DNA from: Pseudomonas typographi
Lineage (GTDB): Bacteria > Pseudomonadota > Gammaproteobacteria > Pseudomonadales > Pseudomonadaceae
NCBI RefSeq assembly: GCF_014694385.1
Contig: NZ_JAAOCA010000007.1
Location: forward strand, 1 to 64,000
Length of the DNA: 64,000 bases
Direction of reading: 5' to 3'
Shown here: positions 1 to 64,000 of the stretch, piece after piece
Layout: every line of letters starts with the position of its first letter
Position numbering within the stretch: position 1 is the stretch's first letter
Notes under the pieces: model-generated
The model's input: only the letters and a program-made list of their open reading frames with translations
Databases searched by the model: none
Told to the model about the DNA's origin: nothing
Made by a program: the position numbers and the translations under genes

Positions 1-51
1 GCTGTGAGGCGTTGAGCTAACCCATACTAATTGCCCGTGAGGCTTGACCAT
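1..51 (+). rRNA. rrl: 23S ribosomal RNA, 3' end only
   Basis: The first ~50 bases match the conserved 3' terminus of bacterial 23S rRNA (GTTGAGCTAACC, then ACTAATTGCCCGTGAGGCTTGACC, by comparison with the E. coli end CCGTGAGGCTTAACCTT). The gene enters from the left edge, so only the last ~2% is present. The mature end is placed by homology and may be off by a few bases. The 5S genes follow on the same strand, as in a normal rrn operon. Confidence 0.9.
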
Positions 52-175
52 ATAACACCCAAGCAATCTGCTGCGGCAGGTTGAGCGGGCGAAGACGCCA
101 CAACCGAAAATTCGTGACACTCACACATCACATACCCGATTCGCTGCCACGTGCAAACGCGGCGGCTACCGAATT

Positions 176-291
176 TCTTGACGACCATAGAGCGTTGGCA
201 CCACCTGATCCCATCCCGAACTCAGCAGTGAAACGACGCATCGCCGATGGTAGTGTGGGGTTTCCCCATGTGAGAGTAGGTCATCGTCAAG
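176..291 (+). rRNA. rrf: 5S ribosomal RNA, copy 1
   Basis: This is a typical gammaproteobacterial 5S: GACGACCATAGAG near the start, CCACCTGATCCCATCCCGAACTCAG in the middle and GAGAGTAGGTCATCGTC at the end. The two ends pair to form helix I. It lies about 125 bp after the 23S end. It differs from the second 5S copy at three positions (194 G/A, 237 C/T, 253 G/T). The ends are set by helix I and are approximate. Confidence 0.93.
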
Positions 292-301
292 ATTCAAACC
301 C

Positions 302-337
302 ACAAAACCCCAATCGCTCACGCGGTTGGGGTTTTGT
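302..337 (+). terminator. Rho-independent terminator after 5S copy 1
   Basis: A 16-bp stem (302-317 with 322-337, one T-G wobble) closes on a 4-base loop and is followed by TCTTT. It would end part of the rRNA transcripts between the two 5S genes, so copy 2 may be read only by read-through or from a promoter of its own. Confidence 0.8.
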
Positions 338-454
338 CTTTAAGTAGAAGCAGCGTTTTCGCACGCGGCTGAGGTCGAGTTCGATCCAGCGCCATGAAAG
401 CTTCCCAAGCATTCCGCTGAGGCCCGTAAATAACGGGTATCGGCCACCGGTTTT

Positions 455-570
455 TCTTGACGACCATAGAGCATTGGCACCACCTGATCCCATCCCGAAC
501 TCAGCAGTGAAACGATGCATCGCCGATGGTATTGTGGGGTTTCCCCATGTGAGAGTAGGTCATCGTCAAG
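455..570 (+). rRNA. rrf: 5S ribosomal RNA, copy 2 (tandem duplicate)
   Basis: This is a second full-length 5S gene, 279 bp downstream of the first and identical over about 116 bp except at three positions. Two of these (473 A, 516 T) form a compensatory G-C to A-T change in helix II. The third (532 T instead of G) falls at the helix IV/loop E junction and may create a T-T mismatch. rrn operons with two 5S genes are known in Pseudomonas. Confidence 0.92.
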
Positions 571-579
571 ATTCAATTA

Positions 580-613
580 AAAACCCCTGCGGGCTCGCGC
601 CAGCAGGGGTTTT
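580..613 (+). terminator. Terminator closing the rrn operon
   Basis: A perfect 11-bp stem (580-590 AAAACCCCTGC with 603-613) and a 12-base loop, followed by a short T-rich run. It ends the rRNA operon just before the convergent receptor gene, whose stop is at 627, so it may also serve that gene on the minus strand (the A-run at 576-583 reads as U on that strand). Confidence 0.85.
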
Positions 614-626
614 GTCTTTGCAGCGG

Positions 627-3101
627 TCAGAACTGATAGCTGACCGTAGCACTTAGGTTCCGCGCCTCGCCCATGTAGCAATAGCTCAGGCTGGCACAGG
701 TGGCGATGTACTTTTCGTTGGTCAGGTTGTTCGCGTTCAGCCGAACATCCACACCGCGCAGCCCTAGGCGGCCCATGTCATAGCCTAGGGAGGCGTCGTA
801 AAGCGTATACGCAGGCACTTTCATGGTATTTTCGGCGTCGGCCCAGCTATACCCCACATAACGAACCCCGCCGCCTAACCGCAGCCCGGCAAGGGGCCCG
901 CCCTGGACCGCATAATCGGCCCACACCGAGGCCATATGGCGGGGTGCTTGGGTCGGCGAATTGCCCTTATTGTTGGTTACTCCGTCCACGGTGCTGAGCA
1001 TCGCCTTGGCATATTCAATGTCGGTAAAGGTGTAGCTGCCTAGCAGCTTCAATGCGTCTGTCAGTTGCAGATGGGCTTCCATTTCCAGGCCCTGGGACCG
1101 TACTTGCCCTACCGGGCGATAGAAATTTTCTTGAGGCAGCTTAGAGGCGAGGTTCTCTTGTTCGATGCGAAACAGCGATGCGGTGAATAGGTTGCTGGTA
1201 CCGGGCGGCTGGTATTTAACTCCCACCTCCCACTGCGTACCCTCGGTAGGCGCCAAGGGCTTGCCCTGCGCGTCGGAGTACGAGTTAGGGTTGAACGACT
1301 CCGAATAGCTGATGTAAGGCGCAATGCCGTTATCGAACAGGTACAGCGCCCCGGCACGTGAGGTCAGCTTGCTGCGATCATCGCTGATGCGGGTACCGGT
1401 AGGGCGGCTGGTTTCGGCGACCCTGTTTTCGTCCGAGGTTTTCATCCAGTCTTGGCGCAACCCCAAGGAAAAACGCCATTGGTCCAGCTCGATCAAGTCT
1501 TGCAGGTAAACGCCAGTTTGTTGCAGGCGGCGCAGGTAGCTGGTGGGGCTGTAATAGCTGATGGTGGCATCGCCATACTGCGGGGCGAAGGCATCGATAG
1601 GGCTGAGCGAGCCACTGGTCCAATCCACCACGGTTTTGCGCCGTTGGTAATCCACCCCCAACAACGCGGTGTGGATGGCCCGGCCGGTCAGGTACTCGGC
1701 CTGCAGCATGTTGTCGATGATCCACGAGTGCAATTGCTCATTGGCCCCGCTGTAGTAGCGGTTGAGCGCATTGCGTGTAGGCGATGCCCAGCCATAGGCA
1801 TAGACCTGGTCGAGCTTGACCCGTGAATCGAGATAGCGAAAGTTCTGCCGCGCGGTAAACACGTCATTGAAGCGGTGCTCAAATTGGTAACCGACCGACT
1901 GCTGGTCGCGCTTGTAACCATCCAGGCCGGGCTCCCCTTCGAAAAAATGCTCGGAAATGCGCTGGCCATTGCGCGAATGAAGCGTCCCGGCGGCCGGCAG
2001 GCCACCGTGATAGCCGCCTTGCGGGTCGTGCTGTAGGTACGCTTGCAAGGTCAGCGAAGTGTCTTCGTTAAAGCGCAGGGCCACCGAAGGCGCCAGGGTG
2101 TAGCGCTTCTCTTCGGCGTGGTCGAATTGAGTATCGGAGCGGTGGGTAAGGCCAGTCAGGCGGTACGCGATCCGTTTGTCGTCATCCAGTGGGCCACTGA
2201 GGTCGAAGCCCAGGCCGCGTGTACCTTGGCTGCCCACCGTGGCCTGTACCTGATGGTAAGGCTCGAACAGCGGCTGCTTGGTTGTCAGCGCCACCAGGCC
2301 GCCGGGCGAACTGCGCCCATACAGCACGGAGGACGGCCCCTTGAGGATGTCGATCCGCTCGAGGAAATAGGGGTCGATCTGCATCGTGCTGTAGGTGCCG
2401 CTATCGCCCATCGACTTCAAGCCGTCGATGTAGATGTTGTCGACCGAGCCATCATTGAAGCCGCGCATGGCTACATAGTCGTAGCGATGGGTGGCGCCAT
2501 AGGGGTTGGTCAACACGCCTGGCGTATAGCGCATGGCCTGGGCTACGGTCTGGGAGCCTTGGTCGTCCATTTGGTTACGGGTCACCACTGAAACGCTCTG
2601 CGACGTTTGCGCCAGGGCGGTACTTGTTTTCGTCGCGATCTGGCTGTGGGTCGCGTTGTAGCCATCCACACTGCCCAAGGCATTTCCCAGGCTGAAGCCT
2701 GTGATATCGGTGGTGGGCAGGCTTACCGCGTCGCCTTCGGGTTGCGCCTGTAGTACATAGTTGCTATCGCCTTGAGGTGTAGCCTGTAGGCCAGAACCCT
2801 GCAGCAGCCGCTGCAAGCCCTGGCTGGGGGTGAATTGCCCCTGCAAGGCCGGCGCTTGCTTACCGCTGGTTTGTGCAGGGGTTGCCGATAAACCGATCCC
2901 GGCCTGGCGGGCAAACCGGTTCAGCGCTTCACCTAGCGGGCCGGCCTGGATGTTATAGCGCTGAACAGCCTGTTCGGCTGCCTGCGCGAGGGATGCCGGT
3001 GTGGCCAGGTTGGCCAAGCTGACGGCCGTGCCGAGCAATGTGGCGTGAATCGCCTGGCGCAAGCGGTACGGGGAAATATGGGGAGAGCGGCGGTTCGCCA
3101 T
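627..3101 (-). CDS. foxA: TonB-dependent siderophore receptor with STN signalling domain (ferrioxamine/ferrichrome type)
   Basis: An outer-membrane ferric-siderophore receptor of 824 aa. In order it has a signal peptide, an STN domain (YNIQAGPLGEALNRFARQAG onward) that contacts the anti-sigma factor, a plug (RGFNDGSVDNIYIDGL, ILKGPSSVLYG) and a 22-strand barrel ending in aromatic F. The C-terminal CASLSYCYMGEARNL is typical of hydroxamate receptors of the FhuA/FoxA group. The start is set at 3101 because AGGA lies 7 nt upstream; longer starts (3107, 3212) are less well placed. It follows the sigma/anti-sigma pair by 80 nt, which makes it the likely regulated target. The symbol rests on family plus synteny with the P. 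putida fox locus next to lapG; the ligand is not proven. Confidence 0.85.
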   Translation of the reverse strand: MANRRSPHISPYRLRQAIHATLLGTAVSLANLATPASLAQAAEQAVQRYNIQAGPLGEALNRFARQAGIGLSATPAQTSGKQAPALQGQFTPSQGLQRLLQGSGLQATPQGDSNYVLQAQPEGDAVSLPTTDITGFSLGNALGSVDGYNATHSQIATKTSTALAQTSQSVSVVTRNQMDDQGSQTVAQAMRYTPGVLTNPYGATHRYDYVAMRGFNDGSVDNIYIDGLKSMGDSGTYSTMQIDPYFLERIDILKGPSSVLYGRSSPGGLVALTTKQPLFEPYHQVQATVGSQGTRGLGFDLSGPLDDDKRIAYRLTGLTHRSDTQFDHAEEKRYTLAPSVALRFNEDTSLTLQAYLQHDPQGGYHGGLPAAGTLHSRNGQRISEHFFEGEPGLDGYKRDQQSVGYQFEHRFNDVFTARQNFRYLDSRVKLDQVYAYGWASPTRNALNRYYSGANEQLHSWIIDNMLQAEYLTGRAIHTALLGVDYQRRKTVVDWTSGSLSPIDAFAPQYGDATISYYSPTSYLRRLQQTGVYLQDLIELDQWRFSLGLRQDWMKTSDENRVAETSRPTGTRISDDRSKLTSRAGALYLFDNGIAPYISYSESFNPNSYSDAQGKPLAPTEGTQWEVGVKYQPPGTSNLFTASLFRIEQENLASKLPQENFYRPVGQVRSQGLEMEAHLQLTDALKLLGSYTFTDIEYAKAMLSTVDGVTNNKGNSPTQAPRHMASVWADYAVQGGPLAGLRLGGGVRYVGYSWADAENTMKVPAYTLYDASLGYDMGRLGLRGVDVRLNANNLTNEKYIATCASLSYCYMGEARNLSATVSYQF

Positions 3102-3181
3102 GGGCATGTCCTGTTTCTGAGTCGTTTGTATGGGTGGCTGATGAACAAGCCGCACGGCCCGGGAAAACCCGACAAAAAAAA

Positions 3182-4096
3182 TCAGCCGGCGTGCTCCACC
3201 GTGACCCACCAACGCGTCAGCCCACCCAGCTGTACCGGCAGGGTCTGTGTCAGCGCATGCAGTACCGTATCGCTGTCGTCGACCCGGTAAACGCCCGAGA
3301 GCATCAGGCCCGCGACCTCCGGCGCATACTTCAATACGCCACGGCGATAGCGCCCCAGTTCATCCAGAAAATGCCCCAGGGGCATGCCGCTCGTTACGAT
3401 CAAGCCCTCGGCCCAGGCGGCTGGGTCCAGCTCCGGTGTGACCAAACGCAACCCCGCCGCCGTGGCGCGTAGGGTCTGCCCCTCGCGCAAGGGGCGCCCG
3501 GCCAGGTCCGCACGGCCGCGTAACAGGCTCAGTTGTGCCAGGCCCCCCGCATCGCGCAGGGCCATGCGGCCATGGGCCAACGTCAGCGCTCCCAGGCGGC
3601 AGGCCAGTTGCACTGGCTTATCGGTTTCCAACAGCCATTCGCCCTGCTTCAGCCGTACCCCCTGGGGCAGCAGGTCAGAGGTGCTATGGGTGTTGAGGGT
3701 CAACGCCGCGCCCCCAGGCAGCGTAAAGCGCTGGCGCTGGCCGGTTGCCGTGGCGAAATCGCTAGCCCAGCCCAGGCCCGAATTGCCCCGGGTCATCCAT
3801 AGGCCCCCGCCGATGACCGCGCTGCCCGCCAACAGCTGTATCGCCCGGCGCCTGCTCAGTGCCCGTTGCCCCGCCTCGAGTGTTTGCCTAGCCGCCGGGA
3901 TAGCCTTAAGGCCATGGCCCAGTTCAGCATCAAGTAACTGGATGCGTTGCCAAGCACGTTCGTGGTCCGGGTGCGCGGCCCGCCAGCCTTCGCATTGGCG
4001 CATAAGCTGCGCAGGTGCTTGGCCGTCACGCAGCCGCACCCACCAAGCAATGGCTTGGCGCACCACGTGGGTATCGGTTGAAGGCTCAGTGTTCAT
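3182..4096 (-). CDS. foxR: FecR-family anti-sigma regulator of a cell-surface signalling system
   Basis: An inner-membrane anti-sigma factor of 304 aa. It has a DUF4880-type cytoplasmic N-terminus (QAIAWWVRLRDG; HPDHERAWQRIQ), a membrane segment near residues 84-102, and a periplasmic FecR region ending with the STN-like part RYRRGVLKYAPEVAGLMLSG. The start at 4096 overlaps the sigma gene by 11 bp. Oddity: in an ungapped comparison with E. coli FecR the self-cleavage dipeptide Gly-Thr (LGTEF context) is replaced by His-Gly at residues 175-176. The product should pass the receptor signal to the sigma factor. The symbol comes from synteny. Confidence 0.8.
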   Translation of the reverse strand: MNTEPSTDTHVVRQAIAWWVRLRDGQAPAQLMRQCEGWRAAHPDHERAWQRIQLLDAELGHGLKAIPAARQTLEAGQRALSRRRAIQLLAGSAVIGGGLWMTRGNSGLGWASDFATATGQRQRFTLPGGAALTLNTHSTSDLLPQGVRLKQGEWLLETDKPVQLACRLGALTLAHGRMALRDAGGLAQLSLLRGRADLAGRPLREGQTLRATAAGLRLVTPELDPAAWAEGLIVTSGMPLGHFLDELGRYRRGVLKYAPEVAGLMLSGVYRVDDSDTVLHALTQTLPVQLGGLTRWWVTVEHAG

Positions 4097-4580
4097 AACG
4101 CAGCAAATAGCAGCGATACAATGCATCGGCCACGTAGCGCTCTACGGTGCGTACCGAGACCTGCAGTTGCCCGGCAATCTGGGCATGGCTCAGCCCATCG
4201 CATTGCGCCAGTAAAAACGCCAGGCGCGCACGCGGCTTCAGGCCGTCGAGCATGCGCGCAACCTGCTCGAGCAGTTCCAGCAGCAACTCACGGGTTTGCG
4301 GGCAAGGCACCTGTGCCGGGGGCAATAGGGCCAGGCTCTGCAAGTATGCGCGGCGCAGCTCTTCACGGCGCCAGTGGTCGATCACCAAGCCGCGCGCGAT
4401 GGTTCCAAGGAATGCGCGCGGGGCCATCAGTGCCGGGCGCTGTGGCTTTTGCAGCACACGCACGAAGGTGTCCTGGGCCAAGTCCGCAGCGTCGGCGCTG
4501 TTGCCCAGGCGGCTGCGCAGCCAGTGATAGAGCCAACCGTGGTGATGCTGGTAAAGCGTGTGTACGCAAGTGGAGGGCAT
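4086..4580 (-). CDS. foxI: ECF sigma factor, FecI type
   Basis: A 164-aa extracytoplasmic-function sigma factor. Region 2 is seen as LAQDTFVRVLQKPQ followed by PRAFLGTIARGLVIDHWRREEL. Region 4 is seen as GLSHAQIAGQLQVSVRTVERYVADAL, the helix-turn-helix that reads the -35 element. It is the first gene of a sigma/anti-sigma/receptor set, so it should direct RNA polymerase to the receptor gene when the ferric siderophore is bound. Length and motifs are normal. An imperfect Fur-like site lies just upstream. Confidence 0.9.
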   Translation of the reverse strand: MPSTCVHTLYQHHHGWLYHWLRSRLGNSADAADLAQDTFVRVLQKPQRPALMAPRAFLGTIARGLVIDHWRREELRRAYLQSLALLPPAQVPCPQTRELLLELLEQVARMLDGLKPRARLAFLLAQCDGLSHAQIAGQLQVSVRTVERYVADALYRCYLLRYEH

Positions 4581-4591
4581 CGTGACACGCT

Positions 4592-4610
4592 ACAAATGAT
4601 AACTAGTCGC
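4592..4610 (-). promoter_or_regulatory. Possible Fur box upstream of the sigma gene
   Basis: The sequence ACAAATGATAACTAGTCGC matches the 19-bp Fur consensus at 11 of 19 positions, with the core TGATAA intact, starting 12 bp before the ATG. Iron control is expected for this kind of gene, but the match is weak. Confidence 0.28.
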
Positions 4611-4639
4611 ATTGTCGTGGCCGCGGCACGATTTTGCAA

Positions 4640-4664
4640 CCTGCCCCGCCTTGCACGGGGCAGG
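4640..4664 (-). terminator. Hairpin after the pvf operon
   Basis: CCTGCCCCG (4640-4648) pairs perfectly with CGGGGCAGG (4656-4664) across a 7-base loop, 5 bp past the last gene of the operon. No long T run follows, so termination is likely but not certain. Confidence 0.5.
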
Positions 4665-4669
4665 CTCCT

Positions 4670-5122
4670 TCAGGCGAAATGCTGCTTCACGGTATTCATT
4701 GCCTGGTCGGCGAAGCCCTGCAAAAAGCCCTCGAAGGCCACCAGGTCGTCACCGGCTTGCGGGGGTTCGGCTTGGATGGTCCAAATGGCGCGGCTGCCAT
4801 CGCCTTGCGCCACCACCTGCATGGCCGCCCACAGGTTACCTACCGGTAGCGATGTGTGGATCAGGCTCCAGGTCATGCACATCGCTTGGGCATCGTAGCT
4901 GTTGAGCTGTTCCAGCACGATATTGCCGTCCTTGAAGAATTTCTTGCGTACCGCACCCGGCCCGCTTCCGGTCACTTCCGTATGGGACAGCGCGGTGATG
5001 AACCGTGCGAAACCGGCGAAGTCTCCGACCAGTGCCCATACGTCGCTGGGCGCGGCCGGAACCTCCACGGCCGACACGACGCGTGGGCCTTGCGGGTTGT
5101 GAATCAAGGTATCAGGTTGCAT
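4670..5122 (-). CDS. pvfD: SRPBCC-family protein (PvfD/MgoD)
   Basis: A 150-aa START/polyketide-cyclase-like protein: VVSAVEVPAAPSDVWALVGDF opens the helix-grip fold and the C-terminal helix is AFEGFLQGFADQAMNTVKQ. It is the last gene of the pvf (mgo) operon. Its ATG at 5122 lies inside the end of the NRPS gene (11-bp overlap), with AAGGAG 7 nt upstream, which sets the start. In known pvf/mgo clusters this small protein accompanies the N-oxygenase and NRPS; its exact step (binding or shaping an intermediate) is not settled. Recognised by both fold and place. Confidence 0.8.
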   Translation of the reverse strand: MQPDTLIHNPQGPRVVSAVEVPAAPSDVWALVGDFAGFARFITALSHTEVTGSGPGAVRKKFFKDGNIVLEQLNSYDAQAMCMTWSLIHTSLPVGNLWAAMQVVAQGDGSRAIWTIQAEPPQAGDDLVAFEGFLQGFADQAMNTVKQHFA

Positions 5123-8100
5123 GGTGATGCTCCTTTTCAGCGGGGATGATGAAGCCGATCGTTTGCAGGTATGCACAGCCGCGTTGCAGCAGCGCGGCAT
5201 TTTTGGCCGGATAGGCCGTGCCCATTTGTGCCAGCGCGGCGCGGGTGCCGTCATGCGCGATGCGGGAGATGTCGCCGATGTCTTCTTCGAGGCCGTCCAG
5301 GTAGAACCCCACCACCTCATATAGGCTGTTATCACTGCCGAGGCTGGCCAACTGCCGTTGCCATTGCGCTACCGGCACCACGTCGAAATGCACACCGGCC
5401 TCGCGCCAAGCCTGCACGTATTCCAACCAGCTCAATGGTTCGGGGTTGTGCAGGTTGAACACGCAGTGTTGGGCGCTGTAGCGCGCGGCCTGCCACGCCA
5501 CGAAGCGTGCCAGGAAGTCCACCGGCATCAGGTCGAAATTCAGCTCGAAGGCCGGCACCTGGCCTAACTGGAACGAGCCCTTGAGCATCAGCAGCAGCCG
5601 GTTACGCTGGGGTTGGCACACCCCGGTCAAGCTGTTGAAACCGATGTTGCCGGGGCGTATCACGTTGGCCCATGTGCCGCGCTCACGGGCACGTTCCAGG
5701 CGCCGTTCGGCGGCCCATTTGCTCAGGTTGTAACCGTTGCGCAGGTAAATGGGCGGGGTGTCGGCGGCCGCCGCTTCCAGTACCTGCCCTTGTGCATTGA
5801 CCGCACTGCAGGCAGACAGCGTAGAGATGTACGTGAATACCTTTTTGCAATGGGTTTCGCACAACGCCAAGCATTGCTCCAGCGGCTCGACGTTGTCTGC
5901 GCGCAGGCTTGCGTAGTCCAGCACATGGTTAACATTGGCCGCGTTGTGGATAAACGCACCGAAGCGCCGCGCCAAGTCGTGATAAGCCGCCTCGCCCAAC
6001 CCCAGCAGGGGCTGGCGTAGGTCGGCGGCAAGCACCCGTAGCCGGCTGAAATCCATGCCTTCGAGGCGGTTATCGGCACAGGCCTGGCGCATGCGGGCAG
6101 CTGCCGCGCTATCCCCCGCCGCCCGCACCAGGCAGGCCACTTCTTCGGCGCCGTTATCCAGCAACGCCTGAACGATATGCACGCCGAGAAAACCATTGGC
6201 GCCGCTGACGATCACCCGGCCGCTGGTTACCGCAGTACGCTGGGGCAGCACGGCGAAGCCGAAGGGGCGGTGGATGTCTGCCTCGATCTCGGCAAGCCGC
6301 CCCGCTTGGCCTTGGGGGCTGCGTTCAGCGCTGAGCAATTGCGCCAAGCGCAGCACACTTGGCTGCTCGATGAAGCGATTGATCGGCACGCTGCGCCCGA
6401 ACTGTTCACGTATGGCCAGTAGCAGGCGCGAGAGCAAAATCGAATGGCCGCCGAGTTGAAAGAAACTGGCGCTGGTGGATATTTCTTCCGGAGGTAACCC
6501 CAGTAAGTCTGCCCACAGGGCCACCAACTGTGTTTCCGTCGGGTTGGCTGGCTGAACATGGTCAACTGCGCCAGGCACATGCACCGGCAACGCCAGCAAG
6601 GCGGTGCGCTCGACCTTGCCGTTGCTGGCGGTGGGCAAGGTCGCCAGCGCCACATAGGCCAGCGGCTGCATATAGTGTGGCAGTTGGGCCTGGGCCTGGG
6701 CGCGCAGGGCTGCCTCGGCCGAGGCATCGCCGGTGTGAAACACCAAGATGCGTTTACCCGCATCGATGACCACGGCGACCTGCGGCGCCGCCTGGGTGCT
6801 TTGTAGGCACCGTTCGATTTCCTCCGGCTCTACCCTGAACCCGCGGATTTTCACCTGTTGGTCGAGCCGCCCGCACAGTTCGATGCCGTCCTCGCCCCAC
6901 CGCGCCAAATCACCGCTGCGGTACGCGCGCAGGCGCTGGCCGTCGGGCAATGCCAAGGTTACGTAGCGTTCAGCCGTCAGTTGCGACTGGCCCACATACC
7001 CCAGCGCTACACCCGGGCCGGCGATATACAGTTCACCCCGCTGGCCATGGCCGACGGGGCCGCCCGCTTCGTCGAGGATCAGCACCTGGCTGTTGGCAAT
7101 GGCACTGCCCAGGCTGTAGTTGGGCGAGCCCGGCGAAAACCGCCGTGCGGTGATCAGCACGGTGGCCTCGGTGGGGCCGTAGAGGTTATGCAATGCGCAA
7201 TCGCCGGCCAGGGCTGCGATGACCCGCGGCTCGCAAACATCGCCGCCGGTGGTGATGTGGCGTAGCCCCAGCGGGTGGGCCAACGGTAGCAGGCTGAGCA
7301 ATGCCGGTGGCAGAAACCCGTGGGTCAGCGCCTGCTGGCCAATGAGCTGCACCAATGCAGCGGGGTCGCGCCGTTGGTCTTCATCAGGCACTACCAACTC
7401 CGCACCGCTGAGCCAGGTCGGAAACAGGTCGATGAGGGAAGAATCGAAGCTGATCGTGGAGAACTGCAACACCCGGCACAGCGCGTCGAGACCAACGTAA
7501 TCGGCATACCAGGCGGCGAAATGGCCCACATTGTAGCCACTGAGCGCTACCCCCTTGGGGCGGCCGGTAGTGCCAGAGGTGTACAGGTACATGCAGGCTT
7601 CGCCGACGTCGCTGGCCGGGGGCGCCATAGCGGCCATGGCCGGCTTGCAACCGGTGATCACGATCGCTGGGCACAGCCCGTCATGGGCGGTGCTTTGGCC
7701 GCTGTGGAGCAGTAGCGAAGCGCCGGCGTCTTCAAGCATCAAGCGTTGCCGCTGCAGCGGCAGGGCGGGGTCGATCGGTAGGTAAACCGCACCGGCGGTG
7801 ATGATTGCAAGCACGCCGGCATACAGTGCCGTGCAGCGTGGCAGGCTCAGGGCGATCACCCAGGGCCCTTCGCTGGGGCGCGGCGGCAGGCACCGGCGGA
7901 TGCCTTCGCACAGGCGGTGCAACTCGGCATAGCTCAACCGTTCGCCGGCCACTTGCAGCGCTGGCCGGCCAGCATGTTGTTGCAGGCTATTGGCCAAGCG
8001 CCTGGCCAACGGCTCGGCTGCTTGCGCCAGCAGGTCTGGGCGGTGCGCGCCGTTGAAAGCATGCTGATACAGCAGCGCATCCAGGTGGGTCATCGGCACG

Positions 8101-8549
8101 CCCGCGGTATCAGGGCCGCCGGCTTGCCCGGGCAAGGGTGCATCACCCCGGGCCAGGCCGCTGACCCACAACGCCAAGCTGTCGACCCATTCGTGTAGCC
8201 ACTGCGGGTGCTGCGCGTGGCCATGGGGCGAAGCCGGTGGGCTGGCGGGCAGTGTGCGCCGATGTGTGCCGGCCCATAGCAACAGCAGCGTGGGAATGCT
8301 CGGTGGGCCATCCTGGGCCGGCTTGGCCAGCCGCAGCTCCAGCCGGGGTGCATCGGCCAAATCGCGCCACTGCGCCGGGCTCAGCGCCAGGCTACCATCT
8401 TCGACCAGCAGGTCCTGGGGCCCTTGGCTGGCGATATCCAGGCTGGCCCGGCGATAAAGCAGCACGGCGTGGCCGTGCTCAAGCAGTTCCTCGGCCAGGG
8501 CAGTCAATAACTGGCTGTGGCCCAAGGCGAGGATGTTCAGGCGCTTCAT
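5112..8549 (-). CDS. pvfC: Single-module NRPS with A-T-reductase architecture (PvfC/MgoA)
   Basis: A 1145-aa protein. Residues 1-175 are an unassigned N-terminal region starting with a Rossmann-like NILALGHSQLL. The adenylation domain (about 190-655) shows YTSGTTGRPKG at 323, NLYGPTE at 455, YRSGDLARWGEDG at 543, GRLDQQVKIRGFR at 560 and NGKVERTAL at 643. The thiolation domain carries FFQLGGHS near 696 (phosphopantetheine Ser). A thioester reductase (about 775-1130) has VIVSGANGFLG and a YxxxK motif, YNLSK. There is no condensation domain, so one amino acid is loaded and released as an aldehyde. Known homologues use Val or Leu; the substrate cannot be read safely here. The start overlaps the previous stop (ATGA). 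Confidence 0.9.
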   Translation of the reverse strand: MKRLNILALGHSQLLTALAEELLEHGHAVLLYRRASLDIASQGPQDLLVEDGSLALSPAQWRDLADAPRLELRLAKPAQDGPPSIPTLLLLWAGTHRRTLPASPPASPHGHAQHPQWLHEWVDSLALWVSGLARGDAPLPGQAGGPDTAGVPMTHLDALLYQHAFNGAHRPDLLAQAAEPLARRLANSLQQHAGRPALQVAGERLSYAELHRLCEGIRRCLPPRPSEGPWVIALSLPRCTALYAGVLAIITAGAVYLPIDPALPLQRQRLMLEDAGASLLLHSGQSTAHDGLCPAIVITGCKPAMAAMAPPASDVGEACMYLYTSGTTGRPKGVALSGYNVGHFAAWYADYVGLDALCRVLQFSTISFDSSLIDLFPTWLSGAELVVPDEDQRRDPAALVQLIGQQALTHGFLPPALLSLLPLAHPLGLRHITTGGDVCEPRVIAALAGDCALHNLYGPTEATVLITARRFSPGSPNYSLGSAIANSQVLILDEAGGPVGHGQRGELYIAGPGVALGYVGQSQLTAERYVTLALPDGQRLRAYRSGDLARWGEDGIELCGRLDQQVKIRGFRVEPEEIERCLQSTQAAPQVAVVIDAGKRILVFHTGDASAEAALRAQAQAQLPHYMQPLAYVALATLPTASNGKVERTALLALPVHVPGAVDHVQPANPTETQLVALWADLLGLPPEEISTSASFFQLGGHSILLSRLLLAIREQFGRSVPINRFIEQPSVLRLAQLLSAERSPQGQAGRLAEIEADIHRPFGFAVLPQRTAVTSGRVIVSGANGFLGVHIVQALLDNGAEEVACLVRAAGDSAAAARMRQACADNRLEGMDFSRLRVLAADLRQPLLGLGEAAYHDLARRFGAFIHNAANVNHVLDYASLRADNVEPLEQCLALCETHCKKVFTYISTLSACSAVNAQGQVLEAAAADTPPIYLRNGYNLSKWAAERRLERARERGTWANVIRPGNIGFNSLTGVCQPQRNRLLLMLKGSFQLGQVPAFELNFDLMPVDFLARFVAWQAARYSAQHCVFNLHNPEPLSWLEYVQAWREAGVHFDVVPVAQWQRQLASLGSDNSLYEVVGFYLDGLEEDIGDISRIAHDGTRAALAQMGTAYPAKNAALLQRGCAYLQTIGFIIPAEKEHHHAT

Positions 8550-9484
8550 GGTCGCACCTGCGGCGTGAGCAGCGGGCCCAACGCTTCCTGAACGCAGCGG
8601 CTGTCGAGCATGCCGCTTTGGCTGAAAAACCGCTGTATGTTGGCCATCAACGGGTGTTGGTGGCCGATGGGGAAATCCATCGCCGCCGCCTCCGCGGCTA
8701 GCTCCGCGCGTACCGCCTGGCAAACCGGAAGCTTCGCGATGAGGTGGCTGTCGAAGCGTTTTTGAATAGCGTTGGTCAGGTAATGGCCGATGAACACCGG
8801 CAGGATCGCGGCGATACGGGTGCGGTCCTGTTCATCGGCGTCTAGCCAGTACAGCCGCACCAGGCGCGCCCAGAAGCTGGAGTGGCGGCCTTCGTCGAGC
8901 AGGTGGTCGGCCATCATCCCGCGCACAGAGGCCTTGACGCTGTCGTCCCGGGAAAATGCCGCTACGTCATTGGTCACAGTGTTTTCGGCAATGGCGACAC
9001 AGATCAGCTCTACCGCGTCTTGCAGGTGCGCGGGCGCCAGCGCCAGCGCCGCGGGAATGGCGTGGCTAAGTTCGATCTCGGCCGGCAGGGTAATCGGTTC
9101 GATATGGGTCAGGGCGATCGTTTGTTGCAGGAAGTCCATCGCCACCAGTGCGTGGTAGTCTTCGTCGATCACCACGGTCATCGCGTCGTAACGTGCCGCG
9201 AACGGAAACGCCACGGCGAAACGATCTTTGGCGATTCGCCGGGCGGTGCGGTCGACGATCTCGGTTTCGAAGATCACGATGTCGTTGATGAACTTGTAAA
9301 GCGTTTGTACCAGGGCGAAATCCCGCCATTGCGGGCAGTGTTGCTGAAAAGCCTGCCCAAGTACCAACGGCTGGCGGCTGAGTGGGTAGATAAGCTTGTG
9401 GTCATTTTCCAGCACCCGGCGCGGGCGCGTGCGGATGGTGGCGCGGGCCTCCCAACTGTCGGCGAATGGCACATAGCTGCTCAT
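8546..9484 (-). CDS. pvfB: AurF-like diiron N-oxygenase (PvfB/MgoC)
   Basis: A 312-aa ferritin-like diiron oxygenase of the p-aminobenzoate N-oxygenase (AurF) family. All seven expected metal ligands are present with AurF spacing: Glu73, Glu108-x2-His111, Glu167, and His194/Glu198/His201 in [11 protein letters not shown]. In pvf/mgo biosynthesis this enzyme oxidises the amino-acid nitrogen, giving the N-N or N-oxide chemistry of valdiazen/leudiazen-type signals. Both ends overlap neighbours by ATGA, so it is translationally coupled to pvfA and pvfC. This copy looks fully functional, which matters because the gene before it is frameshifted. Confidence 0.9.
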
Positions 9485-10262
9485 ACGGGCGCCTCCTCAT
9501 TGGCTTGCACCAGGCTGGCGTGCAGGTGGTCCCACAGCGCGATGCGGCTTTCTACCGCGGCGATCGCGGCGGCAAGCCCTTGCTGTTGGCGCAACGGGTG
9601 GGGGCCGGTCAGGCGCGCGAGCAATTGTTCGGCGGCCGGGCCATGGTCGTCGGCATCCAACTCGATATGCCGCTGCAGGTAATAGTGAAAGGTCGGCGCT
9701 TGGGCGCGATCTACCCGCCAATCGGCCAGCAGCTGTTGAAACATCCCCGGGATCACACTCTCCCGGCCATGCAGGAAGGCAGCCGCCACCTCATGGGCGG
9801 GCGCGTGCAGGGCCACTTGCAGGGTATGGCCCACGAACGCCTGGGCCGCCGGGCTGGCGCCTACCGCCTGGAGCGCGGCGGCATAGTTGGCGCCCTGACG
9901 CTGTAACTCGACGAAGCGCCGGGCCGGGCCGGGCCGGTGTCGGCCCCCACTTCGGCCATGGCCTCCAGGTACAACTCGAAATGGCTGCAATGCCCGCCTG
10001 CCGGGTGCTGGTCGGTTTCTTCAGCTAGCACGATGTCGTTGATCAGCCGCGCCGCGGCGCTGTCTCGCGCCGGCAACCAGGGCAAGCTGACGCATGTTAA
10101 CTCCGCCTGCAGGCGCTTGGTCAGGGTCATGAAGTCCCAAACAGCGAAAACATGGGTTTGCATAAAGGTGCGCAAGTCGCCCGGTGTGTGTATGGCGGAA
10201 AAAACCGAGTGCTCCGAAAGTTGCATTTTTCGCAAGTTGAGGGTGTGGGCCGTTGTACGCAT
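9481..10262 (-). pseudogene. pvfA: pvfA/mgoB, DUF3050 haem-oxygenase-like diiron protein, frameshifted by a 5-bp repeat
   Basis: The N-terminal part ([40 protein letters not shown]) and the C-terminal part ([39 protein letters not shown]) of one DUF3050 protein lie in different frames. The break is at 9921-9935, where the 5-mer GGGCC (plus strand) occurs three times. Removing one copy restores one 258-aa frame reading [12 protein letters not shown]. The start is 10262, behind AAGGA; the gene ends in an ATGA overlap with pvfB. It is first in the pvf operon. It may be a true loss, a reversible slippage (phase-off) state or an assembly slip; the intact partners make a recent change likely. Confidence 0.85.
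9921..9935. repeat. Pentanucleotide tandem repeat (GGGCC)3 at the pvfA frameshift
   Basis: Three perfect copies of GGGCC on the plus strand (GGCCC on the coding strand), followed by a partial GG. Two copies would keep pvfA in frame; three shift it by +5. Short perfect repeats inside a coding region are classic places for slipped-strand mispairing. Confidence 0.95.
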
Positions 10263-10275
10263 AAAAGTTCCTTTT
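10263..10275 (-). promoter_or_regulatory. Hairpin over the pvfA ribosome-binding site, possible RsmA/RsmE target
   Basis: On the coding strand the 13 bases just before the ATG read AAAAGGAACTTTT. They form a small stem (AAAAG/CTTTT) with GAA in the loop, and the Shine-Dalgarno GGA sits at its top. GGA in a hairpin loop at the RBS is the hallmark of Rsm/Csr control, and mgo/pvf operons are known to depend on GacS/GacA. The stem is short and weak. Confidence 0.35.
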
Positions 10276-10770
10276 CTCATCGGTACGGTGTGGGCGTTAA
10301 GTTTTATTTTTTTAAAGGCGAGCCCGGGCCGCCCGACGGTTTCGGGTGAATGACATTAGAAGTCTGGTGAGTGGCGAGTTAAAGCCACTGCTGCCGTTTT
10401 CGGAGGGCATATGGGTTGCCTTCAATCGAACTTAGTTCAACGTTGGCAAACCACGCAATAGCCGGAAGATAAAAAAATTTATTTTAACTTTTTCGCACGC
10501 ATAGGTTTTCGGAAAACTTTTTTAATAAGTTTTCAAGCGCGAGCAAATACCTTGCATGCAAGTTTCGTAATAAAGAACTTTACGAAAGGCGAATGCCTCG
10601 CCTGAACTGCCCGCAAAAGGGTCGCGTGTTTCGGTAGGGGTAACGTCGGGCCGAGAGGTGGCCGGGCACGAGTCTCCTTTCTCGCTGCAGTGCAGCCAGA
10701 GAGTGACGGTGCGAAGGGAGGGCTGTCACCTGCGCTGCCGGCAGCGGCAGGCAGCGTAGATGGGCGGGGG
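10263..10770 (-). other. 508-bp intergenic region ahead of the pvf operon, with clustered dyads
   Basis: No convincing gene. The part at 10460-10590 is AT-rich, unlike the rest of the window. It holds several perfect inverted repeats: 10428-10438 (GAACT-T-AGTTC), 10505-10517 (GTTTTC-G-GAAAAC), 10512-10534 (GAAAACTT-N7-AAGTTTTC), 10551-10562 (CTTGCATGCAAG) and 10563-10587 (TTTCGTAA-N9-TTACGAAA). Nearer the GntR gene are GCTGCA-G-TGCAGC (10684-10696) and the palindrome CGCTGCCGGCAGCG (10733-10746), the latter perhaps part of the GntR terminator. The AT-rich dyads probably carry the pvf promoter and operators. Confidence 0.6.
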
Positions 10771-11466
10771 TCAGGCCTTGTGGGTTTGCTGGGTGAGGTA
10801 AGACGAAACGGCGTGCAGGCCGCGTTGCAAATGCTGTGTCAGCAACCCCACCGCGCTCGGTACGTCGCCCTCGCGGGCGGCGGCAAGCAGTTGCCGGTGG
10901 TCATCCTGGGAGGTTCGGCCCAAGCCCATGTCGTGCAAATTAAAGCGCAGGAACCGTTCCTCTTCTTCCAGCCCGGCATCGATCAGGCGCAATAGCCGGC
11001 CATTGGCCGCCTTGCCGTAAAGCGCCATATGGAATTCGCGGTTCAGCCGCGCCATGGCCGTGAAGTCTTCTTCCAACTCCAACTGTGCGATGGCTCGCTC
11101 GGCGGTGTTGAAATCCTGTGATTCCAGGCGCGGCACGGACAGCCGCAGCGCCTCGGCTTCGAGCAAGATACGCAACGAATAGGTTTCGGCCGCATCGTCG
11201 GTGATCAGCGGTGCGACCACCGCGCCTTTATGCTGGACAACATTGAGCAGCCCCTGGGCCTCGAGCTGGCGCAGGGCTTCGCGAACCGGCATGCGGCTCA
11301 CGCCGTACAGGGTAGCGAGCTCCTGTTGGCGCACTGCGGTGCCGGTCGGTAGGCTGCCATCGAGGATGGCGTTGCGGATCCGCTCTTCGATAATTGAGCG
11401 CGCCAAGTGCGCAGGTAGCTGTTCGGCTAACAACACTGCGCGTACCGGGCTGGTTTTTTTCGGCAC
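10771..11466 (-). CDS. GntR-family transcriptional regulator (FadR-type FCD domain)
   Basis: A 231-aa regulator. The N-terminal winged helix-turn-helix reads AVRQQELATLYGVSRMPVREALRQLEAQGLL, and the all-helical FCD ligand domain has the metal-binding type RILLEAEALRL ... REFHMALYGKAANGRLLRLID ... DDHRQLLAAA. It starts with GTG behind AAAGGTG. It stands between lapG (divergent) and the pvf operon (same strand, 508 bp downstream). No metabolic genes lie beside it, so its target is unknown; autoregulation is possible. Confidence 0.85.
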   Translation of the reverse strand: MPKKTSPVRAVLLAEQLPAHLARSIIEERIRNAILDGSLPTGTAVRQQELATLYGVSRMPVREALRQLEAQGLLNVVQHKGAVVAPLITDDAAETYSLRILLEAEALRLSVPRLESQDFNTAERAIAQLELEEDFTAMARLNREFHMALYGKAANGRLLRLIDAGLEEEERFLRFNLHDMGLGRTSQDDHRQLLAAAREGDVPSAVGLLTQHLQRGLHAVSSYLTQQTHKA

Positions 11467-11798
11467 GATGTTTCACCTTTCATTTCGGCATCGGGGTTAT
11501 TTTCGGGCAGTGCCATCCTTTATCTACACATGCCGAACCCCAGGCATAAGACTGGGAAGGTCCGCAGGGGCGCCATCCTGAAGCTAGCGGAACAAAACCG
11601 GGTAGGCTCTGGATCAAGCAGCGTGACAGTACACATGAATTTAGAGACATTGAAGCTGCCGTTTATCGCGTGCGTCGAATTTCACCCAAAAGTGATTGCA
11701 ACGTGCCATTGTTTTTTGCTGAATGTACACGCACCATGCGTTCCTTTCCAGCGATGGGCAGGGCGTTTGCCTTGGCGCGACGTGCGAAGGGACCATTG
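11467..11798. other. 332-bp divergent intergenic region between gntR and lapG
   Basis: No gene is supported: upstream ATGs in the lapG frame (11670, 11736) lack ribosome-binding sites. The region should hold both divergent promoters. I see no clear sigma54 site, Fur box or long dyad. Confidence 0.5.
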
Positions 11799-12464
11799 AT
11801 GCTGCGCAGGCTTGGCCTGGCGTTGTCGCTTGCCTGCAGCTTGCTGGGGGGGCTGCAGGCCGACTGGGACTTCAACACCATCAGCCGGCAGGCGCAGGCG
11901 CTTTACGGCCCGCTCGGTGAAGGGAAACAACGCATCGATGCGTGGCAGCGGCTGTTGCTGGATCAACGCCAGTTGGGCGAGGGCGAACAACTGGACGCGG
12001 TGAATCTGTTCTTCAACCATCAATTGCGTTACGTAGAAGACATCGACCTGTGGCACCAGGTCGATTATTGGGCCACCCCGATCGAGGCACTTTGGAAGGG
12101 CGCTGGCGACTGCGAGGACTACGCGATCGCCAAGTATTTCAGCCTCAGGCACCTCGGCGTGCCGGCGGAAAAACTGCGGATTACCTATGTCAAGGCATTG
12201 CGCCAGAACCGCGCGCACATGGTGCTGACGTACTACGCAACGCCTGCGGCGATTCCGTTGGTGCTCGATAGCCTGGAAGACCCCATTCGCCCAGCGACTG
12301 AGCGTACCGATCTGGTGCCGGTGTATGCGTTCAATGGTGAAGGTTTGTGGCTGGCCGGTGCGGCGGGTAATAAAAAGGTGGGTGACGCCAAGCGCTTGTC
12401 GCGCTGGCAGGACGTACTTCAAAAGATGAACGCGGAGGGTTTCCCCGCGCCAGTCGAACAATAA
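11799..12464 (+). CDS. lapG: LapG periplasmic cysteine protease (transglutaminase-like, releases the LapA adhesin)
   Basis: A 221-aa bacterial transglutaminase-like cysteine protease. The signal peptide is MLRRLGLALSLACSLLGGLQA. The catalytic Cys lies in GAGDCEDYAIAKY, the His in NRAHMVLTYY, and the Asp follows in LVLDSLED. LapG cuts the N-terminus of the giant adhesin LapA and frees it from the cell surface when c-di-GMP is low. The start at 11799 is chosen because AAGGGA lies just upstream and it gives a clean signal peptide. It is followed 11 nt later by lapD, its regulator. Confidence 0.95.
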   Translation: MLRRLGLALSLACSLLGGLQADWDFNTISRQAQALYGPLGEGKQRIDAWQRLLLDQRQLGEGEQLDAVNLFFNHQLRYVEDIDLWHQVDYWATPIEALWKGAGDCEDYAIAKYFSLRHLGVPAEKLRITYVKALRQNRAHMVLTYYATPAAIPLVLDSLEDPIRPATERTDLVPVYAFNGEGLWLAGAAGNKKVGDAKRLSRWQDVLQKMNAEGFPAPVEQ

Positions 12465-12475
12465 TCGGAGCCTAG

Positions 12476-14425
12476 ATGTCCCTGTTCAAGCAACTGTTGC
12501 TCGCCATTTGCCTGTTCCTGGCGGTCGCCTTTACCGGCAGTTTTATGGTCAGCCTCGAAAGCTCACGTAGCCAGTACGTGAACCAGCTACGTTCCCACGC
12601 CCAGGATGCGGCAACGGCACTGGCGCTGTCGCTTACTCCGAACATCGACGACCCGGCCATGGTCGAGTTGTTGGTCAGCTCTATTTTCGACAGCGGCTAC
12701 TACGCTAGCATCAAGGTCATCGACCTGGCCAGTAACCAGGTCATGGTCGAGCGCCAAGCCGAGCCAGACCCCAACGGGGTGCCGCGCTGGTTCATCAAGC
12801 TGATCGCCTTGGACGCCGCCGGCGGCGATGCCATCGTCAGCCGTGGCTGGCAGCAAGCGGCGCGGGTCGAGGTGGTCAGCCACCCTATGTTCGCCCTGGC
12901 CAAGCTGTGGCAAAGCGCCTTGGGCAGCTTGGGCTGGTTGCTGCTGTGTGGCGTGGTCAGTGCCGTGCTGGCCGCGCTGTTGTTGCGCCGGCAACTGCGC
13001 CCGCTCGATTACATGGTCGAGCAGTCCCAAGCCATTGCCCGGCGCGAGTTTCTCAGCCTGCCGGAGCTGCCGCGCACGCCTGAATTACGCCGGGTGGTGC
13101 AGGCCATGAACCAGATGGTCGAGAAGCTCCAGGCGCTGTTCATGGAGCAGGCCGAGCGCAGCGAGCGGCTGCGCGAAGCGTCTTACCAAGACAGCCTCAC
13201 CGGCCTTGCCAACCGCCGTTATTTCGACATGCAGTTGCAGGCGCGCGTAAGCCATGGCGAAGAAAACCGTGCCGGTTACTTGCTGTTGCTACGGGTGAAT
13301 GACCTGGCCGGGCTCAACCAGCGTTTCGGTGGCACCCATGCCGACCAATTGCTCAAAGCCGTGGCCCAGACCTTGCTGCGCCTATGCGGCACCCTGCCCG
13401 AAACCGCTCACCTGATCTGCCGTAGCCGTGGCGGTGAGTTCGCCGTGTTGGCGCCGGGGCTGACCCACGATGAGGCCGAGCAACTGGCGCGCGAGCTGGA
13501 CGCCGCCTTGCACAGCCTTTACGAAACCGGCGCCAGCGACGCCACGCCGGTGGCGCACATGGGGCTTGCGCCCTACACCGCCGGTGAGGCCCCAGATGAC
13601 CTGCTCAAGCTCGCCGATGAGGCGCTTGCCCAAGCCGAAAGCGCTGGCGCTGCGCATTGGGTGTGCCTGCGCCGCCAGCCTCGCGCGGCGGTGGGCGAAG
13701 ACCACCACAGTTGGCACCAATTGCTCGATGGCGCTTTGGCGCAGGGCCGTTTCCAGTTGTACTTCCAGCCGGTGGTCAGCAGCAGTGATGTTAGCCGGTT
13801 GCTGCACCGCAAAGTGCTGTCGCGGTTGCTCGACGCACAAGGCCAACCGGTTGCCGCTGGGCGTTTTTTGCCGTGGGTCGAGCGCTTCGGCTGGGCCCCG
13901 CGCCTGGACCAACTGATGGTCGAACGGGTGATCCGGCACATGCATGCGCAGCCCGGCGATTATGCCTTGAACCTCTCTGCCGCCACCTTGGCCGACAGCC
14001 AAACCATGGCGCATATCTACGACGTGCTAGGCCGCCACCCATTACTGGGCCCGCGCCTAACGTTCGAAATCGCCGAAGAACAGGTGCCCGCGCAGGCGGT
14101 ACTCGAATCGCTCACCCGGCGCTTGCACAGCCTCGGTTTTGGCCTGGCGCTGCAGCATTTCGGTGGGCGCTTCAGTATGATCGGCAACCTGGCGCACCTG
14201 GGCCTGGCTTACCTTAAGATTGACGGCAGTTACATCCGCGCGATCGACGAGGAGAGCCACAAGCGATTGTTCATCGAGGCCATACAGCGCGCGGCGCACA
14301 GCATCGACCTGCCGCTGGTGGCCGAGCGTGTCGAAACCGACGGCGAGCTGCGCGTGCTGCACGATATGGGCATCCAGGGTGTGCAGGGCCAGCGTGTGGG
14401 CGAGCCGGCCCCGTGGGGCGCCTGA
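12476..14425 (+). CDS. lapD: LapD c-di-GMP receptor, degenerate GGDEF-EAL protein
   Basis: A 649-aa inner-membrane receptor. It has an N-terminal membrane helix, a periplasmic domain (about 25-150), a second helix (SLGWLLLCGVVSAVLAALLL), HAMP, GGDEF and EAL domains. Both catalytic signatures are degenerate as in known LapD: the GGDEF site reads RGGEF and the EAL site reads KVLSR. It therefore binds c-di-GMP rather than making or breaking it. When bound, its periplasmic domain holds LapG and keeps the adhesin on the surface. It is translated right after lapG. Confidence 0.95.
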   Translation: MSLFKQLLLAICLFLAVAFTGSFMVSLESSRSQYVNQLRSHAQDAATALALSLTPNIDDPAMVELLVSSIFDSGYYASIKVIDLASNQVMVERQAEPDPNGVPRWFIKLIALDAAGGDAIVSRGWQQAARVEVVSHPMFALAKLWQSALGSLGWLLLCGVVSAVLAALLLRRQLRPLDYMVEQSQAIARREFLSLPELPRTPELRRVVQAMNQMVEKLQALFMEQAERSERLREASYQDSLTGLANRRYFDMQLQARVSHGEENRAGYLLLLRVNDLAGLNQRFGGTHADQLLKAVAQTLLRLCGTLPETAHLICRSRGGEFAVLAPGLTHDEAEQLARELDAALHSLYETGASDATPVAHMGLAPYTAGEAPDDLLKLADEALAQAESAGAAHWVCLRRQPRAAVGEDHHSWHQLLDGALAQGRFQLYFQPVVSSSDVSRLLHRKVLSRLLDAQGQPVAAGRFLPWVERFGWAPRLDQLMVERVIRHMHAQPGDYALNLSAATLADSQTMAHIYDVLGRHPLLGPRLTFEIAEEQVPAQAVLESLTRRLHSLGFGLALQHFGGRFSMIGNLAHLGLAYLKIDGSYIRAIDEESHKRLFIEAIQRAAHSIDLPLVAERVETDGELRVLHDMGIQGVQGQRVGEPAPWGA

Positions 14426-14434
14426 CGGGGCCGT

Positions 14435-15889
14435 TCAGCGCCCGCCGGTGTTCGCCCGTGCCTGCTGCGGCTGCGCTTGCTCCCAGCCGCCACCCAGGGC
14501 CAAGAACAGGTTGATCTGCTGCATCGCCACCTGGGTGTTGGCGGCCGCCAATTGAGCGCGCACGTTGGTGTAGGTGCGGGTGGCCTGGAGGTCTTCGAGG
14601 AATGACTGGCGCCCGGCGAGGTAAAAGCGGTGGGTTTGGTCCGCCGCATCGTGTGCCGAACGGTCGGTGTCCACCAGCGCTTCACGGCGTTGCAGGGCCG
14701 CGGTGTAATTGGCCAGCGCTGTTTGGGTTTCGCGAATGGCGTTGAGTACCGTCCCATCGAAGCTTGCCAATGCCGCCTGGGTGGATGATTCGGCCATGCG
14801 TACCCGCGCGCGGGCGCCGTTGGTCGGGATTGTCCAGTTCACCAGCGGGCCAAAGGCCCAGCGGTTGGTGGTGGGGCCGACCAGGTCGTCGAGCAGGCCC
14901 ACGGTGCCTACCGTCGCGCCGAAGCTGATATCCGGATAGAGCTGGCCGGTTGCAACGCCAATGTCTGCGGTGGCCGCAGCCAGTTTGCGTTCGGCTTGGC
15001 GTATATCGGGGCGCCGCTTGAGCAGCGTGGCGCCGTCGCCAACCGGCAACAATTGGCCTATTTGCGGTAACTGCGCGCAGCCGTCGGTGCCGGCCGGCAA
15101 CTGGTTGGCGGGCTTGGCCAGGAGCATGGCCAATTGGTTGATGCCGGCTTGGCGTTCGGCCTCGTACTGCGGCAGCTCGGCGCGCAACGATTTGTACTGG
15201 GTTTGCGTGCGGGTCACCTGCGTTTCGTCGCCACGGCCTGCATCGCGCAAACGCTGGGCCAGGCTTACGCCCTGCTGTTGCAGGTCCAGGGACTGCATGG
15301 CGATCTCGCGCTCCTCGTTGGCCGCACACACCTGGGTATAGGCCCGAACCACGTTGGCCACCACGGTGATGCGAGCAAGGTCTGCCGCCGCCTGGGCGGC
15401 ATCGGCATTGGCCGTGGCCGCTTCCACGCCGCGCTGGAACACCCCCCACATGTCGAACTGGTAGGCCGTTTTGATCGAAAACGAGCCAATATTGCCCACC
15501 GGTACTTTTTCGGTCAGCAAGAATGCCTGGCCGGCTTCCTGCACGCGCTGCACTTCGCCGCTGACGCTGGTGCTGAAGCCACCTTGGGCTTGGGCCAATT
15601 CAAGCTGGTTCTGGGCGCGGGCGATGTTCGCCGTGGCTACCCGCAGGTCGGTGTTGGCCGCCATGGCTTGTTGCACCAGCGTATTCAGGCGTGGGTCGTT
15701 GTACAGGCGCCACCAGTCGTCTGGCACCGGCGCCGATACCACGTCGTGGTTGGCGCCGGCCAGGTCGCCCTGTAGGTCGGTACGGTTCACCGCAGCTTTT
15801 TGCGGCAAGTGGTAATCCGGCCCCATCACTTGGCAGGCCGAGAGCACCAGGGCCAAGCCGAGCGAGGCGCCACGTAACACCGGCTTCAT
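14435..15889 (-). CDS. NodT-family outer-membrane efflux lipoprotein
   Basis: A 484-aa TolC-like outer-membrane factor. The lipobox is LVLSAC near residue 19, then MGPDYHLPQ typical of the OprM/NodT group. Two OEP repeats follow (NTLVQQAMAANTDLRVATANIARAQNQLELAQAQ; LLKRRPDIRQAERKLAAATADIG). It is the last gene of the marR-FUSC-DUF1656-hlyD-nodT operon and overlaps hlyD by ATGA. It should form the outer-membrane duct of that pump. It is convergent with lapD. Confidence 0.9.
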   Translation of the reverse strand: MKPVLRGASLGLALVLSACQVMGPDYHLPQKAAVNRTDLQGDLAGANHDVVSAPVPDDWWRLYNDPRLNTLVQQAMAANTDLRVATANIARAQNQLELAQAQGGFSTSVSGEVQRVQEAGQAFLLTEKVPVGNIGSFSIKTAYQFDMWGVFQRGVEAATANADAAQAAADLARITVVANVVRAYTQVCAANEEREIAMQSLDLQQQGVSLAQRLRDAGRGDETQVTRTQTQYKSLRAELPQYEAERQAGINQLAMLLAKPANQLPAGTDGCAQLPQIGQLLPVGDGATLLKRRPDIRQAERKLAAATADIGVATGQLYPDISFGATVGTVGLLDDLVGPTTNRWAFGPLVNWTIPTNGARARVRMAESSTQAALASFDGTVLNAIRETQTALANYTAALQRREALVDTDRSAHDAADQTHRFYLAGRQSFLEDLQATRTYTNVRAQLAAANTQVAMQQINLFLALGGGWEQAQPQQARANTGGR

Positions 15890-16785
15890 TGCGCCGCTCC
15901 TGCCTCGGCGTTGCCCGCGGCATCCGGAAGGATCGAAACGGTGGCGGTGCGCCCTGCGATCAGGTTAAAGCCCGCGGGCACTGCATCGAAGGCGATACGC
16001 ACCGGGATACGCTGTGCCAGGCGTACCCAACTGAATGCGGGGTTAACGTTGGGCAGCAAATTCGTACCGCTGGAGCGGTCGCGGTCTTCGATGCCGGCGG
16101 AAATGCTTACCACGTGGCCCAGTAGGCGGGCATCGTCACCCATCACGCGGATGTCCACCCCTTGGCCCACGCGAATATGTCGCAACTTGGTTTCTTCGAA
16201 ATAACCGTCTATGTGGTACGAGTCGCTGTCTACCACTGACAGCACTGCGCGCCCGGCGGTGGCGAACTCGCGGTCGCGCGGTGCGCGGTCGTTGACGAAA
16301 CCGTTGACGGGGCTGGTGATCACCGAGCGGTCAAGGTTCAACTGCGCCGCGTCCACCGCGACCTGGGCCTCACCCATCGCCGCCAGGGCGCGGGCCACGC
16401 GTGACTGGCTTTCTTCCAACTGTTCGCGAGCCACCAGGTTGCCCAGGCCTAGGTTACGCTTGTTCTCGCGCTGCGCCTGGGCCAGGGTTTCCCTGCGGTC
16501 TGCCAAGGTCGCTTGGGCTTGGCGCAAGGCCAATTGGAAGCGGTCTTGGTCGATGGTGAACAGCACATCGCCGCGTTTAACCGCTTGGTTGTCCTTGACC
16601 TGTACGCGCTGGATAAGCCCGGACACGTCCGGCGCGATCTGTACCACGTCGGCGCGGATATGCCCGTCCCGTGTCCAGGGGGCGAACATGTAATACAGCA
16701 TCATGCGCCAGACGACGACGCAGGCGAATGCAACCACGATCAGGGTCAGGATCAGGCGGCCAAAGGTCAATAAGGGTTTTTTCAT
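15886..16785 (-). CDS. HlyD/EmrA-like periplasmic adaptor of an efflux pump
   Basis: A 299-aa membrane-fusion protein. It has one N-terminal membrane helix (LILTLIVVAFACVVVWRMM), the lipoyl halves (DGHIRADVVQIAPDVSGLIQ and DRSVITSPVNGFVNDRAPR), a coiled-coil hairpin between them, and a beta-barrel (VGQGVDIRVMGDDARLLGHV). It resembles AaeA. The start at 16785 overlaps the DUF1656 stop (ATGA), and the stop overlaps nodT the same way. It links the FUSC inner-membrane protein to the NodT duct. Confidence 0.9.
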   Translation of the reverse strand: MKKPLLTFGRLILTLIVVAFACVVVWRMMLYYMFAPWTRDGHIRADVVQIAPDVSGLIQRVQVKDNQAVKRGDVLFTIDQDRFQLALRQAQATLADRRETLAQAQRENKRNLGLGNLVAREQLEESQSRVARALAAMGEAQVAVDAAQLNLDRSVITSPVNGFVNDRAPRDREFATAGRAVLSVVDSDSYHIDGYFEETKLRHIRVGQGVDIRVMGDDARLLGHVVSISAGIEDRDRSSGTNLLPNVNPAFSWVRLAQRIPVRIAFDAVPAGFNLIAGRTATVSILPDAAGNAEAGAAQ

Positions 16786-16991
16786 GTCATCAGATTTCTG
16801 CAGATTACGTCCACCGCGCCGAGCAGCACGGTATAGAGAGCAACGTTGAACAGGGCCCGGTGCCACACCAGGCGATAGAAATGCACGCGGTTCAGTAGGG
16901 CGTGAACCACCAAGAACAGGCCATAAGCAACAGCCATGATCCCCAATAGGGTTGGCAGGAACACCCCGCCGATATCCAGTTCACCGATCAC
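16782..16991 (-). CDS. DUF1656 small membrane protein (AaeX type)
   Basis: A 69-aa protein with two hydrophobic helices (FLPTLLGIMAVAYGLFLVVHAL and ALYTVLLGAVDVICR). It starts with GTG at 16991, overlapping the FUSC stop as GTGA. DUF1656 proteins sit between FUSC and HlyD genes in aaeXAB-type efflux operons, as here. Its role is unknown; it may stabilise the pump. Confidence 0.88.
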   Translation of the reverse strand: MIGELDIGGVFLPTLLGIMAVAYGLFLVVHALLNRVHFYRLVWHRALFNVALYTVLLGAVDVICRNLMT

Positions 16992-19093
16992 AAGGGCGCT
17001 CCATCCAGGCCATACGGTGGTTGTTCTTCATGCTGGTCAGGCTCGTGGACCATTTCCACCCCCGGCAGCAAGGCCAGGCGCAGGCCGCTCAGGGCCAACA
17101 GCAATTGCACGCGTGCAGGCTCGGCGTTGGGCGCCTCGCTGGTTTGGCTGTTGAGCGCGCGGCGCGCGCGGTCCATGGTCATCAGGGTATTCATCGGCGC
17201 GCTCACGCGCCGGCGTGCTTTCAGGCAAGCCTTGAAGTAGGTGGCCACTTCGGCCACCACTTGGTCCAGCAAGGCGCGCGGGCCCGGCGCTACGCGGGGT
17301 GCATAGGCAAGGATATCGAGCAGGTTCAGCGCCACCCGCACATCGCGCAAGGCGGCACCGGTGTCTTGGCCCATATTGGCCAGGCGCGGCAGTACCTGCA
17401 TCATCCGGTCGAGCATGCGCGAGGCTTTGCGGCGGTGTTCGCTGAGCGTGCCCGCTTCGCCCAGCGTCACGATTTCGCGCCAGCTCAAGCGGGTGAGCCG
17501 GCTTGCGGCCAGCTCGGTGCCGAATGGGCGCACGATCAGTGTCCAACAGAAGGCGAACAGCAAGCCCACCGGCCCGGCGATGTTCGAATTGATGAAGTTC
17601 ATGAAGTTGGCATCGTACTCGCCCTGGATACTGATGAACGACGCGGTGTTGACGATGGTCAGCAAGGTGCCCAGGTAAAACCGCGGTTGCACGGTCAACG
17701 CACCGATGGGAATGAACGGCACGGCAAAGGCCAACACCAGCATGGGGAAGTCATGCAGGTTGGGCAGCACCACGAATAGGTACAGGCTCGACAGCACCAC
17801 CGCCACCGACGTCCAGAAAAAGAAGCGGTAGATCTGCGGCGCGGGGTCGTCCATGGCCGCGAAGAAACTGCACGACACCGCCGCCAGGATTACCGCGCTG
17901 CCGCCGTCGGCCCAACCCGATTCAATCCAGATGGCCGAGGCCACGATGATCGCGCTGACCGAGATCAACGAGGAATACAGCATCATGCCGTGGTCGAAGG
18001 TCGGCCGCAGGCGCCCCAGGCGCCAATGGCGGTACACCGCGCGCCAGGGGGCACGGCTTTCGCTGCGAATCAGTTCGTGCAGGCTGCGCATGTCTTGCCA
18101 AAGGTCAATCAATTCACCCAGGCGGTACAGGGCATTGGCGAACAGCAGCTCACGGCGGTCCTCCAACGCGGCGTCATCGGGCCTTAAGCGGTCCAGGTGT
18201 GCATGCAAGTCTTGCCACGGGCCGATGCGCGCCTGCACCATGCTGCCCGCCAGCCATTCACGGGTATGTTCTAGCAGCGGGTTGAAGCGCTTCACCAGCT
18301 CGGGTGTGCGCCGCTCCAGGGCCACCAGGGCGTCGTCCAGGGCGTCGATCACCGGCAGCAGGTGGATCATCCGCCCGCGCAATTCCAGGGTGTTGCGCAT
18401 GTAGTGCGGGGTGGCGCCTTCGTGGGGCAGTTGGCCGATCATCTGCTCCAGGCCATTGAAATTGACGACCGTGGAGGCGCGTAGCGGCCCGACTTCTTCG
18501 GCGCTGACCGAGCGGGTGAGGTAGCGCAGCGCGTAGGTGCTGGCCTCGTTGAACCACTTATCGTGGGCACCCATCACCGCCATGGACAGCCGGCGCGGCC
18601 AGAAAACAGCCCCGATCACGGCCGCGCAAACGATGCCGATGAAGATCTCCTGCGTGCGTGAAGACGCGACATCGAACACCCCCGTGGGGTTGTCCACTAC
18701 CGGCAGGGCAATCAATGGCAAGGTGTAACCGGCCAGCATCAAGGCGTAGAAGTTGGCAGTGCGCAGGTGCATCGACAAGTACAGCAGCGTGCCGGTCCAC
18801 AACGCGATCACGATGGCCAGCAAGTAGGGCGTTTGCACGAACAGCGGCACGAACAGCACCGCCGCGCAGCTTCCCACGAAAGTACCGACCAACCGGTACA
18901 CCGCCTTGGAGCTGGTGGGCCCCACGAACGGGCTGGAGACGATGTACACGGTTGCCATGGCCCAATACGGGCGGGGCATTTCCAGCTTCATGGCAATCCA
19001 CAGGGCGAGCATGGATGCAGTGAAGGTGCGCAGGCCATACCACCAGTCTTGGGCTGGCGGTACGTCGCTGAAAAAACCGTTCAGTTTGCCCAT
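16988..19093 (-). CDS. FUSC-family inner-membrane exporter (AaeB-like)
   Basis: A 701-aa protein with two blocks of membrane helices, each followed by a cytoplasmic region. The N-terminal block runs from WWYGLRTFTASMLALWIAM to GAVFWPRRL; the second from MMLYSSLISVSAIIVASAIW to GPVGLLFAFCWTLIVRPFG. AaeB relatives export aromatic carboxylic acids. The start at 19093 overlaps the upstream MarR gene by 13 bp. Longer starts in this frame run inside the MarR gene and are rejected. The operon context supports a tripartite drug or organic-acid pump. Confidence 0.9.
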   Translation of the reverse strand: MGKLNGFFSDVPPAQDWWYGLRTFTASMLALWIAMKLEMPRPYWAMATVYIVSSPFVGPTSSKAVYRLVGTFVGSCAAVLFVPLFVQTPYLLAIVIALWTGTLLYLSMHLRTANFYALMLAGYTLPLIALPVVDNPTGVFDVASSRTQEIFIGIVCAAVIGAVFWPRRLSMAVMGAHDKWFNEASTYALRYLTRSVSAEEVGPLRASTVVNFNGLEQMIGQLPHEGATPHYMRNTLELRGRMIHLLPVIDALDDALVALERRTPELVKRFNPLLEHTREWLAGSMVQARIGPWQDLHAHLDRLRPDDAALEDRRELLFANALYRLGELIDLWQDMRSLHELIRSESRAPWRAVYRHWRLGRLRPTFDHGMMLYSSLISVSAIIVASAIWIESGWADGGSAVILAAVSCSFFAAMDDPAPQIYRFFFWTSVAVVLSSLYLFVVLPNLHDFPMLVLAFAVPFIPIGALTVQPRFYLGTLLTIVNTASFISIQGEYDANFMNFINSNIAGPVGLLFAFCWTLIVRPFGTELAASRLTRLSWREIVTLGEAGTLSEHRRKASRMLDRMMQVLPRLANMGQDTGAALRDVRVALNLLDILAYAPRVAPGPRALLDQVVAEVATYFKACLKARRRVSAPMNTLMTMDRARRALNSQTSEAPNAEPARVQLLLALSGLRLALLPGVEMVHEPDQHEEQPPYGLDGAPL

Positions 19094-19536
19094 GTGCCAG
19101 GCCCATGGATGGCGGCGTCTTCGAAAGCCTGCAGCACGCGCTGGGTGGCTTCCAGGTCGGCCTTGTCGACCCCCTTGAACACATCCTTGCGCAAGCGCGC
19201 GAATTCGCCTTCGATCGCCTCGGCCAACTTGCGGCCCTCTGGGGTCAGGCTCAGAGCCTTGGCGCGGCGGTCGGTGCTGTCTTCGCTGCGTTGCACGTAA
19301 CCCTGGGTGCAGAGTTGGTCGAGCAGCCGTACCAGCGACGGGCTTTCCATCCCGGCAGCCTGTGCCACGGCCACCTGGCGCGCACCGTCGCCCAGGCGCA
19401 CGATCATCAACAAGGGCACGGCGCAGGCTTCGGAGATACCGTAGTTGGCCAAGGTGGTTTGGCAAATACGGCGCCAGTGCCGGCTAGCGGCTACGGCGCC
19501 GCTGGTGATGTTCTGCTGGAGCTTTTCGAGGTTCAT
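19081..19536 (-). CDS. MarR-family repressor heading the efflux operon
   Basis: A 151-aa regulator with the MarR winged helix: ARQVAVAQAAGMESPSLVRLLDQLCTQGYVQR followed by the wing DSTDRRAKALSLTPEGRKLAE. It is the first gene of the five-gene pump operon and probably represses it until an aromatic ligand binds. A short dyad (19559-19572) lies 23 bp before its start codon and may be its operator. Length and motif are normal. Confidence 0.9.
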   Translation of the reverse strand: MNLEKLQQNITSGAVAASRHWRRICQTTLANYGISEACAVPLLMIVRLGDGARQVAVAQAAGMESPSLVRLLDQLCTQGYVQRSEDSTDRRAKALSLTPEGRKLAEAIEGEFARLRKDVFKGVDKADLEATQRVLQAFEDAAIHGPGTWAN

Positions 19537-19558
19537 GGCAGGCTGGGGAAGGTATTCA

Positions 19559-19572
19559 TAGTTTGCTAACTA
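19559..19572. promoter_or_regulatory. Candidate MarR operator
   Basis: The dyad TAGTT-TGCT-AACTA lies between the marR start codon and the end of the upstream operon, in an AT-rich stretch. Its position and symmetry fit MarR autoregulation. A 12-of-14 match to the same sequence lies upstream of mdcA (62882-62895). Confidence 0.4.
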
Positions 19573-19674
19573 ATAATATCCTCTCAAGCCTGCCGCGAGT
19601 CAACCGGGCTGCGACGATTGCCACCGCTGCGCGGCGTGCGATCAGCCCGCCGCCATCACACGGCGCCGGGGTGA

Positions 19675-20523
19675 TTACCTGACCATTCCCCAGCGCTTCA
19701 CCGTGTAGCGCTCCAAGGTGTCGAACACCAGGTTCTCGACCAGCAAGCCGATCAAGATCACCACGGCCAATCCCGCGAACACTTTGTCGGTGTACAGCTC
19801 ATTGCGGTTCTGGAAGATATACCAACCCAGCCCACCCTTGCCGTTGGTCGCGCCGAACACCAGTTCCGCGGCGATCAGGGTGCGCCAGGCGAACGCCCAG
19901 CCGATCTTCAACCCCGACAAAATCGCTGGCAGTGCCGCCGGCACCAACACCAGCGCGACGAAGCGCAAACCGCGCAAGCCATAGTTGCGGCCCGCCATGC
20001 GCAACGTGTCGGACACCCCCATGAACCCGGCATAGGTGTTCAACGCCAGGGGCCACAACACCGAATGCACCAGCACGAAGATCAAGCTCTTTTCGCCCAA
20101 GCCGAACCACAGCAGTGCCAATGGCAGCAAGGCGATGGCCGGCAATGGGTTGAACATCGAGGTCAGGGTACCGAGCAAGTCGCGCCCAATCTGCGTGGAC
20201 ACCGCCAGGGTGGTCAGCACGAAAGCCAGGGCGATGCCCAGTAGGTAGCCCTTGAGCAGCACCCCTAAGGAGACTGCGACTTTTTCTGGCAATTCACCGT
20301 CCAGGGTGCTGCCCCACAGGGCCAGGGCGGTTTGGCTGAAGCTTGGCAACAGCAGGTCGTTACCTTGATAGCGGGCCAGCAGCTCCCAGGCCAAGGCCAG
20401 CACGATGAGGATCAGGCCCTTGCGTAGCCAGCCTTTTTGCCAAAGGCGCTGGCGCAGTGGGATGTTGCGTTCCAGGGGCACCGCCAGTAGCGGCTCCAGG
20501 TCGATTTCGAATTCTTGGCGCAT
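19675..20523 (-). CDS. ABC transporter permease, sulfonate/taurine type
   Basis: A 282-aa inner-membrane permease with about six helices and the BPD_transp_1 signature EAA loop (GRNYGLRGLRFVALVLVPAALPAILSGLKIGWAFAWRTLIAAEL). It is closest in style to TauC/SsuC. ATG at 20523 with AAGGGTG upstream is preferred to the start 21 nt earlier. It is last in the operon dioxygenase, binding protein, ATPase, permease. The gap to the ATPase stop is 29 nt. Confidence 0.88.
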   Translation of the reverse strand: MRQEFEIDLEPLLAVPLERNIPLRQRLWQKGWLRKGLILIVLALAWELLARYQGNDLLLPSFSQTALALWGSTLDGELPEKVAVSLGVLLKGYLLGIALAFVLTTLAVSTQIGRDLLGTLTSMFNPLPAIALLPLALLWFGLGEKSLIFVLVHSVLWPLALNTYAGFMGVSDTLRMAGRNYGLRGLRFVALVLVPAALPAILSGLKIGWAFAWRTLIAAELVFGATNGKGGLGWYIFQNRNELYTDKVFAGLAVVILIGLLVENLVFDTLERYTVKRWGMVR

Positions 20524-20552
20524 GTGTTCACCCTTGCTGTTCAATAGGCGCT

Positions 20553-21404
20553 TCAGTAAGAAAGCCGCACGTCGCTAAACGCCCAATCGGCGTTCGGCTC
20601 AGCGCTGGGCGCCTCGTCGAACAACAGTTGGTGGATACGCCGCGCCGAGGCCTGGAAGGCTTCGCCACCCAAACTGTGCAGGCCATAGTGGTGGCTGTGC
20701 ACTTCGGCGCGTACCCGCCCCGGGTGGGGAGAGAGCAACAGGATACGGTTGCCGACCACCAACGCCTCTTCGATCGAATGGGTGACGAACAGCAGGGTGA
20801 ACTTCACTTCTTGCCACAGCGCCAACAGTTCTTCTTGCATCTTGCGCCGGGTCAGCGCATCGAGCGCGGCGAAGGGCTCATCCATCAACAGGATTTTCGG
20901 TTGCATGGCCAGCGCCCGGGCGATAGCCACCCGGGCCTTCATGCCGCCGGAAAGCTGGTGCGGGTAGGCATCGGCAAAACGCTCAAGGCCCACTTTGGCC
21001 AGGTATTCCATGGCGCGGGCTTGGGCCTGTGCCTTGCCCACGGTGCGTGATGCGAGCAGCGGGAACATCACGTTTTGCTTAACGGTTTTCCAGGGCGGCA
21101 ACTGGTCGAATTCCTGGAACACCACAATGCGGTCCGGGCCGGGCCCAACCACGGGCCGGCCCTCCAGGTAAATGGTCCCTTCGCTGGGCTCAAGGAAGCC
21201 GGCCACGGCCTTGAGCAGGCTCGACTTGCCGCAGCCGGAAGGGCCCAGCAGCACGAAGCGGTCGCCGGGGTCGACTTCGAAGCCGACCTGGTGGGTGGCC
21301 CGCACCACGCTCTGGGCGGTGCGGTATTCCAAGCTCAAGCCTTGCACCTTGAGCAGTGCGGTATTGCTGGCCGTGTGGCCTTGCAAAGGCGCATTCATGG
21401 TCAA
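20553..21404 (-). CDS. ABC transporter ATPase, sulfonate/taurine type
   Basis: A 283-aa nucleotide-binding subunit. Walker A is GPSGCGKSS, the signature LSGGMKARVAIARAL, Walker B ILLMDEPFAALD, and the H-loop FVTHS. It resembles TauB/SsuB. The likely start is TTG at 21404, which directly follows the binding-protein stop and has AGGA 6 nt upstream; ATG at 21398 is the alternative (281 aa). Confidence 0.9.
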   Translation of the reverse strand: MTMNAPLQGHTASNTALLKVQGLSLEYRTAQSVVRATHQVGFEVDPGDRFVLLGPSGCGKSSLLKAVAGFLEPSEGTIYLEGRPVVGPGPDRIVVFQEFDQLPPWKTVKQNVMFPLLASRTVGKAQAQARAMEYLAKVGLERFADAYPHQLSGGMKARVAIARALAMQPKILLMDEPFAALDALTRRKMQEELLALWQEVKFTLLFVTHSIEEALVVGNRILLLSPHPGRVRAEVHSHHYGLHSLGGEAFQASARRIHQLLFDEAPSAEPNADWAFSDVRLSY

Positions 21405-22412
21405 TCAGCTTCCTTTCAGTGGCCGTGCGTCCTGGAAGAAGTAGTCCTGCCAGGAGGCGGGTTTGTTCTTGATCGCGCCAACGCGGTACATGAACTCCGC
21501 CAGTTTATAGGTACCTTTCGGGTCGATGCTGAACTCGTACTTGGGGTTGTCGAGGATCTTCAGCAGGTCTGCTTGGCTGACCTTGGCATGGGTTACGCGG
21601 ATATAGGTTTCGGCGGCGGCGGGCTTGTTGTGCTGGATGAAGTCTGCCGCCTCGGCCAACGCCTCGATGAAGGCGTGGTAGGTTTTAGGGTTGTCGTTGC
21701 GGAATTTCTCGGTGGCGAACAGCACCGTGGGGGAGTTCGGGCCGAGCAAGTCATAGGTGTCGAGCACCGTATGCACATTGGGGCTGGCGATTTCCTGTTC
21801 CTGGAACGGCGGGTTGGAGAAGTGCGCGTTAAGCTCGGTGCCGCCGCTGATCAACGCCGCGCTAGCATCGGGGTGCGGCACGGCGACAGTGTATTTGTCC
21901 AGGCGGTTGTAATCTTTGTCTCCCCATTGCTGCGCCGCGGCATACTGCAGAAAGCGCGACTGCACCGACACCGAAACGGCGGGCACGGCAATGCGGTCTT
22001 TCTCGGTGAAGTCGGCGATGGTCTTCACGTTCGGGTTGTTGCTCACCAACAGGTAGGGGAAGTTGCCGAGCGAGGCCACACCCTTGACGTTCTGCCGGCC
22101 ATGGGTGCGGTCCCAGATGGTCAGCAGTGGGCCGACGCCCGCGCCGGCGATGTCTACCGAGCCCGAGAGTAGCGCATCGTTCACCGCCGAGCCGCCCGAC
22201 AACTGCGTCCAATCGACCTTGATGTCCAGGCCATCGGCCTGGCCATGCTTCTCGATCAGGTGCTGGTCGCGCACCACATTGAGCAGCAGGTAAACGATGC
22301 CGAATTGCTCGGCGATACGGATCTGGCCTTCGGCTTGGGCCGCGGCCGGCGCGAGCAGCGCGCTGCCGGCCAGCCCGAGCGCTGCCGCCAGGCTACCGAT
22401 ACGTTTGAACAT
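21405..22412 (-). CDS. ABC transporter substrate-binding protein, TauA/SsuA type
   Basis: A 335-aa periplasmic binding protein. Its signal peptide is MFKRIGSLAAALGLAGSALL to AAAQA. The fold opens IRIAEQFGIVYLLLNVVRD and has the typical LSGGSAVNDALLSGSVDIAGAG, as in nitrate/sulfonate/taurine binding proteins. The start at 22412 follows GGAG by 8 nt. It is next to a TauD-like dioxygenase, so an alkylsulfonate or sulfate ester is the likely ligand. Confidence 0.9.
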   Translation of the reverse strand: MFKRIGSLAAALGLAGSALLAPAAAQAEGQIRIAEQFGIVYLLLNVVRDQHLIEKHGQADGLDIKVDWTQLSGGSAVNDALLSGSVDIAGAGVGPLLTIWDRTHGRQNVKGVASLGNFPYLLVSNNPNVKTIADFTEKDRIAVPAVSVSVQSRFLQYAAAQQWGDKDYNRLDKYTVAVPHPDASAALISGGTELNAHFSNPPFQEQEIASPNVHTVLDTYDLLGPNSPTVLFATEKFRNDNPKTYHAFIEALAEAADFIQHNKPAAAETYIRVTHAKVSQADLLKILDNPKYEFSIDPKGTYKLAEFMYRVGAIKNKPASWQDYFFQDARPLKGS

Positions 22413-22429
22413 GGCGAAACTCCTTCGAA

Positions 22430-23317
22430 TCAGAACGGGGCATCGCCCTGGATGGTGGTGCGATACAGTGTGCGGCGCAGGTGGGCCGGGCAGCCGGTGG
22501 CGAGGTGGATCACCGAGCGGTTGTCCCAGAACACCAAGTCGTGGGGTTGCCACCGGTGGCGGTAAATGTTTTGCGGCAGCACGCTGTAGCGATACAACTC
22601 GTTGAGGATGTGTTGGCTTTCATCTTCAGGCAGCCCGACGATATGGGTGGTGAACCCTTCGCTAACGAACAACGCCTGGCGCCCGGTTTCCGGGTGGGTG
22701 CGCACGATCGGGTGCTCCACTGCCTTGACCTGGGCAAGTTGCTCGGCGGTCAGGGTAGGGCGCTGGTAGCCGTCGAACTTCGGCTCGCTGTAGCGGGCCG
22801 TGTAGCAATGGGAGGCACGTTTTCCCTCGATGGCCTTGCGCAGTTCGGCCGGCAGCGCATCCAGCGCCTTGTGCATATCGGCGAACAGCGTGTCGCCGCC
22901 TTCGCTGGGTAGCTCTTGGGCGTGCAACATCGAGCCGAGGCTCGGCAGTTCTTTGTAAGACAAATCGGAGTGCCAGAATTTGCCGGCATCGCTTAGCCCA
23001 ATGTTCTGGCCGTTTTCCACCACATTGGACACAATCAGGATTTCCGGATGGCCAGGCAACAGGAACTGCTTGAGCACATGGATTTGCAGCTCGCCAAAAC
23101 GCCGGCTGAAGGCGATATGTTGCTCCGGCGTGATGCGTTGCTCGCGGAACACCACCACGTGATAATCCAGGTGAGCACGGTGGATACGGGCGAAATCAGC
23201 GTCGCCCAGCGGGCGTGCCAGGTCCAGGCCGATGATTTCAGCGCCGGTGCCGGCTTCCAGAGGGCGAATGTCGAACGACTGCGCGGCGGGCGCAGCGGGT
23301 TGGGCTGCCAGGGGCAT
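22430..23317 (-). CDS. TauD/TfdA-family 2-oxoglutarate-dependent dioxygenase
   Basis: A 295-aa Fe(II)/2-oxoglutarate dioxygenase. The iron site is His-x-Asp in FWHSDLSYKELPS plus the distal His in DNRSVIHLATG; the arginine for 2-oxoglutarate is in RRTLYRTTIQG. The family frees sulfite or sulfate from taurine, other sulfonates or alkyl sulfates. It is the first gene of the transporter operon, so uptake and cleavage are co-expressed, probably under sulfur limitation. The start at 23317 follows GGAG; the longer frame start is not supported. Confidence 0.9.
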   Translation of the reverse strand: MPLAAQPAAPAAQSFDIRPLEAGTGAEIIGLDLARPLGDADFARIHRAHLDYHVVVFREQRITPEQHIAFSRRFGELQIHVLKQFLLPGHPEILIVSNVVENGQNIGLSDAGKFWHSDLSYKELPSLGSMLHAQELPSEGGDTLFADMHKALDALPAELRKAIEGKRASHCYTARYSEPKFDGYQRPTLTAEQLAQVKAVEHPIVRTHPETGRQALFVSEGFTTHIVGLPEDESQHILNELYRYSVLPQNIYRHRWQPHDLVFWDNRSVIHLATGCPAHLRRTLYRTTIQGDAPF

Positions 23318-23658
23318 GGTGATTCTCCACGCAAGCGCGCCGAAGGGCGCGCGACGATTGGACACTCACGGGGTTGGCCCGTGTTGGTTCTTCTCGTGCG
23401 GTAGCCCGAGTGGGTCGGCGCGTCCGCAGCGCTGTTACTTTAAGTGAATAAAAAAATAAATTTAAATATCGTTAATGAATAACCATATTCATCACAGCAT
23501 GGCCAAGCGCGAGCCATAAGGCCCGCATCTACCGCCGGCGCATCGGCACGCCGGCGGAAGCTACCATTGCGCAACCCGGTTTAGCAGTACCACGTGGCCC
23601 GCGGCTGCCCTATGCTTCGGCCAAGGCAGCCGCCGTGTCGTTTACCGAGGGTTTTCTG
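23318..23658. other. 341-bp divergent region between the sulfonate operon and the 112-aa gene
   Basis: No gene. The stretch 23435-23495 is very AT-rich and holds the perfect dyad ATGAATA-ACCA-TATTCAT (23475-23492), a good candidate operator for the sulfonate operon (CysB or another LysR-type regulator would be expected). The rest shows nothing distinct. Confidence 0.5.
23475..23492. promoter_or_regulatory. Perfect 7-bp dyad in the sulfonate operon promoter region
   Basis: ATGAATA and TATTCAT are separated by four bases inside an A/T-rich block about 160 bp before the dioxygenase start. Its symmetry suggests a dimeric regulator; the identity of the regulator is not visible. Confidence 0.35.
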
Positions 23659-23997
23659 ATGTTTTACGTACAACGGGATGAGCTGGGCCGGTTGGCCCGG
23701 GTAGAGCCGGCCGCCTTTGCCGAGGCCAGCGAAACCCTGGCAGCGGACCACCACGAGATCCTTAGCTGGTTCTCCACCCAGGCCGCCGAGCGCAGCCTGG
23801 CACAACTCAAGCAAAGCGACCTGGAAATGATCCGGGTGCTGGACGATTTGATTCAACTGCTGGTGACCAAAGGGGTGATTCGCGTCACCGATTTGCCGGA
23901 CGCCGCCCAAGCCAAGTGGATAGACCGCAGCCAGGCGCGTGAAGCGCTCGGTGGGCTGAGCCAGTTGCTCAATGACGATGAGCCACCGCTGATCTAG
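23659..23997 (+). CDS. Small conserved protein annotated in Pseudomonas as tryptophan synthase beta-like
   Basis: A 112-aa acidic, mostly helical protein beginning MFYVQRDELGRLARVEPAAF, with SDLEMIRVLDDLIQLLVTKGVIRVTDLPDAAQ in the middle. Pseudomonads carry this family under the odd name tryptophan synthase subunit beta-like, but no PLP-enzyme fold is visible at this length. The start at 23659 follows GAGG by 8 nt. It is convergent with the GTPase gene. Function unknown. Confidence 0.75.
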   Translation: MFYVQRDELGRLARVEPAAFAEASETLAADHHEILSWFSTQAAERSLAQLKQSDLEMIRVLDDLIQLLVTKGVIRVTDLPDAAQAKWIDRSQAREALGGLSQLLNDDEPPLI

Positions 23998-24016
23998 TGT
24001 GTGGCCATGGCCGGGG

Positions 24017-25558
24017 TTATTTCAACAGCCCGAACAACCCCACCGCCGCGTTGCGCACGCGGTCCATCTCCCGCCCGATCGAAAAGTCTCCGGCTTCACG
24101 GCGGCGGCGGTTCAGTTGCACGTTCACTGCCTGGGCGTATTGCTCCTGCAGGCGGCTGCGCAGGCCATCGAGGTTGAACGGCACCCGGCCGCCGGGTAGC
24201 GCCAGCGGAACGAGTTCGGCCATGCCCAACAGTTGCTGGTTGTAGGCCAATGCGTCGGCGACGGCTTTCGCCGCTTGGCTGCCATCACCCAGGGCGAAAT
24301 GCTCTGGCCAACTGCCACTGGGCACTAGCCGGTCTACCTGGTTGAGCACCCCGAGCAGTATTGGCGGTTGATGGTCAATGTTCTTCGGCTGCGCGAACCA
24401 GGCATCCAACTGCTGGCGAAATTGCGTGTCCAGTGCCCGGGCGGGTTGGTTGGCTTTGAGCAGCCAAAGCACCAGGTCGCACTGGCGCACCTGTTCGAAG
24501 AGCAATTCCCGCACCTTTTGGCTGCCGTCCAGCCCAGGTAAGTCGACCAGGCGCAGGTCGGGGGCACCTTCGACGCTGCATTCATACACGGTCACGCCGT
24601 CGGTGGCAGGTAACGCGCTTACTTCGGCGCGCAGGCCAGCGGTCAGGGCATTGACCAGCGAAGACTTACCCGCGCCCACCTGCCCGAGCAAGCCGATGCG
24701 TACCGGGTCCAGGGCGGGGGCTTTGCGTTGCTGGTCCTCCACGGTGGCCTTGGCCGGCTGTAGTTGGTCGTCGTCTACCCGTAGGTGCCCGCCATAGAGG
24801 TCGATCGCCGCGCGCAGTACTTCCAGCAGCAACAGGTATTTCAAGCGGTTCTGCAGTTCGTCGGAAAGGCCGCTGAACACTTCGCCGCGCAGTTGCGTCA
24901 GCACCTCGGCGAGCACCCCCTGGGGCGAAAACAGCCGCAAGGTGCGGTAACCGTTGAACAGCTTCATTGCCAGTGGGCCGTAACGCTCGACCTGCTCATT
25001 CAGCGCCATCAACGTCGATAGCCGAATATGCTCGACCCCGGGCACATGGGCTTTGATCACGCTGCGGTAGCGGCGGCTGACCTGTTCGGTAATGGCCAGC
25101 AGCTCCGGCGCGGTGAACGCCCAGTGGGCGTTACGCGCGTTGGCGTTGTAGCGCGCGGCCACGGTGCGAATCACTACCAGGGCATGGGCCGGTAACGCCT
25201 GCCAGGCGGGCTGCTGCTTGAGCAATTCAGCAATGCCCGGCAGGTTGTCGCGCTGGATGTCGCGATCCCGTTCACGCCAGTAGCTGGGCACTTTGGGGCT
25301 GGCTTGGAGTGCATGCTCCACGGCTGGGCCCATGCTTTGGGCCAGCCTGCGCCGGGCCAGCAGCAAGCCGGCGCTGGCCAGCAGCGTGCACACCAGCAGG
25401 ATCGCGATGAACGCCAGCAGGTGGCCGTCGCGGAAAATGCTGTACAGCCCAAAGCCTGCCAATACCAGCACCGGTACCAACAGCGTGAGCAGCGCATAGG
25501 GTATGGCGCGGTCAGAGAGCCGGGCGATCACGCCCACCGCGCTAATGGCTCTTTTCAT
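24017..25558 (-). CDS. Membrane-associated GTPase (second of a pair)
   Basis: A 513-aa protein. Two membrane helices lie near the N-terminus (IPYALLTLLVPVLVLAGFGLYS; LLAFIAILLVCTLLASAGLLLA), a long helical region follows, then a GTPase domain at about 280-480 with GQVGAGKSSLVNAL (G1), DLPGLDGS (G3) and NQVD (G4, NKxD-like). It belongs to the YfjP-like 50S-binding/Era-type GTPases. ATG 25558 is chosen; the gene overlaps the preceding GTPase gene by 17 bp. Function unknown; possibly envelope stress or membrane remodelling. Confidence 0.75.
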   Translation of the reverse strand: MKRAISAVGVIARLSDRAIPYALLTLLVPVLVLAGFGLYSIFRDGHLLAFIAILLVCTLLASAGLLLARRRLAQSMGPAVEHALQASPKVPSYWRERDRDIQRDNLPGIAELLKQQPAWQALPAHALVVIRTVAARYNANARNAHWAFTAPELLAITEQVSRRYRSVIKAHVPGVEHIRLSTLMALNEQVERYGPLAMKLFNGYRTLRLFSPQGVLAEVLTQLRGEVFSGLSDELQNRLKYLLLLEVLRAAIDLYGGHLRVDDDQLQPAKATVEDQQRKAPALDPVRIGLLGQVGAGKSSLVNALTAGLRAEVSALPATDGVTVYECSVEGAPDLRLVDLPGLDGSQKVRELLFEQVRQCDLVLWLLKANQPARALDTQFRQQLDAWFAQPKNIDHQPPILLGVLNQVDRLVPSGSWPEHFALGDGSQAAKAVADALAYNQQLLGMAELVPLALPGGRVPFNLDGLRSRLQEQYAQAVNVQLNRRRREAGDFSIGREMDRVRNAAVGLFGLLK

Positions 25559-26648
25559 CGCGGGCGACGGGTAAGATGTGTTCAAGGGCCTGCTTAAAGT
25601 GCCCGCGCAGTTCCTGGGAGGTGATCGGCTCGCCGCGCTTCAACCGATAGAAGTACATGCAGGCCGCGCGCCCCAGCGCATAGGTGAAGCAATAACTGGC
25701 CACCGCCGCCCCGGCGCTGCCAACGGTTTGGCCCCACACCGGAACCAACTTGGCCAACTGCCGCAGGCCCAGGCGCGAGGCATACTGCACGCCAAAGCCG
25801 GTCCCCATCGCGGCGGCGAATTCGGTTAGCAAGCGGCGGCTGTAATCCAGCCCATACTGGTTGGCCAGGCTGTGCAGCATTTTCAGTTGTACGCTGGGCA
25901 CCGCCACCAGCCCCACCGCCGGTAATGCATCGCAGGCCCCGGCAGCTCCCGCGTACCACATGACCTGGCCCTTCAACTGCTGGAAGTTGTGCTCTTCGGC
26001 ATCGCTGTGGCCCTGGTCTTGAAACAGCTCGGTGATGATCGGCAGGCGCTGCCCCAGTTTGTCTTTGAGCGCCTGCAGGTTCACCGCCTGGCCGTCGGGG
26101 CCGTTGAAATCGACGGTAATGCTCTCCATCGGGCCCCAAATGTCCTCGACCTGTTGCTGGTTATGCCGGATGCAGCGCTGGCGTTGCGCTTCGTCAGGCA
26201 CCTGATAGATGCCCGAATGCACCAGCAGGGCTTCGCGAATGCGCCCAGAGCGTTTGATTTGCCGCAGCGCCTTAAGCACCTGCGACTGCTCCGGGTCTTC
26301 GGCCTTCATCACCACGATCAGCGCATGGCTGGCATGCTCACAGGTGGCGATGTCGGCCGCCGCATCATAGTCGGCCTCGGCCAGGCCGCGGGTGTCCATG
26401 AACGCCAGTACGGGTGTGTCGGTGGGGTAGGCGTATTGCGCCGAGGTCAGGGTGCAAGGGCGAAACCCCGAACCGACCTCGACTCGGTCCAGGCCGGTGA
26501 GCGCCCGGATCATCGACGACTTGCCCGCCCCGGTTTTGCCCAACAGCCATAACGTTGGCAACTGCTGTTCGCTGCGCGCGAAGGCGGTTAGCAGGGCCGG
26601 GTTTTCTTCGGGGTTAAGCGTGCGGTACACGCGGTCGAGGATCTTCAT
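25542..26648 (-). CDS. GTPase with DUF697-like membrane C-terminus (first of a pair)
   Basis: A 368-aa protein. The N-terminal GTPase has LGKTGAGKSSMIRALTG (G1) and MDTRGLAE (G3). The C-terminal part is hydrophobic and DUF697-like (GAAGACDALPAVGLVAVPSVQLKMLHSLANQYG ... GSAGAAVASYCFTYALGR). It starts at 26648, behind GGGA. It overlaps the second GTPase gene, so the two are co-expressed and may act as a hetero-pair. Divergent from the cyd operon. Confidence 0.78.
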   Translation of the reverse strand: MKILDRVYRTLNPEENPALLTAFARSEQQLPTLWLLGKTGAGKSSMIRALTGLDRVEVGSGFRPCTLTSAQYAYPTDTPVLAFMDTRGLAEADYDAAADIATCEHASHALIVVMKAEDPEQSQVLKALRQIKRSGRIREALLVHSGIYQVPDEAQRQRCIRHNQQQVEDIWGPMESITVDFNGPDGQAVNLQALKDKLGQRLPIITELFQDQGHSDAEEHNFQQLKGQVMWYAGAAGACDALPAVGLVAVPSVQLKMLHSLANQYGLDYSRRLLTEFAAAMGTGFGVQYASRLGLRQLAKLVPVWGQTVGSAGAAVASYCFTYALGRAACMYFYRLKRGEPITSQELRGHFKQALEHILPVARDEKSH

Positions 26649-26976
26649 ACGTTCCCTGGGCGCTGGGGCTATGAGGGTTAGTCCGGTACTGGGCTTAAAA
26701 AATCCCCAGCGTGGTGTCGCTGACGTTCGCACACGATTTGACGCATGAATGTTGTTGCCAGGCAAGGCGGGTGACAACCCGCAGTAGGGCTATGGCGGGG
26801 AGGGTAATGCGGCCCGGCTGCAAAAGGCACCGCCAAAATGATGCAGAGCACTTCTGAGCCACCCCGCCAGGTGGCTGTGACAACCTGTCGCGGCACGCCG
26901 TTGGAACATATTGATGCCGGTCAAGTCTCGCGCGCCGCGGGTTGGGAAAATTCCTGCAAATCACGAGTGTCTGACA
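26649..26976. other. 328-bp divergent region between the GTPase pair and the cyd operon
   Basis: No credible gene. It holds a near-perfect FNR/Anr box at 26911-26924 for the cyd side. Nothing else distinct was found. Confidence 0.5.
26911..26924 (+). promoter_or_regulatory. Anr/FNR box upstream of cydP-cydAB
   Basis: TTGAT-GCCG-GTCAA matches the FNR/Anr consensus TTGAT-N4-ATCAA at 9 of 10 defined positions. It lies 52 bp before the cydP start, where bound Anr could activate or block a promoter. Oxygen control of bd oxidases by FNR-type regulators is well established. Confidence 0.6.
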
Positions 26977-27174
26977 ATGGCCGCGCATTTCGCTTTTCTC
27001 AAGTCCCCTCTGGGCAAAGAAATCACGCTGATCCTGCTGCTCAAGTTGGTGTTGATCATCGGCATCAAATGCCTGTGGTTCAGCACGCCGGCTGCGGCAG
27101 TCAGCGACAGCGCGGTCGTTAGCCAGCACCTGCTCGCCACCCCCTCCGTAACGCCTGAGAACCCCCCAAAATGA
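26977..27174 (+). CDS. cydP: CydP, putative small subunit linked to cytochrome bd oxidase
   Basis: A 65-aa protein with one membrane helix ([23 protein letters not shown]), in the style of the proteobacterial CydP family found upstream of cydAB. It overlaps cydA by ATGA, which couples their translation. The start at 26977 is chosen because it gives the family-like [15 protein letters not shown]; the upstream ATG at 26911 falls in the Anr box. Confidence 0.78.
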
Positions 27175-28757
27175 TCTCCGAATCGGTCGTGGACCTTTCA
27201 CGGTTACAGTTCGCCATGACGGCGCTGTACCACTTTCTATTCGTGCCGCTGACGCTGGGCATGACCTTCCTGCTGGCGATCATGGAGTCGGTGTATGTGA
27301 TGACCGGCCAGCAGGTGTACAAGGACATGACCCGCTTCTGGGGCAAGTTGTTCGGTATCAACTTCGCGCTGGGGGTGACCACCGGCCTGACCATGGAGTT
27401 CCAGTTCGGCACCAACTGGGCGTATTACAGCCACTATGTCGGCGACATCTTTGGCGCACCGCTGGCCATCGAGGGCCTGATGGCGTTCTTTCTCGAATCC
27501 ACCTTCATCGGCTTGTTCTTCTTCGGTTGGGAGCGCCTGACCAAGGCGCAACACTTGGCCGTGACCTGGCTGGTGGCGCTGGGCTCGAACTTGTCGGCGT
27601 TGTGGATTCTGATCGCCAACGGGTGGATGCAGAACCCGGTGGGGGCAGAGTTCAACTTCACGACCATGCGCATGGAGTTGTCCAGCTTCAGCGCGCTGAT
27701 CTTCAACCCGGTCGCCCAGGTCAAGTTCGTGCACACCGTGGCCGCCGGCTACGTGACCGGCGCTGTTTTCGTGTTGGCGATCTCCAGTTGGTACCTGCTC
27801 AAGGGCCGCGACATCGGCTTCGCGCGGCGTTCGTTCGCCATCGCCTCGGCTTTCGGCATGGCCTCGATCCTGTCGGTGATCGTGTTGGGTGATGAATCCG
27901 GTTATGAAATCGGCGATGTGCAAAAAACCAAGCTCGCTGCCATCGAGGCGGAGTGGGACACCGAGCCGGCCCCAGCGGCCTTTACCCTGTTCGGCTTGCC
28001 CAACCAAGAGCAACAGCGCACCGATTATGCGGTGAAAATCCCCTACCTGATGGGCATCATCGCCACCCGCTCGGTGGATAAACAGGTAACCGGCATCAAA
28101 GACCTGGTTACCGAACACGAAGGCCGCATCCGTAACGGCATGGTGGCCTATGAACTGCTCGGCAAACTGCGCAGCGGTGACCACGGCGAGCAAACCGTGG
28201 CGGCCTTCAACGCGGTGAAGAAAGATCTCGGCTATGGCCTGTTGCTGAAGAAATACACCGCGAACGTCAGCGACGCCAGCGACCAACAGGTCAAGCAGGC
28301 GGCGCTGGATTCGATCCCTCATGTGTCGTCGATCTTTTGGACCTTCCGCCTGATGGTGCTCAGCGGTGTGCTGATGCTGCTGCTGTTTGCCTGCGCCTTC
28401 TACGCCTCGGCACGCAAGGTCGAATGGAAAAAACCCTGGCTGCTCAAATGGGCACTGTTCAGCCTTCCGCTGCCTTGGGTGGCGACCCAAACCGGTTGGT
28501 GGGTGGCCGAGCACGGTCGCCAGCCTTGGTCGATCGGTGAAGTGCTGCCTACCCACTTGTCTGCCTCAAGCCTGGCCAGCAGCGACGTATTGGGTTCGCT
28601 GCTGGCGCTGGTGGCCTTTTACACCGTGCTGCTGGTGATCGAAATGTACCTGATGATCAAATTCGCCCGTTCAGGGCCGAGCAGCCTGCATACCGGTCGC
28701 TACCACTTCGAACAACACCCGGCCACACCCGCCCCCGTGGCTGCGGCCGTGGCCTGA
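27171..28757 (+). CDS. cydA: Cytochrome bd ubiquinol oxidase subunit I, long Q-loop type
   Basis: A 528-aa membrane protein. It shows [12 protein letters not shown] (haem ligand His21), [32 protein letters not shown] (two Glu of the proton path) and [15 protein letters not shown] (haem b558 His). The Q-loop is long, with [35 protein letters not shown] and EGRIRNGM, close to E. coli CydA and unlike the short-loop cyanide-insensitive CioA common in Pseudomonas. It oxidises ubiquinol and reduces O2 with high affinity. Confidence 0.95.
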
Positions 28758-28768
28758 GGAGTACCAGC

Positions 28769-29911
28769 ATGTTGGATTATGAAACGCTCAAAGTGATCTG
28801 GTGGGTGCTGGTCGGCGTGCTGCTGATCGGTTTCGCCCTAACTGACGGCTTCGACCTCGGCGCGGCCTTGTTGATGCCGGTGGTGGGCCGTGACGACAAC
28901 GAGCGGCGGGTAGTGATCAACACCATTGCACCGCATTGGGATGGCAACCAAGTGTGGTTCATCACCGCCGGCGGCGCCTTGTTCGCCGCATGGCCGCTGG
29001 TGTATTCGGCGGCTTTCTCGGGCTTTTACTGGGCGCTGCTGCTGGTGCTGTTCGCCTTGTTCGTGCGCCCGGTAGGCTTCGATTACCGCAGCAAGCTGGC
29101 TGACCCTCGCTGGCGGCAAAGCTGGGACTGGGCGCTGTGCATCGGCGCGTTGGTGCCATCACTGGTGTTCGGGGTCGCCTTCGGCAACCTGCTGTTGGGC
29201 GTGCCGTTTCAGTTCGACGACACCCTGCGCGCCAGCTACCACGGCAACTTCTGGCAGTTGCTCAGCCCCTTCGGGCTGCTTGCCGGCCTGGTGAGCCTGA
29301 GCATGCTCGCCTTGCACGGTGCAACCTGGCTGATGATGCGCACTGAGGGCGCCATCGCCCAGCGCTCGCGGCGCAGCGCCCAGGTACTGGCTTTGCTGTT
29401 GCTGGTGGCCTTCGCCGGGGCCGGTGCCTGGCTCAAAGTGGGCAGTATTCAGGGCATGGTGCTCACCAGCGCCTTCGATGCGGGCGTTGCCCTCAACCCA
29501 CTGGATAAAACCGTGGGCCTGGCCAACCCGGGCTGGATGGGCAACTACCAAACATACCCGCTTACCGCATTGGCCCCGGTGGTTGGCCTGCTCGGCGGGG
29601 TGCTGGCGCTGCTCGGCGCATCGTTGGGCAAGGCGAAAACAGCGTTTCTCGGCAGTAGCCTGGCCATTGCCGGGGTGATCTGTACCGCGGGCTTCGCGCT
29701 GTTCCCGTTCGTGATGCCATCGAGCCTCGACCCGGCCTCGAGCCTGACACTGTGGGACGCGGTGTCCAGCCGCACCACGTTGGTCATTATGACGTTCGCG
29801 GCCGGGATCTTCGTGCCGCTCATTTTGGTTTACACCCTGTGGTGCTACGCGAAGATGTGGGGCAAGGTCACGCCCGCCCATATCCACGGCAACCCCCACG
29901 GCTTGTACTGA
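28769..29911 (+). CDS. cydB: Cytochrome bd ubiquinol oxidase subunit II
   Basis: A 380-aa membrane protein of the CydB family, starting MLDYETLKVIWWVLVGVLLIG with DGFDLGAALLMP, and WDGNQVWFITAGGALFAAWP. It pairs with CydA in the oxidase. GAGGAG precedes the ATG by 6 nt, 11 nt after the cydA stop. Length is as in E. coli. Confidence 0.95.
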   Translation: MLDYETLKVIWWVLVGVLLIGFALTDGFDLGAALLMPVVGRDDNERRVVINTIAPHWDGNQVWFITAGGALFAAWPLVYSAAFSGFYWALLLVLFALFVRPVGFDYRSKLADPRWRQSWDWALCIGALVPSLVFGVAFGNLLLGVPFQFDDTLRASYHGNFWQLLSPFGLLAGLVSLSMLALHGATWLMMRTEGAIAQRSRRSAQVLALLLLVAFAGAGAWLKVGSIQGMVLTSAFDAGVALNPLDKTVGLANPGWMGNYQTYPLTALAPVVGLLGGVLALLGASLGKAKTAFLGSSLAIAGVICTAGFALFPFVMPSSLDPASSLTLWDAVSSRTTLVIMTFAAGIFVPLILVYTLWCYAKMWGKVTPAHIHGNPHGLY

Positions 29912-29928
29912 ACAAAGGAGTTCCAAAC

Positions 29929-30045
29929 ATGTGGTATTTCGCCTGGATCCTCGGTGTGTTGCTGGCCTGCAGCTTCGGTATCATCAATGCGCTGTGGCTG
30001 GAAGCCTCGGGTAGCCTCGACGAGGGTGGCCATGAGCGCCGCTGA
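29929..30045 (+). CDS. cydX: CydX small subunit of cytochrome bd oxidase
   Basis: A 38-aa single-helix protein, MWYFAWILGVLLACSFGIIN at its start, almost the E. coli CydX signature. AAAGGAG lies 7 nt before the ATG. CydX stabilises the haem site of the CydAB complex. It is easily missed because of its length. Confidence 0.93.
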   Translation: MWYFAWILGVLLACSFGIINALWLEASGSLDEGGHERR

Positions 30046-30322
30046 GCTGCAACGGCCGCGGCGCTGGCAGGCCGCCGGGCGCCTGCTGTCGCTGCTGCTG
30101 GCGGCGCCCATGGCGCTGGTGTTGCTGGTGCACCCTGCGGCCATGCTCGATGAGCAAGGGCGATACAGCCATAACCTGCTGATGCTGGTGATGTGGGGTG
30201 TGGCAGCGGGGTTCGTGCATGGCGTGGGCTTCGTGCCCCGCGCCGTGGCCTGGCGGGTGCTGTTCCACCCGCTGGCGGCCTGGGGCCTGATGGCGCTGGG
30301 TTATGCCTTGCTGCTGCGTTGA
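30032..30322 (+). CDS. ybgE: YbgE-family cyd operon protein
   Basis: A 96-aa protein with about three membrane helices (LLSLLLAAPMALVLLVHPAAML; LLMLVMWGVAAGFVHGVGF; LAAWGLMALGYALLL). Its place after cydX, overlapping by 14 bp, and the HGVGFVPR motif match E. coli YbgE. Role in the oxidase complex is unknown. Confidence 0.85.
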   Translation: MSAAELQRPRRWQAAGRLLSLLLAAPMALVLLVHPAAMLDEQGRYSHNLLMLVMWGVAAGFVHGVGFVPRAVAWRVLFHPLAAWGLMALGYALLLR

Positions 30323-31717
30323 TCAACCAAACTGGTTGGCCAGTTCACGTAGGAGTTTTTCCGCATCGAGTACCTTGGCCACTACCTCGTCGGCCTTCTC
30401 GCGGGTGAGCCCAACGCGATCGAACAGTGCCTGCGGAATCCCCTGCGCGGGCTCTACGCCAATACCCCGCTCGCGCAGCAGGTTCACCGCCAAGAACACA
30501 AGGTTAGCGTAGATGGCATCCTTGCCGTCGTACAGCGGGTCGTTCTGAAAGCGCAGCGCGGTGGCCAGTTCTTCGGGCATGTCCCAGTAGCCCATCAACC
30601 AGGCGCCGATCTGCTCGCGGCTGATGCCCAGCAGGTGCTGTTCCACATAACTGTGGTGCAGGTGCGGGTTCACTTCGAGGTGGCGGCATACCAGCGAGAA
30701 GTGGGGTGGGAACACGTGGGCCAGCAACAGGTAGCCGAAGTTGTGCAGCAGGCCGCCCAGGTAGGTTAGCCCGGCCTCGGGGCGCGTTGCACGCGGGATG
30801 GCGCGCGTCAGCCCTTCGATCACCGCAGCGGTATAGATCGACTGGTGCCAATAGGGGGTCGCGTGTTGCGGGTTGTCCTTGGGCAGGCTAAGGGTCTTGC
30901 CCAAGGCTAGGCCCAAGGCCAGGTTGATCACCAAGTCGAAGCCCAATACTCGAACGATCGCATCTTCGACTGAACGCACCTTGCCGGGCGATGCGTAGTA
31001 GGGCGATGCGGCCCAACTGACTACCTGCGCGGCCAATGCCGGGTCGGTTTCGACCAGGCCGGTGATGTCGTCTACCGAGGCGTTTGGGTTCACCCGCAGC
31101 TTGATGATCTCTTGCGCGGTTTTAGCCAGTGGCGGGATTTCAATGGTCGACTCCAGGCGCTGCTGTATGCGCCGGGCGGTAAAAGCCTGCACTTGCTGGC
31201 GGACTTCGGCGGGTGAGGCCGGAAGGCGTTCGTGGCTCAGCCGGGCCATTTTCATCGATTCGCCGAAGCGGGCGGCGCTGCCGTTACCCAAGGTTTTGCG
31301 AAACTGCTCGCTGGCGATCTCAAGCATTACCTTGGGCGTACCCGAGGCAATGAGCAGGGTCGGTTGGTCGAGCAGCCGCTCATCGTAAAGGTATGGCGCG
31401 GCAATCAACGAGGGCAACGCGGGCAGCTCCGTGAGCTGGTGAGGGTCGAGCATGCGCCGCAGGCGGTCGCTGGGCACGGCGGTAAGGGTGCGCCCGGTTA
31501 ATTCGGCGATACGGTTCAGGTCCAATAGTTGGTCTTGGGTCAGCAGCACCATGAGGGTGCCGACCGCATCGCCCAGTAGTACGGCCTGTGCCTTGTGCCC
31601 CGGGTCGATTGCGGGACCGTCGACCACTTCGCGCCAGGTGACGCCTAGCTTGTCCAGATGCTGCTGCACAACCAGCGGGGCATGCGGTATTGCTGTTTCC
31701 AGGGCAACTTCAGTCAT
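30323..31717 (-). CDS. YbaK-like plus HDOD domain signalling protein
   Basis: A 464-aa protein. The N-terminal ~150 aa look like a YbaK/aminoacyl-tRNA deacylase fold (DPGHKAQAVLLGDAVGTLMVLL; RMLDPHQLTELPALPSLIAAPYLYDERLLDQPTLLIASG). The C-terminal half is an HDOD domain (IPPLAKTAQEIIKLRVNPNASVDDITGLVETDPALAAQVVSWA ... GGLLHNFGYLLLAH). HDOD proteins act in c-di-GMP, motility or stress signalling and usually lack HD catalytic pairs. The combination is known in Pseudomonas but its role is unclear. Convergent with ybgE, touching at 30322/30323. Confidence 0.8.
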   Translation of the reverse strand: MTEVALETAIPHAPLVVQQHLDKLGVTWREVVDGPAIDPGHKAQAVLLGDAVGTLMVLLTQDQLLDLNRIAELTGRTLTAVPSDRLRRMLDPHQLTELPALPSLIAAPYLYDERLLDQPTLLIASGTPKVMLEIASEQFRKTLGNGSAARFGESMKMARLSHERLPASPAEVRQQVQAFTARRIQQRLESTIEIPPLAKTAQEIIKLRVNPNASVDDITGLVETDPALAAQVVSWAASPYYASPGKVRSVEDAIVRVLGFDLVINLALGLALGKTLSLPKDNPQHATPYWHQSIYTAAVIEGLTRAIPRATRPEAGLTYLGGLLHNFGYLLLAHVFPPHFSLVCRHLEVNPHLHHSYVEQHLLGISREQIGAWLMGYWDMPEELATALRFQNDPLYDGKDAIYANLVFLAVNLLRERGIGVEPAQGIPQALFDRVGLTREKADEVVAKVLDAEKLLRELANQFG

Positions 31718-31822
31718 TTGCTGTATCCAACCCCATACAAGAACGCCATCAGTATACCCCTATACCCGCCCGATTCACTTGGGCGGTCGCTTTGCCGTTA
31801 GGTTTTGGGCGGGCTGGCCGTA

Positions 31823-33898
31823 TCAAACCTGGCCGTATTGCTGGCCGTGCCGCAGCCAGCGGTGCATCAGTGGGCTTACATGGCCGGGCCAGCGGGCCAG
31901 CAGGGCCTGCGCCGCATCACGCACTGAAGGTAGCAGGTCGGCGTCGCGCATCAAGTCGGCCACCTTGAACTGTAGCAGGCCCGTTTGCCGCGTTCCGAGC
32001 ATTTCGCCGGGCCCGCGCAGCTCCAGGTCTTTTTCGGCGATCACGAAGCCGTCGTTGGTTTCGCGCATGATACCTAGCCGCTCGCGGCCGATCTGCGACA
32101 GGGGCGGGTGATACATCAGCACGCAATGGCTCGCCGCGCGCCCGCGGCCAACCCGGCCGCGTAATTGATGCAACTGCGCCAGGCCCAGCCGTTCCGGGTT
32201 TTCGATGATCATCAAACTGGCGTTGGGCACATCCACGCCCACTTCAATCACAGTGGTGGCCACCAGCAGTTGTAGCTCGCCGGCCTTGAACTGCGCCATC
32301 ACCTCGGCTTTTTCGGTGGCTTTCATCCGCCCATGGATCAGCCCAACGCGTAACTCGCCCAGCGCCGCGCCGAGGTCATCGAAGGTGCTTTGTGCGGCCT
32401 GGCAGGTCAGCTCTTCGGACTCTTCGATCAGCGTGCACACCCAATAGGCCTGGCGACCCTCGGCGCAGGCCGCGCGTACGCGCTCGATCACTTCCACGCG
32501 GCGGCTGTCGGCCACCAGCACGGTATTGACCGGGGTGCGGCCCGGCGGCAGTTCGTCAAGGATCGAGGTGTCGAGGTCGGCATAGGCGCTCATGGCCAGG
32601 GTGCGCGGGATTGGCGTGGCGGTCATGATCAACTGGTGGGGGCTCAGCCGGCCTTCTACGCCCTTCTGGCGCAACGCCAAGCGTTGCTGCACACCGAAGC
32701 GGTGCTGCTCGTCGATGATTGCCAGCGCCAACCGGCTGAAGCGTACTTCACCTTGAAACAGCGCATGGGTACCCACCACCATGGGCGCGCCCTGGGCGAT
32801 GCGTTCCAAGGCCGTGGCGCGGGCTTTGCCCTTGAGCTTGCCGGCCAGCCAGGCGACTTCGATGCCCAAGGGCTCGAGCCAGCGCTGGAAGGTCATGAAG
32901 TGCTGCTCGGCGAGGATCTCGGTGGGGGCCATCAGCGCCACCTGGTAACCGGCTTCCAGTGCTTGCAAGGCCGCCAGGGCCGCGACCACGGTTTTGCCTG
33001 CGCCCACATCGCCCTGTATCAAGCGCAGCATCGGCGACGGCTGGGCCAGGTCATAGGCGATCTCGGCCGCCACGCGCTGTTGCGCGCCGGTGGGCTGAAA
33101 GCCCAGGTTGCCCAAGTAGCGCGCGGGCAGGGTGCGCGGCCTGGGCAGCGCTGGCGCGCGCAAGGCGCGCAGGCTTTCGCGCAGCTTCTGTTGTGACAGT
33201 TGGTGGGTGAGCAGCTCTTCGAAGGCTAGCCGATGTTGCGCCCAATGGTGCCCGAGGGCGAGTTCTTCGAGGTCTGCATCGGCCGGAGGGTTGTGCAGGT
33301 AGCGTATGGCATCGGCCAACGGGGCCAGCCGATAATCGCGCGCCAACTCGTCGGGCAGCCAGTCTGGCAGGCTGCTAGGGCCAAGCAGGGCCAAGCTCTG
33401 CTGGCACAGTTGGCGCAGGCGCTGCTGGGTCAGGCCTTCGGTCAGCGGGTAAATCGGGGTGAGGGTTTGCTCCACCGGGGGCGGTTCGTCGCCGCTGACG
33501 GCGCGATATTCAGGGTGGTAGATCTCCAGCCCCGAGGCACCTGGGCGCACCTCCCCATAGCAGCGCAACAACGTGCCGCGCTTGAGGGCGTCTTTCTGGG
33601 CGTTGCTGAAGTGGTAAAAGCGCAAACTCAGCGCGCCGCTGCCATCGTTAAGCCGCACCACCAGGCTGCGGCGCCTGCCCATCACCACATCGGCACCGCT
33701 CACGGTGCCCTCCACCACGGCATCCTGCCCGGGGCGCAGTTGGCCGATGGGCACGATACGGGTGCGGTCCTGGTAACGCAGTGGCAGGTGGAACAGTAGG
33801 TCTTGCAGGGTTTCCAGGCCCACCCGGGCAAGTTTTTCCGCCATCGCCTCGCCGACGCCCTTGAGCACCGTGACCGGTACGCTGGCAAGCTCGGTCAT
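31823..33898 (-). CDS. recG: ATP-dependent DNA helicase RecG
   Basis: A 691-aa branch-migration helicase. The wedge/OB domain comes first (VPIGQLRPGQDAVVEGTV), then the helicase with GDVGAGKTVVAALAAL (motif I), DEQHRFG (motif II), MTATPIPRTLA (III), and LLVATTVIEVGVDVPNA and QLRGRVGRG (V, VI). It rescues stalled forks and Holliday junctions. It overlaps the oxyR stop by ATGA, so the two are one operon, as in other pseudomonads. Confidence 0.96.
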   Translation of the reverse strand: MTELASVPVTVLKGVGEAMAEKLARVGLETLQDLLFHLPLRYQDRTRIVPIGQLRPGQDAVVEGTVSGADVVMGRRRSLVVRLNDGSGALSLRFYHFSNAQKDALKRGTLLRCYGEVRPGASGLEIYHPEYRAVSGDEPPPVEQTLTPIYPLTEGLTQQRLRQLCQQSLALLGPSSLPDWLPDELARDYRLAPLADAIRYLHNPPADADLEELALGHHWAQHRLAFEELLTHQLSQQKLRESLRALRAPALPRPRTLPARYLGNLGFQPTGAQQRVAAEIAYDLAQPSPMLRLIQGDVGAGKTVVAALAALQALEAGYQVALMAPTEILAEQHFMTFQRWLEPLGIEVAWLAGKLKGKARATALERIAQGAPMVVGTHALFQGEVRFSRLALAIIDEQHRFGVQQRLALRQKGVEGRLSPHQLIMTATPIPRTLAMSAYADLDTSILDELPPGRTPVNTVLVADSRRVEVIERVRAACAEGRQAYWVCTLIEESEELTCQAAQSTFDDLGAALGELRVGLIHGRMKATEKAEVMAQFKAGELQLLVATTVIEVGVDVPNASLMIIENPERLGLAQLHQLRGRVGRGRAASHCVLMYHPPLSQIGRERLGIMRETNDGFVIAEKDLELRGPGEMLGTRQTGLLQFKVADLMRDADLLPSVRDAAQALLARWPGHVSPLMHRWLRHGQQYGQV

Positions 33899-34830
33899 AC
33901 GGCGACTTTGGCCGGGCTGCTAGGGCTCTTGGCCACCGAACACAGGCGGATCGAGTCCGCGAGAATCTCGATGGCCTTGGGCCGCGGGAAGCTGGCGCGC
34001 CAAGCGATGGCCACGGTGCGATACGGGGCCGGGGCTGCCATTGGGCGGACCTCGATCACACCCGGTGCGTAATGGTGGCTGTGCACCGCCGACAGCGGCA
34101 ACACCGACACCCCCAGCCCGGAAGCCACCATATGCCGAATGGTTTCGAGCGAACTGGATTCCACCGTGGTGTGGCGCGCGGCTTCCGAGCCCTTGTTCAG
34201 CGTGGGGCAGGCCTCAAGCACCTGGTCGCGGAAGCAGTGGCCCTCGCCGAGCAGCAACAGGCTTTTGTCGTTGAGCAGGGCCGGGTCGATGACGTCTTTT
34301 TGGGTCCAGGGGTGGTCGCTGGGCATCAGCACCAGGAACGGTTCGTCGTACAGCGGCAAGGTGAGCACGTCGGCCTCGTTGAACGGCAGGGCGATGATGA
34401 TCGCGTCCAACTCACCGTTGCGCAGTTTGTCGCGCAGGATGTGGGTGAAGTTCTCTTCGATGTACAGAGGCATCTGCGGCGCCACCCGGTGCAGTTGCGG
34501 GATCAGGTGCGGGAACAGATACGGGCCTACGGTGTAGATGGCGCCTACCTTCAGCGGTGCGGTCAGTTGGTTTTTGCCGGCCTGGGCGAGTTCGCGAATG
34601 CCCTGGGCTTGCTCCAGCACCTTCTGGGCCTGGGCCACGATGCTTTCGCCCACAGGGGTCAGGCGCACGGCACTTTTGCTGCGCTCGAAAATCAGCACGC
34701 CCAGTTCGTCTTCGAGCTTTTTTACCCCGACCGAAAGCGTGGGCTGGCTCACATGGCAACGTTCAGCGGCATGGCCAAAGTGCTGCTCTTGGGCGAGCGT
34801 GACGATATAGCGCAATTCTGTGAGGGTCAT
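33895..34830 (-). CDS. oxyR: OxyR hydrogen-peroxide sensor, LysR family
   Basis: A 311-aa LysR regulator. The helix-turn-helix is HFGHAAERCHVSQPTLSVGVKKLE. The two redox cysteines of OxyR are present as GEGHCFRDQ and LEACPTL, with the usual 9-residue spacing. Disulfide formation by H2O2 switches on katA/ahp-type genes. Here it is transcribed with recG. Confidence 0.96.
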   Translation of the reverse strand: MTLTELRYIVTLAQEQHFGHAAERCHVSQPTLSVGVKKLEDELGVLIFERSKSAVRLTPVGESIVAQAQKVLEQAQGIRELAQAGKNQLTAPLKVGAIYTVGPYLFPHLIPQLHRVAPQMPLYIEENFTHILRDKLRNGELDAIIIALPFNEADVLTLPLYDEPFLVLMPSDHPWTQKDVIDPALLNDKSLLLLGEGHCFRDQVLEACPTLNKGSEAARHTTVESSSLETIRHMVASGLGVSVLPLSAVHSHHYAPGVIEVRPMAAPAPYRTVAIAWRASFPRPKAIEILADSIRLCSVAKSPSSPAKVAV

Positions 34831-34920
34831 AACGTGCGTCCATGAAGTGGCGGCCCCAGCATAGCCGGTGCCTTCAATAGGCGCACGTTATCAGCCACGC
34901 GCAATCGTGACAAAAAACAA

Positions 34921-35667
34921 TCAGCGTGGGTCGGTGAGGTTGAAGTTGAACGGTGCCTTCAGTTTGACCGTACCGCCACTGAGTAACTCGGCGGGCGGCT
35001 TGGGCATGGGCGCCGCCTTGCGCACCTGCTTGACGGCCGCCTCATCGAGCAGGCTGCTGCCAGAGCTCATGGCCACCGCCACCTCCAGCAACTTGCCGTC
35101 GCTGTCGAGGGTGAACTCGAGCACCACCGTGCCTTCGTTGCGGCGCATACGTGCCATGCGCGGGTATTCCTTGTACTTGGCCAGGTGTTGCAGCAGGTCG
35201 CTCTGCCAGGTGCGCTTGGCTTCGCTGTTGGACGGCGGCGCGGCCGGTTGTTGCGGCGCGGGTTTGGGTGCGGCGGCTTTCTCCGATTCGGTCGGTTCGG
35301 TTTTAGCCGCCTGCTCGGGCACCTCTTTGGGCGGGTCCGGTTTTTTCTCCATGGGTTTGGGTTGCGGCTTGGCCTTCGGCTTCACCGGCTTGGGCACCGC
35401 GATCTTCGGTGTCGGGGCTTCGGCCAGCTTGGGCAGCGGCGGCTCTTCGACCGGGGCCGGCGGTTGCTGCTGCGCCACTTGTGGGGGCGGTGGCGGCGCT
35501 GGGGGTTCGGGCAACGGCGGCAGTTCCACGACCATTGCCGCCGGCGGCATTTCTATAGGCTTGGGCCCAGGCCAGTTCAACGCGATGATGATCACCGCCG
35601 CGTGAACCCCCAGCACCACGGCCAACCCGCCTGCATAGCGGTAAACCTGCTTGCCGGTTGGGTTCAT
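34921..35667 (-). CDS. tonB: TonB energy-transducing protein
   Basis: A 248-aa protein: one N-terminal helix (GLAVVLGVHAAVIIIAL), a proline-rich spacer (PPLPEPPAPPPPPQVAQ to about residue 150) and the C-terminal TonB fold (YPRMARMRRNEGTVVLEFTLDSDGKL). It carries proton-motive energy from ExbB-ExbD to outer-membrane receptors such as the Fox-type receptor in this window. It overlaps exbD by 4 bp. Confidence 0.95.
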   Translation of the reverse strand: MNPTGKQVYRYAGGLAVVLGVHAAVIIIALNWPGPKPIEMPPAAMVVELPPLPEPPAPPPPPQVAQQQPPAPVEEPPLPKLAEAPTPKIAVPKPVKPKAKPQPKPMEKKPDPPKEVPEQAAKTEPTESEKAAAPKPAPQQPAAPPSNSEAKRTWQSDLLQHLAKYKEYPRMARMRRNEGTVVLEFTLDSDGKLLEVAVAMSSGSSLLDEAAVKQVRKAAPMPKPPAELLSGGTVKLKAPFNFNLTDPR

Positions 35668-36092
35668 TTTTTGCCGACCGCCTCAAGGCCTACCAGGCCG
35701 ACCTTGAGGTAGCCGGCGGCGCGCAGCATGTTCATTACCTCCATCAGGTCGCCATAATCCACGCCTTTATCAGCCTGGAAGAAAATCGTGGTGTCCTTCT
35801 TGCCTTTGGTCTTGGTGTCGAGGAACTGGCCAAGCTGTTCCTTTTTAACCGCCTCGTCGCCCACGTATAGGCTTTTATCGGTTTTCACACTCAGGAACAC
35901 TGGTTTTTCCGGGCGCGCCACCGGTTTGGCGGTAGACGCCGGGAGGTCGACTTTGATGTCCACCGTGGCCAACGGTGCCGCCACCATGAAGATGATCAAC
36001 AGCACCAGCATCACGTCGATGAATGGCGTGACGTTGATTTCGTGGTTCTCTGCCAGCTCGTCGCCGGCACCCTCGTTAAGATGCAGGCCCAT
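35664..36092 (-). CDS. exbD: ExbD biopolymer transport protein
   Basis: A 142-aa protein with the ExbD/TolR pattern: ENHEINVTPFIDVMLVLLIIFMV, where the Asp in FIDVML is the proton-carrying residue, and a periplasmic domain. It works with ExbB and TonB. Spaced 3 nt from exbB and overlapping tonB. Confidence 0.95.
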   Translation of the reverse strand: MGLHLNEGAGDELAENHEINVTPFIDVMLVLLIIFMVAAPLATVDIKVDLPASTAKPVARPEKPVFLSVKTDKSLYVGDEAVKKEQLGQFLDTKTKGKKDTTIFFQADKGVDYGDLMEVMNMLRAAGYLKVGLVGLEAVGKK

Positions 36093-36095
36093 GGC

Positions 36096-37088
36096 TCAAC
36101 CCACCTTCACCATGTGCGGCTGGGCGTTACGCTCACCCGGCTGGTGGTCGAGATCTCGGCTGACCAGCAGCAGCACTTGGGCGCTGGCGTCGGAAACCAT
36201 GGCCTTGTAGCCGGTGATGGAGCGGGCGAAGACGTTGTAGATCACCACGGCCGGAATGGCTGCGACCAGGCCGATGGCGGTGGCCAGCAGGGCTTCGGCG
36301 ATACCGGGCGCAACCACGGCCAAGTTGGTGGTTTGTGTTTTGGCGATGCCGATGAAGCTATTCATGATGCCCCACACGGTACCGAACAGGCCTACGAATG
36401 GCGCGGTGGAACCAATGGTGGCCAATACGCCGGTGCCGGCGCTCATGCTGCGGCCACAGGCGGCGACCAACCGTTCCAGGCGAAAACTCACCCGTTCCTT
36501 GATGCCTTCTCGTTCACGGGCATTGGCCGACAGGTGCATTTCTTCCATGGCGTCGTGCACCAGCAGGTGCGCCAGCGTGCCTTGCTTGCTGGCCGTTTCG
36601 CTGGCGGCGTTGAGGTTGGTGGCCTTTTTCAGCAGGGCGATTTCGCGGCGCAGGCGGCGTTTGGCGCCCAGCAGCTCCAGCCCCTTGGCCACCCAGATCG
36701 TCCAGGTGATGATCGACGCCAGCGCCAGGCCGATCATCACCACTTTGACGACGATGTCCGCATTCTGGTACATGCCCCAGGGCGACAGGTCGTGGCCCAT
36801 GCCCAGCGTGGTATCTTCAGCCAGCGGCGGGACTTGGTTGCTCACCGCGCCATCGTCGGTTTCGCTACCTTCGGCCGCTTGCTCGCCCGCCGGCATCGCG
36901 GTTGCACCGGGCGCCGGGCTGCTGGCCGCTGGGGTACTGGCAGCGGGCGCCACGGCAGGTGGGTGGGTTTCGTCGGCAAAGGTAACGGGGGTGATGGCAA
37001 GGCCCAGCAGCAGCGCTGCGGTGGCCCCCCAGGCACGCAATTGGCCCGTAGGCTGATTGGGCGATGCAAAGGAGCGGAGGTTTGTCAT
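36096..37088 (-). CDS. exbB: ExbB proton-channel subunit, long Pseudomonas form
   Basis: A 330-aa protein. A signal-like N-terminus and a ~90-aa Ala/Pro-rich periplasmic extension ([22 protein letters not shown]) come before three membrane helices, with the conserved [23 protein letters not shown]. The long form is normal in P. putida. It is the first gene of exbB-exbD-tonB. Confidence 0.95.
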
Positions 37089-37266
37089 GCTGGCCGGACC
37101 CGATAGCGAAAAAATGAGGTGTGGCTGTCCTTGCGTGGCACAGTTGCCGGGACAAATGGGCGGGTATTATTGCAAGTAATTCTTGTTAACAGAAGTTGTT
37201 GCGAAGCTTTTTTTGTACCGTTGGGGCCTTTAACGGTATCGACAGGGCGCTGGGTATAAGGAGAAC
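37089..37266. promoter_or_regulatory. Divergent promoter region of exbB and the dehydrogenase gene
   Basis: This 178-bp region holds an AT-rich part at 37165-37190 with the dyad CAAG-TAATT-CTTG (37173-37185), about 85 bp before exbB. Iron control by Fur is expected for exbB, but the match to the Fur consensus is poor (8 of 19), so I do not call a Fur box. Confidence 0.35.
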
Positions 37267-38133
37267 GTGTTGGCCACAGCGATGCTGGTAGGGTGCGGCG
37301 ATGTCGGTGGGCGCTTGGCGGCGCTGCTGGTTTCGCAAGGTTGGGCCGTTCACGGCCTACGTAGGCAGGCGGCGCGCTTGCCCCCCGGGGTACACCCGGT
37401 CGGTGGCGACCTGGCCGAGCCCGGCTGCCCGCCAGCTTGGCCGGTGGGCGCGCTGGATTACCTGGTGTACTGCGTGGCCGCCGACCGCCATGACGAGGCG
37501 GGCTACCAAGCTGCCTACGTACAAGGCTTGCAGCATGTGCTGGCCTGGCTAGGGCTGCACAGCCAGCGCCCAAAACGTTTGCTGTTCGTTTCCAGCACCA
37601 GTGTGTATGGCCAGGCGGCGGGCGAGTGGGTGAACGAACAAGCCATCACGGCCCCGGCAGGCTTTGCCGGGCGGGTGATGTTGCAGGCCGAAGCGCTTGC
37701 TCACGCCAGCGGCCACCCTGCTACGCGGGTGCGCCTTGCAGGTATCTATGGCCCAGGGCGCGAACGATTGTTGCGGCAAGTGCGCGAGGGTTACCAAGTG
37801 GCCCTGGAACCTGCGCTGTATGCCAACCGCATTCACGCCGACGACGCAGCCGGGCTGTTGTGCCACCTGTTGTTGGCCGACCAGGCCGGCCATGGGCTGG
37901 CCCCGTGTTATCTCGGGGTCGATGATGCGCCGGCGGCCCTGGCCGAGGTTTTCGGCTGGTTGCGCCAGCGGCTGGGCGTCACTCACCTGCAGCCGGGGGC
38001 GTTCGTGCGGCGCACCGGCAGCAAGCGCTGCAGCAACGCCCTGGCCAGGGCCAGTGGCTGGCTGCCGCGTTACCCTAGCTACCGTGAAGGTTATGCCGCC
38101 CTGCTTGGCGAGGGTGGCGGCACACTACGCTAA
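37267..38133 (+). CDS. NAD(P)-dependent epimerase/dehydratase-like protein (YeeZ type)
   Basis: A 288-aa extended short-chain dehydrogenase-like protein: AMLVGCGDVGGRLAALLVSQG is the dinucleotide-binding start and LLFVSSTSVYGQ the SDR-type strand and active-site region. The start is GTG at 37267 or TTG at 37270; AAGGAG at 37258-37263 is 6 nt before the TTG, which is the better spacing. Substrate unknown. Its end overlaps the convergent lipoprotein gene by 4 bp. Confidence 0.78.
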   Translation: MLATAMLVGCGDVGGRLAALLVSQGWAVHGLRRQAARLPPGVHPVGGDLAEPGCPPAWPVGALDYLVYCVAADRHDEAGYQAAYVQGLQHVLAWLGLHSQRPKRLLFVSSTSVYGQAAGEWVNEQAITAPAGFAGRVMLQAEALAHASGHPATRVRLAGIYGPGRERLLRQVREGYQVALEPALYANRIHADDAAGLLCHLLLADQAGHGLAPCYLGVDDAPAALAEVFGWLRQRLGVTHLQPGAFVRRTGSKRCSNALARASGWLPRYPSYREGYAALLGEGGGTLR

Positions 38134-38867
38134 TGTTCGAGCAGCCAGCGCCGTGCCCCAGGTTGCAGGTTCGGCATTTCGTCGGCGCCAGCGCTGTTGA
38201 CGGCCTCGAGGATTTCCAAGCGCGCGCCATCGCGGCGGAAGATGTACGCATTGCCGAGTTTGTCCCGCTCTAGCCACAGGCTGTCGTTTTCGCCGCTCAT
38301 CGCAGCGCAGTCGCCCCCCAGGCACAGCGCATAGCGATCGAGCCCGGGCAGGCCCTCGACGCGGCCGTCGGGCTGGAACGTGACTGTCGTGCCGGTGCCC
38401 TGGCCGTCGACGATCTTCCAGGGGCCGCCCATGAAGGCGCTGTACAACTGGTACTCGAAGGCCGCGCCGGGTGGCGCATTGGCATCCGGTGGCGGGCTGG
38501 CCCGGCTGAAGGTTTGCTCGGGGCCGCCGTCGTTGGCGGCTTGGATCAGCTCCCCATCCTTGAGGGTGAGGGTTTCCTTGCCACTGCCATAGATATCCAC
38601 CTGCCATTGGCCGTTGCCAGCGCCCGGCGCGAGGGTACCCTCACCGAGCTCAAAGCCATTGCTGAAGGTGGCTTCGTTGGTTTTGCTGTCGATTTTCCAC
38701 TCAAGGTTGGGGCCGTCGGCCAGTAACGCCTTACGCAGGTTGCCGCTTTTAACGGCGTCATCGATGGCTTGCTGGTTGATCCAGGTGCCGCCAGGGTCGC
38801 GGCTGGCATGGCTGGCGCAACCGCTGAGCACGCTCAGCAGGGCGAGTGCGGGCAGCGAATAACGCAT
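38130..38867 (-). CDS. Hypothetical lipoprotein
   Basis: A 245-aa protein with a lipoprotein signal, MRYSLPALALLSVLSGC, so it is probably membrane-anchored in the periplasm. The rest is polar, with two similar beta-rich halves (NLEWKIDSKTNEATFSNGFELGEG and GQGTGTTVTFQPDGRVEG). I recognise no domain. The start at 38867 follows AAGGA. It lies between a dehydrogenase gene and ridA with no clear operon. Confidence 0.7.
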   Translation of the reverse strand: MRYSLPALALLSVLSGCASHASRDPGGTWINQQAIDDAVKSGNLRKALLADGPNLEWKIDSKTNEATFSNGFELGEGTLAPGAGNGQWQVDIYGSGKETLTLKDGELIQAANDGGPEQTFSRASPPPDANAPPGAAFEYQLYSAFMGGPWKIVDGQGTGTTVTFQPDGRVEGLPGLDRYALCLGGDCAAMSGENDSLWLERDKLGNAYIFRRDGARLEILEAVNSAGADEMPNLQPGARRWLLEH

Positions 38868-38927
38868 GGGAACGGTCCTTGCGCTTCTGAAGGTGAGCAC
38901 AGGGCGCCAAGGCGCCCTGCAGGTAAG

Positions 38928-39308
38928 TCAGTCGATGACCAGAATAGCGTCCATTTCGACTTGTGCGCCTTTTGGCAATGCGGCAACGCCAATCGCGGCG
39001 CGGGCGGGGTAGGGCTGTTCAAAGTAACGGCCCATGACTTCGTTCACGGTGGCGAAGTGGGAAAGGTCGGTGAGGAAGATATTCAGCTTGGCCACGTCGC
39101 CGAGCGAGCCGCCGGCGGCTTCGGCCACGGCCTTAAGGTTCTCGAACACCTGTACCGCCTGGGCTTCGAAGCCCTCCACCAACTCCATGGTGGCTGGGTC
39201 GAGCGGGATCTGCCCAGACATATACACGGTGTTGCCCGCCTTGATGGCCTGGGAGTAGGTGCCGATCGCGGCCGGAGCCTTGTCGCTTTGGATCACGGAC
39301 TTGGTCAT
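38928..39308 (-). CDS. ridA: RidA-family enamine/imine deaminase
   Basis: A 126-aa RidA/YjgF protein: [23 protein letters not shown] and the C-terminal [20 protein letters not shown], whose Arg holds the substrate carboxylate. It removes reactive 2-aminoacrylate made by PLP enzymes. It lies 33 nt after spoT on the same strand, the usual Pseudomonas order. Confidence 0.93.
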
Positions 39309-39341
39309 GTGGAACTCCTTGAAGGGAATCGGAAACGCGGG

Positions 39342-41450
39342 TCAGGCACGCATGCGAGTGATACGTACAACCCCCGTGAGCGCCCGCAGTTTCTTGATCA
39401 CACGGGCCAAGTGAATACGGTCATGAACACTGACTACCAGGTGGACGATGCTGATGCGCCCATCGCGCTCGTCCATGCTGATTTTCTCGATGTTGCCATC
39501 GGCTGCGTTTACGCTACTGGCCAGCAACGCGATCAAGCCGCGTTGATGCTCCAGCTCCACGCGCAACTCGACATTGAATTCGCCAGTCACGTCCTTGGCC
39601 CAGGATAATTGGATGCATTTTTCCGGGTTATGGCGGATTTCGCTGATGTTCTTGCAGCTTTCCAAGTGCACCACCATACCTTTGCCGGCCGAGAGGTGGC
39701 CGACAATGGGGTCGCCAGGAATCGGCGTGCAGCACTTGGCGTAGTTCAGCACCAAACCTTCGGTGCCGCGGATCGCCAGCGGCCCCTCGGGGCTAGGCAA
39801 TTGCTCGTTGTCGCTGGCCAACAGGCGCCGCGCTACCACATAGGCCATGCGGTTGCCCAGGCCGATGTCTTCGAGCAGGTCTTCGACCACTTCGACCTTG
39901 TACTCGCCCAGCACCGCCTGCACCTGCTCGGCCGAGATTCTTTCCAGCGAGCTGTCGAAACCGTTGAGTACCTTGTTGAGCAACCGCTCCCCCAAGCTGA
40001 TCGATTCGGACCGCCGTTGCAGTTTCAGGGCATGGCGAATATGGGTGCGGGCCTTGCCGGTGACCACGAAGTTCAACCAGGCCGGATTGGGCCTGGCCCC
40101 CGGCGCGCTGACGATTTCTACCGTAGAACCGCTTTGCAACGGTTCGGAAAGCGGTGCCAGGCGGCGGTTGATGCGGCAGGCGATGCAACTGTTGCCGACA
40201 TCGGTGTGCACCGCATAGGCGAAATCCACGGCGGTGGAGCCTTTGGGAAGCTCCATGATGCGGCCTTTGGGGGTAAACACGTAGACTTCATCGGGGAAAA
40301 GGTCAATTTTCACGCTTTCGATGAATTCCAGCGAGTTGCCGGCCCGCTGCTGCAGCTCCAGGATGCCCTTGACCCATTGCCGCGCTCGCGCATGGCTGCC
40401 CCGGGGCTTCTCGTTCTCCCCGGATTTGTACAGCCAATGGGCAGCGATGCCGTTGTTGGCCATTTCTTCCATTTCGCGGGTACGAATCTGAATTTCGATC
40501 GGCACCCCATGCATACCGAACAGCGTGGTATGCAGCGATTGGTAGCCGTTCGCCTTGGGGATGGCGATGTAGTCTTTGAAGCGCCCTGGCAGGGGCTTGT
40601 AAAGGTTATGCACAGCGCCGAGCACCCGGTAGCAGGTGTCGACTTTGTCGACAACGATGCGGAAGGCGTATACGTCCATGATCTCGTTGAACGCCCGGTG
40701 CTTGCCGCGCATTTTTTTATAGATGCCGTAAAGGTGTTTCTGCCGCCCGCTGACGTCACCCTCGATGCCATCGACCGCCAGGCAATGCTTGAGCGATTGC
40801 TCGATCTTGACGACGATTTCCTTGCGGTTGCCCCGGGCCCGCTTGACCGCTTGGAAGATGCGCTCCGAGCGCATCGGGTACATGGCCCTGAAGCCCAGGT
40901 CTTCGAACTCCACGCGCACGTTGTGCATGCCCAGCCGGTTGGCGATGGGGGCGTATATCTCCAGGGTTTCCTTGGCGATGCGCCGGCGTTTCTCGCTAGA
41001 CAGCACTTCCAGGGTGCGCATGTTGTGCAGGCGGTCGGCAAGCTTGACCAGGATCACGCGGATATCGCGGGCCATGGCCATGGCCATTTTCTGGAAGTTT
41101 TCCGCCTGGGCCTCGGCCTTGGTTTCGAAATTCATTTGGGTCAGTTTGCTGACCCCGTCGACCAGTTCGGCCACGGTTTCGCCAAACTGGGCGCTGAGTG
41201 CGTCCTTGGCGATACCGGTGTCTTCGATTACGTCGTGGAGCATGGCTGCCATCAGGCTTTGATGGTCCATGTGCATGTCGGCCAGAATATTGGCCACCGC
41301 CAGCGGGTGGGTGACGTACGGCTCGCCGCTGCGGCGGCGCTGCCCGTCGTGGGCTTGCTCGGCGTAATAGTAAGCCCGGCGGACCAGGTTGACCTGGTCC
41401 TTGCCAAGGTAGGTCGACAAACGATCGGCGAGCACGTCAATGCTGGGCAA
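39342..41450 (-). CDS. spoT: SpoT bifunctional (p)ppGpp synthetase/hydrolase
   Basis: A 702-aa Rel/Spo protein. The HD hydrolase domain has HPLAVANILADMH and MAAMLHDVIEDT. The synthetase region has YAFRIVVDKVDTCYRVLGAVH and GYQSLHTTLFG. TGS (DEVYVFTPKGRIMELPKGSTAVDFAY), a conserved CCTPIPGD zinc-finger-like part and a C-terminal ACT domain follow. The start is TTG at 41450, with AGGAG 8 nt upstream; the TTG at 41456 is too close to the RBS. It is 57 nt behind rpoZ. Confidence 0.95.
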   Translation of the reverse strand: MPSIDVLADRLSTYLGKDQVNLVRRAYYYAEQAHDGQRRRSGEPYVTHPLAVANILADMHMDHQSLMAAMLHDVIEDTGIAKDALSAQFGETVAELVDGVSKLTQMNFETKAEAQAENFQKMAMAMARDIRVILVKLADRLHNMRTLEVLSSEKRRRIAKETLEIYAPIANRLGMHNVRVEFEDLGFRAMYPMRSERIFQAVKRARGNRKEIVVKIEQSLKHCLAVDGIEGDVSGRQKHLYGIYKKMRGKHRAFNEIMDVYAFRIVVDKVDTCYRVLGAVHNLYKPLPGRFKDYIAIPKANGYQSLHTTLFGMHGVPIEIQIRTREMEEMANNGIAAHWLYKSGENEKPRGSHARARQWVKGILELQQRAGNSLEFIESVKIDLFPDEVYVFTPKGRIMELPKGSTAVDFAYAVHTDVGNSCIACRINRRLAPLSEPLQSGSTVEIVSAPGARPNPAWLNFVVTGKARTHIRHALKLQRRSESISLGERLLNKVLNGFDSSLERISAEQVQAVLGEYKVEVVEDLLEDIGLGNRMAYVVARRLLASDNEQLPSPEGPLAIRGTEGLVLNYAKCCTPIPGDPIVGHLSAGKGMVVHLESCKNISEIRHNPEKCIQLSWAKDVTGEFNVELRVELEHQRGLIALLASSVNAADGNIEKISMDERDGRISIVHLVVSVHDRIHLARVIKKLRALTGVVRITRMRA

Positions 41451-41507
41451 GATCAATGCTCCTGCACAGGCCGTGCCGCGGCCGGTTGCGGTCGACGGGG
41501 CATATGC

Positions 41508-41771
41508 TCAGAGAGCCTCGCTGGACTCATCCTCGAATGCGGTGAACAGGGGTTCTTCATCGACGATTTCCGCCTCGGCGATCACATCGTAATCCACCAG
41601 GCCAGCGGCGATTTCTCGCAGGGCGACAACCGTGGGCTTGTCGTTTTCCCAACCGACCTTGGGCTCTTTGCCGCCGGTAGCGAGTTGGCGAGAGCGCTTG
41701 GTCGCGAGCATGACCAGCTCGAAGCGGTTATCGACATGTTCCAGGCAGTCTTCAACGGTCACGCGGGCCAT
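41508..41771 (-). CDS. rpoZ: RNA polymerase omega subunit
   Basis: An 87-aa omega subunit: [20 protein letters not shown] and the MAR motif used in ppGpp site 1 are intact. It sits between gmk and spoT as in most gammaproteobacteria, which keeps a ppGpp target beside the ppGpp enzyme. Confidence 0.96.
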
Positions 41772-41959
41772 GGTCTTCCTCGTTACAAATACGGTGGGCA
41801 GCGCCCAGGGCGGGCGAGCGGACTGTGTAGTTTAAGAAAACCGCAGCATTAAGGGAAGTGGCAGTGAGGTAAACAGCCTTTGGGGGCGGCCGATGGCGGG
41901 CCCGTGGTCACGCCATGGCGCGTCTTCGGGCCCGATGTAGCCTGCGATGTGCGCAGGGG

Positions 41960-43454
<1,495 letters not shown>

Positions 43455-43652
43455 AACGTGGGTCTCCCGGGGTGCGTGGGGCGCTTCGAATCGTTCGAAG
43501 CACCGTTCGAGGCGGTCAGTGTAGCGCAGGCAGCCAACCTGCCCAAACGCTGCTGCACCCGCTATCTCGCCAGCGGTGGGTAATTAGGCCGTGCCCGCTC
43601 GCCAAGGCGGCTCTATAATGTGGGCCAGTTTTCAGCCAGTACAGGTATCCCG

Positions 43653-44375
43653 ATGAAACGTCCCAGCGGCCGCGCCGCCGATCAACTCCGCCCGATTCGC
43701 ATCACCCGCCACTACACCAAGCACGCCGAAGGGTCCGTGCTGGTGGAGTTCGGCGACACCAAGGTGGTGTGCACCGTCAGCGTCGAGAACGGCGTGCCGC
43801 GCTTTCTCAAGGGCCAGGGCCAGGGCTGGTTAACCGCCGAATACGGCATGCTGCCACGCGCCACTGGCGAGCGCAGCCAGCGCGAGGCCAGCCGCGGCAA
43901 GCAGGGCGGCCGGACCTTGGAGATCCAGCGCCTGATCGGCCGCTCGCTGCGTGCCGCGCTGGATATGACCAAGCTTGGCGATATCACCCTCTATGTCGAC
44001 TGCGACGTGATCCAGGCCGACGGTGGCACCCGTACCGCGTCCATCACCGGTGCCATGGTGGCGCTCATCGATGCGCTCAAGGTGGTGAAGAAGCGCGGCG
44101 GCCTGAAGGCCGGCGACCCGCTCAAGCAGATGATCGCGGCGGTGTCCGTGGGCATCTACCAGGGCGAGCCAGTGCTGGACCTGGACTACCTCGAAGACTC
44201 CGCCGCCGAAACCGACCTGAATGTGGTGATGACCGGCACCGGTGGCTTCATCGAAGTTCAAGGCACCGCCGAAGGCGCGCCCTTCCAGCCGGTAGAGCTC
44301 AATGCCATGCTGGCCTTGGCGCAAAAAGGCATGCTCGAGCTGTTCGAATTGCAGAAGGCCGCGTTGGAGGAATAA
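43653..44375 (+). CDS. rph: Ribonuclease PH
   Basis: A 240-aa phosphorolytic exoribonuclease that trims tRNA 3' ends: [34 protein letters not shown], and [13 protein letters not shown] are all typical. The start at 43653 has AGGT about 7 nt upstream. It ends before a strong bidirectional terminator. Confidence 0.96.
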
Positions 44376-44382
44376 GGGCAAG

Positions 44383-44421
44383 CCGAAAACCCCAAGCTGC
44401 AAAGTGGCTTGGGGTTTTCGG
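44383..44421. terminator. Bidirectional terminator between rph and crc
   Basis: A perfect 15-bp inverted repeat (44383-44397 CCGAAAACCCCAAGC with 44407-44421) around a 9-base loop. The A and T runs in the arms let it work on both strands, ending rph on plus and crc on minus. Confidence 0.88.
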
Positions 44422-44449
44422 TGTACGCCTGGCGGTCGGCCCTTGGGCG

Positions 44450-45229
44450 TTAGATCGTCAACGTCCAGTCGTAATCGACGATGAACGGCGCGTGCTGGCT
44501 GAAGCGCGGTTGCCGGGGCAACCGTGCGCTGCGCACGAAGCGGCGCAGCCCCGGGGTCAGCAACTGGTAATCGAAGCGCCAGCCAAGGTTGAGCATTTCG
44601 GCTTGCTCGCTGTCGGGCCACCAGCTGTACTGCTCGCCCTCGCGGCTTACTTCGCGCAGCGCATCCACATAGCCCATGTTGCCGACGATTTCGTCCATCC
44701 AGGCCCGTTCCGGAGCGAGGAAGCCGGGAGACTGCTGGCTGTCGCGCCAGTTCTTCACGTCGAGCTTCTGCTGCGCCACATACAGTGAACCGCAATAGAT
44801 ATATTCGCGCCGCTTGCGCCGCTGTTTATCGAGGTAGCGGGCGAAGTCATCCATCAACTTGAATTTCTGGTTGAGTTCTTCGTCGCCGCCGCGCCCGGAA
44901 GGGAACAGCAGGGTGGCAATACTGACTTTGTCGAAATCGGCTTGCAGGTAGCGCCCGAAACGGTCACAGGTTTCAAAACCCAGCCCGTTGATGATCGCCT
45001 TCGGCTGCAACCGTGAATAAAGCGCCACGCCGCCTTGGGCGGGCACTTCGGCGTCTGCGGCGTACAGGAAATAGCCGTCCAGCTGGTAGGCTGAATCGTC
45101 CAGTTCGAAGGCGGAGGCGCGGGTATCCTGCAGGCAGATGACGTCGGCATTCTGGGCTTGCAGCCAACTGAGCAGACCCCGCTCGACCGCCGCCTGAATC
45201 CCATTAACGTTCACACTGATGATCCGCAT
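44450..45229 (-). CDS. crc: Crc catabolite repression control protein
   Basis: A 259-aa protein of the exonuclease III fold, MRIISVNVNGIQAAVERGLL, with VICLQDTRASAFELDD. This is the Pseudomonas Crc, which with Hfq blocks translation of catabolic mRNAs at A-rich sites rather than acting as a nuclease. Its position between rph and pyrE is the conserved one. It could act on the mdc or aldehyde dehydrogenase mRNAs here, but I did not find a strong CA motif. Confidence 0.96.
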   Translation of the reverse strand: MRIISVNVNGIQAAVERGLLSWLQAQNADVICLQDTRASAFELDDSAYQLDGYFLYAADAEVPAQGGVALYSRLQPKAIINGLGFETCDRFGRYLQADFDKVSIATLLFPSGRGGDEELNQKFKLMDDFARYLDKQRRKRREYIYCGSLYVAQQKLDVKNWRDSQQSPGFLAPERAWMDEIVGNMGYVDALREVSREGEQYSWWPDSEQAEMLNLGWRFDYQLLTPGLRRFVRSARLPRQPRFSQHAPFIVDYDWTLTI

Positions 45230-45310
45230 AAATGGCCCCATAAATCTCGTGCGTGTATGATACCCGAGCTCAACTTAATTAGCTAAATCCGTGGTATCCG
45301 GGACTTTTAA

Positions 45311-45952
45311 ATGCACGCCTATCAGCGCGACTTCATTCGTTTTGCCATCGAGCGGGGCGTCCTGCGCTTCGGGGAGTTCACCCTGAAGTCTGGCCGGACC
45401 AGCCCCTACTTCTTCAATGCCGGCTTGTTCGATACGGGTACGGCGCTGGCGCAGTTGGGTAAATATTACGCCGCGGCGATCGTCGAAGGCGGCTTGGCCT
45501 TCGACGTGTTGTTCGGCCCGGCTTACAAAGGTATTCCATTGGCGTGCACGGCGGCCGTGGCGCTGGCCGAGCAGTACCAGCGCGACGTGCCTTGGTGCTT
45601 CAACCGCAAGGAGGCCAAGGATCACGGCGAAGGCGGTAGCCTGGTGGGTGCTGCGCTGGCAGGCGAGGTGCTGATCATCGACGATGTGATCACCGCGGGT
45701 ACCGCCATTCGTGAAGTGATGCAGATCATCGCCGCGCAAAACGCCCGGGCTGCCGGTGTGGTGATCGCGCTGAATCGCCAGGAGCGGGGCAAGGGCGAAC
45801 TGTCGGCCATCCAGGAAGTCGAGCGTGACTATGGCATCGGCGTGGTGAGCATCGTCTCGCTGGACCAGGTGCTTGAATACCTGGCTGGCGACGCGCAACT
45901 CAAGCAACACCTGCCGGCGGTCGAAGCGTATCGCGCGCAGTACGGTATCTAA
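45311..45952 (+). CDS. pyrE: Orotate phosphoribosyltransferase
   Basis: A 213-aa enzyme of pyrimidine synthesis: [21 protein letters not shown] and the PRPP-binding [16 protein letters not shown]. Divergent from crc. The next gene starts 1 nt after its stop. Confidence 0.97.
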
Positions 45953-45953
45953 C

Positions 45954-46562
45954 ATGCGCTTGCGTTCGGCCGGCTGGGCCCTGCTGCTATGCGTCGCAGC
46001 CGTGCCAATGGCGGGCGCGGCGGCAGCGGAGGATGCTCCGAGCGTTCGCCTTTATCGCTATGTGGATAACCGCGGGGTGACGGTGCTAGACACCCAGGGT
46101 GTGCCACCAGAGTACATCTCCAAGGGCTACCAGGTGCTCAACCCGCAGGGGCGGGTGATCCAAACCGTGCCACCAGCCCCCAGTGCCGACGAAATCAAAC
46201 AGCGGCAGGCGCAACAGGCGCAGGCCCAAACAGACCACGATCTACTCCAGCGCTATTCTTCGTTGGCCGACCTGGACCGCGAAAAGGCCAGGCGCCTGGC
46301 CGAGTTCGATACCCAGGTGGGCCTGGCCAATAACAACTTATTGGTGCTCAAGCAGCAGCAAGACTTCCTGCAGGGCCAGGCCGCCGATATCGAACGCAAC
46401 GGCCAGCCGGTGCCGCCTACGCTGGTGCAGCAAATCGACGATGTGCGCAGGCAGCAGGCGGACGTTTCCCAGCAAATCGATGAACTTCGGCAGAGCAAGC
46501 AAGGGCTGGCGGCGCAGTACGACCAGCAGCGCGCGCGGCTGCAAACCCTGCTTGGGCAATGA
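45954..46562 (+). CDS. DUF4124 periplasmic protein
   Basis: A 202-aa protein with a signal peptide (SAGWALLLCVAAVPMAGAAAA), a DUF4124 motif (VRLYRYVDNRGVTVLDTQGVPPEYISKGY) and a long Gln-rich coiled coil (about 75-200). The family is common in Pseudomonas next to pyrE; its role is unknown. It starts 1 nt after pyrE, so it is co-transcribed. Confidence 0.85.
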   Translation: MRLRSAGWALLLCVAAVPMAGAAAAEDAPSVRLYRYVDNRGVTVLDTQGVPPEYISKGYQVLNPQGRVIQTVPPAPSADEIKQRQAQQAQAQTDHDLLQRYSSLADLDREKARRLAEFDTQVGLANNNLLVLKQQQDFLQGQAADIERNGQPVPPTLVQQIDDVRRQQADVSQQIDELRQSKQGLAAQYDQQRARLQTLLGQ

Positions 46563-46571
46563 CACGGGGGG

Positions 46572-46595
46572 TGCGCGGCGGTTGCCCGCCGCGCA
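46572..46595. terminator. Hairpin between the DUF4124 gene and argB
   Basis: A 10-bp perfect stem (TGCGCGGCGG with CCGCCGCGCA) and TTGC loop lie in the 39-bp space between two convergent genes. There is no T run, so it is a probable but not a classic terminator. Confidence 0.5.
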
Positions 46596-46601
46596 ACACG
46601 G

Positions 46602-47537
<936 letters not shown>

Positions 47538-50126
47538 TTAGAACGGGATTTGAATATCCGGCGACACTGCCTTGAGCTGGCTGCGGAACACTTGCTTGAT
47601 CCGCTCCAGCTCGGCTTCGTCGTCGGCTTCAAAACGCAGCACCAGCACCGGGGTGGTATTCGAGGCGCGAACCAGGCCCCAACCCTTTGGATAGTCGACC
47701 CGCACACCGTCGATGGTGATCAGGTTGGCCTTGCCCCACTGTGCGTCGTTTTGCAGCGCCTCAATGATGGCGAATTTACTCTCCTCGGTCACTTGAATGT
47801 TGATTTCCGGAGTAGAAACATCGTTGGGGAAGGTGGCGAACAGGTCCTCGGCGTCGCCTTCTTCGCGGCTGAGGATTTCCAGCACGCGCGCGGCCGCGTA
47901 AACGCCGTCATCGAAACCGTACCAGCGTTCCTTGAAAAAGATGTGCCCGCTCATCTCGCCGGCCAGCAATGCGCCGCTTTCCCTGATTTTCTTCTTGATC
48001 AGCGAGTGGCCGGTTTTCCACATGACCGGGCGGCCACCCCAGCCGCTGATCAACGGTGCCAGGCGGCGGCTGCATTTGACGTCGAAAATGATATCGGCAC
48101 CGGGGTTGCGCGAGATCACGTCCTTGGCCAGCAACATCAGCAGGCGGTCGGGGAACACCACATTGCCCTTATTGGTCACCACACCAACGCGGTCGGCGTC
48201 GCCATCGAAGGCCAGGCCCAAGTCTGCGCCTTCTGCTTTGACTGTTTTAATGAGGTCTTCGAGGTTTTCCAGCTTGCCCGGGTCAGGGTGGTGGTTGGGG
48301 AAGTTGCCATCGACATCGCAGAACAGCGGGATCACTTCGCAACCCAGCGCTTCGATCAGTCTCGGCGCAATCACACCGCCCACACCGTTACCACAGTCGA
48401 CCACCACCTTGAGCTTACGCGCCAGGGGAATGTCGTTCTTGATGCGGTCATAGTACTGCGTGAGGATATCGACCTTCTCAATCGTACCCTTGCCGCTGCT
48501 CAGGTCATTTTCCGTGATGCGGCGATACAGTTCCTGGATCTGTTCATTGGCCAGGGTGTCGCCCGCGATGATGATCTTGAAGCCGTTGTAGTTCGACGGG
48601 TTGTGGCTGCCGGTGAGCATCACCCCCGATTTGCCCTTGAGCACGTTGGCGGCGTAGTACAGTGCCCCGGTGGGCACCATGCCGACGTCACTGACGTCGC
48701 AGCCGCTGTCGGCGACACCCTGGATCAATTGGGCGACCAGCTCTGGGCCCGACAGGCGGCCGTCACGGCCAACGGATACATGCCGCTCGCCCTGGGCGAT
48801 GCTTTGCGAGCCGATTGCCCGGCCGATCCAGTAAGCGGTTTCGGCGGTCAGTGTATCGCCAACGATGCCGCGGATATCGTAGGCGCGGAAAATGCTGGCG
48901 GGAAGCGAGGGTGCGACTTGTGCGATGCTATTCATGGCGGGGGGGTACTCCATTCGCAAGGTGTCCTGATCGCCGTCGGTAATCTCGACGACGAGGATTT
49001 CAGACGCTTTAAACGCCGGGTTGGCTCCACTACCGGGTGGCGGGGCGCCCGTGGCATCGCTGCCGGTGTTGCCGGATGGTTCATTCGCCGCCGGGGGGGC
49101 GGACTCGCCGTCGCTTTCGCGAACGGAAAAACGGGCAAGGCCCAGGGCCAACTCGTTCAGCTCCGCAAGGCGCAGGCTGAACGCTTTGATGGTTTTCCCG
49201 GCCGATAGTTCTTCGATCAGTTGAGCTAAATGCTCCGCATCTTCGCGCAGCAGCCCGCGCAGCCCCTGCAGGGCCATGCTCAGCGCCGCCCAGAAGGCGA
49301 CCAAGGCTACGCCAGCCGCCACCAGCATTAACAGGATCGACAGCCAGGGCAGCGGCGCGACGAACGCACTGCCGGCGGTAAATTGCAGCTTCCAGTTGGG
49401 GTTGCCCAGGTCGTATTCGGTGGTTGGGCCGGCGGGGCTGTCGCCGGCCTGCAGCAACACCGTGGGCGCCGTGCCAGGGAATTGCTGTTGCAGGCGCACC
49501 TGGCCGCCCCCAGCGGGCAAGGGCGGCAGGCTGCGTTGTAAGCGCTGCAGGTCGTAGGCCATAAGCAGGGTGCCCGCCACCCGGTTATCACTGGTGCGCA
49601 CCGCCGCCACGCTGTACAGCAGCCAGCGCTCACCGACTTGGCGTGCTTCCAGCGGCACCGGCGCGCCGGCTTCGGCCTGGCGCAGTTGGTCGAGGGTCGC
49701 GTAGCTGATCGGGGCGGGGCGGCTGTCGTCCGGGGTGCCGTGGCCGGCCACGGTGAGGTGGGCATCGACCAGGCCGTCGCGGTAGTGCAGCGCCCCTTCG
49801 GCATTGCGCAGCCGCGCGCTGTCGCTGCTTTGCAGGCTGGCGAGCAGGGCCGGGTCTGCCGCCTGTGCTTGGGTGTCTGCGCTGATTTGCTGCATGCCCT
49901 GGCGCAGGCTGGCGGCTTGCGAGGCGCCCAGTGCACTTGCTAACTGCCAGCGCCAAGCCTGTTGCGAAGGCCCCGGTAGGGCAACCCACACCAGTGCGGC
50001 GGCTACCAGCACACCTAGGGCGGCGGTGATCAGGGCTGGGCGCGCGAAAGCCGCTTTGCCACTAACGGGGGTGACATTGCCCGGCGGCTGTTGTTTGCGT
50101 TCAGCGGTGGCTGTGGTCCCTTTCAC
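47538..50126 (-). CDS. algC: Phosphomannomutase/phosphoglucomutase AlgC with N-terminal membrane domain
   Basis: An 862-aa protein. The C-terminal ~465 aa is the mutase: VMLTGSHNPSNYNG carries the phosphoserine, DGDADRVGVV binds Mg and AGEMSGHIFF the sugar. It makes precursors for alginate, LPS and rhamnolipid-type sugars. The N-terminal ~400 aa has two membrane helices (PALITAALGVLVAAALVWVALPG and WLSILLMLVAAGVALVAFWAAL) around a periplasmic sensor-like domain. The long form starts with GTG at 50126, behind GGAG. An internal ATG at 48935, with GGAG upstream, would give the classical 465-aa soluble enzyme. Confidence 0.93.
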   Translation of the reverse strand: MKGTTATAERKQQPPGNVTPVSGKAAFARPALITAALGVLVAAALVWVALPGPSQQAWRWQLASALGASQAASLRQGMQQISADTQAQAADPALLASLQSSDSARLRNAEGALHYRDGLVDAHLTVAGHGTPDDSRPAPISYATLDQLRQAEAGAPVPLEARQVGERWLLYSVAAVRTSDNRVAGTLLMAYDLQRLQRSLPPLPAGGGQVRLQQQFPGTAPTVLLQAGDSPAGPTTEYDLGNPNWKLQFTAGSAFVAPLPWLSILLMLVAAGVALVAFWAALSMALQGLRGLLREDAEHLAQLIEELSAGKTIKAFSLRLAELNELALGLARFSVRESDGESAPPAANEPSGNTGSDATGAPPPGSGANPAFKASEILVVEITDGDQDTLRMEYPPAMNSIAQVAPSLPASIFRAYDIRGIVGDTLTAETAYWIGRAIGSQSIAQGERHVSVGRDGRLSGPELVAQLIQGVADSGCDVSDVGMVPTGALYYAANVLKGKSGVMLTGSHNPSNYNGFKIIIAGDTLANEQIQELYRRITENDLSSGKGTIEKVDILTQYYDRIKNDIPLARKLKVVVDCGNGVGGVIAPRLIEALGCEVIPLFCDVDGNFPNHHPDPGKLENLEDLIKTVKAEGADLGLAFDGDADRVGVVTNKGNVVFPDRLLMLLAKDVISRNPGADIIFDVKCSRRLAPLISGWGGRPVMWKTGHSLIKKKIRESGALLAGEMSGHIFFKERWYGFDDGVYAAARVLEILSREEGDAEDLFATFPNDVSTPEINIQVTEESKFAIIEALQNDAQWGKANLITIDGVRVDYPKGWGLVRASNTTPVLVLRFEADDEAELERIKQVFRSQLKAVSPDIQIPF

Positions 50127-50161
50127 GGTAGCGTCTCCGCGCGGTTCGTCCCTGGAATCTA

Positions 50162-50343
50162 GGCTCTGTACGAAATGTATCTACGCATCGGTGATGCTGC
50201 GTTGAAAACAGGCACGGATGTCATCACGGATGTAATCACGGAATGCTCATTTACAACCAGTAAACCCCGATGCGGGCCCAGTCCGCTTCCTCGCCTGTTT
50301 TCGCGCTGCCTGACCTTCGCTCGAAAACATTATGTACAGAGCC
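50162..50343. mobile_element. MITE-like element, 182 bp, inserted upstream of algC
   Basis: Terminal inverted repeats GGCTCTGTAC (50162-50171) and GTACAGAGCC (50334-50343) are perfect. Pairing continues inward as AATGT/ACATT after a 2-bp mismatch, and outward through TA and one C-G pair (CTA...TAG), so the target site may be TA. It has no transposase. Inside is a 12-bp tandem repeat. The size and structure fit non-autonomous repeats of the kind scattered in Pseudomonas genomes (for example the R178 type of P. fluorescens), probably mobilised by an IS5-like transposase elsewhere. Family assignment is inference. Confidence 0.7.
50213..50245. repeat. 12-bp tandem direct repeat inside the MITE-like element
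   Basis: CACGGATGTCAT (50213-50224), CACGGATGTAAT (50225-50236) and a third partial copy, CACGGAATG (from 50237). The period is near one DNA turn. It may be a protein-binding part of the element or only a degenerate end sequence. Confidence 0.8.
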
Positions 50344-50359
50344 TAGTCGACCAGCAGCT

Positions 50360-50815
50360 TCAATGGGTGCCGGAGTGGCCGAAACCGCCAGCGCCGCGCT
50401 GGCTATCATCGAACTGCGCGACCAACTCGAATTGGGCTTGCACCACCGGCACCAGCACCAGTTGCGCGATGCGCTCGCCCACTTCAAGGGTGAACGCCGT
50501 TTGCCCCCGGTTCCAGCACGACACCATCAGTTCGCCCTGGTAATCCGAATCGATAAGCCCCACCAGGTTGCCGAGCACGATGCCGTGCTTATGGCCCAAC
50601 CCCGAGCGTGGCAGCACCAGGGCCGCGAGGGCTGGGTCGGCGATATGGATCGCAATGCCGGTGGGGATCAGCAGCGTCTGGCCAGGCTGCAGGGTGGTGC
50701 GTTCTTGCAACATGGCGCGCAGGTCGAGGCCGGCCGAGCCGGGCGTGGCATAGGCGGGGAGCGGGAAATCGCTGCCCAGGCGGGGGTCGAGGATTTTGGC
50801 TTGCAGTGCGTGCAT
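50360..50815 (-). CDS. dut: dUTP diphosphatase
   Basis: A 151-aa trimeric dUTPase with all family motifs: [51 protein letters not shown] and the C-terminal GGFGHSGTH. It keeps uracil out of DNA and supplies dUMP. It starts 3 nt after coaBC. Confidence 0.97.
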
Positions 50816-50818
50816 GGG

Positions 50819-52030
50819 TTATCCGGCTGGGTGAAGTCGATCAGCGATGAAGGCGACCAGTTGGCGGGCGATCTTGCCCTTGCTGCTCTGGGCGAACACG
50901 CTGGTGTGAAGTTCGCGGTCGATCACGCTGCACGCGTTCTCTTCGCTGTTGAAGCCGATGCTGGGGTTGGCCACGTCGTTGGCCACGATCAGGTCGAGGT
51001 TCTTGTCTTGGAGCTTGCGCGCGGCGTAGTCGAGCAGGTGCTCGGTTTCGGCGGCGAAACCCACGCTGAACGGGCGGTCGGCGCGGCCGGCGATGGTCGC
51101 GAGGATGTCGGGGTTGCGCACCATCTGCAGTAACAGCCCATCGGCGCTGTTGGGGTCTTTCTTGAGCTTTTGTTGCGCGATCACTTCCGGGCGGTAGTCG
51201 GCGACCGCTGCCGACGCTATGAACACATCGCAGGGCATCGCCGCCTCGCAGGCTGCCAGCATGTCGCGGGCGCTGACTACGTCTATACGGTGCACACGGT
51301 CGGGCGTGGGCAGGTGCACGGGGCCGGTGACCAGGGTTACCCGGGCGCCAGCCTCAACCGCGGCCTCGGCCAGGGCGAAGCCCATCTTCCCGGAGCTGTG
51401 GTTGGTGATGTAGCGCACCGGGTCGATGTTTTCTTGGGTCGGCCCGGCGGTGATCAGCACCTGTTTGCCGGTCAACGCCCGGTGTTCGAAACACTGCGCG
51501 GCACACCCGGCCAACTGAGTGGGTTCGAGCATGCGGCCCAGGCCCACGTCGCCGCAGGCCTGGCTCCCGGAGGCCGGGCCGAACACCTTCAAACCTCGGC
51601 TTTCAAGCAATTGCAGGTTGGCCTGGGTGGCCGGGTCGCGCCACATGGCCTGGTTCATTGCAGGGGCTACCGCCACCACCGCGTCGGTGGCCAGCACCAG
51701 GGTGGTGAGCAGGTCATTGGCCAGCCCTTGCGCAAGGCGGGCCAGCAAGTCGGCGGTGGCGGGGGCGATAAGCACCAGGTCTGCCCATTTGGCCAGGGCG
51801 ATGTGGCCCATGGCCGCTTCCACCGCCGGGTCGAGCAAGTCGAGGTGAACCGGGTGGCCAGAGAGTGCTTGCAGGGTCAGGGGTGTGATGAACTCACTGC
51901 CCCCACGGGTCATGACCACGCGTACTTCGGCCCCGTGGTCAAGCAGGCGCCGTACCAGTTCCGCGCTTTTATAGGCGGCAATGCCGCCGCCCACGCCAAG
52001 TACGATGCGTTTCCGATACAGCCGCTGCAT
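50819..52030 (-). CDS. coaBC: CoaBC, phosphopantothenoylcysteine synthetase/decarboxylase
   Basis: A 403-aa bifunctional enzyme of CoA synthesis. The N-terminal CoaC flavoprotein has VLGVGGGIAAYKSAELVRRL and VAPAMNQAMW; the CoaB domain has VLITAGPTQENIDPVRYITNHSSGKMG. The start is 52030, behind AAGG. CoA is also the source of the prosthetic groups used by the NRPS and by malonate decarboxylase in this window. Confidence 0.96.
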   Translation of the reverse strand: MQRLYRKRIVLGVGGGIAAYKSAELVRRLLDHGAEVRVVMTRGGSEFITPLTLQALSGHPVHLDLLDPAVEAAMGHIALAKWADLVLIAPATADLLARLAQGLANDLLTTLVLATDAVVAVAPAMNQAMWRDPATQANLQLLESRGLKVFGPASGSQACGDVGLGRMLEPTQLAGCAAQCFEHRALTGKQVLITAGPTQENIDPVRYITNHSSGKMGFALAEAAVEAGARVTLVTGPVHLPTPDRVHRIDVVSARDMLAACEAAMPCDVFIASAAVADYRPEVIAQQKLKKDPNSADGLLLQMVRNPDILATIAGRADRPFSVGFAAETEHLLDYAARKLQDKNLDLIVANDVANPSIGFNSEENACSVIDRELHTSVFAQSSKGKIARQLVAFIADRLHPAG

Positions 52031-52150
52031 AGGCTTGCCTTGGATCGTTGAGGTGTACCCCGCCTGCTTCGGCGCCGGGCAAAATGTTCCGCTAAGATAA
52101 CACAGCACAGTGTGCGCACCAGCGCCCAACCAGGGGTACAAGGAGGTACC

Positions 52151-52825
52151 ATGGCGATTCGGGATTGGCCCGCGGCGGAGCGGCCGCGAGAGAAATTATT
52201 GATGCACGGCGCAGCGCTGCTGTCGGACGCCGAATTGCTGGCGATATTCCTGCGCACCGGCATCGCCGGGCGCAGCGCCGTAGACTTGGCGCGTGACGCC
52301 CTGCAGCGCTTCGGTGGTTTGCGCGGCCTGTTCGAGGCCGACCTCGCCAGCTTTTGCGCCGAGCGTGGGCTGGGGCAGGCCAAATACGCCCAATTGCAGG
52401 CTGTGTTGGAAATGGCCCGCCGCTATTTGGCCTGTTCGTTGGGCGCCCGCGATGTGCTCGAAGAACCTTCCAGCGTGCGCGCCTACCTCAAGGCCAAGCT
52501 CAGGCACGAGCCCCACGAGGTGTTCGCGTGCCTGTTCCTCGACTCACGCCACCGAATGCTGGCCTACGAGGCCATGTTCCACGGCACTATCGACAGCGCC
52601 AGCGTTTACCCCCGGCAGGTGATCAAGCGAGCGCTGGCGCACAACGCCGCAGCGTTGATCCTCTGCCATAACCACCCTTCGGGGCTGGCCGAGGCGAGCA
52701 TGGCGGACCTTTCGGTCACCCGGCGTATCCGCGAAGCACTGGCGTTCATCGATGTACGGCTACTGGACCACTTCATCGTCGGTGACGGCGAGCCCCTGTC
52801 GATGCGCGACCAGGGGCTGCTATGA
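52151..52825 (+). CDS. radC: RadC/YsxA JAB1-MPN domain protein
   Basis: A 224-aa protein with a helix-hairpin-helix N-terminus and a JAMM metal site, [15 protein letters not shown] (HxH...D). AGGAGG precedes the ATG by 5 nt. Despite the name its role in repair is not established. Divergent from coaBC. Confidence 0.93.
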
Positions 52826-52828
52826 GGT

Positions 52829-54415
52829 TCAGTCGAGGGTGACTTTCGAGAAGTCCTGGCGGCCGAAGGGGCTGGGCTGGTAACCCTTCACGTTGCCGCG
52901 GGTGAGTACCGCGGCGACCGGGTGGGCCAGCGGCAGCCACAACGCTTGCTGTTGGATCAATGCTTGGGCCTGGTGATACAGGCGGGTGCGTTCGGCTTGG
53001 GCCGGCTGTGCTTTGCCATCGCTGATCAGCTTGTCCAGTTCGGGGCTGCAATAACGGGCGAAGTTGGTGCCCGCCTGTACCGCCGCACAGCTGAATTGCG
53101 GGCTGAGGAAGTTGTCCGGGTCGCCGTTGTCGCCGGCCCAGCCCATGAACAGCAGGTCATGCTCGCCGGCCTTGCTGCGGCGGATCAACTCGCCCCACTC
53201 GAGGGTGCGAATTTGCGCCGTGATGCCGACCTTGGCCAGGTCTGCCTGGAGCAGTTGCGCGCCCAACGCCGGGTTGGGGTTGAGTAAGCTGCCGGTGGGG
53301 CGGGTCCAGATGGTAGTACTGAAGCCGTCTTTCAAGCCGGCCTTGGCCAGCAGGTCACGGGCTTTTTGCGGGTCGTAGGCATAGCCGGGCAGGTCTGTGG
53401 CATAGCCCCAGGTGTTGGGCGGGTAGATGCCGTTGGCCGCCTGTGCGGTGCCTTCGAATACCGCCTTGAGGTAGCTGGCCTTGTCGAAGGCCAGGTTGAT
53501 CGCCTGGCGCACCTCGGGTTTGTCCAGCGGCGGGTGCTGGGTGTTCAAGGCCACGAAGGCGGTCATGAACGCGGGTGTTTGCACCACCTTGAGCGTGTCG
53601 GTTTGTTGGGCCGCGCTGATATCCTGTGGCTTGGGCGACAAGGCGATTTGGCATTCACCGGCCTTCAGCCGCTGCAGGCGCACGGTCGGGTCGGTGGTGA
53701 TGGCATAGATCAGCGGGTCTACCGCCGGCTTGCCGGCAAAGTAGTCAGGGTTGGCCTTGTAACGTACCACGGCGTCTTTTTGGTAGCGCACGAATACGAA
53801 TGGGCCGGTGCCGATGGGCTGGCTGTTGAGTTTCTCCGGGGTGCCGGCAGCGAGCAACTGGCCGGCGTACTCGGCCGAGTAGATGGATGCAAAGCCCATG
53901 CTCAGCGTGGCCAGGAAGGTGGCATCCGGATGGTCGAGGGTAAAGCGCACCGCCAAGGGGGTTGGCGCATCGATCGCCTTGATCAAGCTGGGCAGTTGCA
54001 TCGACTGGGCATGGGGGAAACCGCTTTGGGCCACCTTGTGCCACGGGTTGGCCGGGTCGAGCATGCGTTGGAAGCTCAGCAGCACGTCATCGGCGTTCAA
54101 CGGCCGGGTGGGCTTGAAGTATTCGGTGGTGTGGAACGGCACGTTGGGCCGCAGCTTGAACGTATAGACCTTGCCATCTGCCGACACCTCCCAGCTTTCA
54201 GCCAGGCTGGGCACCACCTTGCCGGTGCTGGCGTCGTACTCGACCAGGCGGTTCATCAGAACATCGGCCGAGGCGTTGGTGGTGGTCAACGAGTTGTACT
54301 GCACCACGTCGAAACCCTCGGGGCTGGCCTCGGTACACACACTCAGGGGCTTGGCCTGGGCCATAATGGGAATAGACAAGGTTACCAGCAACAGTGGCAT
54401 GATCGCGTGGCGCAT
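52829..54415 (-). CDS. Periplasmic oligopeptide/dipeptide-binding protein (SBP family 5)
   Basis: A 528-aa DppA-like ABC binding protein with signal peptide MRHAIMPLLLVTLSIPIMAQA. Family 5 motifs include LAESWEVSADGKVYTFKLRPNVPFH, DDVLLSFQRML and FVALNTQHPPLDKPEVRQAINLAFDK. No permease or ATPase lies beside it, so it must use a shared transporter. The start at 54415 gives a clean signal peptide; the ATG at 54451 is less likely. Convergent with radC. Confidence 0.88.
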   Translation of the reverse strand: MRHAIMPLLLVTLSIPIMAQAKPLSVCTEASPEGFDVVQYNSLTTTNASADVLMNRLVEYDASTGKVVPSLAESWEVSADGKVYTFKLRPNVPFHTTEYFKPTRPLNADDVLLSFQRMLDPANPWHKVAQSGFPHAQSMQLPSLIKAIDAPTPLAVRFTLDHPDATFLATLSMGFASIYSAEYAGQLLAAGTPEKLNSQPIGTGPFVFVRYQKDAVVRYKANPDYFAGKPAVDPLIYAITTDPTVRLQRLKAGECQIALSPKPQDISAAQQTDTLKVVQTPAFMTAFVALNTQHPPLDKPEVRQAINLAFDKASYLKAVFEGTAQAANGIYPPNTWGYATDLPGYAYDPQKARDLLAKAGLKDGFSTTIWTRPTGSLLNPNPALGAQLLQADLAKVGITAQIRTLEWGELIRRSKAGEHDLLFMGWAGDNGDPDNFLSPQFSCAAVQAGTNFARYCSPELDKLISDGKAQPAQAERTRLYHQAQALIQQQALWLPLAHPVAAVLTRGNVKGYQPSPFGRQDFSKVTLD

Positions 54416-54780
54416 GGGCTTGGGGTTCCTTGGGGTCGAAGGTGCAGCCATCTGCCTGTGCAGTCTGGGAAAACTCTACCGTAGAGGGGTTTGGCGCAAA
54501 TCGCCATGCCCCATGCAGGTTTTTTAGCGACGAATGGTTGGCGCTGTGTAACCCACAGGGGCATGGACCGCGGGCGCCGTTGCAAAGTTTTCCGCCGTGC
54601 GCGCTGTTGTTGTGGCGGGGGGTTTCTGGTATAAAGCAGCGCTCTTTTCCAGGGCCATCGCGTTCGCACAGCAGGCGAGCCTGTTGCTGGCCCTTGGATT
54701 ACCGGCGCCGTGGCGCCAACGACTGAGAGATAAGCGGCCAACCCATGCCGGGTTGGGCATGTGGTTTAGAGGGCTGAGGC
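54416..54780 (+). other. 365-bp region between the peptide-binding protein gene and rpmB
   Basis: It holds the rpmB promoter at 54607-54635 and a leader of about 140 nt with pairing runs (for example CCCATGCCGGGTTGGGCATG at 54752-54771), which may be a ribosomal-protein leader. The left half should hold the binding-protein promoter; nothing distinct was seen there. Confidence 0.5.
54607..54635 (+). promoter_or_regulatory. Sigma70 promoter for rpmBG
   Basis: TTGTTG (54607-54612) and TATAAA (54630-54635) are separated by exactly 17 bp, a near-consensus sigma70 promoter. Transcription would start near 54642, giving a ~140-nt leader before rpmB. Confidence 0.75.
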
Positions 54781-55017
54781 ATGTCGAGAGTCTGTCAAGT
54801 TACCGGTAAGGGTCCGGTAACCGGGAACAATATTTCCCACGCTAACAACAAAACCCGTCGTCGTTTCCTGCCAAACCTGCAGCATCATCGCTTCTGGGTC
54901 GAGGCCGAAAAACGTTTCGTGCGCCTGCGCGTTTCCGCCAAGGGCATGCGTATCATCGACAAGCGTGGCATCGAGGCCGTATTGGCTGACATCCGCCGCG
55001 CGGGCGAGAAGGTTTAA
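54781..55017 (+). CDS. rpmB: 50S ribosomal protein L28
   Basis: A 78-aa L28: [20 protein letters not shown] and [17 protein letters not shown]. It is followed 11 nt later by rpmG, the usual pair. Confidence 0.97.
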
Positions 55018-55028
55018 GGGAGAGAATC

Positions 55029-55184
55029 ATGCGTGAATTGATCCGTTTGGTGTCGAGCGCCGGTACCGGCCACTTCTACACCACCGACAAGAACAAGCGT
55101 ACTACCCCCGACAAGATCGAAATCAAGAAGTACGATCCGGTCGCTCGTAAGCACGTGATCTACAAGGAAGGCAAGATCAAGTAA
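55029..55184 (+). CDS. rpmG: 50S ribosomal protein L33
   Basis: A 51-aa L33: [20 protein letters not shown] with [18 protein letters not shown] at the end. AGGGAGAG lies just before the ATG. No zinc-binding cysteines are present, so it is the C-minus form. A terminator follows at once. Confidence 0.97.
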
Positions 55185-55202
55185 TAGGTCTGCCTTGCCC
55201 AC

Positions 55203-55232
55203 AAAAAAACCGCTCAATCGAGCGGTTTTTTT
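55203..55232. terminator. Terminator after rpmG, probably bidirectional
   Basis: A 13-bp perfect stem (AAAAAAACCGCTC with GAGCGGTTTTTTT) and a 4-base loop. It is a strong rho-independent terminator for rpmBG and, read on minus, for the small gene ending at 55248. Confidence 0.92.
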
Positions 55233-55247
55233 GTTGTTGGGGTGCAC

Positions 55248-55451
55248 TCAGCCGAAGGTAATGGCTTCGATGCGGCCCTGCGCGCCTACGCGCACATGCA
55301 CGCGCTGCAGGTCGAACTCCCGGGTGGTGATGTCGTTGGGGCCGACAACGCGCGTGCGGCCCGTAAGTTCGGTGACGGTCGACTTGGTTGTCTTATCATA
55401 GGTAGTACCAAGTAGGTGCTGCAGCGCCTGAACCACGTGTTGGTTATCCAT
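55248..55451 (-). CDS. Small protein resembling I78-family protease inhibitors
   Basis: A 67-aa protein. The core TRVVGPNDITTREFDLQRVHVRVG then AQGRIEAITFG follows the pattern of I78 inhibitors (a variable reactive loop, then RxDRLNVxxDxxGxIxxVxxG), but without a signal peptide or the cysteine pair. The start at 55451 follows GGAGATT on the coding strand. Family assignment is tentative. Confidence 0.6.
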   Translation of the reverse strand: MDNQHVVQALQHLLGTTYDKTTKSTVTELTGRTRVVGPNDITTREFDLQRVHVRVGAQGRIEAITFG

Positions 55452-55631
55452 GGGTAATCTCCTTGAATGTATTGACCCTTACGGGCACCCAGAGATTTTT
55501 CGCGCAATGGCCCTGGCGATTGCTGTAGATATCTACTTGGCCGAACACCCGGGGCGGCGGCCGGTGGGGCGCTATCGCGCCACATCGGCAGAAGTGTACC
55601 GCCAAGCGTATGCCTACCGGTGCGGTGGCCT

Positions 55632-56591
55632 TTAATGGGCAGGTGCCCACACATAAATGGCCAGCGATAGGGTGATTGCACCCAACACGGACGACACCAC
55701 CAAGGTGGCGCCTGACACCGGGGGGCGCAAGCCAGCGCTGGCGCCGAATACCAACCCGAAGAACCCGGCTGGAATCGCGGTTAGCAACACGGCCTGCACA
55801 CCGATTTGCCAAGGGATTCCAAATAGCAGTACCAAGCCTAGTACCACCAGTGGCTGAATCACGTTTTTGACCAGGGTGCCGAACACGACATTGCTGCCGA
55901 GGTGGATCGGCTGTGCCGACAGCATCAGGCCGGTGAGAAACAGCCCCACGCCCGCCGTCGCGCTGGTCATGGGCCCGAGCGCGGTGCCGACGATAGCCGG
56001 CAGCGAAATGCCCGAGAGCGCGACCACCAGGCCCAGTACCGGGCCGATGAATATGGGCTTTTGCACCGAATGGCCCAGCGCCACGATGAACTGCCGGGCG
56101 GCGGAGGCGGGTTGCCCGTGCTGGTTTTCCTGGGCGCGGTGCATTTCGATCAGCGCCAGGGTCAGGGGCGAAATGGTGATCGACCCCACGGCGATCGCGA
56201 TCGCCACGGGCAACGCCGCGCTTTGCCCGAAAATCGGAATCAACAGCGGCAACCCGATCGAGGCGAAATTGGGAAAGGCGATGGTCAGGGTTTGTACGGC
56301 CGAGTCGCCCAACGACAGTCTGTAGACGCGCCGCTGCACATAAAAAACCGCCAGATATACGATCAGCAACCCACCCGCGAGCACCAAGGCCAAGGGGCCG
56401 TTTTCGATAATCACCCGTTGCGGTGTGCGGGCAATGGATACGAAAAGCGTGAGCGGTAAGGCGAACTGCATCAACAACACATTCAGGCTCGCCACGTTCT
56501 GGTTGTCCACCAGGTGGCGCTTGCCCGCAAAGAAACCGAGCGCCAGCCCTATATAAACCGGGAGTAGCGCAGTAATTATCAACGTGACCAT
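55632..56591 (-). CDS. mdcF: AEC-family malonate transporter
   Basis: A 319-aa auxin-efflux-carrier-type transporter with about ten helices: MVTLIITALLPVYIGLALGF, FPNFASIGLPLLIPIFG, and GLVFGASAGLRPPVSGATLV. AEC proteins in mdc operons (MdcF) take up malonate. The start at 56591 is set by GAGG 6 nt upstream; the TTG start is not supported. It is the last gene of the mdc operon, 72 nt after mdcH. It replaces the MdcLM carrier used by P. aeruginosa. Confidence 0.8.
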   Translation of the reverse strand: MVTLIITALLPVYIGLALGFFAGKRHLVDNQNVASLNVLLMQFALPLTLFVSIARTPQRVIIENGPLALVLAGGLLIVYLAVFYVQRRVYRLSLGDSAVQTLTIAFPNFASIGLPLLIPIFGQSAALPVAIAIAVGSITISPLTLALIEMHRAQENQHGQPASAARQFIVALGHSVQKPIFIGPVLGLVVALSGISLPAIVGTALGPMTSATAGVGLFLTGLMLSAQPIHLGSNVVFGTLVKNVIQPLVVLGLVLLFGIPWQIGVQAVLLTAIPAGFFGLVFGASAGLRPPVSGATLVVSSVLGAITLSLAIYVWAPAH

Positions 56592-56663
56592 TTCAAGCCT
56601 CAATATGCCGAAGTTTTAACGAAGCATCAGGCGGAGCGTGCGGGGATAAGTCGGTTCGGGGTG

Positions 56664-57593
56664 TCAAGCGTCCTCGATATGTTTTGAAAGCCATTGTTCC
56701 ACCCCTTCTAGCGAGCGAAACTCATCGAGGCTGCGCGCGGCGGTGTCGGGGTATGCCCGGGTAACCATGTTGGCCAGTGCGCGGCCTGGGCCAAGCTCCA
56801 GGAAAACCCGCGCACCCCGCTCATAAGCGCATTGCAAGCAATCTTTCCAATGCAAGGTATGGCCGATCTCATCGGCTAGCGCCTGGCTGGCTTGCGGCAC
56901 CGAAAACACCGGTTGTGCATTAAGCGCACTCAACAACACGATATTCGCCGGCGGCGGCACTGGCGCGGCGGCCTGCAAGGCGGCGAAAAACTCAGGCACC
57001 ACCTTGGCCAGGCACGAGGTGTGCGAAGCGACCCGAACGGCAAGGGGGTCGGCCCGCAGGGCGCCGGCCGCAAGGGCGGCTGAACATATCGCCTGCAGCG
57101 CGTTGCGCTGGCCGCCCACTACCGTGACGTCATCGGGGTTGATAATCGCGACATCCACACCGTGATCGCTGGCCAATCGTTGTACGGCCTCCAACGGCAA
57201 ACCGCGAATAAAGGCCAGCCCATCGTCGGGTCCGCTGCCCTGGCTCATCAGGTCGCCACGGGCCTTGGCCACGCGCAGGGTGCCCTCTGGCGTCAGCAAG
57301 CCGGCGATGCCCCAGGCGGAAAGCTCACCCACACTGTATCCGGCCACGATCAAGCGGCGCGGCAACAGAGGGCCTATGGCCAGGTAGGCGGCCAGCGCCT
57401 GCGCTACACAAAGAATCTGCGCGGCGCGGTTATCGAACATCTGCTCACCGGCGTGCTGTACATAGGTGCGAGGGTCTTCGCCCAACAGTTCGCCAGCAGT
57501 TTGAAACAGCGGCTGCGCGGCGGGAGCCTGGCCGCTCAGGTCGAACATGCCGGGGTGCTGAGCGCCTTGCCCGGGGCAAAGGATCGCTAACAT
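56664..57593 (-). CDS. mdcH: Malonate decarboxylase epsilon subunit (malonyl-CoA:ACP transacylase)
   Basis: A 309-aa FabD-like acyltransferase: LAILCPGQGAQHPGMFDL, the nucleophile motif GYSVGELSAWG and ASHTSCLAKVVPEF with the catalytic His. MdcH puts malonyl onto the enzyme's ACP to start the catalytic cycle. It overlaps mdcB by 7 bp. Confidence 0.92.
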   Translation of the reverse strand: MLAILCPGQGAQHPGMFDLSGQAPAAQPLFQTAGELLGEDPRTYVQHAGEQMFDNRAAQILCVAQALAAYLAIGPLLPRRLIVAGYSVGELSAWGIAGLLTPEGTLRVAKARGDLMSQGSGPDDGLAFIRGLPLEAVQRLASDHGVDVAIINPDDVTVVGGQRNALQAICSAALAAGALRADPLAVRVASHTSCLAKVVPEFFAALQAAAPVPPPANIVLLSALNAQPVFSVPQASQALADEIGHTLHWKDCLQCAYERGARVFLELGPGRALANMVTRAYPDTAARSLDEFRSLEGVEQWLSKHIEDA

Positions 57594-58498
57594 GGTTCAC
57601 CTACTTGGCGGCGACCGGTCAGGTTTTTGGGCGGCGCGGCGAAGCGGCGCTCCTCTGCATCGATGAACAGCGTAATGCCAAGTAAATCGGCGGCGCCGCC
57701 TGGGCTGAGGTTGCGCGCCACAAAGCGGCGATGTATCTCGCAGGCCTGTTCCCGCCACGTGGCCATGGCGACCCCACCACCGCACAAAAAGCCGGCGGCC
57801 TCGGCCTGGGCAAAGTGCAACCCGCCCCGGCCGGCGCGGTACAGCAGGTTGGTATCGTCCAATACGGCAACTAACGCAAAACACGCCTGCACCCGGGCTG
57901 CCTGTTCATCGCCACGGGCCAGTTGGCGGCCGGCTCGCAACGCGACCAACCCGGTGCCGTAGGCGGCGGGGAAACCCCGTGCTGCTTCCTCTCGGGCGCC
58001 GCCCACCGCATAACGGCGGGTAACCAGGGCGCCGTGAGAATGCCCAGGTGCCGGGCCATTCAGAATCGACGGCCCCCAGCGCTCGGCCACGATACGCCCT
58101 AGGGGGGCCTTGGTGGGCAGGGCCGACCGCAAGCCCGCCGCCGCCACTAGCATGCCCAGCCCAAAAATAGCGCCGCGGTGTGTATTCACACCCTGGGTGA
58201 TACCCAGCATATGTGCCTCTGCGGCGATACCGATTTGGCGAAGTTGCTCCATCTCGGCGTTCCTGGCGCCAGCGAGGGCCAACTGAACAAAGTAGGGCGC
58301 CAGCCCCTCGGCGCTGCGGTGTAGCAGGCTGGCATCCATATCACGGTGTGCGCCATTATCGACATGGCTGACCAAGCCCGGTTTAGGGTAGGTATCGACC
58401 TCCACATGCAAGCACTCCACGGCCAGTTCGCTCAGCTCGTGGGCCAGCGACATCGTAGACTCGGTGTACTCTGCGTGCGCGGCACAACGGGCTGTCAT
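57587..58498 (-). CDS. mdcB: Triphosphoribosyl-dephospho-CoA synthase
   Basis: A 303-aa CitG/MdcB family enzyme: VDTYPKPGLVSHVDNGAHRDMD and GVNTHRGAIFGLGML. It makes the precursor of the 2'-phosphoribosyl-dephospho-CoA prosthetic group of MdcC. The start at 58498 has GGAG upstream. It lies after mdcG here, while in P. aeruginosa mdcB is second in the operon. Confidence 0.92.
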   Translation of the reverse strand: MTARCAAHAEYTESTMSLAHELSELAVECLHVEVDTYPKPGLVSHVDNGAHRDMDASLLHRSAEGLAPYFVQLALAGARNAEMEQLRQIGIAAEAHMLGITQGVNTHRGAIFGLGMLVAAAGLRSALPTKAPLGRIVAERWGPSILNGPAPGHSHGALVTRRYAVGGAREEAARGFPAAYGTGLVALRAGRQLARGDEQAARVQACFALVAVLDDTNLLYRAGRGGLHFAQAEAAGFLCGGGVAMATWREQACEIHRRFVARNLSPGGAADLLGITLFIDAEERRFAAPPKNLTGRRQVGEPC

Positions 58499-58538
58499 GG
58501 GCCTGTCTCCATAAAGTGTGGGCAGTTGGTGTACATAT

Positions 58539-59201
58539 TCATAAGCGCTCGGCAAGCGGCGCGGCCTCCCCGCGCAGGAAGGCGGCACGGGGTTGCATAA
58601 GCGGCGGGCCAAAGCGCTTGACCAATACTTCAGGTGCTTCGTCGGCCAACTCTTGCCAATTCACCGCCCAGCCGTCTTGGCGCACGCACTCGCCATCGAT
58701 GCGCATCGGCGCGGCTGCCGCGACCTTGCCCACGCGCCGCAAGCGGTCGAGCAGCCCCTCGCTATCGGCACCCAACTCGAATAGCAGGTCGAGGTCCGAG
58801 GTAGGGCTCAGGTAAGGCAAGCCGGTCAAGGCCGACCAAGCCAAGCTGCCGAAGGCCCGCACCTGAGGCGCCACCGCGAGGATTTCCGCGATAGCCGTAC
58901 GCCACGAAGCTGGCGCGTGTTCCTGTGCATCGGCCAGCAATGGCGGGGGTTGCACCGCCACGATAGCGCGCGGTGGCAGGGTCAATACCAGGCGTTTTTT
59001 GCCAAGCGAAGGCGGCAATGGCAAGCCCAGCGGCACCTCACCAGTAGGGTCTTGCAGCAGTGGGCGCCGGACGATAACCGGCCGCCCGGCCTGCGCCCAT
59101 TGCTCAGGGTAGGCCCCCGGGTTTCGCTCGCACAGGTGCCGCCACGCCGCGGGCTCAACCCACACCAGCGTGTGCCGGCGGCCCTGCCAGTGGCTGAGCA
59201 T
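58539..59201 (-). CDS. mdcG: Malonate decarboxylase holo-ACP synthase (phosphoribosyl-dephospho-CoA transferase)
   Basis: A 220-aa nucleotidyltransferase-like protein: VRAFGSLAWSALTGLPYLSPTSDLDLLFEL carries the Gly-Ser and Asp-x-Asp metal motif. It transfers the prosthetic group to a Ser of MdcC. The start at 59201 shares one base with the mdcE stop (TGATG). Longer starts run inside mdcE. Confidence 0.9.
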   Translation of the reverse strand: MLSHWQGRRHTLVWVEPAAWRHLCERNPGAYPEQWAQAGRPVIVRRPLLQDPTGEVPLGLPLPPSLGKKRLVLTLPPRAIVAVQPPPLLADAQEHAPASWRTAIAEILAVAPQVRAFGSLAWSALTGLPYLSPTSDLDLLFELGADSEGLLDRLRRVGKVAAAAPMRIDGECVRQDGWAVNWQELADEAPEVLVKRFGPPLMQPRAAFLRGEAAPLAERL

Positions 59202-59917
59202 CACTGCCCTGCCAGGGCCAGAACCTGGTCGATGATGCGCTGCGCTGCCGGCCGCCCACCCCGCGCCAGGCCTAACTGCGCGCGGGTATCCTCGGCCGGC
59301 CATTGCGACAGCACGGTTTCTAACTGTTCGGCCAAGGGTTTGGCCGGGTCCCAGATTTGGTGCACAGCGCCGGTGGGAAAGAGGTAGTCCAGGCCCGGTG
59401 CGAACACTGGGTTGGTTTTGGCTTTTTCTTTCAACACGTCAATCGACAACTTGGTCACCCGCGAAACCGAGGGCAGGTCCATCACTTCAGGGGTGGCGCC
59501 CGGCAGCCCTACCAACACGGTGGCGGCGAGGGCCGTGGCGATGAAGGCACCGGCGGCCGTATGGCCATACAGCAGCCCGATCGAGCGGTGGCCGTGGAGT
59601 TCGGCCACGAACAACGCTTTGGCCAAGTGGGATAAGTATTCGTTCAGCCCCAATAGCTCATCATGCCGGCTCATGCGCTGGCTACTTGAGTCGATTACCA
59701 GCAGGATCGGCGCATCCCCCGGCGTGCGGGCGATGTCCAGCACCTGGCTTGCCAATTGGGCCGCATCCTCGATGCCGAGGGGCGTATCGTCGATGACGCC
59801 GAGAATATGCACATCCGTGCCGTTGCCTCGTTTGCCACTGCCGGACAGCAGCCCCTGCCTGGGCGTGGCTGAATAACCGGCGGGGAAAAGGGATTGAAGA
59901 ATTTCATCGAGCTTCAT
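59201..59917 (-). CDS. mdcE: Malonate decarboxylase gamma subunit
   Basis: A 238-aa carboxyltransferase-like subunit: APILLVIDSSSQRMSRHDELLGLN and GLLYGHTAAGAFIATALAA, with GLDYLFPTGAVHQIWD near the end. With MdcD it decarboxylates malonyl-ACP. The start at 59917 overlaps mdcD by 14 bp. Confidence 0.92.
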   Translation of the reverse strand: MKLDEILQSLFPAGYSATPRQGLLSGSGKRGNGTDVHILGVIDDTPLGIEDAAQLASQVLDIARTPGDAPILLVIDSSSQRMSRHDELLGLNEYLSHLAKALFVAELHGHRSIGLLYGHTAAGAFIATALAATVLVGLPGATPEVMDLPSVSRVTKLSIDVLKEKAKTNPVFAPGLDYLFPTGAVHQIWDPAKPLAEQLETVLSQWPAEDTRAQLGLARGGRPAAQRIIDQVLALAGQ

Positions 59918-60815
59918 CTGCACACTCCCGGACCGTTTGCGAAGCGGCAAGAAACGCTTCTGTAGGTAAGCTGGAAATCGACTCCGGCGCCTCTACGCCC
60001 AGCGCTTTCCAAATTTGCAAGCTGTCGGTCAGGCTGCCCAAGCGCTGTAGGCGCGTGGCCAGGCGCTGTTGTTCGGCCTGAACCAGCGCCAGGTCGAACC
60101 GGGCCTGTTTTGCCAAAGCCGTGCGTGCGGCGGCGCGGAAGGCGGCAATGTCATCCTCGACAAAGGCATCTACCGCGCCGATCAGGTACCGGTGCTTGCC
60201 ACCCATGGTGCGCCAAACGAAAGCGCGGTCCTTGGAGTCGAACTCCTCCACACCATGGTTGGTTTCGATCACTTCGGGGCCGGAAACACTTAACCGCCCC
60301 TGCTCGGAAATCACCAGGCTCGAACAGCAGTTCGCGATCAAGCCACCGCCGCCATAACAACCCGCACGGCCGCCCAGCAGGCCAATAACCCGCACGCCAT
60401 CGGCGCGGGCCAACAGGATGGCGCGGATGATCTCGGCGATCGATACCTCGCCAGCGTTGGCCTCTTGCAGGCGCACCCCACCGGTATCGAAGCTTATGAG
60501 TACATCCCGTTTGTGCTTGCGCGCTGCCCGGATCAGCCCGATCAATTTAGCCCCATGCACTTCGCCAAAGGCGCCGCCCATGAACCGCCCCTCTTGGGCC
60601 GCGGCATACACCCGCTGGCCTTCGAGCTGGCCTTCGCCAATCACGATGCCGTCGTCGAATTGCTTGGGCAGGTCGAAGAGGTCCAGGTGCGGGCTCATTT
60701 CGCGTTGCTCGGGGCCGATATATTCAGTGAAGCTGCCGCGATCCAACAGGCCGGCTATGCGCTGGCGCGCGGTGGATTCGTACCAACTGGTAATGGGCCG
60801 TAATGCATCGCTCAT
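59904..60815 (-). CDS. mdcD: Malonate decarboxylase beta subunit
   Basis: A 303-aa carboxyltransferase-fold subunit: KHKRDVLISFDTGGVRLQEANAGE and GLLGGRAGCYGGGGLIANCC. It pairs with MdcE as the decarboxylase. It overlaps mdcC by ATGA. Confidence 0.93.
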   Translation of the reverse strand: MSDALRPITSWYESTARQRIAGLLDRGSFTEYIGPEQREMSPHLDLFDLPKQFDDGIVIGEGQLEGQRVYAAAQEGRFMGGAFGEVHGAKLIGLIRAARKHKRDVLISFDTGGVRLQEANAGEVSIAEIIRAILLARADGVRVIGLLGGRAGCYGGGGLIANCCSSLVISEQGRLSVSGPEVIETNHGVEEFDSKDRAFVWRTMGGKHRYLIGAVDAFVEDDIAAFRAAARTALAKQARFDLALVQAEQQRLATRLQRLGSLTDSLQIWKALGVEAPESISSLPTEAFLAASQTVRECADEAR

Positions 60816-61129
60816 TGTGCGTTCTCCTCGATGAGCCTTACGCCTTGGGCGAGGCGCAAGGCCACGGTGTCTGGGCGTGCACCGCCATCATTGATGGAAA
60901 TGCGCAGGCCACCCGCCGCCCGGCGGGCCACGAACTCTTCGACAACGGCTTGCCATACCGGCGCGAAGCCATGGGCGGCGGTCGCAATATTCACTTCGCA
61001 CACGTTGGGTTCGCGTACGCGTTCTACCAACACCTCGAGATTTCCCGAGGCGACGACACCGGTGAGCGCCTGCTTTTGCGTGCCAGTGGCGGCTTTCGGC
61101 GCCTTAAGCGTAAAGGTTAGGTTTTCCAT
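60812..61129 (-). CDS. mdcC: Malonate decarboxylase acyl-carrier protein (delta subunit)
   Basis: A 105-aa ACP of the citrate-lyase/malonate-decarboxylase type. The prosthetic group Ser lies in GVVASGNLEVLVE; the end INDGGARPDTVALRLAQG is conserved. Twelve nt after mdcA and overlapping mdcD. Confidence 0.93.
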   Translation of the reverse strand: MENLTFTLKAPKAATGTQKQALTGVVASGNLEVLVERVREPNVCEVNIATAAHGFAPVWQAVVEEFVARRAAGGLRISINDGGARPDTVALRLAQGVRLIEENAQ

Positions 61130-61141
61130 GGGAGCGGCCTC

Positions 61142-62788
61142 TTACCAATTGCGGAATTTGCTGGGCGGGTTATACAGCCCGCCCGAGGCGACCATGAGGT
61201 CTTTGACGGAGCGTGCGGCCAGCCAACGGCGGTCGGCGTCGAGCAGGTCGATGCCCAGGTCTTCCGGCCGTTGGATCACCCGGCGCTGGCGCAACTGGTC
61301 GACCAGGGCGGCGTCGCGGCCCCGGCCTAACTCGGTATAGCCCGCTACCCCACGTATCGCCTGTTCGCGCTCGGCGCTGCTACGGCACAGCAACAGGTTG
61401 GCGATGCCTTCTTCGGTGACGATGTGCGTCACGTCGTCGGCGTAGATCATCACCGGTGCCAGCTCCAGCTTCAGCTTGTCGGCGAGCAAGATGGCATCGA
61501 GGTTTTCCACGAACAGCGAGGTATTTTTGTCGCCGAAGGTTTCGCCAATCTGCACCACCAGCTTTCTGCCACGCCGTAGCGCTGGCGCCATGTCGGGGTT
61601 CGCTTCCTCGCCGGCCTTCAGCCACGGGGTGCTGGGGTGCCGGCGCCCGTGGGGGTCGGAACCCATGTTGGGCGCGCCACCGAAGCCGGCCGTGCGGGTA
61701 GCGGTAACGGTCGAGCTGTTGCCTTGAAGGTCGATCTGCAAGGTCGAGCCGATGAAAATATCGCAGGCGTACAGCCCGGCGGTCTGGCAAAACGCCCGGT
61801 TCGAGCGCAGCGAGCCATCCGCGCCGGTGAAATAGACATCGGGGCGGGCGGCCATGTAGTTTTCCATGCCCACTTCCGAACCGAAGCTATGGATTTGCTG
61901 CACCCAGCCGGCTTCTATCGCCGGTATCAAAGTGGGGTGCGGGTTCAACGCCCAATGTGTACATATTTTGCCCTTAAGCCCAAGCGCTTCGCCATAGGTG
62001 GGCAACAGCAACTCGATCGCTGCCGTGCTGAAGCCGATACCATGGTTGATGCGTTGAACCTGATAGGGCGCATAGATGCCTTTGATGGCCAGCATCGCGC
62101 ACAGAATCTGAGTCTCCGTGATCAAGGCGGGGTCGCGGGTGAACAGCGGCTCGACGTAAAACGGCTTGCCGGTTTCCACCACAAAATGAACCCTGTCGCC
62201 GGGTATATCGACACGCGGCACGCTGTCGACGATTTTTTCGACTTGGGCGATGACCAAGCCCCCCTTGAACGCCGTGGCTTCGACGATGGTGGGGGTGTCT
62301 TCGGTATTGGGGCCGGTATACAGGTTACCGTGCTTGTCGGCGCAAACCGCAGCGATCAAGGCGATATTCGGTGTCAGGTCGATAAAGTAACGCGCGAACA
62401 ACTCAAGGTAGGTGTGCACGGCCCCCAGTTCGATCTTGCCGTCGGCCAGCATGGTGGTGATACGCCGGGATTGCGGCCCGGAATAGGAATAGTCCAGTTT
62501 GCGGGCGATGCCGCGCTCGTAAAGGTCCAGGTGCTCTGGCAATACGATCCCTGATTGCACCATATGCAGGTCATGAACCTTCTGCGGGTCCACACCTACC
62601 AACCCCTGCGCAAGCACCTGTGCTTGTTTTTGGTTATCGCCTTCCAGGCAAACGCGGTCGCCTGGATGGATAACGGCTTCTAAAAATGACGTCAGCTTAT
62701 CTACCGCTACTGCCTTGCCTTGCGCGAACTGGCCGCCCGCGGCAAGCCGCCGTTGTCGTGCGTCATTCTGTGTGGTCCAGCTACCCAT
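61142..62788 (-). CDS. mdcA: Malonate decarboxylase alpha subunit (acetyl-S-ACP:malonate transferase)
   Basis: A 548-aa CoA-transferase-like subunit: FLEAVIHPGDRVCLEGDNQKQ, LIAAVCADKHGNLYTGPNTEDTP and GFGGAPNMGSDPHGRRHPS. It swaps acetyl for malonyl on the ACP. The start at 62788 follows GGAG by 9 nt; longer starts are not supported. It is the first gene of the mdc operon, which lets the cell grow on malonate by releasing CO2 and acetate. Confidence 0.95.
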   Translation of the reverse strand: MGSWTTQNDARQRRLAAGGQFAQGKAVAVDKLTSFLEAVIHPGDRVCLEGDNQKQAQVLAQGLVGVDPQKVHDLHMVQSGIVLPEHLDLYERGIARKLDYSYSGPQSRRITTMLADGKIELGAVHTYLELFARYFIDLTPNIALIAAVCADKHGNLYTGPNTEDTPTIVEATAFKGGLVIAQVEKIVDSVPRVDIPGDRVHFVVETGKPFYVEPLFTRDPALITETQILCAMLAIKGIYAPYQVQRINHGIGFSTAAIELLLPTYGEALGLKGKICTHWALNPHPTLIPAIEAGWVQQIHSFGSEVGMENYMAARPDVYFTGADGSLRSNRAFCQTAGLYACDIFIGSTLQIDLQGNSSTVTATRTAGFGGAPNMGSDPHGRRHPSTPWLKAGEEANPDMAPALRRGRKLVVQIGETFGDKNTSLFVENLDAILLADKLKLELAPVMIYADDVTHIVTEEGIANLLLCRSSAEREQAIRGVAGYTELGRGRDAALVDQLRQRRVIQRPEDLGIDLLDADRRWLAARSVKDLMVASGGLYNPPSKFRNW

Positions 62789-63306
62789 CGAAATGACTCC
62801 GTTGGTGGGTTCAGGAATCGACGTTTTCAGGCGGGGTGTTTCAACCCCACCCGACACCGCCGGGCCTTCATGCTCATTAATTAGTTAGCAACGTATCGAA
62901 TTGGTTTAGGCAGGATGCTGACCTGCGTCAACTTTGGAACGAATTAAAAAAATATAAAGAACCGCTCAAGGGCGCGGGTTTTGGCCGTTTTGCGACGGTG
63001 GGGATGGTGGCGGGACGCCAGGTTTCACCTGCAACCTGAAGGTAGGCTGGAGTATTCCCTCGGAGAGGGCAGGCTGCCAGCCCTGCCGACAGTTGCCTAT
63101 ACCATGCACACCGCGGGCGAAACTCATGAGGCTACGGATAGCCGTGAGCCCTGCTGCCGTGTTTAATAAAACATACAATAACGGGGTTATTGTGGCTAAA
63201 GTGTCAAATATATTGATAACCATTTGTCCGTGCATTAGGGTAGATCGACTAAGCTGTGTCAGCTCACCACCGACACGGTTCGCATCTACACGAGGAGACA
63301 CGCCCA
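62789..63306. other. 518-bp divergent region between mdcA and the aldehyde dehydrogenase gene
   Basis: No gene is supported. Features seen: TAGTTAGCAACGTA (62882-62895), a 12-of-14 match to the marR-side dyad; an A-rich block at 62944-62958; the hairpin GGCTA-CGGA-TAGCC (63130-63143); the perfect dyad CAATAAC-GGG-GTTATTG (63176-63192); and TCAA-ATATA-TTGA (63204-63216). These should include both divergent promoters and operators. Confidence 0.5.
63176..63192. promoter_or_regulatory. Perfect 7-bp dyad upstream of the aldehyde dehydrogenase gene
   Basis: CAATAAC and GTTATTG flank GGG, 114 bp before the ATG. It looks like an operator for a dimeric regulator, but no regulator gene lies beside it. 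Confidence 0.35.
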
Positions 63307-64000
63307 ATGACCACTTTGACCCGCGCCGATTGGGAACAACGCGCCAGCAGCCTTGAAATCGAAGGCCGCGCGTTTATCGATGGGCAGTACACCGACGCTG
63401 CTGCCAGCGCGGTGTTCGATTGCCTGAGCCCCGTCGATGGGCGTTTGCTGGCCTCCGTGGCCAGTTGCGGCGAGGCCGACGCGAACCGGGCCGTGGCCAA
63501 CGCCCGCCAAGTGTTCGAAGCGGGCAGTTGGTCTCGCCTGGCCCCAGCCAAGCGCAAAGCCACGTTGCTGCGCTTCGCCGGCCTGATCCGGCAGCATGCC
63601 GAAGAACTGGCCTTGCTCGAAACCCTCGACATGGGCAAACCGATCAGTGACGCATTGAATATCGACGTAGCCGCCTCGGCCAACGCCATCGCCTGGTGCG
63701 GCGAGGCCATCGACAAGCTGTACGACGAAGTGGCCGCTACGCCCCACGACCAGCTTGGCTTGGTGACTCGCGAGCCGGTGGGGGTGGTCGCCGCCATCGT
63801 ACCTTGGAACTTCCCGCTGATGATGGCCTGCTGGAAGCTTGGCCCGGCATTGGCCACCGGTAACTCGGTGGTCCTCAAGCCTTCGGAAAAGTCCCCGTTG
63901 ACGGCCATTCGCGTCGCCCAGTTGGCCGTGGAGGCCGGCCTTCCCAAGGGCGTGCTCAACGTGCTGCCCGGCTATGGCCACAGCGTGGGCAAGGCGCTGG
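63307..64000 (+). CDS. Aldehyde dehydrogenase, PuuC/KauB type, 5' part (cut by window end)
   Basis: The first ~231 codons of an NAD(P)-dependent aldehyde dehydrogenase. It starts MTTLTRADWEQRASSLEIEG, typical of the gamma-glutamyl-gamma-aminobutyraldehyde dehydrogenase group, and shows LETLDMGKPISDALNIDV and VVAAIVPWNFPLMMACWKLGPA with the cofactor site, then NSVVLKPSEKSPL. The catalytic Cys and Glu lie beyond the edge. GAGGAGA precedes the ATG by 8 nt. Likely role: polyamine (putrescine/cadaverine) breakdown. Confidence 0.9.
   Translation, partial: MTTLTRADWEQRASSLEIEGRAFIDGQYTDAAASAVFDCLSPVDGRLLASVASCGEADANRAVANARQVFEAGSWSRLAPAKRKATLLRFAGLIRQHAEELALLETLDMGKPISDALNIDVAASANAIAWCGEAIDKLYDEVAATPHDQLGLVTREPVGVVAAIVPWNFPLMMACWKLGPALATGNSVVLKPSEKSPLTAIRVAQLAVEAGLPKGVLNVLPGYGHSVGKAL

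Follow-up and report, generated by a model that had tools for sequence, protein, structure and literature searches.

A MITE upstream of algC in Pseudomonas typographi and the hairpin core it has in common with MITEs bearing different terminal repeats

The spacer between dut and algC in Pseudomonas typographi holds a unit with inverted ends, which raises the questions of what this unit is, whether it bears on the expression of algC, and what its interior is made of. The window analysed here is a stretch of 64,000 nucleotides (contig NZ_JAAOCA010000007.1 of assembly GCF_014694385.1, positions 1 to 64,000 of the forward strand), to which all coordinates refer. An earlier note had described a MITE-like element at 50162–50343, 35 bp before algC, and had suggested that a promoter carried by it could control the gene. 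In the reading that we favour, with a probability of roughly 0.8 for its parts taken jointly, the unit is a MITE of the IS5 type mobilised in trans, having little effect on algC, and its interior is a conserved hairpin module that acts in cis. A MITE upstream of algC is ordinary in itself; the wider value lies in the hairpin core, common to MITEs with different ends.

Both the coordinates and the 35-bp distance proved exact. The features of the locus are the following:

50160–50161, no strand: TA, left copy of the target duplication (read from the sequence; TA pairs are also found at other own copies)
50162–50343, plus strand: 182-bp MITE (orientation set by the core, AATGCTCATTTAC strand)
50162–50171, plus strand: left terminal inverted repeat, perfect over 10 bp (15/17 bp); near-identical ends are found on ~944-bp IS5-family elements
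50334–50343, minus strand: right terminal inverted repeat (read from the sequence)
50344–50345, no strand: TA, right copy of the target duplication (read from the sequence)
50197–50311, plus strand: conserved hairpin core (match to model R1, 34.6 bits; two insertions widen the span)
50204–50213, plus strand: outer core stem, left arm (GAAAACAGGC)
50213–50236, plus strand: insertion in the core made of a 12-bp unit in duplicate; the number of units differs among own copies
50244–50249, plus strand: internal-loop side TGCTCA, conserved
50250–50264, plus strand: apical stem TTTAC/GTAAA with a 5-nt loop
50266–50282, plus strand: 17-nt insertion in the right internal loop, capable of self-pairing (CCCGATGCGGG)
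50293–50302, plus strand: outer core stem, right arm (GCCTGTTTTC)
47538–50126, minus strand: algC, long form of 862 aa with GTG start, downstream neighbour
50360–50815, minus strand: dut (dUTPase), upstream neighbour

The left end, GGCTCTGTACGAAATGT, and the reverse complement of the right one, GGCTCTGTACATAATGT, are identical at 10 of 10 bp, and at 15 of 17 over a longer stretch. The perfect 10-bp repeats of the earlier description therefore stand; its 13-bp version does not, the outer CTA/TAG being target sequence of which TA is duplicated. The spacer is indeed nearly filled: it measures 233 nt from the dut stop (50360) to the algC GTG (50126), of which the element occupies 182, leaving 35 nt on the algC side and, TA counted, 16 nt after the dut stop. 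Folded as RNA, positions 50159–50346 (188 nt, the element with its CTAG flanks) reach −77 kcal/mol, with a z of −6.6 and none of 200 shuffles as good.

Element matches were found at 11 places in the own genome (E ≤ 1e-3), which rules out a single-copy regulatory dyad. Beyond the window copy, 7 of the 10 matches cover 180 or more of the 188 bases of the query, with 72–90% identity. Among the eight longest own copies, window copy included, both tips could be recognised by a simple pattern in six, five of which are bordered by TA on both sides; the targets of the other own copies read CTAG, CTAC, CTAA and TTAG. The element matches in 25 of 57 sampled genomes, 24 of 36 within the genus (own genome included) and 1 of 21 outside it.

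A search of nine genomes with the tip alone returned three inverted tip pairs, 910–946 bp apart, which are insertion sequences. An IS1182-type parent, for which DUF772 loci had been retrieved, was set aside once these pairs pointed to an element of the IS5 type. Two of the insertion sequences (in G010 and G008) are open and encode a two-frame transposase, the tested frames matching NCBIfam transpos_IS5_3, and those of G010 also Pfam DUF4096 and DDE domains. The element shares 16–17 identical bp with the G010 insertion sequence at both ends, part of the TA target included, and 11–14 bp with the two ends of the one found in G101, whose dut-coaBC DNA is the nearest among the sampled relatives (83%). 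G101 holds 23 transposase matches, of which nine loci were fetched and the seven with full-length matches examined; all seven are copies of 942–944 bp with near-identical ends, TA on both sides and an open second transposase frame. The same genome also holds 15 matches to the element. In the own draft genome (209 contigs) no complete partner was found: the only transposase match is one of 41 aa, and the partner-type IS5-family transposase is present just as a remnant beside one tip at C154:150808–150930 (L160).

The insertion sequences with GGCTCTGTACGAAA-like ends thus have the same terminal repeats and TA target as the window element, and differ from it in their length of about 944 bp, in their two-frame transposase and in the hairpin core, which was not found in the examined loci. 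It is the ends, not the interior, that align the element to the insertion sequences of G010, G009 and G008, other hits lying at E 4.5, and model R1 of the core found no match in 20 loci bearing insertion sequences, 14 of them of this IS5 type. The interior therefore does not look like a deletion derivative, nor the core like a relic, of the insertion sequence. Many MITEs have no IS-derived interior, so that the missing feature does not bar the label.

A query with the N-terminal part of algC returned no confirmed relative. The search for the empty site therefore used dut-coaBC DNA, which matched 396 of 398 genomes; the 30 best loci, the own one and those of 29 relatives, were examined. Within 300 nt after dut, tip or core is absent in 29 of 29 relatives and present in the own locus alone. 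When the flanks of the element are joined, they align with G101 through the junction; a gap of 8 nt adjoins the dut stop, and a common GCGGAG precedes the algC start. The insertion is therefore absent from all sampled relatives examined. Judged by this alignment, the algC translation start and ribosome-binding region were left in place.

Ends common with an autonomous insertion sequence, a TA duplication, dispersed copies lacking a transposase and an empty site in relatives are the features by which IS5-family MITEs are known, and on these sequence grounds the 182-bp unit is a MITE. The main proposal of the earlier note is thus supported by the 11 own places, by insertion sequences with matching ends and by the empty sites. 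The likely TA target has been borne out by the window copy, five of six own copies and the seven examined copies of G101, and the suggested search for other copies and a matching insertion sequence succeeded, with the ~944-bp IS5-family element present in relatives and as a remnant in the own genome. The same note had held that a single-copy sequence conserved at this place in all relatives would speak for an ordinary dyad: 11 own places and 29 of 29 examined relatives lacking the element after dut are the opposite. The element inserted into the short dut-algC spacer in this lineage, and we infer that an IS5-family transposase of the NCBIfam NF033580 type, recognising GGCTCTGTACGAAA-like ends and duplicating TA, would move this non-autonomous element in trans.

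Among published elements, MITEPsy1 of Pseudomonas syringae, which has been shown to transpose, is similarly small and non-coding, is listed as "IS5?" and uses CTAG or YTAA targets (PMC3189936). It differs in its length of 100 bp, its 18-bp ends GGAAGGTCTGAAAAAGCC and a reported 4-nt duplication (PMC3189936), and the window element is not MITEPsy1, ends and length being different. In P. fluorescens, R178, which is 101 bp long and contains an 11-bp inverted repeat, and R6, of 177 bp and with 34-bp inverted repeats, could, compared by description, correspond to the present core or element; the families tied there to IS ends are R0 and R2, not R178 or R6 (PMC2718517).

What does such an insertion do to algC? 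That the element supplies or rewires the algC promoter, bringing sugar-precursor supply under mobile control, is suggested by its filling 182 of the 233 nt between the two genes, and MITEs elsewhere have been discussed as regulators (PMC10969869). A 9-mer resembling the AlgR site, with one mismatch, also lies at 50142–50150, between element and algC; matches of this kind are near chance level, with 3 in 3.6 kb against about 1.4 expected by a hand estimate. No sigma-70-like promoter or intrinsic terminator was predicted in 49900–50600, in a scan restricted to that promoter type, and among the intergenic settings of the core the space between divergent genes is the least frequent (14 of 96 places). 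A promoter of the mobile element driving algC is thus not supported, and we regard it as very unlikely.

A second possibility is that the hairpin, once transcribed, serves as an attenuator, a Rho trap or a processing site, lowering algC relative to dut. A very stable fold within a co-directional gene pair would suit such a role; against it, no terminator with a U-run was found in 49900–50600 and the strand of the core shows no clear preference relative to genes in codirectional settings (28 versus 19). We consider it unlikely, a modest polarity being the most that would be expected of the hairpin.

In the reading of a MITE with little effect, algC would most likely be made from coaBC-dut read-through, from a promoter inside the long algC ORF, or from both. 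The ORF has an in-frame Met start at 48935, after 397 residues, at which the classical short AlgC presumably begins. The algC gene of P. aeruginosa depends on AlgR, whose sites lie at −94, +163 and +391 relative to the algC start site, the last within the ORF (PMC4064291), and translation of its mRNA is repressed by the sRNA ErsA (PMC8395346). The in-frame start and the AlgR site within the P. aeruginosa ORF make it possible, by analogy, that a promoter lies within the long ORF, some 1 kb further downstream than the element. Of the earlier alternatives for algC transcription, starting in the element, passing through it or depending on read-through, read-through is retained; that it "must" be one of these does not hold, a promoter inside the long ORF having been missed. 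The effect of the element on algC is probably small.

The interior of the element is of wider interest. Many element matches in relatives covered the middle alone, and this middle recurs inside MITE-like palindromes with other ends. It is a hairpin of about 75 nt, TGCTCA-TTTAC-N5-GTAAA-CTSCGC, whose internal loop hardly varies and whose stems covary: the apical stem TTTAC/GTAAA carries a free 5-nt loop and rests on the conserved internal loop TGCTCA/CTSCGC, below which follow a 4-bp stem alternating between AAAA/TTTT and GGAA/TTCC, a 2x2 TC/TC mismatch and a stem of about 10 bp that varies with compensation, with outer motifs GCGTT/GCCTTG. The window copy is a derived form of the core-bearing element: at its internal loops it carries a pair of 12-bp repeats and 17 inserted nt, which explain its modest R1 score (34.6 bits).

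In alignment A1, made of 32 representatives chosen from 51 clusters (the other 19 had insertions, incomplete stems or stems of the Bacteroidota type, and their omission raises the share of paired cells), 95.4% of 703 cells are paired, compared with 79.5% after shuffling and at most 50.9% after sliding; cells changed on both sides number 114, against 31.9 in shuffled alignments. The contig behind one row (L244) bears the label Pedobacter. A wider set of 125 copies, from which 36 of 161 had been dropped beforehand for poor outer-stem pairing, shows 1499 of 1750 stem cells as Watson-Crick pairs. Since most copies had been selected with exact or relaxed patterns, the apical part is constant in part by construction. 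Among 49 relaxed-pattern copies, lying in loci not fetched by the exact pattern, compensated apical stems were nevertheless found (TTGAC/GTCAA in three, TGTAG/CTACA and TCTAC/GTAGA in one each), as were two changes without compensation; on its left side the loop reads TGCTCA in 46 of the 49 copies, and on its right side CTSCGC in 36, many of the rest having an insertion there.

Such a covariation pattern resembles that of structured RNAs, and the MITEs might simply carry one. Wobble cells are, however, rare and without excess on the modelled strand, 16 G-T against 31 A-C in the 51 clustered copies, giving at most a hint of the other strand. Rfam gave no match in window positions 50000–50500, and in seven loci only tRNA-related matches away from the element (E ≤ 1). 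The 96 places of the core in named contigs, classified by mechanical ORFs, are codirectional in 47 cases, convergent in 26, divergent in 14, inside an ORF in 8 and at an edge in 1, and in the codirectional settings its strand shows, as given above, no clear preference. A structured RNA is therefore improbable; the lack of both a G-T excess and a clear strand preference argues for a role at the DNA level. When folded as single-stranded DNA, the window copy, L215 and L246 are predicted to retain both the apical stem and the outer one (z −3.4 to −4.3); the predicted fold is weak for L277, a copy of the Bacteroidota type (z −0.9). The pairing of the arms could be partly maintained by template switching.

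The same core is found between quite different terminal repeats. It lies within AGAACCTGTCTACGATC ends in G287, where 77 forward and 75 reverse tips (at most 2 mismatches) occur, within GGCACCTCTAAAAA ends in G324 and within CAGGCYGTTGAAAAA ends in G134, with 38 forward and 39 reverse exact tips. Cores with different ends are up to 93% identical (tip families A and B, L026 and L301; C and D, L150 and L324). Inverted repeats flanking the core (score at least 10, beyond 40 nt from it) were found in 121 of 214 copies with full flanks, compared with 0 of 214 after reversal of the right flank and 7% of some 600 cross pairs, in which ends may be shared; the other 93 copies have none at that score. 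Clustering of tips gave 56 clusters, which over-split by register and are not a count of families. The core is present in most short elements with A-type ends: it was seen in 13 of 18 distinct ones from loci chosen by the tip alone. No pair of tips about 1 kb apart was found for family D among the exact tips of G134, nor for family B among 100 of the 152 places of G287.

In G287 the tips would suffice for about 75 copies of the MITE, core-bearing where read. The core-bearing MITE of G324 (L150, 585–760) sits just before a putative radC. In the own genome, the core at C126:72140–72213 (L340) appears by eye to lie within an element with other, GCCGCGTGAAAACG-like ends.

Model R1 finds the core at four places of the own genome (E ≤ 1e-3) and, across the phylum, in 61 of 249 sampled genomes and 30 of 131 genera (E ≤ 1e-5), often in many copies; up to 19 candidates were scored per genome, and these E-values are rough. 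Of 21 loci from this search, 18 show the core by the relaxed motif and three (L357, L358, L361) do not. The exact apical pattern returned at least 118 stretches in named genomes, many of Pseudomonas, and the matches listed include Halomonas, Salinicola, Marinobacter, Marinospirillum, Nitrosomonas, Desulfobacterales and Bacteroidota such as Alistipes; many of the sources are MAGs, in which single contigs may be misbinned. R1 finds the core, in two cases in part, in 15 of 15 picked loci (14 labelled Bacteroidota, one uncultured bacterium), which had come through the exact apical pattern. Two features of this set lie beyond what the pattern selected: the outer motifs of the three best alignments (CTGCGTT or CTTCGTT, with GCCTTG) and the presence of a second copy in L296. 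Plasmid searches gave 6 records for the window element and 15 for that of G324, all Pseudomonas but one Halomonas; of two short plasmid stretches read, at least one (L377) has A-type ends and the core.

MITEs spread horizontally, and inside a single genome (G486, G497) many of the copies are nearly or fully identical. An ordinary IS5-type MITE with a functionless core, kept by common descent and horizontal spread alone, might account for this much. It fits poorly with stems that have diverged with compensation around an unchanged TGCTCA/CTSCGC loop, and with the same loop on other stems in Bacteroidota-labelled contigs, fetched though these were by the apical pattern; we think it has little chance of being right.

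MITE interiors are usually thought free to drift. Here a structured core is kept across the phylum, and apparently into Bacteroidota, while the ends are exchanged. The hairpin module probably acts in cis, in mobility or maintenance at the DNA level, and we infer that it is a selected module that would outlive its transposase partners. If so, some non-autonomous elements would be long-lived lineages that change transposase partners, and some factor would read the hairpin. More tentatively, and with odds somewhat below even, the core may be a new class of selected DNA hairpin, a cis module read by a widespread protein, which persists across phyla through changed outer ends, so that unrelated transposases carry one passenger. 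Correia elements of Neisseria, REP/REPIN hairpins and integron attC hairpins are small mobile DNAs that contain a conserved internal site, or a hairpin with mismatches, to which a protein binds specifically, and the core resembles them at the level of such general descriptions. In the open-licence literature, searches by topic found no description of a core common to different ends, and searches by string found no core string; of the tip strings only the two shortest occurred among the matches listed, under unrelated titles.

Measured with the TA on either side, A-type elements (58, of which 50 have the core) group at lengths of 145 and 161, and further ones are 174 or longer, which is consistent with insertions such as the 12-bp repeats and the 17-nt stretch of the window copy. 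Two coreless forms of 52 bp look like deletions between short repeats; L050, L043 and L052 are coreless elements of 51–52 bp, hardly more than two A-type ends. By eye, the 12-bp unit ACGGATGTAATC is repeated about one to four times within own copies of the element (50213–50236, L003, L004, L006), forming a small internal minisatellite.
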